From an uncultured Pelagibacteraceae bacterium (GTDB lineage Bacteria; Pseudomonadota; Alphaproteobacteria; Pelagibacterales; Pelagibacteraceae): DNA of 52,035 nt. The translations under genes and the position numbers were made by a program. The notes under the pieces were generated by a model. That model made no database searches and was not told where the DNA came from. It saw only the letters and a program-made list of their open reading frames with translations. Where the stretch lies: NCBI GenBank assembly GCA_902606105.1, contig CACLFK010000006.1, positions 1-52,035 on the forward strand. The letters run 5' to 3'. This document shows, in pieces, positions 1 through 52,035 of this stretch (positions within the stretch are counted from its first letter, which is position 1; each line of letters starts with the position of its first letter).

Positions 1-909
1 AATAAAAATATATTTTACAAGATTTTTGGAGATGAAAATCAAATCCTAGAATTAATTGAAAATAAAGTAGATAACAAATTTTATGAAATAATTCATACAG
101 ATAAGGTTATCAAGAGTACAGATAGTCCTTTAGAAGGAGCTAAAAGAGGTAAAGAAACTAGCATGTGGCTTGCTATTCAGAGTGTAAAAGAGAAAAAAGC
201 GGATATAGTTATATCTGCTGGAAACACCGGAGCTTTATTAGTTGTAGCTAAACTAAATTTAAAAATGATTGAAAATATTGACAAACCTGCTTTGTCTGCA
301 CTTTGGCCAAATAAAAAAGGAATGAGCGTCGTATTAGATTTAGGTGCAAATATTGAATGTAGTTCAAAAAATTTGATTGATTTTGCGATCATGGGTGCTT
401 CTTTATATACGTCACTCTATCCAGAAGATAAACCTAATGTAGCATTATTAAATATTGGATCCGAGGAATTAAAAGGGAATGAAATAATAAAAGAAACTTT
501 TCAAATTTTAAATGAAAAAAATTCCAAAAATTATAACTTTGCAGGCTATATTGAAGGAAATCATCTAATGGATGGAGAGGTTAATGTAATTGTTTCTGAT
601 GGTTTCACAGGAAATGTAGCTTTAAAAACTGCTGAGGGAACAGCAAATTTTATTACCAGTGAGTTAAAAAAAACAATGACTGGAAATATTATGGGTAAAA
701 TTTCCTCTTTATTAAACATTTCAAATTTAAAGAAATTTAAGAAAAGACTAGATCCGAGATTGTATAATGGTGCAATTTTTATTGGGCTAGACTCACCAGT
801 GGTTAAAAGTCATGGTGGTACGGATTATGTGGGTTTTTCAAACTCACTAGATGTTTGTCATAGAATTGTAAAAGGTAATTTGATAGAAAAGATTAAACAC
901 AATATTTAA
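1..909 (+). CDS. plsX: Phosphate acyltransferase PlsX (5' end outside window)
   Basis: PlsX makes acyl-phosphate from acyl-ACP, the first committed step of the PlsX/PlsY route to phosphatidic acid; it is a peripheral membrane enzyme. The reading frame is open from base 1, so 302 C-terminal residues are visible and the N-terminus (family length about 330-350) is cut off by the window edge. An internal ATG at 163 is not the start, because family-like sequence (IIHTDKVI, then RGKETSM) lies upstream of it. Family landmarks include VISAGNTGALLV, the LDLGAN block and the VSDGFTGNVALK segment. The gene is followed 2 nt later by ihfA, the usual alphaproteobacterial plsX-(fabH)-ihfA neighbourhood; fabH is absent between them here. 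Confidence 0.95.
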   Translation, partial: NKNIFYKIFGDENQILELIENKVDNKFYEIIHTDKVIKSTDSPLEGAKRGKETSMWLAIQSVKEKKADIVISAGNTGALLVVAKLNLKMIENIDKPALSALWPNKKGMSVVLDLGANIECSSKNLIDFAIMGASLYTSLYPEDKPNVALLNIGSEELKGNEIIKETFQILNEKNSKNYNFAGYIEGNHLMDGEVNVIVSDGFTGNVALKTAEGTANFITSELKKTMTGNIMGKISSLLNISNLKKFKKRLDPRLYNGAIFIGLDSPVVKSHGGTDYVGFSNSLDVCHRIVKGNLIEKIKHNI

Positions 910-911
910 AA

Positions 912-1211
912 ATGAGAATAAATTTAACTAAAAAAGACTTAGTTAATTCAGTTTATATGCAACTTGGTTTTTCCAAGCAAATTTCAGAAAATTTAATAGA
1001 AGATTTTTTAGATACAATTATCACAAATATTAAGACTGAAAAAAAATTAAAATTGTCAAAATTTGGCACTTTCTCTATAAGACAAAAGAAATCAAGAATA
1101 GGAAGGAATCCTAAAACTAAGGAACCGAAAGTAATTTCTAGTAGGGAGGTTGTTTTATTTAAGCCATCGAAAGAATTTAAAGAATTTATTAATATGAAAG
1201 AAAATGGATAA
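912..1211 (+). CDS. ihfA: Integration host factor alpha subunit
   Basis: A 99-residue member of the HU/IHF family, which bends DNA as a dimer with a beta subunit and supports recombination, transcription and nucleoid structure. It has the family signature: KLSKFGTFSIRQKK, then GRNPKT at residues 64-69, where the proline that intercalates into DNA sits in the beta arm. The N-terminal LTKKDLV helix and the position after plsX and before a MerR-type gene favour IHF alpha over HU. It starts 2 nt after plsX, so it is probably co-transcribed. The 3' end overlaps the next start by 8 nt. Confidence 0.92.
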   Translation: MRINLTKKDLVNSVYMQLGFSKQISENLIEDFLDTIITNIKTEKKLKLSKFGTFSIRQKKSRIGRNPKTKEPKVISSREVVLFKPSKEFKEFINMKENG

Positions 1212-1566
1212 GTCAGAAAATGCTTACAAAACTATTGGAGAAGTTGCAAAAATTTTAAAACTTCAAGCTAATAAAAATGGTATCCTTCCAACGCATGTAA
1301 TTAGATTTTGGGAGACACAATTTAAACAAATTAAGCCTAAAATATTAAATTCTAATAGAAGATATTATGATGAAAAAACAATCAATCTTTTGAAAAAGGT
1401 TAAGTTTCTATTAAAGGAACAAGGCATGACGATTAATGGTGTAAAAAAGATACTAAACAGTGAAGTTACGTTAAAGCTTGACGAAATTGCAGATAAATCT
1501 ATAAAAGTTGCAAATTTAAAAAATAAGTTAGTTAAGATATCTAAAATTATAAAAGAATTAAAATAA
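1204..1566 (+). CDS. MerR-family transcriptional regulator
   Basis: A 120-residue winged-helix DNA-binding protein. Residues 10-20 (TIGEVAKILKL) form the MerR helix-turn-helix. RFWE (34-37) and NRRYYDE (51-57) are the wing motifs, followed by a leucine- and lysine-rich helix. No effector-binding cysteines are visible, so this is not a metal sensor of the MerR/CueR type. It overlaps ihfA by 8 nt, which suggests translational coupling. A MerR-type gene directly after ihfA is a common alphaproteobacterial arrangement; its target is not evident. Confidence 0.85.
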   Translation: MDKSENAYKTIGEVAKILKLQANKNGILPTHVIRFWETQFKQIKPKILNSNRRYYDEKTINLLKKVKFLLKEQGMTINGVKKILNSEVTLKLDEIADKSIKVANLKNKLVKISKIIKELK

Positions 1567-1567
1567 T

Positions 1568-1759
1568 ATGGCAAAAAAAACACATGTTAAGGTAAGACTC
1601 GTTCCTGAAGCTAAGCCTGATAGCTCTTTCTTTTACTACGTAAAAAAACCTGCAGGTGGTGAAAAAGCAAAAGTTAAGCTTTCAGCAAAAAAATATAATC
1701 CAGATACTAGAAAGCATGAAGTGTTTGTGGAGAAGAAATTACCTCCACACAGTAAATAA
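1568..1759 (+). CDS. rpmG: 50S ribosomal protein L33
   Basis: A 63-residue basic protein of the large ribosomal subunit. It opens with MAKKTHVKVRLV and carries the YNPDTRKHEVFVEKKL segment that matches the L33 core. There are no cysteines, so this is the zinc-free (C-) form of L33. The gene starts 1 nt after the MerR gene, so it probably ends the plsX-ihfA-merR transcript. It converges with the chorismate mutase gene, whose stop codon is immediately adjacent. Confidence 0.93.
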   Translation: MAKKTHVKVRLVPEAKPDSSFFYYVKKPAGGEKAKVKLSAKKYNPDTRKHEVFVEKKLPPHSK

Positions 1760-2050
1760 CTATTTCTTTTTAAAATTTCTTTTTTCGTATTCAATATAAG
1801 CCCAAATCATATTCTTCCAAATCCTATTTGTTATTTTTGGATCTATATTATTTTTAACTGATTTTTTTTTTATATTTTTTAAAATTATATTTATTCTTTT
1901 TTGGTCAATAATTTGATTTTTTTTATCTTTTAGTTTGAGAACCTTTTTAACAAGATTTGTTCTTTTTTTTATAATTTTGAGGAGAGAATTATCAAGTTTA
2001 TCTAATTCAATTCTAATTTTACTTAATTTTTTTCTCTTTAAAGGCGACAT
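1760..2050 (-). CDS. Chorismate mutase, AroQ type (probable)
   Basis: A 96-residue all-helical protein of the monofunctional AroQ fold, which rearranges chorismate to prephenate for phenylalanine and tyrosine. The first helix reads IRIELDKLDNSLLKIIKKR. Arg13, Arg30 and Lys41 keep the spacing of the E. coli catalytic Arg11, Arg28 and Lys39, and Arg52 matches the next arginine. The residue after Arg52 is isoleucine where the family normally has a catalytic glutamate, so activity is less certain than fold. It is encoded alone, convergent with rpmG and divergent from ctaA. Confidence 0.75.
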   Translation of the reverse strand: MSPLKRKKLSKIRIELDKLDNSLLKIIKKRTNLVKKVLKLKDKKNQIIDQKRINIILKNIKKKSVKNNIDPKITNRIWKNMIWAYIEYEKRNFKKK

Positions 2051-2093
2051 TTATATATTTGGATTATTAAAAAAATATTATATTTAAACGCTT

Positions 2094-3122
2094 ATGTACA
2101 CTGTTAATACAAAAATTAATAATCAATTATCTGTTTGGTTAATTTCAATGTTTATTATAATTTCTATTATGATTGTAGTTGGTGGCTTAACAAGACTAAC
2201 TGACTCTGGTCTATCAATAACAGAATGGCAATTATTTTCAGGATTACTTCCACCCCTAAATCAAAACGATTGGATATTATACTTTAATTTATACAAAGAA
2301 ATTCCTGAATTTAAATTACAAAACTTCAACATGACTTTACAAGAATTTAAAGTAATTTTTTGGTGGGAATGGGCGCATAGATTTTTAGGTAGAGTAATAG
2401 GATTGTGCTATATAATCCCACTTATATATTTCTCTTTCAAATTAAAAATCTCAAAAATTCTTAATTTATATTTTATTTTTTTTCTTATTTGTTTTCAAGG
2501 ATTTATTGGTTGGTATATGGTTAGCAGTGGTCTTGTCGATAGGGTAGACGTTAGTCACTTTAGACTATCTATACATTTATTAATCGCTTTTCTGATTTTA
2601 TCATTAATTTTTTGGAATTATTTAAATTATCAAAAAAAATATAACAAAGTTGAAAATGGAATAAATTCTATTATTCCATTTGTATTTTTACTTTTAATTT
2701 TAACACAAATTGTAATTGGTGCATTTGTTTCTGGAATGGATGCTGGAAAAATTTATAATTCCTGGCCTCTTATGGATAATACTTATTTTCCAAATGATAA
2801 TAATGTTGAGAATTTATTTAAATTATCTGCTTTTAGTGATCCTTCATTAGTTCAGTTTATACATAGAAACCTCGCATATTTAATTTGTTTATTTTATGTG
2901 CTGATATTTTTTAAAGTGTATAAAAATAAAATAATTAAATTATATAGATCAGTTAATATTTTAGGATTTTTTATAATTTTACAGATTGTTCTAGGAATAT
3001 TTACAGTTGTACTTGGTGCACAAATTTACATTGCTGCAGTACACCAAGTAAGTTCTATTTTTTTAGTAACTTCTTCTATTTATTTTTTCTTTATAAACAA
3101 AAGACCTAACTTACTGCTTTAA
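2094..3122 (+). CDS. ctaA: Heme A synthase (COX15/CtaA)
   Basis: An inner-membrane oxygenase that turns heme O into heme A for cytochrome c oxidase. The 342 residues form about eight membrane segments. Histidines sit where the family places its heme ligands: H95 in WWEWAHRFLGR, H155/H161 in SHFRLSIHLL, H257 in FIHRNLAYL and H317 in AAVHQVSS. The conserved GLTRLTDSGLS follows the first membrane helix. This is the proteobacterial/mitochondrial (type 2) architecture. Its 3' end overlaps the 3' end of metY on the other strand by 17 nt, so there is no room for separate terminators. Confidence 0.93.
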   Translation: MYTVNTKINNQLSVWLISMFIIISIMIVVGGLTRLTDSGLSITEWQLFSGLLPPLNQNDWILYFNLYKEIPEFKLQNFNMTLQEFKVIFWWEWAHRFLGRVIGLCYIIPLIYFSFKLKISKILNLYFIFFLICFQGFIGWYMVSSGLVDRVDVSHFRLSIHLLIAFLILSLIFWNYLNYQKKYNKVENGINSIIPFVFLLLILTQIVIGAFVSGMDAGKIYNSWPLMDNTYFPNDNNVENLFKLSAFSDPSLVQFIHRNLAYLICLFYVLIFFKVYKNKIIKLYRSVNILGFFIILQIVLGIFTVVLGAQIYIAAVHQVSSIFLVTSSIYFFFINKRPNLLL

Positions 3123-4434
3123 GTTTGCCTTTTGAGGATTTATTTAAAGCTTGATCTAAATCTTCAATAATATCATCAATATGTTCGATACCTATACAAA
3201 GTCTAACATAACTTTGTGTTACACCCGATGCAGCAAGTTCTTTATCGTTTAATTGGCTATGTGTTGTGCTAGCTGGGTGAATAGCTAAACTTCTAGCATC
3301 TCCGATATTTGCTACATGATAAAACATTTTTAGGGACTCAATGAATCTTTTGCCAGCTTCAATTCCACCTTTTAGTTCTATTCCAACCATTGGTCCATTT
3401 CCACCTTTAAGGTACTGTTTGGCTCTATCTGATATATGCTTATCGTGTTCAGTCGAGTAAATTACTTTGGTTACTTCCTTGTGTTTTTTTAAAAAATTAA
3501 CAGCCTTGTGAGCATTGTCACAATGTTGTTTCATTCTTAAAGCTACAGTTTCAAGTCCCTGTATAATTGCAAAAGCGTTGTCTGGAGGACATGCCGACCC
3601 TAGGTCTCTCAATAAGCAAACTCTTGCACGTACAGAAAAAGGAACATTAGCGCCTGTCATCTCAGGCACAGCTTTGCCCCATATAACATTATTGTAGCTT
3701 GCGTCTGGTTCATTGAATAATGGCTGTCTTTTTGCATCAGCTGTCCAATCAAAATTACCACTATCTACTATACTGCCAGCAATTGCTGTTCCATGTCCGC
3801 CAATATATTTTGTTAAAGAATGAATAACTACAGCGGCACCATGCTCTATGGGCTTACAAATTACAGGTGCAGCAGTATTGTCCATAATTAGAGGAATATT
3901 ATATTTTCTTCCAATATCCGAAACTTCCTTAATTGGAAAAACTCTTAAATATGGGTTAGGTAAAGTTTCACCATAAAAAGCACGTGTGTTATCGTCAATT
4001 AATTTTTCAAAATTTTTAGGATCACTTGGATCCGCATATCTTATTTCAATACCAAGTTTGCTAAGTGTGTTATTAAATAATGATACAGTGCCTCCATATA
4101 GATCAGTTGAACTCACAATGTTATCACCAGCTTGAGCGACATTTAAAACAGCAAAAGTTGAAGCTGTTTGACCAGATGAAACAGTAACACAAGATAAACC
4201 GCCTTCAAGCGCAGCAATTCTTTTTTCTAACACATCATTTGTTGGATTCATTATTCTGGTATAAATGTTTCCAAATTCTTTTAGTGAAAATAAGTTTGCT
4301 GCATGCTCTGTACTGTTAAACTCATAAGATGTAGTTCTATATATAGGTACAGCTACAGCATTTGTAGCAGGATCACTTCTGTAGTCTCCACCATGGACCG
4401 CAATAGTCTCAGGATTATTTCTTTTGTTACTCAT
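3106..4434 (-). CDS. metY: O-acetylhomoserine aminocarboxypropyltransferase (sulfhydrylase)
   Basis: A PLP enzyme of the Cys/Met metabolism family that makes homocysteine from O-acetylhomoserine and sulfide in the cytoplasm. The 442 residues carry IVSSTDLYGGT, LIMDNTAAPV and the PLP lysine in HSLTKYIGGHG. The long length and the C-terminal YVRLCIGIEHIDDIIEDL fit MetY rather than MetB or MetC. The start at 4434 is chosen because GGAG lies 6 nt upstream and MSNKRNNPET matches family N-termini. Two SAM-responsive riboswitch-like elements fill its leader, so it is probably shut off when S-adenosylmethionine is plentiful. Confidence 0.93.
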   Translation of the reverse strand: MSNKRNNPETIAVHGGDYRSDPATNAVAVPIYRTTSYEFNSTEHAANLFSLKEFGNIYTRIMNPTNDVLEKRIAALEGGLSCVTVSSGQTASTFAVLNVAQAGDNIVSSTDLYGGTVSLFNNTLSKLGIEIRYADPSDPKNFEKLIDDNTRAFYGETLPNPYLRVFPIKEVSDIGRKYNIPLIMDNTAAPVICKPIEHGAAVVIHSLTKYIGGHGTAIAGSIVDSGNFDWTADAKRQPLFNEPDASYNNVIWGKAVPEMTGANVPFSVRARVCLLRDLGSACPPDNAFAIIQGLETVALRMKQHCDNAHKAVNFLKKHKEVTKVIYSTEHDKHISDRAKQYLKGGNGPMVGIELKGGIEAGKRFIESLKMFYHVANIGDARSLAIHPASTTHSQLNDKELAASGVTQSYVRLCIGIEHIDDIIEDLDQALNKSSKGKLKAVS

Positions 4435-4440
4435 AATATA

Positions 4441-4500
4441 CTCCTTTTTTAGTGCTTCAACATTATGTAAGGCGCACAATATAGTTCAAATGCCTACCGA
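4441..4500 (-). promoter_or_regulatory. SAM-V-like riboswitch, RBS-proximal member of tandem pair
   Basis: On the minus strand a stem GTAGGC / GCCTTAC (one bulged base) encloses an AU-rich loop ATTTGAACTATATTGTG. The loop-side GTGC can pair exactly with GCAC just downstream as a pseudoknot, followed by CTAAAAAAGGAG. The layout matches the SAM-II/SAM-V aptamer core (GATTTAACCGTATTGC ... GTAGCTAAAAAGG in the classical SAM-II). The 3' pseudoknot strand runs into the Shine-Dalgarno GGAG of metY, so ligand binding would hide the ribosome site. SAM-V has been described in marine bacteria, including SAR11. The ligand is inferred. Confidence 0.75.
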
Positions 4501-4509
4501 TAGTTTTCT

Positions 4510-4560
4510 GAAAATTCCTCTTTAGCAGTTTAAAGCCCGCAATAGGATCAAATCGGCATA
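4510..4560 (-). promoter_or_regulatory. SAM-II-like riboswitch, upstream member of tandem pair
   Basis: The minus strand reads GCC GATTTGATCCTATT GCGGGC, then AACTGCTAAAGAGG, a near copy of the SAM-II core. GCC/GGC can form the first stem. GCGG can pair with CTGC as the pseudoknot, where the downstream element uses GTGC with GCAC, so pairing is kept while the bases differ. It ends about 75 nt before the metY start, too far to mask the ribosome site directly, so it may act on transcription or RNA stability. A SAM-II/SAM-V tandem has been reported in the marine riboswitch literature. Confidence 0.7.
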
Positions 4561-4604
4561 ATCTTTTTATCAAATTAAGACCTATTTTCAAGGTAAATAT
4601 AAAA

Positions 4605-4632
4605 TTGACATTGAATTTAATAATAGTATTAA
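4605..4632 (+). promoter_or_regulatory. Candidate sigma-70-type promoter for rplM-rpsI
   Basis: TTGACA at 4605-4610 and TATTAA at 4627-4632 are separated by 16 nt. The predicted transcription start would lie only a few bases before the rplM ATG at 4643. No Shine-Dalgarno is visible there, so the rplM mRNA could be nearly leaderless. This is a motif match in AT-rich DNA and remains tentative. Confidence 0.35.
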
Positions 4633-4642
4633 TCCTCGCACA

Positions 4643-5101
4643 ATGACAAAATTCCTTAAAAAAGACCAAATAACATCATCTTGGTACGAAATTGATGCAA
4701 CTAATGCAGTTGTTGGTAGATTGGCTACAGTTGTTTCAAATATTATAAGAGGAAAAAATAAAACAACTTACACTCCACATTTGGATGATGGTGATTTTGT
4801 AGTTGTTAAAAATATTGAACAAGTAAAATTCACAGGGAAAAAATTTCAAGACAAAAAGTATTACAGACATACAGGTCACCCTGGTGGTATTAAGATTGCT
4901 ACACCTGAAAAATTACATGAAAAAAAACCAGGTGAAACTTTAAAACTTGCGGTTAAAAGAATGTTACCTGGTGGTGTTTTGGGTCGAAAACAATTAACTA
5001 AATTAAAAATTTACTCAGGTAACGATCATCCACATTCTGCACAAAATCCTACAGTCATCGAATTAAAAAATTTGAATAGAAAAAATTTAGTTAGAAATTA
5101 A
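4643..5101 (+). CDS. rplM: 50S ribosomal protein L13
   Basis: A 152-residue early-assembly protein of the large subunit. It has the family blocks WYEIDATNAVVGRLAT, YRHTGHPGG and AVKRMLPGGVLGRKQL, followed by LKIYSGNDHPH. It is followed 1 nt later by rpsI, the universal rplM-rpsI pair. The start at 4643 gives the standard N-terminus, but there is no Shine-Dalgarno upstream. It is divergent from metY across a 208-nt region shared with the metY riboswitches. Confidence 0.97.
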   Translation: MTKFLKKDQITSSWYEIDATNAVVGRLATVVSNIIRGKNKTTYTPHLDDGDFVVVKNIEQVKFTGKKFQDKKYYRHTGHPGGIKIATPEKLHEKKPGETLKLAVKRMLPGGVLGRKQLTKLKIYSGNDHPHSAQNPTVIELKNLNRKNLVRN

Positions 5102-5102
5102 T

Positions 5103-5540
5103 ATGGAAAATACTCAAACAAGTTCAAAATCCCCTAAAATTAAGTTAGATTTTAAAGACAGTAAATATGCAACTGGAAGAAGAAAAACCTCTATAGCTAA
5201 AGTCTGGTTAAAAAAAGGATCTGGTAAAATATATGTAAATGGAAAATTATTTAGTGATTATTTTGCTGATGAAACTCATAAAATGCAAATTACAAGACCT
5301 TTTGAAATTATAAATCAGTCTACAGACTATGATGTTAGATGTAGTGTTAAAGGTGGTGGACCAACCGGTCAAGCTGGTGCAATGGTTCATGGCATATCTA
5401 AAGCACTAGTTTTATTTGATGAAAATTTAAAAGGTAAATTAAAAACAGAAAAACTTACCACTAGAGACTCTCGAGCAGTAGAGAGGAAAAAACCTGGTAG
5501 AAGGAAAGCTAGAAGAAGCTTTCAATTCTCTAAAAGATAA
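5103..5540 (+). CDS. rpsI: 30S ribosomal protein S9
   Basis: A 145-residue small-subunit protein whose basic C-terminal tail reaches the P site. YATGRRKTSIAKVWL, the KGGGPTGQAGAMVHGI core and the ending KARRSFQFSKR are diagnostic. An acidic/serine N-terminal extension of about 20 residues precedes the conserved domain, as in many alphaproteobacteria. It is co-transcribed with rplM. The stop is followed by a run of eight T, but no preceding stable hairpin is evident, so I do not call a terminator. Confidence 0.97.
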   Translation: MENTQTSSKSPKIKLDFKDSKYATGRRKTSIAKVWLKKGSGKIYVNGKLFSDYFADETHKMQITRPFEIINQSTDYDVRCSVKGGGPTGQAGAMVHGISKALVLFDENLKGKLKTEKLTTRDSRAVERKKPGRRKARRSFQFSKR

Positions 5541-5573
5541 TTTTTTTTTAATATTTAACTGTTATAATATAAA

Positions 5574-6596
5574 ATGCCTAAGCTTAATGCATTAGTCGCT
5601 GGATCAACTGGATATATTGGTACTCAATTAATTAAAATATTAGTTAAGCACAAATATATAAATATAAAATATTTATGTGGTAATTCTACTGTAGGCAAGA
5701 GTATTTCGTCCTATGAAAAATCGTTATCAAAATACAAATTACCTAAAATAAAAAAATTTAATAAAAATTTATTAAATAATGTAGATATAATTTTTACTGC
5801 ACTACCAAATGGTGAAGCTCAAGATATATCTAAATATCTTAGTAATCAAAAAATTTTAATTGATTTATCTGCAGATTTTAGACTTGAAAAAGCTTCAGAA
5901 TATAAAAAATGGTACAAACAGAAACATCGAGCAATTAAACTTATAAAAAAAAGTATTTATTCACTTCCTGAAATTAATAGAAAAGAATTAAAAAATTATA
6001 ATATTATATCAAGCCCCGGTTGTTATCCGACATCTATTCTTTTACCACTAATACCTTTGTTTAAAAATAATTTAGTTAATGTTAAAAACATAATAATAGA
6101 CTCAAAATCTGGTTATTCCGGTGCTGGACGTGGTGTTCATAATAAATATAAAAATAAAAATTTATATGAATCTTTAAGCGCTTATGGTGTTGGTAATCAC
6201 CGACACAATTCCGAAATAGATCAACTGTTAAAAAAATTTACAAAGAAAAAAATTGAGGTTAGCTTTACACCTCATTTATCCCCAATGTTTAAAGGTATAT
6301 TAAGTACTATTTATTTAGATTTGAATAGAAATACAACTCAGTCAAAAATTCTAAGATTATTGTCCAAATTTTATAAAAAAGATAAATTTGTGAAAGTTAC
6401 AAAGCCAAATACTTTAATAAGCACAAATGATGTTATTAATACTAATAATTGTTTAATTTCAGTATGTAAATCAAAATTTAAAAATAAAATTATAATACTT
6501 TCAGCAATAGATAATTTAATAAAGGGTGGAGCAGGACAAGCAGTTCAAAGCTTAAATAATAGATTAAACTTTCCAGAAAAAACTGGATTATTATGA
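5574..6596 (+). CDS. argC: N-acetyl-gamma-glutamyl-phosphate reductase
   Basis: An NADPH-dependent cytoplasmic enzyme that reduces N-acetylglutamyl phosphate to its semialdehyde in arginine synthesis. The 340 residues start with the dinucleotide motif AGSTGYIGTQL. They carry the thioester cysteine C150 in SSPGCYPTS and the downstream GVGNHRHNSEI and FTPHLSPMFKGI blocks. It overlaps the next start by 4 nt (ATGA), making it the first gene of an argC-lipoprotein-hom-permease transcript. In many alphaproteobacteria argC also directly follows rpsI. Confidence 0.95.
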   Translation: MPKLNALVAGSTGYIGTQLIKILVKHKYINIKYLCGNSTVGKSISSYEKSLSKYKLPKIKKFNKNLLNNVDIIFTALPNGEAQDISKYLSNQKILIDLSADFRLEKASEYKKWYKQKHRAIKLIKKSIYSLPEINRKELKNYNIISSPGCYPTSILLPLIPLFKNNLVNVKNIIIDSKSGYSGAGRGVHNKYKNKNLYESLSAYGVGNHRHNSEIDQLLKKFTKKKIEVSFTPHLSPMFKGILSTIYLDLNRNTTQSKILRLLSKFYKKDKFVKVTKPNTLISTNDVINTNNCLISVCKSKFKNKIIILSAIDNLIKGGAGQAVQSLNNRLNFPEKTGLL

Positions 6597-6820
6597 GATT
6601 AATATTATGTATATTTTTGTTAGTGTTTCTTAATAATTGTTCTTTAAATAAAGATTCTCAATATTGGACAGAGGGTGTATTTAAAAAGAAAGATGAGCAA
6701 AAAAAGCTTTCAAAGATTTTAAAAAAAACAAAAGATATAAGGTCAATGACACTTGAAGAATATAAAATATATATAGAAGACTATACAAAAAAAAGTAATT
6801 ATCCTGATATTAATAAATGA
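6593..6820 (+). CDS. Small lipoprotein of unknown function
   Basis: A 75-residue protein with a short signal peptide ending in a lipobox-like FLNNC (Cys16), so it is probably lipid-anchored and periplasmic. The mature part is charged and helical with SKILKKTKDI and TLEEYKIYIEDY. No known domain is recognised. It overlaps argC by 4 nt and hom by 4 nt, so the three are probably translationally coupled. The link to amino acid synthesis may only be positional. Confidence 0.75.
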   Translation: MRLILCIFLLVFLNNCSLNKDSQYWTEGVFKKKDEQKKLSKILKKTKDIRSMTLEEYKIYIEDYTKKSNYPDINK

Positions 6821-8109
6821 AAAAAAAATTTAACATCGCTGTTGTAGGTTTGGGTCAGGTAGGATTATATCTTTTAAATGAACTTAAAAATAAAAGAAAA
6901 AATTTAGAACTTATTACTGGAAAAAAAATTAATGTAGTAGCTATTTCAGCTAAAAATATAAAAAAAAAAAGGAAATTTAAAATAAATAAAAAAATTTTTT
7001 TCTCAAATCCCTTGGATATATTCAAAAAGACCAAGGTTGACATTTTATTTGAAGCTATAGGGTTATCGAACGGAATATCAAAAAAAGTTGTTGAAGCTGC
7101 TTTAAAAAATAAAATTCATGTAATTACTCCTAATAAAGCATTAATTTCAAAGCATGGAGATTTATTAGCAAAACTAGCAGAACAAAATAAAGTTAATTTA
7201 CAATTTGAAGCATCTGTTGCAGGCGGTATTCCAATACTGAAATCAATAAAGGAAGGACTAGCTTCAAATAAAATCTCAAAAGTTTATGGAATTTTAAATG
7301 GTACTACTAATTATATTTTATCTGAAATGGAGAATACAAATGAATCATTTGAAAGGGTTCTTAAAAAAGCGCAAAAGTTGGGATATGCAGAACCAGGTAA
7401 TCCTAAACTGGATTTGAATGGTTTTGATGCATTCGCAAAAGTAAGAATTTTGTCTGCACTAGCTTTTAATAATAAAATTTCCAAACATAAATGTATTATG
7501 GAAGGAATAGAAAACATAGATTTAAAAGATATTAAGATTGCAAATCAATTAAATCTGAGAATAAAATTATTAGGTATTTCAGAAATTATTAATAATCAAT
7601 TGTTTGAAACTGTTCATCCATGTATGGTTAGTAATAATTCTTATATTGGTAATGTTAGCGGCGTAATGAATGCTGTTATTACACAAGGTAAACCAGTAGG
7701 TGAAAGTATTTTACAAGGTGAGGGTGCTGGTCCTGGACCAACATCATCATCTTTATTATCAGATCTGGTATCTATTTTAAGAGGTAATTCAAACAATCCA
7801 TTTGGTACACCTTCTTCCTTAAGAAAAAAATTAAAACCTTTTAATAGTAATAATTATACTAATTCTTTATACTTAAGATTTGAAGTTAAAGATAAATCTG
7901 GTGTTCTATCAATGATCACTAACAGACTAGCAAAATACAATATTTCAATAAAAAGAATTATTCAAACGCCTGATAAACTAAATAAAAAAGCTACAATAGT
8001 TATAATTACTCATAAAACTTCCGAAATTAATTCAAAAAATTGTTTATCAATTTTTAAAAAAAATAAAAATATTCTTAAGTTTCCAACATTAATTAGACTT
8101 TATAATTAA
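6817..8109 (+). CDS. hom: Homoserine dehydrogenase
   Basis: A cytoplasmic enzyme that reduces aspartate semialdehyde to homoserine, the branch point to threonine and methionine. The 430 residues have an N-terminal NAD(P) fold (VGLGQVGLYLL), the catalytic-domain signature GILNGTTNYILSEME, and an ACT domain from about residue 350 (RFEVKDKSGVLSMITNRLA) for feedback control by an amino acid, usually threonine. It is the monofunctional form, not fused to aspartokinase. Its product feeds the homoserine esters used by MetY, encoded nearby. The stop TAA shares its last A with the ATG of the next permease. Confidence 0.95.
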   Translation: MKKKFNIAVVGLGQVGLYLLNELKNKRKNLELITGKKINVVAISAKNIKKKRKFKINKKIFFSNPLDIFKKTKVDILFEAIGLSNGISKKVVEAALKNKIHVITPNKALISKHGDLLAKLAEQNKVNLQFEASVAGGIPILKSIKEGLASNKISKVYGILNGTTNYILSEMENTNESFERVLKKAQKLGYAEPGNPKLDLNGFDAFAKVRILSALAFNNKISKHKCIMEGIENIDLKDIKIANQLNLRIKLLGISEIINNQLFETVHPCMVSNNSYIGNVSGVMNAVITQGKPVGESILQGEGAGPGPTSSSLLSDLVSILRGNSNNPFGTPSSLRKKLKPFNSNNYTNSLYLRFEVKDKSGVLSMITNRLAKYNISIKRIIQTPDKLNKKATIVIITHKTSEINSKNCLSIFKKNKNILKFPTLIRLYN

Positions 8110-9005
8110 TGGAAATTTACATAAAAATTTTTGAAGTTATTTTCCCTGTTTTTTTTGTAATTGGTGTTGGTTATTACTTGGGAAAAAAAAACCCAAAATT
8201 TGACACAAATTTCATAACTGTTTTCGCTGGCAATATTGGTACACCAGCTATGATTTTTTATACCGTAACAACGACTGGAATTACATTAAATATTTTTATC
8301 CATTATTTCGTTTATGCATTAATAATGATAGGTGGGTTTGCATTGATAGGTCTAATATTATTATTTCTATTAAGAAAAGACCCAAGTATGGAATTGCCCC
8401 CTTTAATTTTACCAAATACAGGTAATATGGGTATACCAATTTGCCTTTTTGCTTACGGAACGCAAGGGTTAGGTATAGCGTCTGCTGTTGCTTCAGTTAT
8501 TATTTTATTTCATTTTACATTAGGTATCTTTTTGGCACAAAAAAGATTTTCCTTAGATGTGGTTATTAAAAGCCCACCTGTTTATGCTATAATCGTTTCT
8601 GTTATTTTTTTATTTTTTCAGATTGAAACACCATTATTTCTTGAAAACACGACATTCCTATTAACTTATGCAACAATTTTTTTAGTTCTTATGTCCCTCG
8701 GTATAGCCTTAACAAAACTAAAATTTTCATTAAAAGATTCTATATTACTCTCACTTTGCCGAGTGATATTGGGTCCCGTGATTGCGTTTACTATAATTTA
8801 TTATTTTAAATTATCTGGATTTCCCGCAGGTGTATTGTTAATACAAAGTGCTATGCCTAGTGCTATATTAAATTACCTAGTAGGTAGCATGTACTCACCA
8901 AAAAAAATTGTAGACAGTATAGCTAGTACTATTGTTGTATCTACTATCATGTCTTTTTTTACAATTCCAATAGTTGTATTCTTTGCTTTAAAGTACTTTA
9001 ATTAA
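8109..9005 (+). CDS. AEC-family permease (auxin efflux carrier type)
   Basis: A 298-residue inner-membrane protein with about ten membrane segments in two five-helix halves, typical of the AEC/MdcF family of secondary carriers for carboxylates or amino acids. NTGNMGIPICLF in the first half and QSAMPSAILNYLVG in the second correspond to the paired unwound-helix motifs. It is translationally coupled to hom (TAATG), so it may move a related metabolite. The substrate cannot be read from sequence. Confidence 0.85.
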   Translation: MEIYIKIFEVIFPVFFVIGVGYYLGKKNPKFDTNFITVFAGNIGTPAMIFYTVTTTGITLNIFIHYFVYALIMIGGFALIGLILLFLLRKDPSMELPPLILPNTGNMGIPICLFAYGTQGLGIASAVASVIILFHFTLGIFLAQKRFSLDVVIKSPPVYAIIVSVIFLFFQIETPLFLENTTFLLTYATIFLVLMSLGIALTKLKFSLKDSILLSLCRVILGPVIAFTIIYYFKLSGFPAGVLLIQSAMPSAILNYLVGSMYSPKKIVDSIASTIVVSTIMSFFTIPIVVFFALKYFN

Positions 9006-9022
9006 AAGATACTCATTTGCTT

Positions 9023-9868
9023 ATGAAGGCAATAATTTTTAGTTTATTAGGTTGGATGTTTTTGCCTATAATGGATGGTTTTGCTAAATTTTTAAGTTCT
9101 GAACTTCCAATATTACAAATCACGTGGGCTAGGTATTTCTTTACAGTGGTAATTATTTTACCCATTATGTTTTTTTTCTTTAACAAACAACTTGTTTGGT
9201 CAGATAAGCCTAAACTTCAAATTTTAAGAGGTTTAATACTGCTTTCTGCTAACATTTGTTTCTTTTATTCAATATCTATTATATCGTTAGCAAAAGCTTT
9301 AACTCTTGCATTTATTGCTCCTTTAATAGTTACTGCTTTCTCACCATTATTTTTAGGTGAAAAAGTTGGTTTTAGAAGATGGACTGCAGTTACAATTGGT
9401 TTTATCGGTTCATTAGTGGTTATTAGACCAGGTTTTTTAGAATTAAATATTGCTAGTCTGGCGGCTTTATTTACTGGTATCCTTTATGGTTTTTATTTAA
9501 TAATAACAAGAAAACTTAGCACATCTGACAACCCTTTATTAACACTTTTGATAACTGGTTTAGTTGGTGCTACATTGATATCTCTAGTTATTCCATTTTA
9601 TTGGATCAAACCATCACTGAATCAATGGTCTTTAATGGCTGGAATAGGGGTATTTGCGTGCATTGGTCATTTATTCCTTATTATATCCTTAAAATATGCC
9701 GATGCTTCTAAATTAGCCCCTTTGGGCTATACAGAGATAATACCAAATATTATTATTGGTTATTATTTTTTCAGTGAGATACCAGATAAATGGACTTTTT
9801 TAGGACTTTTTATTATTATTTTAAGCGGTCTTTACATATTTAAAAGAGAGCAATCTAAAATTATTTAA
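9023..9868 (+). CDS. EamA/DMT-family transporter
   Basis: A 281-residue drug/metabolite transporter superfamily protein with ten predicted membrane segments in two EamA repeats. Landmarks are ITWARYFFTV near residue 35, SLAKALTLAFIAPLIVTAFSP at about 90-110 and LKYADASKLAPLGYTEII in the second repeat. The ATG at 9023 is preferred over an in-frame TTG two codons upstream. It starts 17 nt after the AEC gene and probably ends that transcript. It lies at the edge of the non-core stretch that follows. Substrate unknown. Confidence 0.85.
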   Translation: MKAIIFSLLGWMFLPIMDGFAKFLSSELPILQITWARYFFTVVIILPIMFFFFNKQLVWSDKPKLQILRGLILLSANICFFYSISIISLAKALTLAFIAPLIVTAFSPLFLGEKVGFRRWTAVTIGFIGSLVVIRPGFLELNIASLAALFTGILYGFYLIITRKLSTSDNPLLTLLITGLVGATLISLVIPFYWIKPSLNQWSLMAGIGVFACIGHLFLIISLKYADASKLAPLGYTEIIPNIIIGYYFFSEIPDKWTFLGLFIIILSGLYIFKREQSKII

Positions 9869-10060
9869 TTAAATAGTAAATAAAAGGTTACTAATAATTA
9901 ATGTATTAAATTAATTACTATTATTAAATTATTGTAATTATTATATATATTTAAAATTAAAAACATTAATTATTACAAATAAGACTTAGATTTTTATAAT
10001 TTTTAATGTTATTTAAAATAATTATAAAAAATAATTAATTAAAAAATATTAATGAATAAA
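9869..10060. other. Extremely AT-rich intergenic block
   Basis: I count 13 G or C in 190 bases (9871-10060), about 7%, against about 30% for the window. No ORF of useful length and no DnaA boxes are visible. Several short inverted repeats (for example AATAGTAA with TTACTATT) occur, but many are expected by chance at this composition. It marks the left edge of the non-core region before the glycan island. Confidence 0.7.
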
Positions 10061-10381
10061 AAGTGTTTATTATCAAGACTTATTTAAGTGGTAAAAAAAT
10101 ATTTATTGAACACATAAGCTCAAAGTAAGTAGGGGAGAGTAAATTTAGCTCAAAAAATGAGAAAATTTGATCATGAAAAAAGGCTTGTTTTTGACTACAA
10201 ATGTAGCAATGCAGTATAAGAATATAATGTTTAAACGGCCATAGAACACCCTTAATTTAGTAAGAGCTTATATATGCTACAACCCAAAGGTGCATTCAAT
10301 GTATTTTAGAAAAAATATGTCCATATTCAAGAAATCGTTGAGATTGCTTGTTTATTCAATGTTTTAAAGTAAAAATAAGGA
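10061..10381. other. Unassigned intergenic segment between the DMT gene and the ogt-like gene
   Basis: GC rises again here. A 20-codon ORF starts at ATG 10157 (MRKFDHEKRLVF...) and ends at TAA 10219. The same frame continues with amino-acid-like stretches interrupted by four stops down to about 10376, which could be a decayed gene or chance. AGCTCAAA repeats at 10117 and 10147. I recognise no RNA family and call no gene. Confidence 0.4.
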
Positions 10382-10651
10382 CTATATTTTAACTTTTTCT
10401 GATCTAAGCAATGATAGCTTTTTCTTAATTCCACCCCTAGCAGAGTATCCTCCAAGTCCTCTATCAGATCTAATTACCCTGTGACAGGGTATTTTCCTGA
10501 TTTCTGGGTTTTTCCCACACGCATTTGCTACAGCTCGAGCCGAATTAGGTCTTTTTATAGCAATTGCTACTTCTTTGTAAGTTTTTACCTTACCTTTTGG
10601 GATTGTTTTTAAATAATTCCAAACTTTTAACTGAAATTTAGTGCCATTCAT
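10382..10651 (-). CDS. MGMT/Ogt-family DNA alkyltransferase, C-terminal domain only
   Basis: Ogt-type proteins take alkyl groups from O6-alkylguanine or O4-alkylthymine onto a cysteine in a single-use repair reaction. The 89 residues cover only the C-terminal DNA-binding/active-site domain. GTKFQLKVWNYLKTIPKGKVKTY opens it, the Arg-containing ARAVANACGKNP helix follows, and PCHRVI has the acceptor Cys56. The tryptophan of non-enzymatic ATL proteins is absent, so it may be catalytic. The ATG at 10651 gives the normal domain start. The frame extends to a GTG at 10726 through an inverted repeat with non-family sequence, which I consider unlikely to be translated. Confidence 0.75.
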   Translation of the reverse strand: MNGTKFQLKVWNYLKTIPKGKVKTYKEVAIAIKRPNSARAVANACGKNPEIRKIPCHRVIRSDRGLGGYSARGGIKKKLSLLRSEKVKI

Positions 10652-10685
10652 GAGGTAATTTGTGTTTAAAGAGAAAAACCACTTT

Positions 10686-10709
10686 TTTATGCACTTTTCA
10701 GTGCATAAA
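10686..10709. repeat. Perfect 9-bp inverted repeat (hairpin) beside the GC-rich block
   Basis: TTTATGCAC (10686-10694) and GTGCATAAA (10701-10709) are exact inverted copies around a 6-nt loop. It lies between the GC-rich block and the ogt-like start at 10651. On the minus strand no T run follows directly (TTTTT comes about 8 nt later), so it is not a classical terminator. It could be the end of an RNA, an operator or an element boundary. Confidence 0.5.
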
Positions 10710-10721
10710 GTAGTAGTTTTA

Positions 10722-10850
10722 GGCACGTCGTTGACTCGCTATCGCCATGCCACCCGCTTCGCGCGTTCAGCGATTCCCCGCGAAACTTTCTGCCCTCTGA
10801 ATTTGTACCTTGCGGCTTTTCTCCAGCTGGCCAGTTAAGAGTTGCCCCTT
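10722..10850. other. GC-rich block, candidate structured RNA or foreign fragment
   Basis: I count 74 G or C in 129 bases, about 57%, roughly twice the window average, with sharp edges. On the minus strand TTCGCG can pair with CGCGAA around a 15-nt loop. ATCGC can alternatively pair with GCGAT, and end segments GGCA-ACTC and GAGT...TGCC could close the whole block. In very AT-rich genomes such islands are often structural RNAs. I could not match it to tRNA, tmRNA, RNase P, SRP or 5S motifs. One minus frame is open for about 28 codons before TGA, so a foreign gene fragment is also possible. Confidence 0.45.
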
Positions 10851-10946
10851 AATTAATTCTAATATATCAACTGTATTATTTATTTATATCACTTTTTAGT
10901 TGTTTTTTAAAAATATGGCGACTAACTGTGAATAGTGGGGATAATT

Positions 10947-11123
10947 CTATTTCCCAAAAATAAGAATAAAATAGCTTATAAGAAAAAAAATAAATAGGAT
11001 TGTTAAGTAGAATGTCTCGATTGATTTTCCAGTTTTCTTAAATTGAATAATGCTTAATATTGCGAAAGCAATTGCACTAATTAAAAAATAATTAGGTTCT
11101 ATAAATCCGTTCATTGAGCCCAT
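10947..11123 (-). CDS. Small two-helix membrane protein, hypothetical
   Basis: A 58-codon ORF starting at ATG 11123 and ending at TAG 10947. It encodes a hydrophobic segment at about residues 11-28 (NYFLISAIAFAILSII), a short basic loop FKKTGKS, and a second segment at about 38-56 (FYLTILFIFFLISYFILI). This clean helix-loop-helix pattern is hard to get by chance and suggests a real inner-membrane protein with both termini on the same side. A second ATG at 11114 could also be used. No homologue is recognised. It lies between the GC-rich block and the recombinase, transcribed away from the latter. Confidence 0.65.
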   Translation of the reverse strand: MGSMNGFIEPNYFLISAIAFAILSIIQFKKTGKSIETFYLTILFIFFLISYFILIFGK

Positions 11124-11162
11124 AATTAATTTTTAAACTATTGACATTAAAAATCACTTAAT

Positions 11163-11201
11163 ATATTACTAACGATAATTAATTGTTATCAATAGTAATA
11201 T
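11163..11201. promoter_or_regulatory. 39-bp two-arm palindrome abutting the recombinase start; possible recombination core site or operator
   Basis: ATATTACTA (11163-11171) is inverted exactly as TAGTAATAT (11193-11201), and GATAA (11174-11178) as TTATC (11186-11190), leaving a 7-nt centre TTAATTG. So 14 of 16 arm positions pair around a 7-bp spacer. Two inverted arms around 6-8 bp is the geometry of tyrosine-recombinase core sites (dif, loxP). It ends 3 nt before the recombinase ATG, so it could also be an autoregulatory operator. AT-rich DNA raises the chance of such repeats. Confidence 0.5.
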
Positions 11202-11204
11202 TAT

Positions 11205-12158
11205 ATGAATGAGCTAACTACAGACCTAAAATCGCTGCATGAGGCAACTTTAAATAACCTCAAAAGTTCTAAAGCTAATAACACATTAAGAGCATATAAA
11301 TCAGACTTTAAGGATTTTGGTATTTTTTGTGCTAAGCATAATTTAAATTCATTACCATCAGAACCTAAAGTAGTTTCTCTATATTTAACTTACCTTTCTA
11401 AAAGTTCAAAAATTAGCACTTTAAGGAGAAGACTAGTATCAATAAGTATGGTCCATAAGTTAAAAGGACATTATTTAGATACAAAACATCCAATTATTGT
11501 TGAAAATTTAATGGGCATAAAAAGAATCAAAGGGAGCATTCAAAAAGGTAAAAAACCATTATTAATTAGTCATTTAAAATTAGTAATTAATGTAATAAAT
11601 GAACAAAAAATTAATGATATTAAGAAATTTAGAGACAAGTCAATAATATTACTCGGCTTTGGAGGTGGTTTTAGAAGAACAGAACTAATTTCAATTGACT
11701 ATGAAGATTTAGAATTTGTTGATGAAGGAGTTAAAATCATTATTAAAAGGTCAAAAACAGATCAATTTGGTGAAGGAATGATAAAAGGTATACCCTATTT
11801 CACTAATGAAAACTATTGTCCAGTGGCTAATTTAAAAAAATGGATAGAAATTGCTAAAATCAAATCAGGTCCTATTTTTAGAAGATTTTCTAAAGGTCTT
11901 AATTTAACAGATAAAAGATTAACAGACCAATCTGTAGTTTTGTTAATGAAAAAATATTTAAATTATGCAGGAATTGAAAATAAAAATTTTGCTGGCCATA
12001 GTTTAAGATCTGGTTTTGCCACTGTAGCAGCAGATGCTGGTGCAGATGAACGTAGTATTATGGCTATGACAGGTCATAAAACCACACAAATGGTAAGAAG
12101 ATATATTAGGGAAGCAAATATATTTAAAAACAATGCTTTAAATAAAATAAAACTATGA
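11205..12158 (+). CDS. Tyrosine recombinase/integrase
   Basis: A 317-residue site-specific recombinase. Residues 10-105 form the SAM-like core-binding domain (NTLRAYKSDFKDFGIFC) and 115-305 the catalytic domain. All catalytic positions are present: R157 or R158 in GGFRRTEL, K184 in KRSKTDQ, H265 and R268 in GHSLRSGF, H291 in MTGHKTT and the nucleophile Y300 in RRYIREA. It resembles the XerC/XerD-like integrases found in islands. The stop overlaps the start of a glycosyltransferase gene by 4 nt, an unusual coupling. A large palindrome ends 3 nt upstream of its ATG. Confidence 0.92.
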   Translation: MNELTTDLKSLHEATLNNLKSSKANNTLRAYKSDFKDFGIFCAKHNLNSLPSEPKVVSLYLTYLSKSSKISTLRRRLVSISMVHKLKGHYLDTKHPIIVENLMGIKRIKGSIQKGKKPLLISHLKLVINVINEQKINDIKKFRDKSIILLGFGGGFRRTELISIDYEDLEFVDEGVKIIIKRSKTDQFGEGMIKGIPYFTNENYCPVANLKKWIEIAKIKSGPIFRRFSKGLNLTDKRLTDQSVVLLMKKYLNYAGIENKNFAGHSLRSGFATVAADAGADERSIMAMTGHKTTQMVRRYIREANIFKNNALNKIKL

Positions 12159-13018
12159 TCGATTTAAAAATTAAAGATAAACTAACATTACTTATACCAG
12201 CCTATAAGTCGGAAAAGTTATTAGTTAAGGTATTGAATAGTATAACAAAAAATATTGAAATTATAATTGTAGATAATTCAAATGACATAATATTAAAAAA
12301 ATTTTTAGAAAAAAAATACAAAAATTGTAAAGTTTATTTAAAAAAAAATATTGGCTATGGTAGAGCTATAAACTATGGGTCAAAATTTATTAAAACTAAA
12401 TATTTTTTTGTGATGAATCCAGATACAATTATATATAATGATACATTTAAAATATTATTGAGTTCTGCAGAAAAAATAAAAAAATTTGGTGTAATAAGTC
12501 CAGATCATATAGATAACAAAAAAAGAAAAAGTAAAAAGAAAATTGTGAAAAATGAAACTCTTTCTGGTGGAGCAATGTTATTTAAAACAAAAATTTTTAA
12601 AAAATTGAAAGGCTTTGATAATAAAATTTTCTTGTATTATGAAGATAATGATTATTTTAAAAAATGTATTTTAAGAGGTTACAATATATATACAGTAAAA
12701 AACTGCTTTTATTTTCATAAAAAAAAAAATAGTAGTTCGGCAAAATATAAAAATTTAGATGAAAAAAATTATTTTAAACTAATATCTGGTTGGCATGGAC
12801 AATGGTCAAAGTTTTATTATAATAAAAAGTATTATGGTTATTTTCAAAGTTTATTAAAAATTATACCAAAATTAATATTAATTTTTATTCAACTGATTAT
12901 AAATCTCATTATTGATTTTCAAAAGGCTAAGTATTTATATTTTAAATTAGAGGGGTTAATTTCATCAATTATTGGCTTACCGGCATTTAAGAGATCTAAA
13001 TATGATAAATTTATCTAA
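12155..13018 (+). CDS. Family 2 glycosyltransferase
   Basis: A 287-residue GT-A-fold sugar transferase, likely building a surface polysaccharide at the cytoplasmic face of the membrane. TLLIPAYKSEKLLVKVL begins the nucleotide-binding fold. The acidic metal site appears as MNPDT near residue 90, and LSGGAMLFKTKIFKKLKGFDNKIFLYYEDND is the rhamnosyltransferase-like acceptor region. A hydrophobic helix at about 240-260 (LILIFIQLIINLII) suggests membrane contact. It overlaps the recombinase by 4 nt and converges with the oxygenase gene with a 4-nt overlap. Donor and acceptor unknown. Confidence 0.85.
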   Translation: MIDLKIKDKLTLLIPAYKSEKLLVKVLNSITKNIEIIIVDNSNDIILKKFLEKKYKNCKVYLKKNIGYGRAINYGSKFIKTKYFFVMNPDTIIYNDTFKILLSSAEKIKKFGVISPDHIDNKKRKSKKKIVKNETLSGGAMLFKTKIFKKLKGFDNKIFLYYEDNDYFKKCILRGYNIYTVKNCFYFHKKKNSSSAKYKNLDEKNYFKLISGWHGQWSKFYYNKKYYGYFQSLLKIIPKLILIFIQLIINLIIDFQKAKYLYFKLEGLISSIIGLPAFKRSKYDKFI

Positions 13019-13815
13019 GCTAAAAAGGTTTTTATTTTGTGTTTAATCATTTTTTTTAAATATTTTGAATTTTTTTTTAAAAAATAATCCTTAAAATTTG
13101 GCAATATAAACGTTGTAGGGTGTTTAAACCAGACATTTTTAAAATCTAAATTTAAATGATTATATGGATTTAAACTTTTAGAATAATAATCAACATAAAT
13201 AGTAGATCTCTTTTTTAGATTATCTTTTATTTTTGTAACACCGTGAAAGGTGAAGGGAGAATGAAGAAAAATTAAAGCTCTATTTGATTTATATTCAATT
13301 TTTTTTTTAATTACGGTACCATTATGGTTAGCTAAAATAGTTTCTCCACCCCACTCTTTCACCCAATTCTTTGTTAGGTATAGAATAATATTAAGAACAT
13401 GAGGTGAACCAGTTTTTGGCTCTGACGAATGATCAACATGAGTACCTAGGAATCCCGAATTATACATTTCATGATAATTTGCTAACTCTGTATTGCCTTC
13501 TGTGGTTGAAAATAATTTTTCGATTTTTGATAACTGATATAAATTATTAATAAAATCATATGAGTTTAGCTTATCTACAATTAATTTAAGGTTATTCGAC
13601 AATTTATCATTTTTACTTGTCCATTTATTTTTTTCAAGATCTGTATCAAAAGTTAAACCTTTAGAAGAAACTTTATTAAAGTTTTCTAAATCTAAATTAG
13701 AGAAAAAACCTTCATCTAAAAAATTATCTAAAATTATATGTGGATAAGGTTTGGCCCTAATAAAATCTTCTGAGTAATTACTCAAATCATTATATTTATT
13801 ATTTATAATATTCAT
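13015..13815 (-). CDS. 2-oxoglutarate/Fe(II)-dependent oxygenase (prolyl 4-hydroxylase-like)
   Basis: A 266-residue double-stranded beta-helix oxygenase. The iron ligands H126 and D128 (GTHVDHS) and H191 (TFHGVTKI) and the 2-oxoglutarate-binding R203 (KKRSTIYVDYY) are all present. YPHIILDNFLDEGFF near the N-terminus is typical of the P4Hc-like group seen in glycan and surface clusters. The reaction is a predicted hydroxylation; the substrate (sugar, lipid or protein) cannot be read. It stands alone between convergent and divergent neighbours in the island. Confidence 0.8.
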   Translation of the reverse strand: MNIINNKYNDLSNYSEDFIRAKPYPHIILDNFLDEGFFSNLDLENFNKVSSKGLTFDTDLEKNKWTSKNDKLSNNLKLIVDKLNSYDFINNLYQLSKIEKLFSTTEGNTELANYHEMYNSGFLGTHVDHSSEPKTGSPHVLNIILYLTKNWVKEWGGETILANHNGTVIKKKIEYKSNRALIFLHSPFTFHGVTKIKDNLKKRSTIYVDYYSKSLNPYNHLNLDFKNVWFKHPTTFILPNFKDYFLKKNSKYLKKMIKHKIKTFLA

Positions 13816-13896
13816 TTAATTGATCATTTATTATGAAGTGACATTTTTTTAAAAATATAATGTGAATTAAACATGTATATAATATATATAATAGCC

Positions 13897-14895
13897 ATGT
13901 TTAATAATAAAATAGTACTTATTTCTGGTGGCACAGGTTCATTTGGTTCACAAATGCTTAAAAGTTTACTAAAAACAAAGGTTAAAGAGATAAGAATTTT
14001 GAGTCGTGATGAAAAAAAGCAAGAGGATTTAAGACGTTCAATTCCAGATAAAAGAGTAACTTATGTTATTGGTGATGTAAGAGATTATAACACAGTATTA
14101 AATTGCACAAAAAAAGTTGATTTTGTTTTTCAAGCAGCTGCTTTAAAACAGGTTCCTACATGTGAATTTTTTCCAATGGAAGCTTATAAAACAAATGTAA
14201 TTGGAACATCTAATATAATTGATGCCTCTGTACAAAATAATGTAAAGAAAATTGTTGTTCTAAGCACTGATAAAGCTGTTTATCCAATTAATGCAATGGG
14301 TATTTCAAAAGCCATGATGGAGAAAATTGCTATATCAAAAGCAAGGGAAATTAAGTCAAAAAAAATAAACTGTGCAATTTGTGTCACTAGATATGGAAAT
14401 GTAATGTCTTCAAGAGGTAGTTTAATACCTTTTTTAATTACAAAAATTAAAAATAATGAAGAGCTTACTTTAACAGATCCTAAAATGACAAGATTTTTAA
14501 TGTCTTTAGATGAATCAGTAGAGTTGGTAAAAGAAGCTTTTAAAAATGGAAAAAATGGAGATATATACATTCAAAAATCTCCTTCTGCTACGATTCATAA
14601 TATTGCAAAAGCTTTGCTTCTTATTTTTAAAAAAAAAAATAAAATAAAAATTATTGGTCCTAGACATGGTGAAAAAATTCATGAAAGTTTATGCACTAGT
14701 GAAGAAATGTCACGCGCAATAAATTTAAAAAAGTTTTTTAGAATACCTGGAGATCTTCGCAATATTAATTACGATATTCATAATAAAAAAAATTTTATTT
14801 TTAGTCAAAGAAATCCTTATAGTTCAGATAATACAAAAATACTTAATCTAAAACAATTAACATTATTATTTAAAAAAACATTATTTTTAAACTAA
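13897..14895 (+). CDS. Nucleotide-sugar 4,6-dehydratase of the CapE/WbjB group
   Basis: A 332-residue short-chain dehydrogenase fold enzyme acting on a UDP-N-acetylhexosamine. GGTGSFGSQM (11-20) binds NADP. STDKAVYPINAMGISKAMMEK carries M134xxxK138 in place of the usual Tyr-Lys, as in the UDP-GlcNAc 4,6-dehydratase/5-epimerases CapE and WbjB, which start UDP-L-FucNAc synthesis. ATG 13897 is preferred over ATG 13873 because it begins the Rossmann fold with the usual few residues. A reductase-type gene lies next to it on the other strand. CapE-like activity is inferred from family. Confidence 0.82.
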   Translation: MFNNKIVLISGGTGSFGSQMLKSLLKTKVKEIRILSRDEKKQEDLRRSIPDKRVTYVIGDVRDYNTVLNCTKKVDFVFQAAALKQVPTCEFFPMEAYKTNVIGTSNIIDASVQNNVKKIVVLSTDKAVYPINAMGISKAMMEKIAISKAREIKSKKINCAICVTRYGNVMSSRGSLIPFLITKIKNNEELTLTDPKMTRFLMSLDESVELVKEAFKNGKNGDIYIQKSPSATIHNIAKALLLIFKKKNKIKIIGPRHGEKIHESLCTSEEMSRAINLKKFFRIPGDLRNINYDIHNKKNFIFSQRNPYSSDNTKILNLKQLTLLFKKTLFLN

Positions 14896-14903
14896 GTTAT
14901 CTT

Positions 14904-15758
14904 TCAAAATTTATAATTATGCTCAATCATAAAAAACCTTAATTCCTTTATCATTTTTAACCAAGACTTTTTTTTATATTTAGAATTTCTTTTAAACTTT
15001 CTACTATCTAAAGATCTATCTATTTTAAAATTAGGGAATTTAACTAGTATTATTTTTTTTTTAAATACTTTAGAAATAAACCTTAACAAATTATATTTGG
15101 ATATTCTTTCACCACTTACATTAATTATTTTATTATAAAAATTTCTTTTAAAAATAAAATATTTAAAAATAATTTGACTTAATTCAAGTGAAGTTAAACC
15201 TGAAAAAAATGCGTTATTATAACCATTTACAGTTTTTCTTTGATTTAGAAACCAATTTAAAAGGGATTTTCTTGTTTTAACCTCCGGTCCTATAAAAGAG
15301 GTCCTTATAGTTGTAGAGTAAGTGTTTTTAACCTCACCTTTTGCTTTTGAAAGACCATACAAATCTTTTGAATCTTTTTTAGATGTTTCATTATAATTAC
15401 CTTTTTTACCACTAAATACACAATCTGTGCTAATATGAATAAAGTATATTTTTTTTTTATTACAAAATTTAGCTAACATTTTTGGCAGATTAGTATTAAT
15501 AATTTTAACATTTTCGGATGATTTATAAGAATGATGATATTTGGTAATACCAACACAATTTACTATATAGCAAGGATTAATTTTTACAATTAAATCACAT
15601 AATTTTTTAAAATTAGAAAAATTACTTAAAAAATAATTTTTTTTACTTTTATTTTGAATTCTAGAAATTGAATAATAATCTATATTTTTGGTTTTTATAA
15701 AATTAATAAATGTACTAGCTAATATTCCATTATATCCTAAAATAAGTACTCTCATCAT
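14904..15758 (-). CDS. RmlD/CapF-like nucleotide-sugar reductase
   Basis: A 284-residue short-chain dehydrogenase of the dTDP-4-dehydrorhamnose reductase group. RVLILGYNGILASTFI is the cofactor loop, ISTDCVFSGKKGNYNE the catalytic serine region and YGLSKAKGE the Tyr-x3-Lys pair; SGER in the C-terminal part is family-like. Beside the CapE-type dehydratase it may reduce the 4-keto sugar, as CapF does in UDP-L-FucNAc synthesis, though the CapF cupin domain is missing. Two adjacent ATGs (15758, 15755) are possible starts. It follows the glycosyltransferase gene by 3 nt. Confidence 0.82.
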   Translation of the reverse strand: MMRVLILGYNGILASTFINFIKTKNIDYYSISRIQNKSKKNYFLSNFSNFKKLCDLIVKINPCYIVNCVGITKYHHSYKSSENVKIINTNLPKMLAKFCNKKKIYFIHISTDCVFSGKKGNYNETSKKDSKDLYGLSKAKGEVKNTYSTTIRTSFIGPEVKTRKSLLNWFLNQRKTVNGYNNAFFSGLTSLELSQIIFKYFIFKRNFYNKIINVSGERISKYNLLRFISKVFKKKIILVKFPNFKIDRSLDSRKFKRNSKYKKKSWLKMIKELRFFMIEHNYKF

Positions 15759-15761
15759 TTA

Positions 15762-16646
15762 TTACTTAAAATTTATTAAAGTCAGATATAACAACATAAT
15801 CTTAACTTCAATTAACTCCAAATAAAAAATAAAATTTTTATTAGGATTTTTAAGAGGTCCATCATATTTTTTGAAAATAAGTTTTTTATTCTTATTAAGA
15901 CCAGATTTTAAAAAAAATTTCTCAAAAAAATTTATAGAAAGTCCCCATTTTTTTAAAAATATTTTGTTACCTCTGCTACCCAGATATGTAAATAATGATT
16001 TATCTTTTTTTCTAGTTGTTATAGAACCAAAATGATAAGCAAGACTTTTACCTAAACCTTTAAATATCCTCACATCATGTTTCCATAATTTCATTGCAAA
16101 ATCAGTGTCATCACCACCTGTTGGAGAGAATTCTTCACTCCATCCACCTAAATTCTTCCAAACATCTATGTGAACCAATCCAGGACATTTGGTGGTACCC
16201 TGAAAATCAAATGTTTTTATGTTTTCTAAATTTTTAATTAATTTTTTTTCATTAAAAGATTGAGCAGTTTGACCTGCATTAAATTGTACTTGTCCAGCTC
16301 CTACCATAGTTGCCGAAAAATAAAACTTATTATGGTTAAGTAAGTTAATCTCCTTCTCAAATTCAATATCCCATTCAGGACAATAATAAAAATCATCGTG
16401 CGATATTAAAATATAATTAAATTTAGATTTTTTTGATGCTAGATTTAAAGCTTTTGGCATACCAATATTTTCTTTTGTATAAGTATATTCAATATTTGTG
16501 CTTTTTAGATATTCCAGAGTTCCATCGGTACCTTGATTTACATGAACTATAATTTGATGGTCGAAATTAGAATTTTTTTTAAGACTTTCTACACATATTT
16601 TTAAATAATCTAAATTGTTAAAAGTTGGAATTAATATAGAAAACAT
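15762..16646 (-). CDS. Family 2 glycosyltransferase
   Basis: A 294-residue GT-A-fold transferase. FSILIPTFNNLDYLKICVESL begins the fold, ENIGMPKALNLA is the nucleotide-sugar contact, and ISHDDFYYCPEWD holds the metal-binding acidic residues. Further on, FSPTGGDDTDFAMKLW is the acceptor/catalytic-base region. Its start ATG overlaps the last base of the epimerase gene, so they are coupled. It is part of a minus-strand run of glycan genes. The sugar transferred is unknown. Confidence 0.85.
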   Translation of the reverse strand: MFSILIPTFNNLDYLKICVESLKKNSNFDHQIIVHVNQGTDGTLEYLKSTNIEYTYTKENIGMPKALNLASKKSKFNYILISHDDFYYCPEWDIEFEKEINLLNHNKFYFSATMVGAGQVQFNAGQTAQSFNEKKLIKNLENIKTFDFQGTTKCPGLVHIDVWKNLGGWSEEFSPTGGDDTDFAMKLWKHDVRIFKGLGKSLAYHFGSITTRKKDKSLFTYLGSRGNKIFLKKWGLSINFFEKFFLKSGLNKNKKLIFKKYDGPLKNPNKNFIFYLELIEVKIMLLYLTLINFK

Positions 16647-17530
16647 TAATTTTTTGAGATAAATTCTTTTATATAATCCTTAATATCTTTTTTGGTCGTG
16701 TAACCAAGAATTTTTTTTGCATTGTTATTGGGTATAGTAGAACCAAATCTTTCACCAGCCCTAACAGGTAAATATTTAATTTTTGTTCTAAACATTTTAG
16801 CAATTTGAATAATTGTATAGGTTTTTTTAGTACCAAGCATATAGTGGTTTTGCTTACCTTTTTTCCAAGCAAGGTAACAACCCTCAACAATATCATCTAT
16901 ATATGTAAAGTCTCTTCTTTGTGTACCGGGCTTAACAATAGTTAAAGGTTTTCTCTTTTTAAATTGTTCCTCAAAAATACCAATTACTGCTGACATTGGA
17001 GAATTAAGAATTTGTCCAGGTCCATAAACATTATAAAAATAAACAAATTCGTACTTAAGACCAAACCATTTATTATAATTTTTGATTAGCTCTATATTTT
17101 TTGATTTGGACCAAGCATATGGAGATAAATTTTCATCTTTTCCACTATTGCCTAAATTACTAGAGGTAGCAGAATATATGAGTTTAATTTTATTATCTTT
17201 TGCAAATTCTATAACTTTTGAGGAATGATGAATATTATATTCAAAACATTTTTTGTAATTTTTAAAGCTTTGAAAAATTCTTGAATATTCTCCAAAGTGA
17301 AAGATTACTTTTATTTTATTTTTATATTTTTTTAATAAAGTATCTATATTTTTATTTTCACCTTTAATATATTTTACATTAATTCTTTTTATATGATTTT
17401 TTTTATAACCAGATGAATAGTTATCAATACTTATAATTTTTTCTTTAATTCCTAGCTTTAAAAAATATTTAATTAAATTTGAGCCAATAAATCCTGCACC
17501 ACCAGTAACTACAATAGTATTTTTTTTCAT
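16646..17530 (-). CDS. NAD-dependent nucleotide-sugar epimerase/dehydratase
   Basis: A 294-residue extended short-chain dehydrogenase. VTGGAGFIGSNLIKYF binds NAD, SATSSNLGNSG holds the catalytic serine or threonine, and Y138xxxK142 (SPYAWSK) completes the triad. RRDFTYIDDIVEG is the sugar-nucleotide-binding segment. It resembles UDP-glucose/GlcNAc 4-epimerases and related enzymes; the exact substrate cannot be assigned. Upstream is a 95-nt gap of AT-rich sequence before the GT9-type gene, so a separate promoter is possible. Confidence 0.85.
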   Translation of the reverse strand: MKKNTIVVTGGAGFIGSNLIKYFLKLGIKEKIISIDNYSSGYKKNHIKRINVKYIKGENKNIDTLLKKYKNKIKVIFHFGEYSRIFQSFKNYKKCFEYNIHHSSKVIEFAKDNKIKLIYSATSSNLGNSGKDENLSPYAWSKSKNIELIKNYNKWFGLKYEFVYFYNVYGPGQILNSPMSAVIGIFEEQFKKRKPLTIVKPGTQRRDFTYIDDIVEGCYLAWKKGKQNHYMLGTKKTYTIIQIAKMFRTKIKYLPVRAGERFGSTIPNNNAKKILGYTTKKDIKDYIKEFISKN

Positions 17531-17625
17531 TTAAAACATATTTATTATAAGGGATTTTTTTAAAAATAAACTCTAAATTAAATTATAATACATTATTCTA
17601 AAATTTAATAGTAAATTAAAAAAAC

Positions 17626-18663
17626 TTAATCAGAAATAATAGCACGTGAAATAATTTTATAGAATTCATTATCATTTATAATATCTGTTATATTTTTTCT
17701 TTCAAATAAAGTTAGATTGTTCATATGACTTGTCCAAAATTGAGTATGTTGAAGTCTACTTTTTTCAAAAAAAGCAATGGTTTTAATTTTCAAATTATGC
17801 GAAACATGACTGACACCCCCTTCACAACAAATTAAAAATGAACTGTCTTTTATAATTATCTCCAAGTCTTTAAATGAACAATTGTCATAAAAAAAAACAT
17901 TATTTTTATTAATTGTCATAACAAATCTATTTTCATTAATTTGAGTAAACTTTTTCTTATATTGTTCTAACAAATTGAGTTTTTTTGAACCTGTCGTTAT
18001 TACTATATTAAATTTATCATCTAAAGTTATTAGAAGTTTTTTAATTAGTGTATCTAAAGTTTCTGCTGTTGGATTTATATCCGTAAAGTCACTATAATAG
18101 AATTTTGTAAACCATTTTTCATCCAGATGAATAATTATATAGTTTTTGTTAGTTTTTATTAAATTGTAAAAAACATAATCTTTATAAATATCAATTTTTT
18201 GAAGATCTATATTAAAGTTTAGGTTGCTTGCCAAGAATGAAAAATTTTTAAGTTGATTTTGAATTTCATAATTAAATACTCTTTTATAATTAAAAATTTT
18301 ACTTAAAAACTCAAGATTTCTACTTTGGAGCAAAATTGATTTTTTTCCCTTAAGAAAAAGAGATATGAAAAAAGATCTATTTTTTCCATCTAGTATTATA
18401 ATATTTGAATATTCTATCTTTCTTAATTGAATTATCATTTTAAATAAACCAATTATTTTTCTAAAAAATTTAGTTTCATTTTTTAAAGGAAAAATTTGGT
18501 TCACAAAATTAAAATTTTTTATATAATTGTAATTATATTCAGAAGAAATAAGAATAATTTTGTTATCTTTAAACTTTTTCTTGTAAGACAAAATAAATGG
18601 ACTTGATATTATAAAATCACCAATTCTATCAGTTCTAAAAATAAGTGTATTTAAATCATCCAT
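17626..18663 (-). CDS. Family 9-type glycosyltransferase (heptosyltransferase-like)
   Basis: A 345-residue GT-B-fold protein. It opens with TLIFRTDRIGDFIISSPF, the signature of ADP-heptose:LPS heptosyltransferases and relatives. The C-terminal SSFLICCEGGVSHVSHNLKIKTIAFFEK is the donor-binding region where GT9 enzymes keep a GG(V)xH motif. Probably it adds a sugar to a lipopolysaccharide core or related glycan in the cytoplasm. Overall conservation is weak, so the donor is uncertain. It overlaps the preceding gene by 13 nt. Confidence 0.78.
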   Translation of the reverse strand: MDDLNTLIFRTDRIGDFIISSPFILSYKKKFKDNKIILISSEYNYNYIKNFNFVNQIFPLKNETKFFRKIIGLFKMIIQLRKIEYSNIIILDGKNRSFFISLFLKGKKSILLQSRNLEFLSKIFNYKRVFNYEIQNQLKNFSFLASNLNFNIDLQKIDIYKDYVFYNLIKTNKNYIIIHLDEKWFTKFYYSDFTDINPTAETLDTLIKKLLITLDDKFNIVITTGSKKLNLLEQYKKKFTQINENRFVMTINKNNVFFYDNCSFKDLEIIIKDSSFLICCEGGVSHVSHNLKIKTIAFFEKSRLQHTQFWTSHMNNLTLFERKNITDIINDNEFYKIISRAIISD

Positions 18664-19700
18664 TGTTGGTATTTAGTTATTTCCATTTTAAATATTTTTT
18701 GTATCATAAATTTAGAAACTAACGAGCTATCAAATAATTCAAAATAACGTCTTTTGCCCTCAAGTGCAATTTTTGATCTTTGATCAAAGTTTTTTGAATA
18801 AAATAAAATCTTTTCTTCTAAATCATCGTAATCATTAAAATAAATTACGTGTTCATTATTTTTAAAAAAATCTTCATAGTAATATCCTTTTTGTAAAAAA
18901 GTTAATAAGCCGTTAGCGATAAGTGAACAGATCCGATCACTAGAATAATATTTTATTGGCGAGCCTCTATTTAAATTTAAACCCATTTTTGACTTGCTTA
19001 ATTCAATAAAAAATTGATTTCCCCATATTGGGTTTTTCTCTATACCATAAAAATTTTTCACTATGTTTTTATTTTTAATTTTTTTTAAAAACTCAACTCT
19101 TTCGTCAGTATAGCCTTTTTTTAAATTACCTCTATGCTGACCGTGACTCAATGCGAAAAAAATATCATACTCAAGATTTCGTATCTCATAATTTTTTAAG
19201 TAATCCACACTACTGTCACAAACATTAGGAATATAAAATGTTTTCGAATTGTCAGCAAAATCTATCACAGATGGATCTGTAGTTATAAAATTTGTATCAC
19301 AAATTTGATATTTTAAAAAAAATCTTCTTTTATGATTTTTGTAATTTTCAAAGTTTGGATCTAATGTATCAACAAAATATTGTGAAAATTCAATATTTTT
19401 AAATTTATTTTTTAATTCAAATAAATCTTTTTGATTCAGTGAGTCAACATGACCAAATAAAACTACATCAGGCTGAAAATTTATAATTGTATTAATTATA
19501 CAATCAAAAAAAAAACTTTTTTTATAATTTAAAATATTTGATTGTAAAAAGTCTCTATCACTTATTTGTAGTACATTAAAATTATTTTTAATAAAACCAT
19601 TATTAATTTTTTTTCCAGTACCGTAAAATAATCTTCCGTTATGCCTTAGGTGCATATCTGCGATATGTAGTATTTTAATTGGACGATTGTTTAGTAACAT
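18651..19700 (-). CDS. GT-B-fold glycosyltransferase, CgeB/DUF3880-like
   Basis: A 349-residue protein with a Rossmann-like N-terminal half (KILHIADMHLRHNGRLF) and a C-terminal half ending in the Glyco_trans_1_2/CgeB pattern. That pattern is SPIKYYSSDRICSLIANGLLTFLQKG, then ENEH-like NNEHVIYFNDYDDLEEKI and a terminal helix. These proteins are sugar transferases or glycan-modifying enzymes of poorly known specificity. It overlaps the GIY-YIG gene upstream by 26 nt and the GT9 gene downstream by 13 nt. Confidence 0.75.
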   Translation of the reverse strand: MLLNNRPIKILHIADMHLRHNGRLFYGTGKKINNGFIKNNFNVLQISDRDFLQSNILNYKKSFFFDCIINTIINFQPDVVLFGHVDSLNQKDLFELKNKFKNIEFSQYFVDTLDPNFENYKNHKRRFFLKYQICDTNFITTDPSVIDFADNSKTFYIPNVCDSSVDYLKNYEIRNLEYDIFFALSHGQHRGNLKKGYTDERVEFLKKIKNKNIVKNFYGIEKNPIWGNQFFIELSKSKMGLNLNRGSPIKYYSSDRICSLIANGLLTFLQKGYYYEDFFKNNEHVIYFNDYDDLEEKILFYSKNFDQRSKIALEGKRRYFELFDSSLVSKFMIQKIFKMEITKYQQWMI

Positions 19701-19953
19701 TATTAATATACTTTTGTTTTATTAGATTTCTAAATTTTATATCTTTTTTAATTTTAATTTCTGCTTTCATAGCATCAGACTTAGTATCGAATTTTTTTTT
19801 AAATATTAATTTCCATTTTCTTCCTCTTGTAAATTTAGCACCTTTAGATGAATTGTGAGCATTAATTCTTTTATTAATATCAGCTGCATAGCCTACGTAG
19901 GAAATATATTTTTTATTTGAATAAGATATTAAAATATATACAAAATAGCTCAT
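19675..19953 (-). CDS. GIY-YIG domain protein (UPF0213-like)
   Basis: A 92-residue single-domain GIY-YIG protein. FVYILISYSNKK, ISYVGYAADINKRINAHN and the late glutamate in AMKAEIKIK match the catalytic Tyr, Arg and Glu of this nuclease fold. Stand-alone members of this group have no settled role; DNA cleavage or repair is possible. The ATG lies 3 nt after the CCA end of tRNA-Glu, so processing of a tRNA-mRNA precursor would leave an almost leaderless message. The long overlap with the glycosyltransferase may reflect a later real start of that gene. Confidence 0.85.
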   Translation of the reverse strand: MSYFVYILISYSNKKYISYVGYAADINKRINAHNSSKGAKFTRGRKWKLIFKKKFDTKSDAMKAEIKIKKDIKFRNLIKQKYINNVTKQSSN

Positions 19954-19956
19954 TAA

Positions 19957-20031
19957 TGGCGGTCCCTAGGGGAATCGAACCCCTCTTTCGAGGATGAAAA
20001 CCACGTGTCCTAACCGATAGACGAAGGGACC
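19957..20031 (-). tRNA. tRNA-Glu (UUC)
   Basis: A 75-nt cloverleaf including an encoded CCA. The acceptor is GGTCCCT with AGGGACC, discriminator G, T arm GGGG-TTCGATT-CCCC, and the anticodon loop TTTTCAT carries UUC. The anticodon stem CGTGG/CCTCG has a U-U mismatch at its centre. It borders the glycan island and is followed 3 nt later by the GIY-YIG start. Confidence 0.96.
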
Positions 20032-20109
20032 GAACTGATGTTTTTTATTGTAAAAAAATATATTAATCAAGCTTTATTAAAATTTTCAGAATTTACACTT
20101 AACATTTAC

Positions 20110-21051
20110 TTAAATTTTTTCTTTATATTTTATAATTTTTTTTAGTTTAGACGACTTATGCGTCACTAGTGTTTCAGATGTATAATCATTATTTTTAATA
20201 TCTATTCCTTTTAACAGATCGCCAGATGTAATGCCAGTAGCACAGAAAATAGAGTCACCAGAAACAATCTCGTTTAGATCATATTTTTGTTTTAAATTTT
20301 TAATACCCATATTTTTTGCTCTAGTTTTATCTTTATCTGTAACAAATATAAATCTTCCCTGAAAACTGCAATCAAATGTATCTAAAGCAGCTGCCGCTAA
20401 TACTCCTTCTGGACCTCCGCCAGTACCTAAAAATATATCAACTTTATATTTTTTATCCGTAACCATTAATGCGCCTGATACATCACCATCAGTAATTAAT
20501 TTAATGTTTACGTTAAGTTTATTTAATTCATGTATAATTGAACTATGTCTAGGCCTATCTAGAATACATGCTGTTATATCTTCTGGTTTTTTATTTAAAT
20601 ATTCAGATAAATTATGAATATTTTTCTTAATTGAATAATCTAAATCTATAACACCTTTTTCTTGCACATTAGCAGATATTTTTTCCATATAAGTTTCTGG
20701 AGCTTTAAATAGATTATTTTTTTCTGCAATAGCAATTACTGATAATGCTCCAGGTAAATTATAAGCAGCAAAGTTTGTTCCTTCTAATGGATCAACAGCT
20801 ATATCGATTTCAGGTCCGTTCATTGTACCAATCTTTTCTCCTATATAAAGCATTGGAGCTTCATCTAATTCTCCTTCACCGATAACTATTTCTCCTTTGA
20901 TATCTATTTTGTTTAACTCTGTCCTCATTTTATCAACTGCTGCTTTATCTGCAGCAATTTTATCTTTCTTTCCAACTAAATGAAAGGAGGCTAAAGCAGC
21001 TTTTGTAGTAACACTTATTAATTTATTGATATATTTTGGGTCAATTGCCAT
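20110..21051 (-). CDS. glpX: Fructose-1,6-bisphosphatase class II
   Basis: A 313-residue enzyme that removes the C1 phosphate of fructose 1,6-bisphosphate in gluconeogenesis. It belongs to the metal-dependent, lithium-sensitive phosphatase superfamily. The metal site VDPLEGTNFAAY and the loop IVIGEGELDEAPML are present, as are GDVSGAL and GTGGGPEGVLAAAAL. Its start overlaps the stop of the SbmA-like gene, so it is expressed from that upstream gene's transcript. Confidence 0.95.
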   Translation of the reverse strand: MAIDPKYINKLISVTTKAALASFHLVGKKDKIAADKAAVDKMRTELNKIDIKGEIVIGEGELDEAPMLYIGEKIGTMNGPEIDIAVDPLEGTNFAAYNLPGALSVIAIAEKNNLFKAPETYMEKISANVQEKGVIDLDYSIKKNIHNLSEYLNKKPEDITACILDRPRHSSIIHELNKLNVNIKLITDGDVSGALMVTDKKYKVDIFLGTGGGPEGVLAAAALDTFDCSFQGRFIFVTDKDKTRAKNMGIKNLKQKYDLNEIVSGDSIFCATGITSGDLLKGIDIKNNDYTSETLVTHKSSKLKKIIKYKEKI

Positions 21052-22043
21052 TAAATTTTTTCGTCAACTATTTCATCTTGTATTATTTTATATTCAAATT
21101 CTCTTAATCGTTTATATACACTGGCAAGTTCTATGATAGTAGGCCAAGCTTTTAGTATATATTGCATTGATCCCTCTACTCTTCCAAAAGCTCTTATTAT
21201 TTGCTGCATAACACCGAGAGTAACTGCGCCAGCTACTATAGCTGGAGCCAAGAACACGTAAGCAGATAAAACATTTGCTTGTAAATAAGCAATCCTACCA
21301 ATATTAAAATAAAGATATCTTATATAACTTAGATAATGAATACTTCTTACACCTTCAAATAATTCATCAATAGTTTTTGGTCTTATACTTCCATCATCCT
21401 CAGCTATTACTAATATTTTTCTGTAAGCCGCTTCTTTTTTTTGCAAATCATATTCAACTCCTACCAACCTCAATATTAGACCTAAAATTACAAGAAAAAC
21501 TGTACCACCAACTGACCAAATGAGAGCACCGACTATAAGACCATAATCCCAATCACCAAAAAAGAAAATTGGAATACCAATACTTAATCCAAACAATATT
21601 GGCATAAATTCAATTAGTATCATTAAAGCTTCAATTAAACTTGTTCCTAACGACTCCATTATCCTTGAAAATTTAATGGTATCTTCTTGAACTCTTTGTG
21701 CAGCACCTTCAATTTTACGAGCTTTATCATAAACTGAATGATACCACTCTACCATTGCAGCTCTCCATCTGAATAAATAATGAGATGTAAAAAAACTAAC
21801 TAATACAGCAACACCAACATACATAGCTGCTAAAATTATAAATGAAAGTAAACTTGCCCAATATTCTTCGATAGTTATAGCATTTGGAGATCCAAGAGCT
21901 TTTTGAATCATGTCATAAAATTCACCAAACCACTCATTAATTTTAACATCAATTTTCACTTGAATCCAAAGTGATGAAAGTATTATGGCAGAGCCTAGCC
22001 AAGACCAGAGATACCAATTTCTTTCAGTAAAAAATCTAAACAT
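21051..22043 (-). CDS. SbmA/BacA-like membrane transporter
   Basis: A 330-residue inner-membrane protein similar to SbmA/BacA, which import peptides and modified antibiotics by proton-motive force and affect lipid A fatty acids in rhizobia. NWYLWSWLGSAIILSSLWIQVKIDVKINEWFGEFYD is the N-terminal helix and amphipathic region. RWRAAMVEWYHSVYDKARKIEGAAQRVQEDT is the diagnostic cytoplasmic segment. The ABC-type nucleotide-binding domain of related transporters is absent. It shares a 1-base overlap with glpX and starts 4 nt after the NDUFS4-like gene. Confidence 0.88.
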   Translation of the reverse strand: MFRFFTERNWYLWSWLGSAIILSSLWIQVKIDVKINEWFGEFYDMIQKALGSPNAITIEEYWASLLSFIILAAMYVGVAVLVSFFTSHYLFRWRAAMVEWYHSVYDKARKIEGAAQRVQEDTIKFSRIMESLGTSLIEALMILIEFMPILFGLSIGIPIFFFGDWDYGLIVGALIWSVGGTVFLVILGLILRLVGVEYDLQKKEAAYRKILVIAEDDGSIRPKTIDELFEGVRSIHYLSYIRYLYFNIGRIAYLQANVLSAYVFLAPAIVAGAVTLGVMQQIIRAFGRVEGSMQYILKAWPTIIELASVYKRLREFEYKIIQDEIVDEKI

Positions 22044-22047
22044 ATAA

Positions 22048-22329
22048 TTATTTTAAGAAATTATCTGCATAAGATTTCTTTACAATTTTTCTTTTTTTAG
22101 GTTCAATTATTTCGTACTCTATTTTTTTCTTTTTTGCATAGTTTATCGCAAGTTCTTTAGATGAAAATTCTATTTTTAACTCGGTTAACGTATCATCAGA
22201 ACTTTCCCATCCCATTAAAGGATTCTTTGTTGGGTCTTTTGTTTTAAATTCTAGCAACCATTTATTAGTTTTCCCAAGACCGGATTGCATTGGGCTTTTG
22301 TTAGGAAGATAAATTATTGCTTTTTTCAT
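22048..22329 (-). CDS. NDUFS4-type accessory subunit of NADH dehydrogenase (complex I)
   Basis: A 93-residue protein of the ETC_C1_NDUFS4 family, an alphaproteobacterial and mitochondrial complex I subunit near the NADH-oxidising arm. SPMQSGLGKTNKWLLEF, then the NPLMGWESSDDTLTELKIEFSSKELAINYAKK region, is characteristic. It begins 5 nt after the encoded CCA of tRNA-Pro, and is followed 4 nt later by the SbmA-like gene. It probably assists complex I assembly rather than catalysis. Confidence 0.9.
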   Translation of the reverse strand: MKKAIIYLPNKSPMQSGLGKTNKWLLEFKTKDPTKNPLMGWESSDDTLTELKIEFSSKELAINYAKKKKIEYEIIEPKKRKIVKKSYADNFLK

Positions 22330-22334
22330 AATGA

Positions 22335-22411
<77 letters not shown>

Positions 22412-22420
22412 AGAGCATTA

Positions 22421-22448
22421 CTAATACAGTAGTTACTGATATTTTCAA
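22421..22448 (-). promoter_or_regulatory. Candidate promoter of tRNA-Pro
   Basis: On the minus strand TTGAAA (22448-22443) and TATTAG (22426-22421) are separated by 16 nt, and the tRNA begins 9 nt later at 22411, a suitable distance for transcription to start at or near the mature 5' end. Each box matches the sigma-70 consensus in 4-5 of 6 positions. Confidence 0.35.
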
Positions 22449-22504
22449 CGATTAAAGCTTCAAAATTAAAAGAATTTTCATAAATATCTGGTATATAAGA
22501 ATTT

Positions 22505-22996
22505 ATGATTATTACTTGCCCATCTTGTAAAAAGAAATTCAATATAGATATAAATTTAATCCCAGCTGAGGGACGAAATCTACAATGCGGATCGTGTGAT
22601 CGCGTTTGGTTTTATAAAAAAGAAGATCCAATACCAGAAACTCTACAAATAAAGGAAGATATTGCTATTCAAGAAAATGAAGATAGTGACAAGTTAAATG
22701 ATAATAAATCTAAAGATCAAATAATAAAACAATATGTAGAGAATAATCAAAAAGCAAAATCTGAATTATCAACAACCAAAGAAACTGAAAGTAAATCTGA
22801 GGCAATTAAAAAAACTCAAAGTAGCAAGTTTTTTTCATATTTAATTGTTTTTATAATTTCATTAGGTGCACTAATTATTTTACTAGACACTCTAAAAACA
22901 CCTTTTATCAACATATTTCCTGGATTAGAAGTGTTGTTATTCAACCTATATGAAACATTGAAAGATATTAAACTATTTATTATAGACCTTTCATAA
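22505..22996 (+). CDS. MJ0042-type zinc-ribbon membrane protein
   Basis: A 163-residue protein with an N-terminal zinc ribbon (CPSC at residues 5-8 and CGSC at 28-31), the MJ0042 domain found in many alphaproteobacterial proteins. An acidic, lysine-rich linker of about 60 residues follows, then one membrane helix at about 112-130 (FFSYLIVFIISLGALIILL). The domain order suggests a cytoplasmic sensor tethered to the membrane; the function is not known. It precedes nhaA by 4 nt, so the two are probably co-transcribed. Confidence 0.75.
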   Translation: MIITCPSCKKKFNIDINLIPAEGRNLQCGSCDRVWFYKKEDPIPETLQIKEDIAIQENEDSDKLNDNKSKDQIIKQYVENNQKAKSELSTTKETESKSEAIKKTQSSKFFSYLIVFIISLGALIILLDTLKTPFINIFPGLEVLLFNLYETLKDIKLFIIDLS

Positions 22997-23000
22997 TTTT

Positions 23001-24182
23001 ATGATCAATTATATTTCAAAACCTTTTAGGTGGTTCTTTAAATTAGAGGCCGCTAGTGGATTAGTTTTGTTATTTGCTGCCATTATTGCTTTATTTATAA
23101 GCAATTCAAACCTAGCTAATTTATACTTTTCAACATTAAATAAATATCTATTCATTGGTATTAATAATTTTGGATTAAAACTATCAGTAATTCATTGGAT
23201 AAATGATGCTTTAATGGCAATTTTTTTCTTCTTTGTAACACTTGAGATTAAAAGAGAATTTTTACAAGGAGAACTTTCAAATATAAAACAAGCCTTACTT
23301 CCAATAATTGCAGCTGTAGGTGGAATGTTAGTGCCGGCATTATTTTATGTTTTCATTAATTTTGGTGACAGTGAAACTTTAAAAGGATGGGCTATACCTT
23401 CAGCTACAGATATAGCTTTCTCTTTAGGTGTTTTATCGCTACTTGGAAAAAGAGTACCTTTATCTTTAAAGGTTTTTTTAACTGCATTAGCTATTATTGA
23501 TGACTTAGGAGCGATAGTTATAATTGCTCTTTTCTACTCTGGGGACTTAAGTATAAAATATTTATTTTTAATGCTAGCAGCATTCATCATTTTATTATTG
23601 ATTAATAAATTTAATATAAAAAAATTTTTACCCTACTTGATCGTTGGGTTGTTTCTATGGGATTTCACTCACAACTCAGGTATACACGCTACTATTGCTG
23701 GTGTTCTTTTAGCTATGACAATTCCTCATAGAAAAAAAGGAAAAGATTTTTCATTATTAATTAAAATTGAACATGCGATCAGTCCGTATGTTGCCTTTGG
23801 TATAATGCCATTATTTGCCTTCGCTAATGCAGGAGTATCTCTAGAAGGTTTAACTTTTGGGTCTTTGTTAAATAAAGTACCTTTAGGAATTTTGTTAGGA
23901 TTATTTGTTGGTAAACAACTTGGCGTTTTTATTTTCTCCTATGTATCCATTAAAGCTAAGATTGCACAAATGCCTAGTGATACTAGTTGGTACAATTTTT
24001 ATGGCGTCGGTGTTCTAACTGGTATCGGTTTTACAATGAGTCTTTTTGTTGGAAATTTAGCTTTTGCAGAAAATTTGCAGTATATGGATGGTGTTAAAAT
24101 TGGAGTATTAACTGGATCATTACTGTCAACTTTATTTGGGTATTTTTTAATATTACTTACCCCCAATAAACCTAAAAAGTAA
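23001..24182 (+). CDS. nhaA: Na+/H+ antiporter NhaA
   Basis: A 393-residue inner-membrane antiporter that expels sodium in exchange for protons, useful in seawater. The essential adjacent aspartates are D167 and D168 (AIIDDLGAI), with a further acidic residue D137 in SATDIAFSLG. LEIKREFLQGEL and GIGFTMSLFVGNLAF are further family blocks, and about twelve membrane segments are predicted. It lies between the zinc-ribbon gene and a secreted glutathione peroxidase, 9 nt upstream of the latter. Confidence 0.95.
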   Translation: MINYISKPFRWFFKLEAASGLVLLFAAIIALFISNSNLANLYFSTLNKYLFIGINNFGLKLSVIHWINDALMAIFFFFVTLEIKREFLQGELSNIKQALLPIIAAVGGMLVPALFYVFINFGDSETLKGWAIPSATDIAFSLGVLSLLGKRVPLSLKVFLTALAIIDDLGAIVIIALFYSGDLSIKYLFLMLAAFIILLLINKFNIKKFLPYLIVGLFLWDFTHNSGIHATIAGVLLAMTIPHRKKGKDFSLLIKIEHAISPYVAFGIMPLFAFANAGVSLEGLTFGSLLNKVPLGILLGLFVGKQLGVFIFSYVSIKAKIAQMPSDTSWYNFYGVGVLTGIGFTMSLFVGNLAFAENLQYMDGVKIGVLTGSLLSTLFGYFLILLTPNKPKK

Positions 24183-24191
24183 CTACAAAAA

Positions 24192-24737
24192 ATGAGGAAA
24201 ATATTTTTAAGTGGTATATTAATAATTATGTTTTTTTTTAACAATTTAGTAAAAGCTGAGTATGAAAAAATTTTTTACGACCTAAAAATAGAAAGCATAA
24301 CCGGAAAGATAATAGATTTTAAAGAATATGAAAATAAAGCTGTCCTAGTAGTTAATACTGCAAGTTATTGTGGTTTTACAAATCAATATGAAGAATTACA
24401 AGAACTATGGGATACTTATAAATCAAAGGGCTTAATAGTCTTAGGCATACCCTCAAATTCATTTAATCAAGAAAAAAAAGATAATGAAGAAGTCAAAAAA
24501 TTTTGTGAGGTAAATTTTAATATTAACTTCCCTTTATCCACTATTACTGAAATTACAGGTGATAATGCTCATGAAATCTATAAATGGGCAAAAAAAAACT
24601 ATGGAAAATCAGCAGTTCCAAAATGGAATTTTTATAAAATATTGATTAATAAAGAAGGTAAAATTGAGGATACATTTGCATCTTTTACTAAACCCATGTC
24701 TGGTAAATTAATAAAAAAAATTGAAGGTATACTATAA
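24192..24737 (+). CDS. Glutathione peroxidase family protein, secreted
   Basis: A 181-residue thiol peroxidase that reduces hydroperoxides. A signal peptide (residues 1-22, ending VKA) directs it to the periplasm. The peroxidatic Cys60 is in NTASYCGFTNQYEEL, where animal enzymes have selenocysteine. GIPSNSFNQEKKDNEEVKKFC and the VPKWNFYKILINKEG strand complete the thioredoxin-like fold. Its physiological reductant may be thioredoxin-like rather than glutathione. Its 3' end overlaps the convergent metallohydrolase gene by 6 nt. Confidence 0.92.
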   Translation: MRKIFLSGILIIMFFFNNLVKAEYEKIFYDLKIESITGKIIDFKEYENKAVLVVNTASYCGFTNQYEELQELWDTYKSKGLIVLGIPSNSFNQEKKDNEEVKKFCEVNFNINFPLSTITEITGDNAHEIYKWAKKNYGKSAVPKWNFYKILINKEGKIEDTFASFTKPMSGKLIKKIEGIL

Positions 24738-25502
24738 TTTAATTGTTAAACCATCATGTGCTGGGATTACATTTTTAGGTAAAAGTTTTTTTAAAACTTT
24801 ATAATCTAATACTGGTGATAAATTTGTTAAAATAGCATTTTTAGGTTTAAATTCCTTAATCATAGATAAAGAATTTTCTAAATTAAAGTGAGATGGATGA
24901 AAATTGTACCACAAACAATCAATTATTAAATATTTCAAATTTTTAAAATATTTATAATCTTTCTTATAAATTTTACTTACATCGCTTATATAGGCTAATT
25001 TTTTATCTATAATAAAGCAGTTCGATTTAATTTTACCATGATCAACTTCTACAGATTTAATTTTAACTTTCCTCTTATTATTTAATGTAAAAAAATCATT
25101 TTTTAATTTGTTTAATTTTAATGTTGCGGGATATTCTTTCGAATAGCTTTTAAAAATATAAGAAAAAGTTTTCACAAGGTAATTTGAAGTAAATTTATCA
25201 GCATAAACATTAATGGGTTTTCTACTATTTATATAGAAAGATCTTAAATCATTAATTCCATGTGTTTGATCCCCATGCATATGTGAATAAAGTACTTTAG
25301 TTATTTTTTTAATTTTGTGTCTTAATAATTGCTGTCTAAGATCTGGTGAGGTATCTATCAAAATATTTTCATCTGAAGTTTGAAATAATGCTGAACATCT
25401 TGTTCTATAGTTTTTTTTATTATTTGGATCACAGTTACCATAAAAACCATCTGGTCTTGGCACACCCATTGAACTACCACACCCTAATATAATAAATTTC
25501 AT
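24732..25502 (-). CDS. MBL-fold metallohydrolase, PhnP-like
   Basis: A 256-residue metallo-beta-lactamase fold phosphodiesterase relative. ILGCGSSMGVPRPDG opens the domain, SHMHGDQTHGINDL gives the HxHxD metal ligands, and the third histidine region and PAHDGLTIKL close it. It is of the PhnP/cyclic-phosphate phosphodiesterase type, though the phosphonate operon is absent. In alphaproteobacteria this gene typically follows tatD in the metG operon, as here, starting 4 nt after tatD. The substrate is unknown. Confidence 0.88.
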   Translation of the reverse strand: MKFIILGCGSSMGVPRPDGFYGNCDPNNKKNYRTRCSALFQTSDENILIDTSPDLRQQLLRHKIKKITKVLYSHMHGDQTHGINDLRSFYINSRKPINVYADKFTSNYLVKTFSYIFKSYSKEYPATLKLNKLKNDFFTLNNKRKVKIKSVEVDHGKIKSNCFIIDKKLAYISDVSKIYKKDYKYFKNLKYLIIDCLWYNFHPSHFNLENSLSMIKEFKPKNAILTNLSPVLDYKVLKKLLPKNVIPAHDGLTIKL

Positions 25503-25506
25503 ACTA

Positions 25507-26268
25507 TTAGTTAAAGAACAGTTGATTAAAATTATTTGTAGTTATTTCAATGAGTTTTGACTTTGGTATTTCTTTAATTTCTGCAAGTTTATCGGCTGTA
25601 AAATCAATAAATGATGGTTCATTTTTTTTACCTCTATTTGGTACAGGGGCTAAAAAAGGACTGTCGGTTTCAATCAATACTTTTTCTAGAGGTAACGACT
25701 TAAAGGTATCTTGCAAATCTAAGGAGTTTTTAAAGGTAATAATTCCACTTGCTGAAAAATATGAGTTTAATAGTAAAAGTTTTTTTGAAAATTCTTTAGA
25801 TCCTGTAAAACAATGCATTAAAATTTTAAGGTCATTATTTTTATATGAATTAAGTATTTCATATGTTTCTTCTTCTGCATTTCTTGAATGAACAATTAAT
25901 GGTGACTTAGTCTCAATCGAAGCTTCTATATGCTCTTTAAAACTCGATATTTGTTTCTCACGATCACTATTATTATAATAAAAATCTAATCCTGTTTCAC
26001 CTATGCCAATAATTTTTTCATTTTCTTTAAAATTTTGAACTAATTGAGAGGAGGTTAAAACATTTTTGTCACTTTCGTGTGGATGAATACCAACTGTACC
26101 GTATATAATGTCGTCTTTATGGATCAATTGTCTAATTTTGGAAAAACTATCTATTGATGTTGATATGGTCAGCAATTTTTTAATGCCAACATCTTTAGAT
26201 CTTTGTATTACGTTACTAAGATCACTTATTAATGGTTCATGATCAAGATGACAGTGTGAATCAATCAT
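25507..26268 (-). CDS. TatD-family metal-dependent hydrolase (deoxyribonuclease)
   Basis: A 253-residue TIM-barrel hydrolase. Metal ligands are in DSHCHLD at the start, GETGLDFYY, HSRNAEEETYE, MHCFTGS and IETDSPFLAPVPNRGK. TatD-type proteins act as 3'-5' nucleases or on related phosphoesters; despite the name, no role in Tat export is established. It overlaps metG by 8 nt and lies in the minus-strand operon. Confidence 0.93.
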   Translation of the reverse strand: MIDSHCHLDHEPLISDLSNVIQRSKDVGIKKLLTISTSIDSFSKIRQLIHKDDIIYGTVGIHPHESDKNVLTSSQLVQNFKENEKIIGIGETGLDFYYNNSDREKQISSFKEHIEASIETKSPLIVHSRNAEEETYEILNSYKNNDLKILMHCFTGSKEFSKKLLLLNSYFSASGIITFKNSLDLQDTFKSLPLEKVLIETDSPFLAPVPNRGKKNEPSFIDFTADKLAEIKEIPKSKLIEITTNNFNQLFFN

Positions 26269-27802
26269 TATGTTTTTCTATTTTTTTAAAAAGTATATCT
26301 ATTTTATTTATACTATTTCCTTTAATTAAAAATTCATTTTTGGATATGTCTTCTAATTTAATATCATTTTCACCAAGATTGAATATTTTTAAAGCCTTTA
26401 ATGATGATCCTGGGATTACTGGATAGAGTAAAAAACTTATTTTTCTAATAATTTCTAAAGAAGTAAAAACGATGGTATTTAATCTAATAATATCATCCTT
26501 CTTTTTCCAAGGTTCTTGATCATTAAAATATTTATTAGCCTCAAAGAGTGAGTTAACTATATAATCAATATAAAAGTTCAAGTTTTGTTGATCTATTTTA
26601 GATTTTATATTTTCTAAATTATCTTTAAATTTATTTAATATATTTAAATCATCATCCTCAAATTTAATTTTTTCTGGTATTTTTCCATCACAATTTTTTA
26701 TAGCAAATGCAGTAACACGTTGACATAAATTACCATAATTATTTGCTAAATCACTATTTATACAATCCTCCAATCTATCCTGAGATATATTACCATCATT
26801 CCCAAAAGAGACTTCTTTAATCAAATAATATCTTAAAGGATCTAAGCCATATTCATTAATAATTTGTAAAGGATCTAAAATATTACCTTTTGATTTAGAC
26901 ATTTTCTCATCTCCTGACAGTATCCATCCATGGCTGTAAACTTTTTTTGGTAGTTCTATTTTAGCAGCTAATAAAAAAGCTGGCCAATATATGGCGTGAA
27001 ATCTTAATATATCTTTCCCAATTAAATGTACTGAAGCAGGCCAAAATTTTTTAAATAACTCATCTTCTTTATTGGGATAGTTCAAGGCGCTTATGTAGTT
27101 GGTAAGTGCATCAAGCCAAACGTAAATAACATGATTTTCATTTCCAGGAACCTGAATACCCCATGAAAAAGTTTTTCTACTTACTGAAAGATCTTTGAGT
27201 CCACTTTTAACAAAACTTATTACTTCATTTTTTCTTGACTCAGGTGAAATAAAATTAGGATTTTTTTCATAAAAATTTAATAAGGGCTTTTCCCATTTAG
27301 AGAGTCTAAAAAAATAAGACTCTTCCTCTATCCATTCTACAGTTGACTTTGAACTAATTGAAATTTTTTTACCATCAATTTCTTCAATTTCATCCTCATT
27401 ATAAAAAGCTTCATCTGAAACTGAATACCATCCTGAATAATTAGAAAGATAAATATCATCATTTTTTTCTAGCTCTTTCCATAAATGCTGAACTGTTTTC
27501 TTATGTCTGTCTTCAGTTGTACGTATAAAATCTGTATTAGTTAAATTTAAAGTTTTAGATAAATCTCTAAATGTTTTACTAATTTGATCACAGAATTTTA
27601 GAGGATCTAAACCTTCTTTTTCAGCCGATCTTTGAATTTTAAGTCCATGTTCATCAGTACCAGTTAAAAAACAAACTTTGTATCCATCGATAGTTTTAAA
27701 TCGTGAAAAAAAATCAGCAATTATACTTGAATATGCATGGCCCATGTGAGGTTTAGCAGAGGGATAGTATATTGGAGTAGTTATATAAAAATTTTTATCC
27801 AT
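26261..27802 (-). CDS. metG: Methionyl-tRNA synthetase
   Basis: A 513-residue class I tRNA synthetase that charges tRNA-Met. PSAKPHMGHAYS is its HIGH-type ATP site and GDEKMSKSKGN the KMSKS loop; LIGKDILRFHAIYWPAF lies between. It has no C-terminal dimerisation/tRNA-binding domain, the shorter form common in alphaproteobacteria. It overlaps holB upstream by 8 nt and tatD downstream by 8 nt. Confidence 0.97.
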   Translation of the reverse strand: MDKNFYITTPIYYPSAKPHMGHAYSSIIADFFSRFKTIDGYKVCFLTGTDEHGLKIQRSAEKEGLDPLKFCDQISKTFRDLSKTLNLTNTDFIRTTEDRHKKTVQHLWKELEKNDDIYLSNYSGWYSVSDEAFYNEDEIEEIDGKKISISSKSTVEWIEEESYFFRLSKWEKPLLNFYEKNPNFISPESRKNEVISFVKSGLKDLSVSRKTFSWGIQVPGNENHVIYVWLDALTNYISALNYPNKEDELFKKFWPASVHLIGKDILRFHAIYWPAFLLAAKIELPKKVYSHGWILSGDEKMSKSKGNILDPLQIINEYGLDPLRYYLIKEVSFGNDGNISQDRLEDCINSDLANNYGNLCQRVTAFAIKNCDGKIPEKIKFEDDDLNILNKFKDNLENIKSKIDQQNLNFYIDYIVNSLFEANKYFNDQEPWKKKDDIIRLNTIVFTSLEIIRKISFLLYPVIPGSSLKALKIFNLGENDIKLEDISKNEFLIKGNSINKIDILFKKIEKHND

Positions 27803-28718
27803 TTAAAATTCGATCTTCAAATTCCATAAAAATAGACTCCTCGTCTAAATTATAAATTTTAGTATTAATAATTTTTTTTAAAAAAAGAGTATAGAAGTTT
27901 AATATTTCAATATTTTTAATATTAACTTTTTTTCTGAAGTAAATTTCAATAAATGAGTAAGTCAATTCGATTAATTTTTTATCTTTTTTATAAAATTTAT
28001 TTTTGATTATCAATGATAGAAAATTTTCTAATGATAAATTTTTTATATCAATATCAAATTCTTCTGAAATTTTTAAAACCATTAATAGCTGGCCAGGTGT
28101 GATATAGTAATTAATTAATTCTTTGTTAAATAAGTTGTAAATATCTTGATTAAAGATCTTGTTAGCTATTTCAATTACTTGATTTTGAGAAAGTGAGATC
28201 TTAAAATTTATACATCTTGATTTTAAGGTAGGGGGTACCTGTTTGTTACTATTTATTAAAATAAAGTTTACATTATCATTTGGTTCTTCGATTATTTTAA
28301 GCAATGCGTTTACAGAATTAATGTTAAGTAAATTTATATTATCTATCAAAACAAACCTTGGGTTTAGATTAAATGATGATTTATTAAGATTAGAAATTAG
28401 ATCTCTGATTTGATTAATATCGATATTTTTTTTTCCATCCTCAACATCAATTAGGTTAAAATTAGGATTAGATTTATTCTTAATTAATTTAAAAGATTTA
28501 TTTTCACTATTAATTTGATAATCTTTAGTATCATAATTATGATCTTCATTTTGGGATAAAATATAATTAATTATGTGATAGGCTAAAGTACATTTGCCTA
28601 TCCCCTTCTCACCTGACAAAATTATTTTATTAGGAAACTTTTTATTTAAATATAGATTTTTGAGTGCGTCAAAAATTTCGTAATGACCAAATAAGCATTT
28701 TTGCAATAAAGATTCCAT
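27795..28718 (-). CDS. holB: DNA polymerase III delta' subunit
   Basis: A 307-residue AAA+ clamp-loader subunit. LSGEKGIGKCTLAYHI is the Walker A region and FVLIDNINLLNINSVNALLKIIEEP the Walker B/delta' box, followed by LKSRCINFKISL as sensor 1. Delta' is the stator of the clamp loader and helps place the sliding clamp. The C-terminal part is diverged. The gene sits between tmk and metG, the normal alphaproteobacterial order, and overlaps metG by 8 nt. Confidence 0.9.
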   Translation of the reverse strand: MESLLQKCLFGHYEIFDALKNLYLNKKFPNKIILSGEKGIGKCTLAYHIINYILSQNEDHNYDTKDYQINSENKSFKLIKNKSNPNFNLIDVEDGKKNIDINQIRDLISNLNKSSFNLNPRFVLIDNINLLNINSVNALLKIIEEPNDNVNFILINSNKQVPPTLKSRCINFKISLSQNQVIEIANKIFNQDIYNLFNKELINYYITPGQLLMVLKISEEFDIDIKNLSLENFLSLIIKNKFYKKDKKLIELTYSFIEIYFRKKVNIKNIEILNFYTLFLKKIINTKIYNLDEESIFMEFEDRILNG

Positions 28719-28721
28719 ATA

Positions 28722-29336
28722 TTAGATTAATTTATTTATTCTATCTAAGATTAATTTTTTATTTTTCTCAATTTCTAAATTTGAATTAACTATCATATAT
28801 GATTTTTTTTTTGATTTAGCTAATTTAATAAAACCATTCTGAACTTTATTATAAAAGACTGAATTAAATTTATCGTATCTATTAAGTGTTTTTCTTTTTT
28901 TTAGTCTTAGAAACAAGTTTTTATTATTTACTGTGTTTAGAAATGTAAAACCTATTTTAATATCTTTAAGTAAATACTTATTTAACACATTAATTAACTT
29001 CAAATTTACACCCATGCCATAATGTTGGTAAGCAATTGTAGAGTCTGCAAATCTATCAATTAGAATAATTTTTTTATTATAATTTTTTTTTATTAAACTA
29101 ATATTTTCACTTCTCGATGATAAAAATAACAATAGATCTGTATCTTTATTAAAATTTGATTTATTGTTTAACATTAGTCTCCTTATCTTCTCTGAATTTT
29201 GACTGCCGCCAGGTTCACGTATTTTAATAAAGCTGATTTTTTTTCGTTTTAAATACCTTGCAACAGAAGTTAAATGGTAGCTCTTTCCACTCCCTTCAAT
29301 TCCCTCAAAAACTATTATAGGTTTTTTAGACATCAC
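28722..29336 (-). CDS. tmk: Thymidylate kinase
   Basis: A 204-residue P-loop kinase that phosphorylates dTMP to dTDP. FEGIEGSGKSYHL is the Walker A loop, KIREPGGSQNSEKIR the DRX/LID-precursor region, and LIDRFADSTIAYQ the DR motif near residue 95. It starts inside the last codons of dacA (11-nt overlap); two adjacent ATGs are possible. Directly followed by holB, which supports coordinated replication supply. Confidence 0.93.
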   Translation of the reverse strand: MMSKKPIIVFEGIEGSGKSYHLTSVARYLKRKKISFIKIREPGGSQNSEKIRRLMLNNKSNFNKDTDLLLFLSSRSENISLIKKNYNKKIILIDRFADSTIAYQHYGMGVNLKLINVLNKYLLKDIKIGFTFLNTVNNKNLFLRLKKRKTLNRYDKFNSVFYNKVQNGFIKLAKSKKKSYMIVNSNLEIEKNKKLILDRINKLI

Positions 29337-30477
29337 CCCAGATTAAATAGTTAATTGATTTAATTAATCTGGATATAAAGTTTACCTTTTTAACCTCTTT
29401 CGATGATAATAGGTCATATTCGCCAACCAATTCTTGATCGTAAACTACTCTTAATGTTGCAATTTTTTGATTTTTTTTAATTGGAGCTTCTACAGGTCCC
29501 TCATATTTAATAGTAACTTTTAGTAATTTTTTTTTAGCTTTTTTAATAGTCTTGTAAATATCTTGTTCTGTATAAGCTTCAACAGATTCTTGTTTACCGA
29601 GCCAGACATTTATTTTTTGAAAAGGTTCATTAGATTTAGCAATTCTAACTAAGTCATAATTAGTTAATCCATATGTTAAAAGTTTGGTACTTTCTTTGGA
29701 TCTTGAATTTTTTGTATTGAAACCACTACCTACAGCTATCAATCTTCTACCATTTCTTTCTAAAGAAGAAGCTAAAGAGTATTTTTCTACAGCAAGATAA
29801 CCTGTTTTTATTCCATCAGCCCCAAGGTTTTTATAAAGTAGAGGATTTCTATTACCTTGAGTAATTGGATCACCTCCGGTACGGTCCCATGTGAATTCTT
29901 TTTCAGCAAACATCTTGTAAAACTCAGGGTGTTTTTCAATTAAATATCTAGACATAATCATTATGTCTCTGACAGTAGAATAGTTATCAGGATCATTAAT
30001 ACCTGAAGAATTTGTAAAATTTGTATTTTCCATGCCAATTTCTCTTGCTTTAGCAGTCATTAACAAAGCAAACTCTTCTTCTGTACCAGCGATACCTTCT
30101 GCTAAAGCTATACACGCATCATTACCTGAGGCAATAATTATACCTTTAAGTAAATCTTCAACAGACACTTGATCTCCTACCATAATAAACATAGAAGAAT
30201 AACCTGCAGTAGATAATCTCCATGCCTTTTCAGAAATAATAAATTTTTCATCTAAATTTAAATCACCTGATTTGATTAAATCAAAAGCAATTATTGAAGT
30301 CATAATTTTAGTCATTGAAGCTGGATAAATTGATCTATCAGGTTCTTTTTCATACAAAATTTCGCCAGAATAATAGTCTTGAAGTATTGCTGTTCTTGCC
30401 TTTACATCAAAATTGGCATGAGAAAATGAATGTATAAATAAGCTGAGGAAAAAATAAATTATTATTTTATTAAGCAT
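29326..30477 (-). CDS. D-alanyl-D-alanine carboxypeptidase (penicillin-binding protein 5/6 family)
   Basis: A 383-residue serine peptidase that trims the terminal D-Ala of peptidoglycan side chains in the periplasm. A signal peptide ends near residue 21 (SHA). The catalytic triad motifs are visible: SxxK in ASMTKIM, SxN in ASGNDAC and KTG in DGIKTGYL. A C-terminal beta-domain and a final helix (LIKSINYLIWG) suggest membrane association as in DacA/DacC. It sits between the RlpA-like lipoprotein gene and tmk. Confidence 0.94.
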   Translation of the reverse strand: MLNKIIIYFFLSLFIHSFSHANFDVKARTAILQDYYSGEILYEKEPDRSIYPASMTKIMTSIIAFDLIKSGDLNLDEKFIISEKAWRLSTAGYSSMFIMVGDQVSVEDLLKGIIIASGNDACIALAEGIAGTEEEFALLMTAKAREIGMENTNFTNSSGINDPDNYSTVRDIMIMSRYLIEKHPEFYKMFAEKEFTWDRTGGDPITQGNRNPLLYKNLGADGIKTGYLAVEKYSLASSLERNGRRLIAVGSGFNTKNSRSKESTKLLTYGLTNYDLVRIAKSNEPFQKINVWLGKQESVEAYTEQDIYKTIKKAKKKLLKVTIKYEGPVEAPIKKNQKIATLRVVYDQELVGEYDLLSSKEVKKVNFISRLIKSINYLIWGDV

Positions 30478-31231
30478 CTTTTAATATTTCCAAGTTTTCA
30501 AATTCTAATAATTTTATTTCATCAAATGATTTTTCAAGTTTTTTTATATCATTAAATGGACCTAATAATACCCTATATTTAGTCTGTGATAATTTTTTTA
30601 TTAATGGATTTTTCAAATTTGTCTCTTTTTTAATTCTTAAGATCATATTCTCTGCTGAGTCCTTATAATAAAAATCAGCAATTTTAATTGAATATAAAAA
30701 TTTATGTTTCTTTGCTTCATTTTTTTTATTTAAGTCTTCTCCTAAATTATCAATTGTAATTCCATCTACAGGTGCTTTTTCGGCTACATTTTTTTCTTCA
30801 TCAAATGTTTTTGCTTTTTTAGCAATAAATGTGGAGTTTTCAGATATAAGTACAAGATCAACATAAGGCTCACTTAAATCAATAGATAATTCATTAGCAA
30901 TTCTTTTTGTTATTACTGAATTATAAAAATCGGAAAATTGAACATTATTTGAAATAACTTTAGCAATGATTGATTTATCATTTACAGGATTGGTAATTTT
31001 AACAAATGAATTTTTTTTAATTTTTTTGTGAAAAATAACTAAAGCTCTATTATCAATTTTTTTAGATATTTTGTTATCTTTTTTAAGTTGATCATCATAA
31101 ATTAACGTAAAACCTGTATTACTATATTTTAAATAATTAGAGTAATTTGTTACTTTGTTTTTATCATCAAATTGTTGACATGCTGTTAAAAATAAAATTA
31201 ATAATATAGTTAGAAATTTATTGAAGTTCAT
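30470..31231 (-). CDS. RlpA-like lipoprotein with SPOR domain
   Basis: A 253-residue lipoprotein with a lipobox ending at the cysteine of FLTAC (residue 18). The middle part resembles a worn RlpA double-psi beta-barrel: RALVIFHKKIKKNSFVKITNP, and INNELSIDLSEPYVDL-like text. The last 75 residues form a SPOR domain (YSIKIADFYYKDSAE ... YRVLLGPFNDIKKLEK), which binds denuded septal glycan. RlpA proteins are septal lytic transglycosylases; the catalytic residues are not clear here. Placement between mltB and dacA supports the assignment. Confidence 0.78.
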   Translation of the reverse strand: MNFNKFLTILLILFLTACQQFDDKNKVTNYSNYLKYSNTGFTLIYDDQLKKDNKISKKIDNRALVIFHKKIKKNSFVKITNPVNDKSIIAKVISNNVQFSDFYNSVITKRIANELSIDLSEPYVDLVLISENSTFIAKKAKTFDEEKNVAEKAPVDGITIDNLGEDLNKKNEAKKHKFLYSIKIADFYYKDSAENMILRIKKETNLKNPLIKKLSQTKYRVLLGPFNDIKKLEKSFDEIKLLEFENLEILKDA

Positions 31232-32222
31232 TTTTAAATTTATCTTTTAAAGTACAAACGGCTAAAGCAAATCTTAATGATCTGTTCCATTGAAGTATAA
31301 TTTCATAATTATCAAAAACAATAAAGGCTGGATTTAATGTATCGGCATCAGGTATTATATCTTTATCAGGTGTAATTATTGCTACTTGAAGATTTTGATA
31401 TTTATTATCTATCTCACTTATATTTTTAATAAATTTACTATATAATTTTAATTTTTGTTTGTTGTGAAGTTTCTTAGCTGAAACATTTAAATATTTTCTA
31501 GGTATATCTTTGGATAAATTGACTCTTAAAAAACAAGGTTGACCAGCCTTCCAACCAATTTGATTTAAATAATTACCTGCTGATGCATATGCATCTTTAT
31601 TATTTTTTAAATCAATTGATCCATTATTATCATAATCTATTGCATAGTTTTTCATTGTTGAAGGCATAAATTGAAAAAAACCAAATGCACCTGCCCAAGA
31701 TCCAAAAAGAGTTTGATAATTAATTTGTTGTTTTTCAATAAGCTTTAAAAGTATTAACAATTCATTTGTAAAAAATTCAGATCGTCTTTGGTCAAAACTT
31801 AGTGTTGCAAGTGATGATAAAATGTCCATTTTTCCAACATAAGTTCCAAAATTAGTTTCTATACCCATTAATGATAAGAGTAATTCTTGTTCTATATTAA
31901 ATTTTTTTTCTACTGATTTGACCAGATTTGAATTTTGTTCATAAAAAGACAACCCTTTAGAAACTTTCTTTTTAGAAGTTCTCTTTGAGACATAAGTTTT
32001 CGTATCTTCATAAAATTCCGGTTGAAAACGATCGTATTTAATAACATTAGGAAGAAATTTAGTATTAGACATCACTTTATCAAAAGTTTTCTCAGAAATA
32101 TTATTCTTAATTGCTATTTTTTTAAAACTTTTTTTCCAATTTTCAAATTCAATATTGATATCAGCGTAAACATTAATATTAAAAGTAAATAAGATGATTA
32201 ATAAGTATTTAATTATTTTCAT
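31218..32222 (-). CDS. Lytic murein transglycosylase (MltB family)
   Basis: A 334-residue secreted enzyme that cleaves peptidoglycan glycan strands to anhydro-muropeptides. A signal peptide ends near residue 20 (VYA). LLSLMGIETNFGTYVGK holds the catalytic glutamate, and SWAGAFGFFQFMPSTMKNYAID is the family motif, with the calcium-like loop DYDNNGSIDL. Overlaps with rarD (14 nt) upstream and the RlpA-like gene (14 nt) downstream. Confidence 0.92.
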   Translation of the reverse strand: MKIIKYLLIILFTFNINVYADINIEFENWKKSFKKIAIKNNISEKTFDKVMSNTKFLPNVIKYDRFQPEFYEDTKTYVSKRTSKKKVSKGLSFYEQNSNLVKSVEKKFNIEQELLLSLMGIETNFGTYVGKMDILSSLATLSFDQRRSEFFTNELLILLKLIEKQQINYQTLFGSWAGAFGFFQFMPSTMKNYAIDYDNNGSIDLKNNKDAYASAGNYLNQIGWKAGQPCFLRVNLSKDIPRKYLNVSAKKLHNKQKLKLYSKFIKNISEIDNKYQNLQVAIITPDKDIIPDADTLNPAFIVFDNYEIILQWNRSLRFALAVCTLKDKFKNELQ

Positions 32223-33087
32223 GTAAATCTTTCAAATATACAATTACAGCAATCCAAATAAAAATAAAACTAACTAATTTATTTAATGAAAAAACTTCAT
32301 CATAATAAAAGAAACCAAGTAAAAATTGTAGAGTTGGAGTTATATAAAAAATCATTCCAGTTGGGCCAAGTCCACATAACTCAACCCCTCTAACATATAA
32401 AAATAGTGGAATAACAGTCATTGGTCCTGCCAAAAAAATTAATAACATCATAGGGGGATCTTCAATTTTAAAATCATTAAATCCATTAATGGAGATTAAA
32501 TAAAATGCTGCAATAGCAAATGGTAATATAAATAAACTTTCTATTAATAATCCTACATCTGTATCTACATTTATTTTTTTCCTTAATAAATTATAAAACC
32601 CCCAACTAAATGCTACAACTAAACCAAGCCATGGTAAGGATTTGTAGCTCATAATAATTAAGTAAATTATGGATACTATAACCAAAATAATTGAAAAAAT
32701 TCTTTTCTTGTTAAGAACTTCCTTAAAAAAAATAAATCCTAACATCACACTAAGAATTGGCATTATGAAATAACCAAAACTTGCATCAATGATTCTATTT
32801 GTGGCTATGGCATAAATCCAAGCTGACCAATTGACAAAAATTAAACTGCCTGAAAAAAAAAGATAAATTAAATTTTTTTTACTTTTTAAAATTTCAAAAA
32901 AAATATGCCATTTGGAAAAGAAAAACGTGGTTAATATTAGTGTAACAGTCGACCAAAGGCATCTATGAACAACAAGTTCTATATGACCAATATAAGTTAT
33001 AGATTTAAAATAAATAACACCAATAAATCCCCACCAAAATGATCCCGAACCAGCTAGTAATAACCCCTTATTGAATTCTTTGTTCAT
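32209..33087 (-). CDS. rarD: EamA-family transporter RarD
   Basis: A 292-residue permease with ten membrane segments in two EamA repeats. The N-terminal GLLLAGSGSFWWGFIGVIYFK, the VVHRCLWSTV motif, the NWSAWIYAIATNRIIDASFGYFIMP segment and FIFWIAVIVYL at the end are RarD-like. The transported compound is not settled. It is the first gene of the cell-wall/tmk/holB/metG operon and is divergent from tRNA-Ser. Confidence 0.88.
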   Translation of the reverse strand: MNKEFNKGLLLAGSGSFWWGFIGVIYFKSITYIGHIELVVHRCLWSTVTLILTTFFFSKWHIFFEILKSKKNLIYLFFSGSLIFVNWSAWIYAIATNRIIDASFGYFIMPILSVMLGFIFFKEVLNKKRIFSIILVIVSIIYLIIMSYKSLPWLGLVVAFSWGFYNLLRKKINVDTDVGLLIESLFILPFAIAAFYLISINGFNDFKIEDPPMMLLIFLAGPMTVIPLFLYVRGVELCGLGPTGMIFYITPTLQFLLGFFYYDEVFSLNKLVSFIFIWIAVIVYLKDLHENN

Positions 33088-33172
33088 AAGATTTAATGGA
33101 ATTAGTCGTTATTAGTTTTTTAGACTATTTTAAGGTTGAATTAAATAATTATAATTATAAAACCTTGCGAAC

Positions 33173-33262
33173 GGAGAGATGGCTGAGCGGTTGAAAGCAC
33201 CGGTCTTGAAAACCGGCAAAGGGGCAACTCTTTCCTGGGTTCGAATCCCAGTCTCTCCGCCA
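33173..33262 (+). tRNA. tRNA-Ser (UGA)
   Basis: A 90-nt class II tRNA with an encoded CCA. The acceptor is GGAGAGA with TCTCTCC, discriminator G. The anticodon stem CCGGT/ACCGG has loop CTTGAAA (anticodon UGA), and a long variable arm precedes the T arm TGGG-TTCGAAT-CCCA. It reads codons UCA and its relatives. It converges with sdhE, whose stop lies 4 nt away. Confidence 0.97.
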
Positions 33263-33266
33263 TTAT

Positions 33267-33524
33267 TTAATATTTAAAATTTTTAAAAAGTAAATTTACT
33301 TTATTATTCTCTATTTCAAAATCTGTTTTAGCTCCTGTATAGAAGTTGTATAAATTTGTGTCATCAATGTTTAGCAATTTTTCTAGATCAATTAAGTCTT
33401 CATTACCTAAATTATTAATATTTTTTTTGGTAAATGTACCCAAAAGTTTATCCATCTCTTTTGTGCCACGGTAATTAGATCTGTAAATAATTTTTTTTTT
33501 TAATTCATCTATGTTGATACTCAT
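33267..33524 (-). CDS. sdhE: FAD assembly factor SdhE
   Basis: An 85-residue protein of the SdhE/Sdh5 family, which helps attach FAD to the succinate dehydrogenase flavoprotein. The active motif RGxxE appears as RSNYRGTKEMD (residues 15-25), and LGNEDLIDLEKLLNIDD gives the helical bundle. It is divergent from recG, a frequent alphaproteobacterial pair. It has no visible Shine-Dalgarno. Confidence 0.9.
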   Translation of the reverse strand: MSINIDELKKKIIYRSNYRGTKEMDKLLGTFTKKNINNLGNEDLIDLEKLLNIDDTNLYNFYTGAKTDFEIENNKVNLLFKNFKY

Positions 33525-33545
33525 TATTAGAATATATTAATTTAA

Positions 33546-35597
33546 ATGGATATTAAAAGTAATTATAAATATTTATTGTCGGATTTAACAGCGTTAAAAG
33601 GCGTTGGTGTTAAAACAACAAATTTACTTAAAAAGAAAAATATTAATAATTTATTTGATCTTTTGTGGAAGCTTCCAAAATCTTATACAGATAGGAGTTT
33701 GTCCTCAAAAATAAACGGACTTAAAATTGGTGAGAATCAAACTGTTACGGTTACGCCTCAAAAGTACCTATTTCCTAGGATAAGAAACTTACCCAATAGA
33801 GTTATTTGTTCAGACGATACTGGAAATTTAGACTGTGTTTTTTTTAATAGCTATGAAGGATATGTAAAAAAAATTCTTCCTCTAGGTAAAGAAATTACCA
33901 TAAGTGGCAAAATAAGTTATTTTAAAAACAAATATCAATTAACAAACCCAAAATATATATCTGAGAACTCATCTCTAATAAAACAATTACATAATCAGTA
34001 TTCTTTAACAGAAGGGATATCTGAAAAAGTTTATAATAAAATTATTAATCAAATTATTAATAAATTACCTGTATTAGATGAGTGGCATTCTAATGAGATT
34101 ATAAAGAAATTTGGAAATTTGAGTTGGAATAATTCCATTGTAGAACTTCATAAACCAGAAAATATAGGTAAATATAAAGATAACTTCTATCAAAGACTGG
34201 CTTATGACGAAATATTTTCAACATTTTTAGTAAATTCTGAAATAAGAAAAAAAATAAAAAAAATTAAAAAAAAAGGAAAAAAAATTAATTTTAATTTACA
34301 AAATGATTTAATAAATAAATTAAGTTTTTCTCTTACGAATGATCAATTAAATTCACTCAAACAAATTAACAGAGATTTAAGTACATCCACAAAAATGTTT
34401 CGACTTTTACAGGGTGATGTAGGAAGTGGGAAAACAATTGTAGCACTTCTATCAGCATACAATACTATAAACTCAGGCTATCAAGTTGCTTTTATGGCAC
34501 CTACAGAAATATTAGCACGTCAACATTATAATTTAGCGAAAGAAATATTTCCTAATAACAAAAAAATAGAATTAATTTCTGGAAAATCTAATTATAAAAA
34601 TAAAAAAATAATTTTAGAGAAATTAAAAAATAGTAAAATAGATATTATTTTTGGTACTCATGCAATATTTCAAAAAAAAGTCAGCTATAAAAAACTTGGA
34701 TTAATTATTATCGATGAACAACATAAGTTTGGGGTTAATCAAAGAAAAAAACTATCTGATAAAGGTGGAGATGATTGTGACGTTTTATTAATGACTGCTA
34801 CGCCAATACCACGAACTTTAACCATGACAATGTATGGTGATATGGACTTATCAATAATAAAAGAAAAACCTAAATCTAGAAAACCAATAAAAACATATAG
34901 TAAATTAGAGAGTAAAATTGCTGATGTTCTTAAATTTATTAAAAAAGAAATAAATTCAGGTAACCAAATTTTTTGGGTATGCCCACTTATAGAAGAGTCT
35001 AAAAAATTAGATCATACATCCGCAGTTAATAAATTTGAATTTTTAAAGAAATTATTTCCAAATCAAGTTTTATTATTACATGGAAAAACTGAAATAGATG
35101 AAAAAGAGAAAATCTTAAATAATTTTCAAAAAAATAAATTTCAAATTCTAGTTTCAACAACTATTATTGAGGTTGGAATAGATTTTCCTAATGCAAATGT
35201 AATAATTATTGAAAATGCAAATAAGTTTGGTTTATCTCAACTTCATCAGCTAAGAGGTCGTGTTGGTCGTGGAGATAAAGAGTCGACATGTATATTAATG
35301 TTTAAATCAAATTTATCTGAAAATGCTAAAAAGAGAATTAACATATTAAAAAAAAGTAATGATGGATTTTTAATATCTGAGGAAGATATGAGAATTAGAG
35401 GTTTTGGCGACATACTTGGTTTTAAACAGAGTGGAATTAAGAATTTTAAGTTAGCTGACCCTATTCATAATAGTGATCTTTTTTTACTTGCTGAAAAAGA
35501 AATTAAAAGAATAGAAAATTCTAATGAAGATATTAAAAAATTTAAACCATTGATAAAACTTTATGATAGAGCAGACGTTATCAATGATATTGCTTAA
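33546..35597 (+). CDS. recG: ATP-dependent DNA helicase RecG
   Basis: A 683-residue superfamily 2 helicase that reverses stalled replication forks and branch-migrates Holliday junctions. An OB-fold wedge domain lies near residues 60-140 (LKIGENQTVTVTPQKYLF). Walker A is LLQGDVGSGKTIVALLSA, the DExH motif IIDEQHKFGVNQR, motif III LMTATPIPRTL and motif VI LHQLRGRVGRG. It is divergent from sdhE by 21 nt and converges on the DUF502 gene with a 4-nt overlap. Confidence 0.96.
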   Translation: MDIKSNYKYLLSDLTALKGVGVKTTNLLKKKNINNLFDLLWKLPKSYTDRSLSSKINGLKIGENQTVTVTPQKYLFPRIRNLPNRVICSDDTGNLDCVFFNSYEGYVKKILPLGKEITISGKISYFKNKYQLTNPKYISENSSLIKQLHNQYSLTEGISEKVYNKIINQIINKLPVLDEWHSNEIIKKFGNLSWNNSIVELHKPENIGKYKDNFYQRLAYDEIFSTFLVNSEIRKKIKKIKKKGKKINFNLQNDLINKLSFSLTNDQLNSLKQINRDLSTSTKMFRLLQGDVGSGKTIVALLSAYNTINSGYQVAFMAPTEILARQHYNLAKEIFPNNKKIELISGKSNYKNKKIILEKLKNSKIDIIFGTHAIFQKKVSYKKLGLIIIDEQHKFGVNQRKKLSDKGGDDCDVLLMTATPIPRTLTMTMYGDMDLSIIKEKPKSRKPIKTYSKLESKIADVLKFIKKEINSGNQIFWVCPLIEESKKLDHTSAVNKFEFLKKLFPNQVLLLHGKTEIDEKEKILNNFQKNKFQILVSTTIIEVGIDFPNANVIIIENANKFGLSQLHQLRGRVGRGDKESTCILMFKSNLSENAKKRINILKKSNDGFLISEEDMRIRGFGDILGFKQSGIKNFKLADPIHNSDLFLLAEKEIKRIENSNEDIKKFKPLIKLYDRADVINDIA

Positions 35598-36208
35598 GAT
35601 TTTGTAGAAGTTCCTGCAGATACTATAAATTTAGAAGCTTCTTCAAATGACATATTTAAATATATAACATCTTCTATTGGAAACATAAGTAAAAAACCAC
35701 TTGTTGGATTTGGTGTTGTAGGAACAAAAACATTAATAAGTTTTTTGTTAGTTTTTTGAGCCATCTCTCCAATATTTTCTTTAGTTGCAAAACCAACAGC
35801 CCAAACCCCTTTTCTCGGATATTCGATTAACACTACACTTTTTTGACTGTCATCTTTCTTGGAAAATGTTTCGGTCATTTGAACTATTGCCGAATAAACA
35901 GTTCTTAAAAAAGGAATTCTTTTAAACAGGTCGTCAATTAATTTTAAAATTCTTCTTCCAAAAAAAGAAAGTGACAACCCTCCAACAAAGGTGATAAAAA
36001 TAACTGAAATCAATATCTCAACACCAGGTATATTAAATGGTAAATAACTATTAGGATTAATATTTGTTGGTATTAAGTTTGAAGATATACCTATTAGTAT
36101 TTTACTAAGATATAATGTAAATCCAATGGGTATTAAAACAACCACACCTGTTATAAAATAATTTCTTAATGTTAGAGATATTGATTTTTTTGAATTTTTT
36201 TTAGCCAT
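35594..36208 (-). CDS. DUF502-family membrane protein
   Basis: A 204-residue inner-membrane protein with two membrane helices, at about 15-38 (FITGVVVLIPIGFTLYLS) and about 60-82 (GVEILISVIFITFVGGLSLS). A conserved cytoplasmic portion contains IPFLRTVYSAIVQMTETF and VFVPTTPNPTSGFLLMFP, the DUF502 signature. Its biochemical role is unknown. A 25-codon micro-ORF ends 3 nt before its start. Confidence 0.88.
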   Translation of the reverse strand: MAKKNSKKSISLTLRNYFITGVVVLIPIGFTLYLSKILIGISSNLIPTNINPNSYLPFNIPGVEILISVIFITFVGGLSLSFFGRRILKLIDDLFKRIPFLRTVYSAIVQMTETFSKKDDSQKSVVLIEYPRKGVWAVGFATKENIGEMAQKTNKKLINVFVPTTPNPTSGFLLMFPIEDVIYLNMSFEEASKFIVSAGTSTKS

Positions 36209-36211
36209 ATT

Positions 36212-36289
36212 TTAATTATAACTTGCGTAAATAACAAAAATAATTGCAATGATAAACAAAACAATTAAGATTTTATTATTAAGATTCAT
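36212..36289 (-). CDS. Possible membrane micro-protein of 25 residues
   Basis: ATG at 36289, TAA at 36214-36212, ending 3 nt before the DUF502 gene. The 25 codons read as a short basic N-terminus (MNLNNK) followed by one hydrophobic helix (ILIVLFIIAIIFVIYA). Single-helix peptides of this size are known regulators of membrane proteins, and coupling to DUF502 is possible. In AT-rich DNA such hydrophobic stretches can also occur by chance, and no Shine-Dalgarno is seen. Confidence 0.4.
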   Translation of the reverse strand: MNLNNKILIVLFIIAIIFVIYASYN

Positions 36290-36320
36290 AATATTTTAGT
36301 ATTATCAATTTTATACACTT

Positions 36321-37148
36321 ATGAATAGAAGAAAATTTTTATCCTATGTCGGTTGTAGTTGTTGTGGATATTTCTTACCGTCATGTACTACAGCACCAAT
36401 TACTGAGAGAAAACAATTAAAAATAGTTTCTGAAGCAAAGTTAAATGCTCAAGCAGCTCAAATCTATGAACAAATTAAAGAAAAAGAAAAAATGAGTGAT
36501 GATAAAAAAACACTTAGTGAAATTAAACAGATTGGGAGAAAAATGGAAGATTCTATATCTGAATATTTTGATCGAGCAGGTTTGAATGATCCTACTGCTA
36601 ATTTTGATTGGGAATATATTTTAATAGACAAAAAGAAAGTTAGAAATGCATGGTGTATGCCAGGTGGAAAGATTGCTGTATACACAGGTATTCTTGAAGC
36701 AACAAAAAATACTGATGGCTTAGCAGCAGTTATGGGTCATGAGATTGCACATGCTGTTGCAAAACATTCTGTTGAAAGAGCTAGTAGAGGAACTTTATTA
36801 AATGTAGGAACAAGAATAATCGATATTGCTTCAGGTGGAGTACTTTCTGATATAAATAGAACAACGGGTATGAATACTGTTGGTATGTTATCTCAATTGG
36901 GAATTTTAAATCCTTTTAATAGAAAACAAGAAAGTGAAGCAGACTATCTAGGTATGGTTTTCTCATCTTTATCTGGTTATGATATAAGAGAGACAGTTAA
37001 AATTTGGGAAAGAATGAAAAAACTGAATAAAGGAAAAGAACCACCTGAATTTATGAGTACTCATCCATCATCTGATAATAGAATTAAAGATCTAAACGAA
37101 AAAATGAATGATGTGATTTTAGACTACCCGCCTATAAAGACAACATAG
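36321..37148 (+). CDS. M48-family metallopeptidase, Tat-type lipoprotein
   Basis: A 275-residue zinc peptidase resembling Oma1/BepA/LoiP, which handle misfolded envelope proteins. The motif HEIAHAVAKH (140-149) gives the zinc histidines and catalytic glutamate, and ESEADYLG near residue 213 gives the third ligand. The N-terminus MNRRKFLSYVGCSCCGYF has a twin-arginine motif, and FLPSC (Cys22) is a possible lipobox, so it may be exported folded by Tat and lipidated. The Tat genes are at the end of this window. It is convergent with tRNA-Lys. Confidence 0.88.
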   Translation: MNRRKFLSYVGCSCCGYFLPSCTTAPITERKQLKIVSEAKLNAQAAQIYEQIKEKEKMSDDKKTLSEIKQIGRKMEDSISEYFDRAGLNDPTANFDWEYILIDKKKVRNAWCMPGGKIAVYTGILEATKNTDGLAAVMGHEIAHAVAKHSVERASRGTLLNVGTRIIDIASGGVLSDINRTTGMNTVGMLSQLGILNPFNRKQESEADYLGMVFSSLSGYDIRETVKIWERMKKLNKGKEPPEFMSTHPSSDNRIKDLNEKMNDVILDYPPIKTT

Positions 37149-37156
37149 ATGAATTA

Positions 37157-37232
<76 letters not shown>

Positions 37233-37256
37233 CCAATTTATTCAAACTGAATGGTT

Positions 37257-37286
37257 GTTATATATAGATTTATTTTATTTTTTCAA
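37257..37286 (-). promoter_or_regulatory. Candidate promoter of tRNA-Lys
   Basis: On the minus strand TTGAAA (37286-37281) is followed 18 nt later by TATAAC (37262-37257), or 16 nt later by TATATA. The tRNA begins about 25 nt downstream at 37232. A second TTGACA lies further upstream (about 37292-37287) at too long a spacing. Tentative motif match. Confidence 0.35.
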
Positions 37287-37315
37287 ATGTCAATTTAACC
37301 AAATATTAAATTCTA

Positions 37316-38428
37316 CTACAACTTATCAATGTATTTATCGTGAAATTTATCAAATGTGCCAGCCTCTATATTGTCTCTAATAGAAGACATCAATTCTTGA
37401 TAAAAGTTAATATTATGCAGTGTCAGTAGCATTGATGCTAGTATTTCATTTGTATTAAAAAGATGGTTTAAGTAATTTTTAGAATATTTATTCAAATTTA
37501 AATTATCACAATTAGAATCAAGTGGTGTATTATCATTTTGGTATTTATTATTTTTAATATTTATTCTTCCATCCCAGGTAAAAGCAAGGCCAGTCCTTCC
37601 AGACCTTGTAGGTAAAACACAATCAAACATATCAATACCACGTTTAACAGCTCCAAGAATATCAGATGGTGTACCTACACCCATTAAATAATGAGGTTTA
37701 TCATCTGGTAAATATTCTTTAACATAGTCTAAAACTTTAAACATTTCGGCTTGAGTTTCACCAACAGCTAGTCCTCCTAGGGCATAACCATCAAAATCTA
37801 TATTAATTAATTCATTTAGTGACTTAATTCTTAAATCCTTAAATAATCCTCCTTGAACAATACCAAATAAAGCTTTGTGTGGATTTTTTCCAAAAGACTT
37901 TTTCGATCTTTCAGCCCAATATAAAGAAAGATCCATAGAATTTTTTATTAAATTATAATCGTTTGTTTTTCTTGGACATTCATCCATAATCATGACGACA
38001 TCTGAATTTAAACCTAATTGAATTCTTATACTTTCTTCTGGGCTTAAATAAAATTTTTTACCGTCTATGTGTGAGTTAAAGATTGCCCCTTTTTCACGAT
38101 CTATTTTATTTAGTTTTGAAAGTGACATTACTTGAAATCCACCAGAGTCTGTTAAAATTGGTAAATCACAGTTCATAAATTCATGTAACCCACCAGCAGA
38201 TTGAATTCGATCTACACCAGGTCTTATCATTAGGTGATAAGTGTTAGATAGAATTATTTGAGAACCAGTTTTTTTTATATCCTCAATTGTGCATGCTTTT
38301 ACAGTGGCCTGCGTGCCAACTGGCATAAAGGCTGGAGTATTTATGTTTCCACGATGTGTTTCTATAACACCTAATCTAGCAAATTTATCTTTTTTTAAAA
38401 CTTTAAAGGCAAAATTTTTTAATGCCAT
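37316..38428 (-). CDS. tgt: tRNA-guanine transglycosylase (queuosine), altered zinc site
   Basis: A 370-residue TIM-barrel enzyme that swaps guanine 34 of tRNAs with GUN anticodons for preQ1. The catalytic aspartates lie in LTDSGGFQVMSL and MFDCVLPTRSGRTG, with FGIVQGG and YALGGLAVGE between. The zinc motif CxCxxC...H is changed: Cys307 and His338 remain, with the same spacing as in the E. coli enzyme, but positions 309 and 312 are Asn and Leu. The gene is last in the ssb-gyrA-coaD-ppi-tgt run, 8 nt after ppi. Confidence 0.94.
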   Translation of the reverse strand: MALKNFAFKVLKKDKFARLGVIETHRGNINTPAFMPVGTQATVKACTIEDIKKTGSQIILSNTYHLMIRPGVDRIQSAGGLHEFMNCDLPILTDSGGFQVMSLSKLNKIDREKGAIFNSHIDGKKFYLSPEESIRIQLGLNSDVVMIMDECPRKTNDYNLIKNSMDLSLYWAERSKKSFGKNPHKALFGIVQGGLFKDLRIKSLNELINIDFDGYALGGLAVGETQAEMFKVLDYVKEYLPDDKPHYLMGVGTPSDILGAVKRGIDMFDCVLPTRSGRTGLAFTWDGRINIKNNKYQNDNTPLDSNCDNLNLNKYSKNYLNHLFNTNEILASMLLTLHNINFYQELMSSIRDNIEAGTFDKFHDKYIDKL

Positions 38429-38436
38429 TAAATAGA

Positions 38437-38997
38437 TTACAGTGGTTTAAAGCTTATTATCTTATCAGGATCTGTTACAGATCCGTTATTACTTTCATCT
38501 CCTCTTTTAATTTTGTCTACCAAATCCATTCCCTCTAATACTTTACCAAAAACAGTATACTGTCTGTCTAAAAAAGGTGCTGCTTTAAAACATATAAAAA
38601 ACTGACTATTTGCGCTATTTGGATCTGAAGATCTCGCCATCGATAAAGTTCCTCTATCATGTGGTAAACTACTAAATTCTTGCTTCAAATCTGGTAAGTC
38701 GGATCCTCCCATTCCTGCTCTTCTTAAATCGAAGTCTTTTGACTCTGAATTACCAAATTTTACATCACCAGTCTGGGCCATAAAGCCATCAATTACTCTA
38801 TGAAAAACAACGTTATCGTATTTACCGTCATTTGCTAATTCTTTTATTCTCTTCACATGATTTGGTGCCACATCTTGAAATAACTCTATTTTTACATCCC
38901 CATCTTTTAATTTTAAAATCATTATATTCTCCTCAGCTATTGATTGATTGGTAATAAAAAAAAATAAAATTAATAAATTAATTAAAATTTTATTCAT
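38437..38997 (-). CDS. Cyclophilin-type peptidyl-prolyl cis-trans isomerase with signal peptide and internal start
   Basis: A 186-residue cyclophilin that speeds proline isomerisation in folding proteins. The active-site blocks VVFHRVIDGFMAQTGD, ANSQFFICFKAAPFLD and YTVFGKVLEGMD are intact. The first 21 residues (ending SIA) form a Sec signal peptide, so the full product should be periplasmic. A perfect GAGGAG lies 6 nt before an in-frame ATG at 38922, which would yield a 161-residue cytoplasmic form beginning MILKLKDG. The 5' end overlaps the coaD stop by 8 nt. Confidence 0.93.
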   Translation of the reverse strand: MNKILINLLILFFFITNQSIAEENIMILKLKDGDVKIELFQDVAPNHVKRIKELANDGKYDNVVFHRVIDGFMAQTGDVKFGNSESKDFDLRRAGMGGSDLPDLKQEFSSLPHDRGTLSMARSSDPNSANSQFFICFKAAPFLDRQYTVFGKVLEGMDLVDKIKRGDESNNGSVTDPDKIISFKPL

Positions 38998-39484
38998 ATT
39001 TTTCTTTTAAAGATTTGATAGTACTTTTGGTAGTAAATTTTTTAATATCACCATTTAGTTTAACAATCTCTTTGACAAATCTGGAAGAGATAATTTGATT
39101 TTCAACGTCTGACATTAAAAAAATAGTTTCTATATTCTGATTTAATTTTCTATTCATACCAGCTAATTGGAATTCATACTCGAAATCAGACACAGCTCTT
39201 AATCCCCTAAGAATAATATTTGATTTATATTTTTTACATAAATCAGTAGTCAATGAGCTAAATGATACTACTGAAATTTTTTTTTTATTAAGTTTTAGAT
39301 CCTTAAATAAAGCTTTATTGACTATTTCTATTCTCTCCTCAGAGCTAAATAGATAATTTTTACTACTAACATTTGATACACCAACAACAATATTATCAAA
39401 TAATTTCAAGGCTTTTTTTATTACGTCTATGTGCCCATAAGTAATTGGATCAAATGTGCCAGGGTATATAGGTATTTTACTCAT
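38990..39484 (-). CDS. coaD: Phosphopantetheine adenylyltransferase
   Basis: A 164-residue hexameric enzyme that joins 4'-phosphopantetheine and ATP to dephospho-CoA. The nucleotidyltransferase HxGH motif is in YPGTFDPITYGHIDVI; LRGLRAVSDFEYEFQLAGMNRKL and the ISSRFVKEIVKLNGD end are typical. It starts 4 nt after gyrA and overlaps ppi by 8 nt. Confidence 0.95.
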   Translation of the reverse strand: MSKIPIYPGTFDPITYGHIDVIKKALKLFDNIVVGVSNVSSKNYLFSSEERIEIVNKALFKDLKLNKKKISVVSFSSLTTDLCKKYKSNIILRGLRAVSDFEYEFQLAGMNRKLNQNIETIFLMSDVENQIISSRFVKEIVKLNGDIKKFTTKSTIKSLKEKYE

Positions 39485-39488
39485 AAAA

Positions 39489-42068
39489 TTAAATCAAGTT
39501 ATCATCTATTTTAATTGCAGATACAACTTTTTCTTCACCTGATAGTTTAATAATTCTAACTCCTTGTGTATTTCTTCCAGCTGTTCTTATTTCTTTAACA
39601 GCAACTCTTATAACTCTACCTTTGTTAGTTGATATCAATATTTCATCACCCTCACAAACAGGGAATGATGATGTAATGTTTCCATTTCTTAGCGAATTAA
39701 CTATTCCAATAATTCCTTTACCTCCACGGTTTGTAACTCTGTAATCAAAATGAGAGGTTTTTTTACCAAATCCATTTTCACTTATGGATAAAACGAATTT
39801 CTCTTTTGCATTTAATTCTGATTTTTCATCTTTAGATTTTTTTCCATTTTTCTTAATTTTATCGCTATCAATAACTGATAAAGAAACTATTTGATCATTT
39901 TCTGCAAGTTCTATTCCCTTTATACCTTTTGATGATCTTCCTTTAAAGACTCGCAACTTTTTTGCCTCAAATCTTATACATTTACCAAATTTTGTACTTA
40001 AAATTACATCTTGATCGTCTTTACAAATTTTAACCCCTACTATCTTATCATTACTATCTAATTTCATTGCAATTTTTCCAGATGCATTAATCGATGAAAA
40101 GTCATCCAAACTATTCTTTCTAACTTTTCCTAAAGCTGTAGCAAAAATTATTTGATAGTTATTAGAATCCGTTTCGTCTTCTGGCATTGGCATAATAGAA
40201 CTAATTGCCTGATGACTTTTTAAAGGTAAAATATTAAACAAAGATTTTCCTTTTGATGTGGATGATCCTTCAGGTATTTTCCAGGCTTTTACTTTATAGA
40301 CCAATCCTTCTGTTGAAAAAAACAAAACAGAAGTATGTGTGTTTACAGATAATGTTTGTATAACAGAATCTTGATCTCTTGTTGTAATTCCAGATTTACC
40401 TTTACCACCTCTTTTTTGCTTTTTAACACCATCTAAATAACCTCTTTTAATGTAACCTTGTAATGTAACTGTAATGATTACAGATTGTTTTTGAATTGTT
40501 TCCTCAATATCATAATTTAAAACTGCATCAATAATTTTAGTTCTTCTTGGTACAGCAAATTTTTCTTTGATATTTTTAAGTTCTTCACTGATAACTTTTA
40601 ATAATTCTTTTTTTGAAGATATAATTTTTTTAAATTTAGCAATTAATTCAGCTAGTTTTTTTATTTCAACTTCAACCTCATTTATCCCAAGTGCTGTTAA
40701 TTTTTGAAGTCTTAGCTCTAAAATAGCTAGAACTTGTGGCTCGGATAATGAATATAAGTTTTTACTTTTTTTGCCTTCAACTAATGATATTAATTTTTGT
40801 GATTTATTAATCTTCCACTTAGTTTTTAATATAGATCCTTTAGCATCATCTGGTGTTTTTGAAGATCTGATTATTTTGATAATTTTATCTAAATTTTCTA
40901 CAGAAACTGATAAACCAATTAAAATTTGAGCTCGTTCTTCTGCCTTTTGTAAGTCAAATTTAGTTTTTTTAATTACAACATCTTCTCTAAAAGATAAAAA
41001 ATTTGATAAGAAATCTTTAAGTGTACAAGTTTTGGGTTTACCCTCAACGATAGCTAGAGTATTAAATCCAAAAGAACTCTCTATCTGAGTATTTTTATAA
41101 AGTTGTCTTTTAATTGTTTCAGGCTCTACACCATTTCTTAAATCAATAGCGACTCTTATTCCTTCTCTATTAGACTCGTCTCTTATATCTTTTATTCCCT
41201 CAATTTTTTTTTCTCTTACCAACTGAGCAATTCTTTCATTTAAAACTGATTTGTTTACTTGATAAGGTATTGAGGTAATTACTAATCTTTCACGTCCATT
41301 CTTTTGCTGTTCTATTGAAACTTCACCTCTAATTTTAAAAGAGCCTCTTCCATTGTTATAACCTTGTTTAATAATATCCTTTCCTATAATTAAACCTCCT
41401 GTTGGAAAATCTGGTCCTGGAATATGTTTCATTAATTCTTTAATTTTAATATCTTTGTCACTTATAAGAGCTAAAGTTCCATCTATTATTTCACCTAAAT
41501 TATGTGGAGGAATACTAGTTGCCATGCCAACAGCAATTCCTCCTGCGCCATTTACTAATAAATTCGGAAATTGGGCAGGTAAAACGCTTGGCTCTTTTTC
41601 TGTTTCATCATAATTGCTCTTAAAAGAAATTGTATTTTTTTCGATATCATCAATTAAAAATTGTGAAACTTTTGACAAACGCGTCTCGGTATATCTCATA
41701 GCTGCAGCTGGATCGCCATCAATTGAACCGAAGTTTCCTTGACCTTGCACCAAAGGTAAGCTCATTGAAAAATCTTGTACCATTCTAACTAGAGCGTCAT
41801 AAACAGATTGATCTCCATGAGGATGGTACTTACCAATGACATCCCCAACTATTCTTGCTGACTTTCTAAACTGTTTTGACCAATCATAACCCCCTTTGTA
41901 CATCGCATATAAAATTCTACGGTGAACAGGTTTGAGTCCATCTCTAATATCTGGTAGAGCACGACTTACTATTACACTCATTGCATAAGAAAGATATGAT
42001 GAGCTCATCTCATCATGCATTGAGATTAGTTTAATATTATTATCTTTTGTCTCTTCAGATTTTTGCAT
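39489..42068 (-). CDS. gyrA: DNA gyrase subunit A
   Basis: An 859-residue type II topoisomerase subunit that breaks and rejoins DNA to add negative supercoils. The catalytic tyrosine is in [12 protein letters not shown] (about residue 126), and the QRDR segment [18 protein letters not shown] is intact. The C-terminal beta-pinwheel contains a GyrA box, [11 protein letters not shown] lysine- and glutamate-rich insert is present near residue 770. It follows ssb by 5 nt. Confidence 0.97.
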
Positions 42069-42073
42069 AGAAA

Positions 42074-42523
42074 CTAAAAGGGAATTTCATCATCCATATC
42101 GTTAGATATTTGAGAAGAGTCCTCTATATTATTTTGTAGATTAGGATCATTTTGAATGCCACCCCCATTACCACCACCTAGCATTGTTAATGACGAATTA
42201 TATCCTTGAATAATAACTTCTGTAGAATATTTATCTTGACCTGATTGTTCATCTTTCCATTTTCTCGTTGTTATTTGACCCTCTACATAAATTTGAGCAC
42301 CTTTCTTGAGATATTGTTGAACAACATTTACAAGACCCTCATTAAATACAACTATACGGTGCCACTCAGTTTTTTCTTTTTTTTCTCCCGTATTTTTGTC
42401 TTTCCAAGATTGACTTGTTGCAAGGCTTAATCTTGCTACACTCTTGCCATTTACCATTTGTTTGATTTCTGGATCTGCGCCCAAACGACCAATTAATAAC
42501 ACTTTATTTAAACTTCCAGCCAT
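42074..42523 (-). CDS. ssb: Single-stranded DNA-binding protein
   Basis: A 149-residue OB-fold protein that coats single-stranded DNA. It starts [19 protein letters not shown], has the core [12 protein letters not shown], and ends with the acidic tip DMDDEIPF that recruits repair and replication proteins. The glycine- and asparagine-rich linker lies between. It is divergent from uvrA across 89 nt, the conserved ssb-uvrA pairing of proteobacteria, and is followed by gyrA. Confidence 0.97.
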
Positions 42524-42612
42524 AATATTTTTATATTTGTTTATTTAATTAATTAGATTTATACCACAATTCTTCTGAATATTAATTTTATTAATTCAAA
42601 GCAACAAAAATT

Positions 42613-45465
42613 ATGATGAAAAAGATAGTTATTAAGGGTGCTAAAGAACATAATTTGAAGAATGTTTCAGTTGACATTCCTAAAGATAAATTTGTGGTGA
42701 TAACAGGTCTCTCTGGTTCAGGAAAATCATCTTTAGCATTCGATACTATTTATGCCGAGGGACAACGAAGATACGTTGAGAGTTTATCTGCATATGCAAG
42801 GCAGTTTCTGGATAAAATGAAAAAACCAAATGTTGATCTTATCGAAGGATTAAGTCCAGCGATTGCTATTGAACAAAAAAATACTTCAAAGAACCCAAGA
42901 TCTACAGTTGCAACAGTTACAGAAATTTACGATTACATGAGGGTACTATATGCAAGAGCTGGTATCCCCTATTCACCATTTACCGGTAAACCAATTACTT
43001 CACAGACTATTACTCAAATAGTAGATTTAATTAAAAAACTACCAAAAAAATCAACTATTTATATATATGCCCCTGTAGTAAGAGGTCGTAAAGGTGAATA
43101 TAGAAAAGATATTTTAAGTTATAAACGAAGAGGTTTTAGAAAAATCAAGATAGACAACGTTTTATATGATATTGAAAACTCTCCCAATTTAGACAAAAAG
43201 CTTAAACACGATATTTCAGTTTTGGTTGATAGAATTGTTTTAAATTCAAAGCTAGGAAATAGATTAGCTGAAAGTATTGAAACAGCTGTTAATCTTGCAA
43301 ATGGATTGGTTTTTGTTGAATATGAGGATGAAACATTGCCTCAAAAACATAGAAAAGTAGAAAAATTAATTTATTCAACAAAATTTGCTTGTCCTGAAAG
43401 TGGATTTACAATTGAAGAAATAGAACCACGATTATTCTCATTTAATAGTCCTTATGGAGCCTGTGAAGAGTGTGAAGGTATTGGTATGAAATTAAATGTA
43501 GATCCAAATCTTGTTGTACCTGATGAAAGAAAAAGTCTTGCTGATGGTGCTATTGAACCTTGGTCAAAATCTACTACCTTATATTATGCTCAAACACTAT
43601 CATCACTAGCTAAACATTACGGTTTTTCTTTAGATGAAAAATGGAAAAAACTTCCAAAAAAAATAAAAGATGTTGTTCTTTATGGATCAGATGAAGATGA
43701 AATAAAATTTAATTATGACGATGGTTACGAAAAATATTCTTACAAAAAAACCTTTGAAGGTGTGATCAATAATCTTGAGAGAAGATTTTTAGAGTCCGAT
43801 AGCGAATGGAAAAGAGAGGCTATAGCAGAATATCAATCTGATACCGCCTGTGAAGCATGTAACGGAGATCGTTTAAAAGAAGAGGCATTATGTGTAAAAA
43901 TTAACGATCTTAACATTAGTGAAGTAACAAAGAAGTCAATATTTGATGCTTCTGAATGGTTTAAAGATTTAGTAAATCATATAGACAAAAGGCAATTTAA
44001 AATTGCAGAACATGTATTAAAAGAAATAAATGAAAGATTGAATTTTTTGTTAAATGTAGGCTTAGATTATTTAACACTATCTAGAGAGTCTGGAACTTTA
44101 TCTGGTGGTGAGGCTCAAAGAATAAGATTGGCTTCTCAAATAGGTTCAGGATTGACTGGTGTTCTTTACGTTTTAGACGAACCATCAATTGGTTTACATC
44201 AAAAAGATAATGTTAAACTTATTAATGCACTTAAAAGATTAAGAGATTTAGGTAACACCGTAATAGTTGTGGAACATGATACTGAAACTATGGAGAATGC
44301 TGATCATATTATAGACTTAGGGCCAGAGGCAGGTACTAATGGTGGTCAAATATCCTCGCAAGGTACATATGATGAGATCAAAAAAGATAAGAATAGTATC
44401 ACTGGACAATATCTTGCATATAAAAAGAAAATTGAAATTCCAAATACAAGACGTTTGGCTAAAAATGGTAGGTTTGTTGAAATCAACGGTGCAACAGGAA
44501 ATAATTTAAACAATGTTAATCTTAAAATTCCAACTGGAACTTTCACTTGCGTTACTGGTGTATCAGGAAGTGGAAAATCCACACTAATATTACAAACATT
44601 ATTTCATGCTTTAAATTTAACACTAAACAACAAAGCTAAAAAAGCTCCAAAAGCTTTTAAAAGTTACAAGGGTGTTGAATTAATTGATAAAATTATTGAT
44701 ATAGACCAATCACCCATTGGAAGAACACCAAGATCTAATCCAGCTACATATACCGGTGCTTTTGGCCCAATAAGAGATTGGTTTACAAGTTTGCCAGAGT
44801 CTAAAACAAGAGGTTATAAACCAGGACGTTTTTCATTTAATGTTAAAGGTGGTAGGTGCGAAGCTTGCGAGGGTGATGGTGTGATTACTTACGAAATGCA
44901 CTTTTTACCAGATGTTTATATTCAATGTGATGAATGTAAGGGTACACGATATAATAGAGAAACTTTAGAGATTAAATTTAAAGGAAAGAGTATTGCAGAT
45001 GTTTTGGATATGTCTGTTGATGAAGGATGTGAATATTTTGAAAATATATCCAATATTAAAACTAAATTATTAACCTTAAAAAAAGTTGGATTAGGCTATA
45101 TAAAAATTGGTCAACAAGCAACAACACTTTCGGGTGGGGAAGCTCAAAGAATTAAGCTTGCTAAAGAATTATCAAAAAGATCTACAGGACGAACAATGTA
45201 TATTTTAGATGAACCAACAACTGGTCTACATCAACACGATATTAAAAAACTTTTAGAAATTCTACACACATTTGTAAAACTTGGTAACACAGTTGTTGTA
45301 ATTGAGCATAATTTAGATGTTATAAAAACTGCTGACTATATTGTTGATATGGGTCCTGAGGGCGGCGTAAAGGGTGGTAAAATTATCGCAGAGGGTAAAC
45401 CTGAGGAAGTGTCGAAAATTAAAGAAAGTTACACTGGCCAATTTTTAAAGCCTTTACTAAATTAA
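42613..45465 (+). CDS. uvrA: Excinuclease ABC subunit A
   Basis: A 950-residue damage-recognition ATPase of nucleotide excision repair. It has two ABC halves: Walker [15 protein letters not shown] with [14 protein letters not shown], and [14 protein letters not shown] with [14 protein letters not shown]. The zinc site in the second half (GRCEACEG ... IQCDECKG) keeps four cysteines. In the first half [18 protein letters not shown] and GACEECEG keep only three, since the second cysteine is serine. I recall this as usual in alphaproteobacteria. Two adjacent ATGs are possible (42613, 42616). Divergent from ssb. Confidence 0.97.
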
Positions 45466-45514
45466 ATATTAAAACTTAAAAATTACCAAAATTTAGTGTA
45501 TAAATTTAAGAATC

Positions 45515-46117
45515 ATGAGTAATTTATTATCTTCCTTACCAAAAACAATTCACGCATCATTAGCTATAGCTATTATCTTGTTTGTAGGAATGTTCTTTCA
45601 CAATGAAGGCATTGCCTTTGATACTTTGTTTTGGAGTTGGTTATTTAGATTTATACATGTAGTTGTTGCAATAATGTGGATTGGATTACTTTGGTATTTT
45701 AATTTTGTTCAAATCCCAAACATGGCTAAAATTCCAGATGAACAAAAACCAGCAATTGGAAAAGTAATTGCTCCAGCTGCTTTGTTTTATTTTAGATGGG
45801 CTGCAGCTTTTACAGTTTTATCAGGATTAATTCTAGCTTGGTTAAATGGTTATTTGCATGATGCAATGACTTTTAGTATTGGTTCCGGAATTCCAAAACA
45901 TACTGCAATCGGAATTGGAATGTGGTTAGGTCTTATAATGGCCTTTAACGTATGGTTTGTAATATGGCCAAATCAAAAAAGAGCATTAGGTATTGTTGAA
46001 ACTGATCCTGAAACAAAAGCAAAATCTGCTAAAACAGCAATGTTGTTCTCTAGAACAAATACTCTTCTTTCTCTACCAATGTTACTAACAATGGTGGCTG
46101 CTCAGAATATTTATTAA
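45515..46117 (+). CDS. PuuD-type urate hydroxylase membrane domain protein
   Basis: A 200-residue inner-membrane protein with about five membrane segments, matching the N-terminal membrane domain of PuuD (urate oxidase N-terminal family). Landmarks are LFRFIHVVVAIMWIGLLWYFNFVQIPNMA, FYFRWAAAFTVLSGL and FVIWPNQKRALGI with several histidines. PuuD carries an extra C-terminal cytochrome c domain, which is absent here, and no purine-degradation genes lie nearby, so a urate role is doubtful. It converges on secF. Confidence 0.75.
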   Translation: MSNLLSSLPKTIHASLAIAIILFVGMFFHNEGIAFDTLFWSWLFRFIHVVVAIMWIGLLWYFNFVQIPNMAKIPDEQKPAIGKVIAPAALFYFRWAAAFTVLSGLILAWLNGYLHDAMTFSIGSGIPKHTAIGIGMWLGLIMAFNVWFVIWPNQKRALGIVETDPETKAKSAKTAMLFSRTNTLLSLPMLLTMVAAQNIY

Positions 46118-46118
46118 T

Positions 46119-47009
46119 TTATTTGCTATCGTCCTCTCTTAAAACAGTTTTTTGAGAAACTCTTAGTCTAACCAATACAGTATTGGCTATATAAATTGAT
46201 GAATAAGTTCCAAAGACAACTCCTAAAATCATAGCTAGCGAAAATCCTTTTAAGATTTCACCACCAAAAAAATAAATTGCAAGTAATGCAAGTAAAGTTG
46301 TTGCTGAAGTAATAATTGTTCTAGATAAAGTTTCATTAATTGAAATATTTGTTAGTTCAAAGATTTTTATATCTGAATATTTTCTTAAATTTTCTCTCAC
46401 ACGATCAAATATTACAACAGTGTCATTCATTGAATAACCTACAATGGTCAAAACTGCAGCAATAATTGATAAGTTGATCTCTAAACTGAAGAGTGAAAAT
46501 ACACCAAGCGTAACAATAACATCATGAAATAGAGCTAAAATAGCTCCAAGACTAAACTGCCATTCAAACCTAACCCAAATATAAATGAGCATTATTGCTA
46601 GTGATAAAGAAATTGCTATTACTCCAGATTTTAATAATTCAGCACTTACTTTTGGTCCTACATTTTCAACCCTTCTAAAGTCATAGTTATTACCAAATGA
46701 CTTATCAAGATTTACTTTAATCTCTTCAATTATATTTTTCTTATTATCTTTATTTTCAAATTTGATTAAAAAATCATTATCAGATCCAAATTTTTTAACT
46801 GAAACATCTCCTAAATTCATTTGACTAAACTTATCACGAAGTGAGCTTACGTTGATTTTTGTATCATTAGATCTTAACTCAATTAACGTCCCTCCTTTAA
46901 AGTCTATACCAAAATTAAGACCTTTAAATATAAGTAACAGTAACGATATAACAATTAAGGCGCTAGATACGACATTAAAATGATTATAATATTTATTAAA
47001 TGCAATCAT
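46119..47009 (-). CDS. secF: Protein translocase subunit SecF
   Basis: A 296-residue inner-membrane partner of SecD that uses the proton gradient to finish export of Sec substrates. IDFKGGTLIELR is the first-periplasmic-domain motif. The six-helix RND-like block contains ILALFHDVIVTLGVF, VVIFDRVRENLR and TRTIITSATTLLALL. Coupled to secD by the overlapping ATG at 47009. It is the last gene of the scpB-tatABC-serS-yajC-secDF run. Confidence 0.96.
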   Translation of the reverse strand: MIAFNKYYNHFNVVSSALIVISLLLLIFKGLNFGIDFKGGTLIELRSNDTKINVSSLRDKFSQMNLGDVSVKKFGSDNDFLIKFENKDNKKNIIEEIKVNLDKSFGNNYDFRRVENVGPKVSAELLKSGVIAISLSLAIMLIYIWVRFEWQFSLGAILALFHDVIVTLGVFSLFSLEINLSIIAAVLTIVGYSMNDTVVIFDRVRENLRKYSDIKIFELTNISINETLSRTIITSATTLLALLAIYFFGGEILKGFSLAMILGVVFGTYSSIYIANTVLVRLRVSQKTVLREDDSK

Positions 47010-48562
47010 TAGATCAACTTCCCATTATTTTTGTTTTTAGCTACATAGAGACTAGTGAATAATCTAGCGATAAAATAAACTGAAAACAAAGTTGTAAATA
47101 TCCCAACTCCTAAGGTTACAGCAAAGCCTTTAACTGGTCCTGATCCCATAAAAAACAAAATTACAGCAGCTAATAAAGTTGTAATATTGGCATCAATTAT
47201 TGCAGTTCTAGATTTAGTATAACCACCATCAAATGCTAAAATGTTATTTGTTTCGTCTTTAAGCTCTTCTTTAATTCTTTCAAAAATCAAAACATTTGCA
47301 TCAACAGCCATACCAACAGTCAAAATTATTCCTGCAATACCTGGTAGAGTTAAGGTTGCTTCAAAAAGTGTAAGAATACCTAAAAGGATAAATAAATTTA
47401 TTATTAATGTGATGTTTGTTATTAAGCCAAAAAATCTGTATTTAACAAACATAAAAACAATAACTAATAAAAACCCAATTGATAATGCAATCATACCAGC
47501 ATTTATTGAGTCTTGACCTAGATCAGGACCAACTGTTCTTTCTTCAATTATTTCTAAAGGAGCTGGTAATGCACCTGATCTTAATAATAAAGCTAGATCA
47601 GTTGCTGATTGAAAAGTAAATCCTCCACTAATTTGGCCAGCACCACTTGCAATGGTATCTCTGACTACTGGAGCACTTATTATTTTTCCATCTAAGACTA
47701 TCGCTAATTGTTTTCCTATGCCTGTTGAGGTTGCTTTACCGAATCTTTTAGCCCCTACTCTGTCTAAAGTAAAAGAGACAATTGTTTGATTGTTTTGTGT
47801 ATCCATCTTGGGCTGTGCATCGAGCAGGTTTTCACCACTAATTATAATTCGTTTGCTGACTACTGCTTCTTCGCTTCCATCCTCAAATTCTAATTTTTCA
47901 ACACCAAATCTGTCATCTTCATTTTGTGTTACAAATCTAAATGTAAGGTTGGCAGTTTTACCTAAAAGAGATTTAACTCTCATAGGATCGTCTAAACCTG
48001 GAAGTTCTACTAAAATTCGGCTATTACCCCTTTTTAAAATATTGGGTTCATTAGTTCCCACTTCGTCAACTCTTCTTCTTACAATTTCGATAGCTTGATC
48101 CTGAGAAGACGTTTTAAGATTTATAAGACCTTGTCGTGAAAAATTAATCTTTAGGTTAAGGCCGGTGTCTTCAATTTCTAACTGATGTGATTTAAATCTT
48201 GGATAATATGGATTAATTTCACTATTTTCATCTTCAAAAATTTCAATGACTTGTTGTTTGTTCTCGTCTGAAACATTAAAAAAAATATTTTGTTTATCTA
48301 TTTTTATATTATTTATTCTAATATCTTTGTCTTTGAAGAAATTTCTAATTGTAGTTGTTAGATTTTGTAATTTTTGTTCTATTACAGGCTCATTATCAAT
48401 TTCAAGTAATAAGTAAGATCCACCCTGAAGATCTAGGCCTAAATTAATTTTTTTATCAAAAAAACTATCATCAAACTTAAACAAATTAGATGAAGCAATT
48501 AAAACAAATAATAAAGAAAAAATAGTTATAAAAACAATTCTTAACTTAGAAAAATAAAGCAC
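47009..48562 (-). CDS. secD: Protein translocase subunit SecD
   Basis: A 517-residue inner-membrane protein with a large periplasmic P1 domain and six membrane helices. LGLDLQGGSYLLLEID opens the periplasmic region, and the acidic residue essential for proton-driven action lies in AVDANVLIFERIKEEL; KSRTAIIDANITTLLAAVILFF follows. The last base of its stop is shared with the secF start. Starts 14 nt after yajC. Confidence 0.96.
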   Translation of the reverse strand: MLYFSKLRIVFITIFSLLFVLIASSNLFKFDDSFFDKKINLGLDLQGGSYLLLEIDNEPVIEQKLQNLTTTIRNFFKDKDIRINNIKIDKQNIFFNVSDENKQQVIEIFEDENSEINPYYPRFKSHQLEIEDTGLNLKINFSRQGLINLKTSSQDQAIEIVRRRVDEVGTNEPNILKRGNSRILVELPGLDDPMRVKSLLGKTANLTFRFVTQNEDDRFGVEKLEFEDGSEEAVVSKRIIISGENLLDAQPKMDTQNNQTIVSFTLDRVGAKRFGKATSTGIGKQLAIVLDGKIISAPVVRDTIASGAGQISGGFTFQSATDLALLLRSGALPAPLEIIEERTVGPDLGQDSINAGMIALSIGFLLVIVFMFVKYRFFGLITNITLIINLFILLGILTLFEATLTLPGIAGIILTVGMAVDANVLIFERIKEELKDETNNILAFDGGYTKSRTAIIDANITTLLAAVILFFMGSGPVKGFAVTLGVGIFTTLFSVYFIARLFTSLYVAKNKNNGKLI

Positions 48563-48576
48563 TTATCTAAAATTAT

Positions 48577-48864
48577 TTATTTTTTAACTTCTTGAGTAGT
48601 TTGAAGACTTTGAATACCAGTAGCTTTTACAATTTCAACTTTAATATTTTCAGCTATTTCTACTTCAACTTTATCATTATCTATAAGTCTCTCAACTGTA
48701 CCAGTGATACCACCTGAAGTAATTACTTTGTCACCTCTTTTAAGGTTTTCAACCATGGCTTTATGTTCTTTTACTTTTTTTTGTTGAGGTCTAATTAAGA
48801 AAAAATAAAAAATAACAAAGATTAAAATTAACGGTATAAATTGTCCTATTCCTGAACCTTCCAT
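48577..48864 (-). CDS. yajC: Sec translocase accessory protein YajC
   Basis: A 95-residue single-helix membrane protein that associates with SecDF. The helix LILIFVIFYFFLIRPQQKKVKEHK is followed by the conserved cytoplasmic domain (GDKVITSGGITGTVERL). It lies before secD in the usual yajC-secD-secF order. Confidence 0.93.
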   Translation of the reverse strand: MEGSGIGQFIPLILIFVIFYFFLIRPQQKKVKEHKAMVENLKRGDKVITSGGITGTVERLIDNDKVEVEIAENIKVEIVKATGIQSLQTTQEVKK

Positions 48865-48919
48865 AATTCTCCTTTTAAATATTGTGAATATTTATACTAT
48901 CTATATCTCTAAAACAACT

Positions 48920-50179
48920 TTATTTCTGCGAAATTAATTCTAAATTATTCATATATCCTCTTAGAACTTTAGGAACAACAATCGATCCATCTTTTTGCTG
49001 ATAATTTTCTAATACAGCTATTAAAGTCCTCCCAACAGCAAGACCACTTCCATTTAAAGTTCCGACAAAGACAGTTTCTTTATTTTTGTTTTTATACCTA
49101 GTTTTCATTCTTTGGGCCTGGAATGTTGAACAAGATGAACATGATGAAATTTCACGATACTTATTTTCTGATGGTAACCAAACTTCAATGTCATAAGTTT
49201 TCTCAGCACTGAAACCCATATCTCCAGAACATAAAATAACTTTTCTGTAAGGTAGTTCCAATTTGTCAAGAATATCTGTTGCACAATTTGTCATTCTTTC
49301 TAACTCTTCTAGACAATTTTCTTTTTCAACAATACTTACAAGTTCAACTTTATAAAATTGATGTTGTCTGATCATCCCCTTTGTATCTTTGCCATAACTG
49401 CCTGCTTCTTTTCTAAAGCAAGGTGTTGATGCTACAAATCTCATCGGCAAATGATTTTGATCAACTATTTTGTCTTTCACAATGTTAGTTAAAATTACTT
49501 CAGCTGTGGGAATTAAAAACTTTCTATCTGATCCTTCGTCAAATTTAATTTCAAACTGATCATTTTCAAATTTAGGTAACTGTCCAGTTCCATACATTGT
49601 ATTATCTGATGCAATTAAAGGTGGTGATATTTCTTGATAACCATTTTTATTTATATGAGTATCCAACATAAAGTTAGATAAGGCTCGTTCAAGTAAAGCT
49701 AAATGGTTTTTTACAAAAACAAATCTAGATCCAGTTGTTTTAGTCGCTAAGTCAAAATCTAGCATTCCAAGATTTTCACCAAGCTCATAGTGAGATTTAG
49801 GTTTAAAATCAAATTTTGGTATATTTCCTGATTTTAATACCTCTACGTTATCATTTTCATCTTTTCCGCTAGGGACATCAACGTGAGGAATATTTGGTAT
49901 ATTAGATAATAAACTATCTAACTCTGTTTTTATTTTTTTTTGTAAATCCGTTATTTTATCTAATTCTAATGTAAGCTCTTTAGATTTTTCAAATAAAGTT
50001 TCGTCTTTAGATTTTGAAATATTTTTTTTTTCTTTTTCAATAGCTTCTTTTTTTTGAATTAAATTTCTATTTTCCTCATCCAAATCTTGCAATTTTTTAA
50101 AATCAATTTTAATAGATCTTTTTTTTAGAGCTTTTTCAAAACTAGGGAAATCTTTTCTAATTTCCTTTAAATTATGCAT
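48920..50179 (-). CDS. serS: Seryl-tRNA synthetase
   Basis: A 419-residue class II synthetase. The N-terminal antiparallel coiled coil (about residues 20-105) grips the long variable arm of tRNA-Ser. Motif 2 is FRKEAGSYGKDTKGMIRQHQF and motif 3 LNGSGLAVGRTLIAVLE. Its start overlaps the tatC stop by 8 nt; in many alphaproteobacteria serS follows tatC in this way. It serves the tRNA-Ser encoded at 33173, among others. Confidence 0.97.
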   Translation of the reverse strand: MHNLKEIRKDFPSFEKALKKRSIKIDFKKLQDLDEENRNLIQKKEAIEKEKKNISKSKDETLFEKSKELTLELDKITDLQKKIKTELDSLLSNIPNIPHVDVPSGKDENDNVEVLKSGNIPKFDFKPKSHYELGENLGMLDFDLATKTTGSRFVFVKNHLALLERALSNFMLDTHINKNGYQEISPPLIASDNTMYGTGQLPKFENDQFEIKFDEGSDRKFLIPTAEVILTNIVKDKIVDQNHLPMRFVASTPCFRKEAGSYGKDTKGMIRQHQFYKVELVSIVEKENCLEELERMTNCATDILDKLELPYRKVILCSGDMGFSAEKTYDIEVWLPSENKYREISSCSSCSTFQAQRMKTRYKNKNKETVFVGTLNGSGLAVGRTLIAVLENYQQKDGSIVVPKVLRGYMNNLELISQK

Positions 50180-50942
50180 TAGTTTTTTCTAAATTTTTGT
50201 TTTCTATAAATTTTACTGAAAATATTGATAATTCATATAAAATTAACAATGGTATTGCTAATCCTATTTGTGTAATTGGATCTGGAGGTGTTAACAAAGC
50301 AGCAGCAGCAAAAATTATTACCACAACATACTTTCTTCTATCTTTTAAAAACTGGCTATCTACAACACCTATTCTTGCCAAAAGACTTAGCACAACAGGT
50401 AATTGAAAACTAATTCCAAAAGCAAAAATTAATTTCATAACTAAAGACAAGTATTCATTTACTTTTGCTTCCAATTGAATTGGCAAACTAGTTGATAAAC
50501 CAGTGCTCTCAAAAGATAAAAAGAACTTAATTGCTAGCGGCATAATCAAATAGTAAACCAACATACCTCCTAGAAAAAAAAGTATAGGGGTAAGTATTAA
50601 GTAAGGTAAAATTGCAATTTTTTCATGCTTATATAAGCCTGGTGCGATAAACTTCCATATTTGCATTAATATAAACGGGCAGGTTACAAAAAATGCTGTA
50701 AAAAAAGATACTTTTAAATAAGTTAAAAAGGTCTCTTGAAGTGCTGTAAAGATTAATCTTCTATCTGAACCGTCATCTTTTACAGCTTGTGCAAATGGGT
50801 CTACTAGAAAACCGTAAATATATTCAGCAAAAAAATAGCAGAAAATAAAAAATATAAATAAAAAAATAAAACTATGTATAAGTCTTTTCCTTAATTCAGT
50901 TAAATGACTAACAAAGCCACTATCTTTTTCATCATTATTCAT
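50172..50942 (-). CDS. tatC: Twin-arginine translocase subunit TatC
   Basis: A 256-residue inner-membrane protein with six helices, the receptor for twin-arginine signal peptides. SHLTELRKRLIHSFIFLF at the N-terminus and PFILMQIWKFIAPGLYKHEK hold the signal-binding loops. The glutamate of the FQLPVVLSLLARIGVV segment region is typical. It overlaps tatB and serS by 8 nt each. Confidence 0.96.
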   Translation of the reverse strand: MNNDEKDSGFVSHLTELRKRLIHSFIFLFIFFIFCYFFAEYIYGFLVDPFAQAVKDDGSDRRLIFTALQETFLTYLKVSFFTAFFVTCPFILMQIWKFIAPGLYKHEKIAILPYLILTPILFFLGGMLVYYLIMPLAIKFFLSFESTGLSTSLPIQLEAKVNEYLSLVMKLIFAFGISFQLPVVLSLLARIGVVDSQFLKDRRKYVVVIIFAAAALLTPPDPITQIGLAIPLLILYELSIFSVKFIENKNLEKTNA

Positions 50943-51153
50943 CTTTTTTTGTTTCTTTTTTTACTTCGTCATTAATTTTTTCATCATCAATTTCTAAATT
51001 AGAAACCTCGTTTTGAATATTGCTGACATATCTTTTTGCAGTGCCAATCCATGAACCTGCTTTTTTTAACATAACTGGAAAATCTTTTGGACCAAGAATA
51101 ACTATAGCGATAGCAACAACTATCAATATCTCAAACCAACCAATAGTAGGCAT
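50935..51153 (-). CDS. tatB: Sec-independent protein translocase protein TatB
   Basis: A 72-residue membrane protein with an N-terminal helix (GWFEILIVVAIAIVILGPKDFP) and an amphipathic helix that bridges TatC to the TatA pool. The GPKDFPVMLKKAG hinge with a proline-bearing E/GP motif supports TatB. It is shorter than the E. coli protein (171 residues). It follows tatA by 5 nt. Confidence 0.92.
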   Translation of the reverse strand: MPTIGWFEILIVVAIAIVILGPKDFPVMLKKAGSWIGTAKRYVSNIQNEVSNLEIDDEKINDEVKKETKKDE

Positions 51154-51158
51154 GTGAG

Positions 51159-51359
51159 TTATTCTTTGTTATTAGAGTCTTTATTTTCGTCAGAAATATT
51201 TTTTGGCTCCGTATCGTCAGTTACATCTGACGCCATACCTTTTTTAAAGCTTTTAATACCTTTGGCAACATCTCCCATCAAACTAGAGATTTTACCTCGT
51301 CCAAATAATAAGACTACCAATATTACAACAACTGCTATTTGCCAAATTCCTATACTCAT
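51159..51359 (-). CDS. tatA: Sec-independent protein translocase protein TatA
   Basis: A 66-residue membrane protein that polymerises to form the Tat passage. The helix [22 protein letters not shown] ends in the FGRGK hinge typical of TatA, and the amphipathic [14 protein letters not shown] segment follows. An acidic C-terminal tail closes it. It lies between scpB and tatB, 46 nt after scpB. Confidence 0.94.
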
Positions 51360-51405
51360 AGAAACTTATAACCTTTTTATTATAAATTTAAAAGTTACTT
51401 TTTTG

Positions 51406-52035
51406 TTACTCTTTCTCTTCACTATCAAGAGTGCTATTCAGCATCTCATCAATATTAGAATAAATATCTTCTTTTTTTTCTTCCTGCTTTTCTTTATAAA
51501 ACTTACCTGTTCCAAAAATAGCGCTATCAACACTTGAGCTATCAATCATACCTGCTGCACCTAATTCATCGATATTTGGAAGATCTGATAGTTTTTGGAT
51601 ATTAAAATGACTTAAAAAATCATCTGTAGTTACATATTGAATAGGTCTACCAGGCACATCTTTTCTTCCCCCAGGTTTAACCCAATTTAGCTCCATTAAA
51701 ATATCAAGTGTATTTGTTCCAAAAGCTACACCTCTTATCTCCTCAATTTCTGCTCTTGTTACTGGTTGGTGATAAACAATTATGGCTAAAGTTTCGACCG
51801 CGGCTCTGGATAATTTTTTTTCAACAGTTTTTTCTTGAGACATAAGGTTTGCTAATTTCGGAGATGTTCTAAAAGACCACTTGTCTTTAATGCATACTAA
51901 ATTTATTCCACGATTAGAGTATTCTTGTTGTAATTTTTCTAATGATTTTGAAACATTTAATTTTTTTGAAAGTTTGCTTTCAATAGTATCGATATCAAGT
52001 GGTTCAGCAGCAGCAAAAATTACTCCCTCTATTTC
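51406..52035 (-). CDS. scpB: Segregation and condensation protein ScpB (N-terminus outside window)
   Basis: ScpB is the winged-helix partner of ScpA in the SMC chromosome-condensation complex. The frame is open to the last base of the window, so 209 C-terminal residues are visible. The text [20 protein letters not shown] at the upstream end is family-like, and [28 protein letters not shown] is the diagnostic core. An ATG at 51843 is internal and not the start. The following genes are tatA, tatB and tatC, the standard alphaproteobacterial order. Confidence 0.95.
   Translation of the reverse strand, partial: [209 protein letters not shown]

Follow-up and report, generated by a model that had tools for sequence, protein, structure and literature searches.

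The GC-rich block at positions 10722-10850 of the window (the whole stretch of 52,035 nucleotides analysed here) is a minus-strand gene for the IMES-2 RNA, a class already known. We propose that this RNA is a trans-acting and probably protein-binding transcript of about 190 nt with its own promoter, placed under a regulator at two upstream blocks (A and B), rather than a cis-regulator of the ogt gene or a cargo of the neighbouring recombinase, and we give this reading a probability of about 0.6. IMES-2 is said to have been described in reports of 2009 from marine metagenomes, as an RNA abundant in the sea and of unexplained function. To our knowledge no function has been assigned to it since, and no paper on its function was found in the literature searched. 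The SAR11 bacteria that carry IMES-2 are among the most abundant in the sea. Placed on their chromosomes with predicted ends, a pseudoknot and a control region, this RNA becomes a concrete test object, and close relatives with and without it offer a ready comparison. What is added here concerns the hosts, the boundaries of the unit, the covariation between the two loops, the control element ahead of the RNA and the behaviour of the cassette; some of this may already be published. The features of the locus are as follows:

10720..10859, minus strand: IMES-2 RNA core (RF02035), cmscan 125.8 bits, model positions 1-141 of 141, with covariation
10668..10720, minus strand: predicted intrinsic terminator, a long hairpin with a T-rich tract behind it, fold -21.7 kcal/mol, z -8.4
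10861..10869, minus strand: extended -10 promoter-like element TGnTAnnnT, mostly conserved in 40 distinct loci
10884..10905, minus strand: upstream block B, about CAAC..AAAGTGATAC, conserved in 40 loci
10924..10946, minus strand: upstream block A, two adjacent 9-mers in the window, TTATCCCCA CTATTCACA, conserved upstream
10652..10946, minus strand: whole cassette of about 295 bases (A, B, promoter, RNA and terminator), absent in relatives lacking IMES-2
10382..10651, minus strand: ogt-like gene for a methylated-DNA--protein-cysteine methyltransferase (PF01035, TIGR00589)
10947..11123, minus strand: small ORF of 58 aa, membrane-protein-like by eye, without family match

The block had been singled out in the first-pass annotation as an isolated island of about 57% GC with sharp edges, and the counts bear this out: 74 of its 129 bases are G or C, more than in any other stretch of this length in the window (binomial z of 7.6 against a mean of 27.4% GC; the runner-up, at 22333, holds 64), and the GC content drops at once to 27.7% in the 130 bases on the left and to 21.7% in the 129 bases on the right. 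The neighbouring block of near 7% GC described with it does exist (9900-10049, 6% GC), but it lies some 700 bases away, beyond ogt, and does not adjoin the island. This stretch sits between an EamA-family gene and ogt, and several relatives also have low-GC stretches near the matching place. All 4227 Rfam models were scanned, a search recommended from the start; RF02035 was found at the block on the minus strand at 125.8 bits, against a cut-off of 54.7 bits, and no other family there reached an E-value of 1. ARAGORN found no tRNA or tmRNA at the block, its four tRNAs lying elsewhere in the window. The prediction of a structured RNA outside the housekeeping families was thus right, and the idea of a new class falls away, since the family is already in Rfam. 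The score of the window copy is below that of most listed relatives (up to 166.3 bits), and four of its positions (two model pairs) are marked as non-standard in the model alignment. As for a protein-gene fragment, the overlapping plus-strand ORF of 58 aa (10662-10838) runs antisense to the covarying RNA and was rejected; the ORF cluster (≥50 aa) that includes it occurs in only 23 of 61 loci. The same window holds a SAM-V riboswitch (4438-4504, minus strand, 80.1 bits) beside an ORF at 4643 that by eye resembles ribosomal protein L13. In a study of ‘Cand. P. ubique’, the table for HTCC1062 places a SAM-V element between rplM and metY, and the table of GC-rich intergenic regions does not name IMES-2 (PMC2704228).

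The core of the RNA folds as a row of hairpins, P1, P2 with an inner hairpin, P3 and P4, joined by a loop-loop pseudoknot between P3 and P4. Most of the complementary segments noticed at first sight find their place in this consensus: TTCGCG/CGCGAA makes the stem of the third hairpin, GGCA/TGCC (10722/10748) is part of the fourth stem, and ATCGC/GCGAT forms the pseudoknot between the loops of both, but ACTC/GAGT has no consensus pair. Folded as a single sequence, the minus-strand core alone is mildly above chance (z -1.77, with 7 of 200 shuffles as good) and the plus strand gives a z of -0.05, whereas the window RNA with its terminator reaches -66.4 kcal/mol (z -4.67, 1 of 200 shuffles as good). 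Strong covariation is seen among the homologues. Aligned freely with MAFFT, 36 distinct sequences have 97.1% of the cells in standard pairs, and two-sided changes occur in 30 of 42 pairs, compared with 17.6 ± 2.0 in shuffles (none of 500 as high), while sliding the partners by 1-3 columns lowers the pairing to 33-41%. A model-fitted alignment of 94 distinct sequences, which is biased towards the nested helices of its model, gives 97.5% paired and two-sided changes in 33 of 42 pairs. Homologues varying with loss of base pairing had been named beforehand as grounds for giving up a structured RNA; what they display is pairing preserved by compensatory change.

The pseudoknot is absent from the model behind the larger alignment. 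Letters on both sides are present in 91 of its 94 distinct rows, of which 75 keep an exact helix of 5 bp and 16 keep four of the five pairs. The exact types are GCGCT/AGCGC (64 rows), GCACT/AGTGC (4), GTACT/AGTAC (3), TCGCT/AGCGA (3) and GTGCT/AGCAC (1), and the window itself carries TCGCT/AGCGA, a compensatory change; the rows with one mismatch are TCGCT/AGCGC (14), GCGCT/AGCGA (1) and TCGCT/AGCTG (1). Because the non-palindromic types also stay complementary from loop to loop, an internal contact rather than self-dimerisation would be the conserved feature. Identical sequences were counted once throughout. The smaller alignments, A1 and A2, hold 36 and 28 of 40 distinct sequences, with one locus of 63 bases at a contig end (L060) left out, and a further set of 100 rows draws on 80 of the 119 listed named loci, three of its rows being partial or short (L129, L156 and L167).

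A single copy of IMES-2 is present in the genome of the window (1.03 Mb in 49 contigs, 72.6% complete). Under stricter filters, on which alone most of the negatives rest, a match was found in 200 of 397 genomes of the order Pelagibacterales, one per genome, and 30 out of 30 positives searched again gave one match each. The carriers belong to 6 of 13 genus codes, all within one family code; among good-quality genomes of the order, 75 of 151 carry the RNA, and none of 14 control genomes does. The remaining 197 of the 397 genomes have no match, which indicates that IMES-2 is not essential to SAR11 life. For divergent copies, a model (R1) built from 28 diverse IMES-2 sequences gave in 40 negative genomes nothing below an E-value of 0.13, and its 10 weak matches there (E 0.13-0.91) were taken as absence. 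An exact 18-base IMES-2 pattern was also searched for in a collection that represents each of 84,980 species by a single genome, where it occurs in at least 119 records. Among the matches listed, all 119 named records are classed as Pelagibacterales, which points to SAR11 as the host group; rarer hosts may exist beyond this order, outside the matches listed. The isolate codes of 117 of these 119 records are presumably of the kind used for single-cell genomes. On the viral side, an exact 18-mer in a phage contig (L246) was rejected as a copy, lying inside a long ORF that by eye resembles a tail sheath protein and giving no model match. The 18 viral hits of a second pattern were likewise discarded, with no IMES-2 model match at the hit and one contig with an unrelated match at E 0.4. 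IMES-2 was not found in phage records with the query L008, and a plasmid search with the window query returned one piece covering 20% (E 6e-3), taken as chance.

Outside the RNA core, the flanks of the unit suggest where it may begin and end. Downstream, a hairpin comparable to that of the window was found in each of the seven loci folded (z -4.0 to -8.4), with stems that differ in sequence between loci, as would be expected for intrinsic termination. The T-run that follows is good in most printed flanks and poor in some (L035, L039, L041 and L043). Upstream, the extended -10 element predicts a transcript start near 10855. A generic sigma-70 scan missed this promoter, and the number of sites that it reported was no higher than in shuffles. 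In all 40 distinct loci, the AAAGTGATAC part of block B begins 36-39 bases ahead of the RNA core and keeps at least 7 of 10 matches. Block A agrees at 11 to 18 of 19 positions with TTATCCACACTATTCACAG in the 40 distinct loci and starts either 74-79 or 84-87 bases before the core. Two distances about one helical turn apart, with block B fixed, would fit a protein bound to DNA. Weight matrices built from these sites found the pair of A and B at the three IMES-2 loci and nowhere else in three genomes (852,035 bases), in a scan that is partly circular given that two of the three loci are in the training set and the third shares the block sequences of a training locus. Taken as sequence elements, both blocks, the extended -10, the RNA and the terminator are consistent with an RNA of about 190 nt that is transcribed independently.

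The surroundings of this unit are less constant than the unit itself. In the genus of the window the order is a divergent Xer-like recombinase, the small ORF, IMES-2 and ogt; 49 of 61 loci have ogt downstream and on the same strand, and among the loci looked at ogt is linked to IMES-2 in this genus only. Seven of the 61 loci, from three other genus codes, have an mnmA-like gene upstream and a convergent gene for an unknown membrane protein downstream; three more, from another genus, show a nuclease-like gene upstream and a convergent gene downstream; of the last two, one has other neighbours and the other is cut by the contig end. The listed named records repeat the same two main contexts, by a rough motif count that includes one false viral hit. 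Where IMES-2 is missing, the site can be seen empty: of 14 negative loci compared (out of 27 in the tree below), 11 have either 6 bases between the small ORF and ogt (five loci) or an overlap of the two (six loci), and the other three have a different sequence ahead of ogt. Not every negative locus looks alike: L093, L097 and L100-L103 have, beside ogt, a gene of about 146 aa. In genomes with this arrangement, the cassette of about 295 bases thus appears to be present or absent as a unit, and no Rfam family was found replacing IMES-2 at the 11 negative loci scanned. In a tree of 147 distinct Xer proteins (FastTree), which includes 27 from negatives and has weak support at 71 of 144 inner branches, presence and absence require at least 18 changes, five of them forced by well-supported branches; the count of 18 could be too high if the marker gene has recombined or if copies were missed.

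At the other side of the small ORF we find a second set of features:

11205-12158, divergent from the small ORF: Xer-like recombinase, best matches to Xer families, below their cut-offs
11174-11190, directly upstream of the recombinase start: dif-like interrupted palindrome, conserved in 21 of 21 sequences

The recombinase has a phage-integrase domain match above the cut-off. One match each was found in all 15 genomes of one set and in 17 of 30 of another, with and without IMES-2, and the 13 misses comprise five genomes of another family, one of another genus and seven drafts of the same genus. This looks like a conserved Xer gene. Of 15 genomes searched, 14 have the dif-like pattern once each, the exception being of another family, and its reversed control is found in none of the 15; the site stands directly beside the recombinase in all 11 of those 14 genomes in which the recombinase was mapped. 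In four single-contig genomes it lies 0.5, 2.6, 9 and 74 kb from the maximum of the cumulative GC skew, which was sampled every 40-90 kb, and by a best-breakpoint measure the skew switch is displaced by as much as about 60 kb. A recombinase adjoining its site is also the layout of the single-recombinase systems XerS/difSL and XerH/difH in a 2009 survey, which reports that Pelagibacter ubique lacks a dif/Xer system (PMC2731167); no later correction was found among the matches listed for Xer with SAR11 or Pelagibacter in the literature. Judged from its sequence, the pair is possibly an unreported single-recombinase system for dimer resolution. The genes beyond the Xer gene (12155 onwards; L092-L103), glycosyltransferase-like and others, vary between genomes, mostly by eye, and a variable region seems to begin at the dif/Xer locus.

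Block A resembles what we take to be the consensus DnaA box, and IMES-2 was considered as a marker of the replication origin. Its position led us to reject this: the locus lies at the GC-skew maximum, as a terminus would, in one genome (G015), the cumulative GC skew of the window peaks beside it, and in two more genomes, G007 (1.211 Mb) and G001 (0.303 Mb), it is about 150 kb from the coarse skew minimum. Exact DnaA boxes number 5 to 10 per genome in four genomes, below the reversed control in each, and no large cluster of them was found in these four, with one pair 0.5 kb apart in G000.

What IMES-2 may do has to be read from this combination of a preserved fold and changing neighbours. The idea of an RNA borne on an island by the adjacent recombinase finds no support, this gene being a conserved Xer-like one found in genomes with and without IMES-2. 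Of the suspected foreign insertion, what stands is a cassette that is missing at the same place in relatives and switches repeatedly between presence and absence on the rough tree. Such patchiness, with the empty site, is what would speak for a mobile-element cargo or an attachment site carried in by the recombinase, but the latter is distant from IMES-2 in other genomes such as G094, only weak AT-rich repeats surround the cassette (the longest direct pair having 20 nt at 75%), and the phage, plasmid and viral searches yielded no confirmed copy, so that this is the least probable of the explanations considered. A cis-acting leader of ogt, either a riboswitch or an attenuator, draws on the 49 loci with ogt on the same strand behind IMES-2 and on the window, where ogt starts about 20 bases behind the terminator; read-through into ogt is indeed possible in this genus with the gene starting right behind the hairpin. 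The other genera nevertheless keep the same RNA, upstream blocks and hairpin ahead of a convergent or unrelated gene, and at least four contexts were found, where a cis-leader would be expected to stay ahead of the same gene or pathway, which leaves this explanation quite improbable.

The main rival is a small RNA of the antisense type, possibly dependent on Hfq, that would pair with mRNAs. Size, a promoter-like region of its own and a terminator-like hairpin all fit it; many of the most conserved bases, on the contrary, sit in helices, junctions and the two loops of the pseudoknot, and we hold it to be unlikely, if the most serious of the alternatives. A SAR11 stand-in for the 6S RNA, binding RNA polymerase, would agree with the similar length and with the fact that 6S (RF00013) has no match in the window, nor in any of the 397 genomes of the order when searched with the stricter filters, whereas Caulobacter and three more of the 14 control genomes are positive. 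Its fold is a row of hairpins instead of a 6S-type long helix with a central bubble, and 197 of the 397 genomes are without matches to both RNAs; we consider this very improbable. We favour a trans-acting, protein-binding RNA because the conserved features are structural and the genomic context is not constant. IMES-2 would be made as an RNA of about 190 nt from a promoter of its own, in amounts set by a regulator that binds the DNA of blocks A and B, and would act in trans, most likely by offering a compact folded surface to a protein, be it as a sponge, a scaffold or a component of an RNP. It would not be mainly a cis-regulator of ogt, nor a cargo of the recombinase. A bolder version, which we regard as a long shot, sees a SAR11-specific global regulator in a self-contained cassette at various chromosomal sites, with a two-part control element, which would bind a central protein and be turned on or off at block A by a DnaA-like or another replication-linked factor; in the extreme case the bound protein would be RNA polymerase itself, in an order where no 6S RNA was found.

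Compared with known systems, IMES-1 (RF02034), reportedly named in the same series, has no match in the window or the 397 genomes, with controls that are also negative, so its absence is not demonstrated. In the literature searched, the name IMES-2 occurs in one paper, that on the giant squid genome. With 6S RNA, IMES-2 shares a similar length and a stand-alone gene. The hallmark of 6S is a long helix with a large central bubble and paired 5' and 3' ends; IMES-2 is without this single long helix and bubble, and an end pairing of the 6S type amounts to 3 bp, in the minimum-energy fold and not in the consensus. The closest likeness is to RF02035 itself, a family of marine bacteria, to which the window RNA belongs both by score and by the structure that covariation maintains, matching it over the full length of sequence and fold; the upstream region and the terminator of the window unit fall outside the Rfam model.
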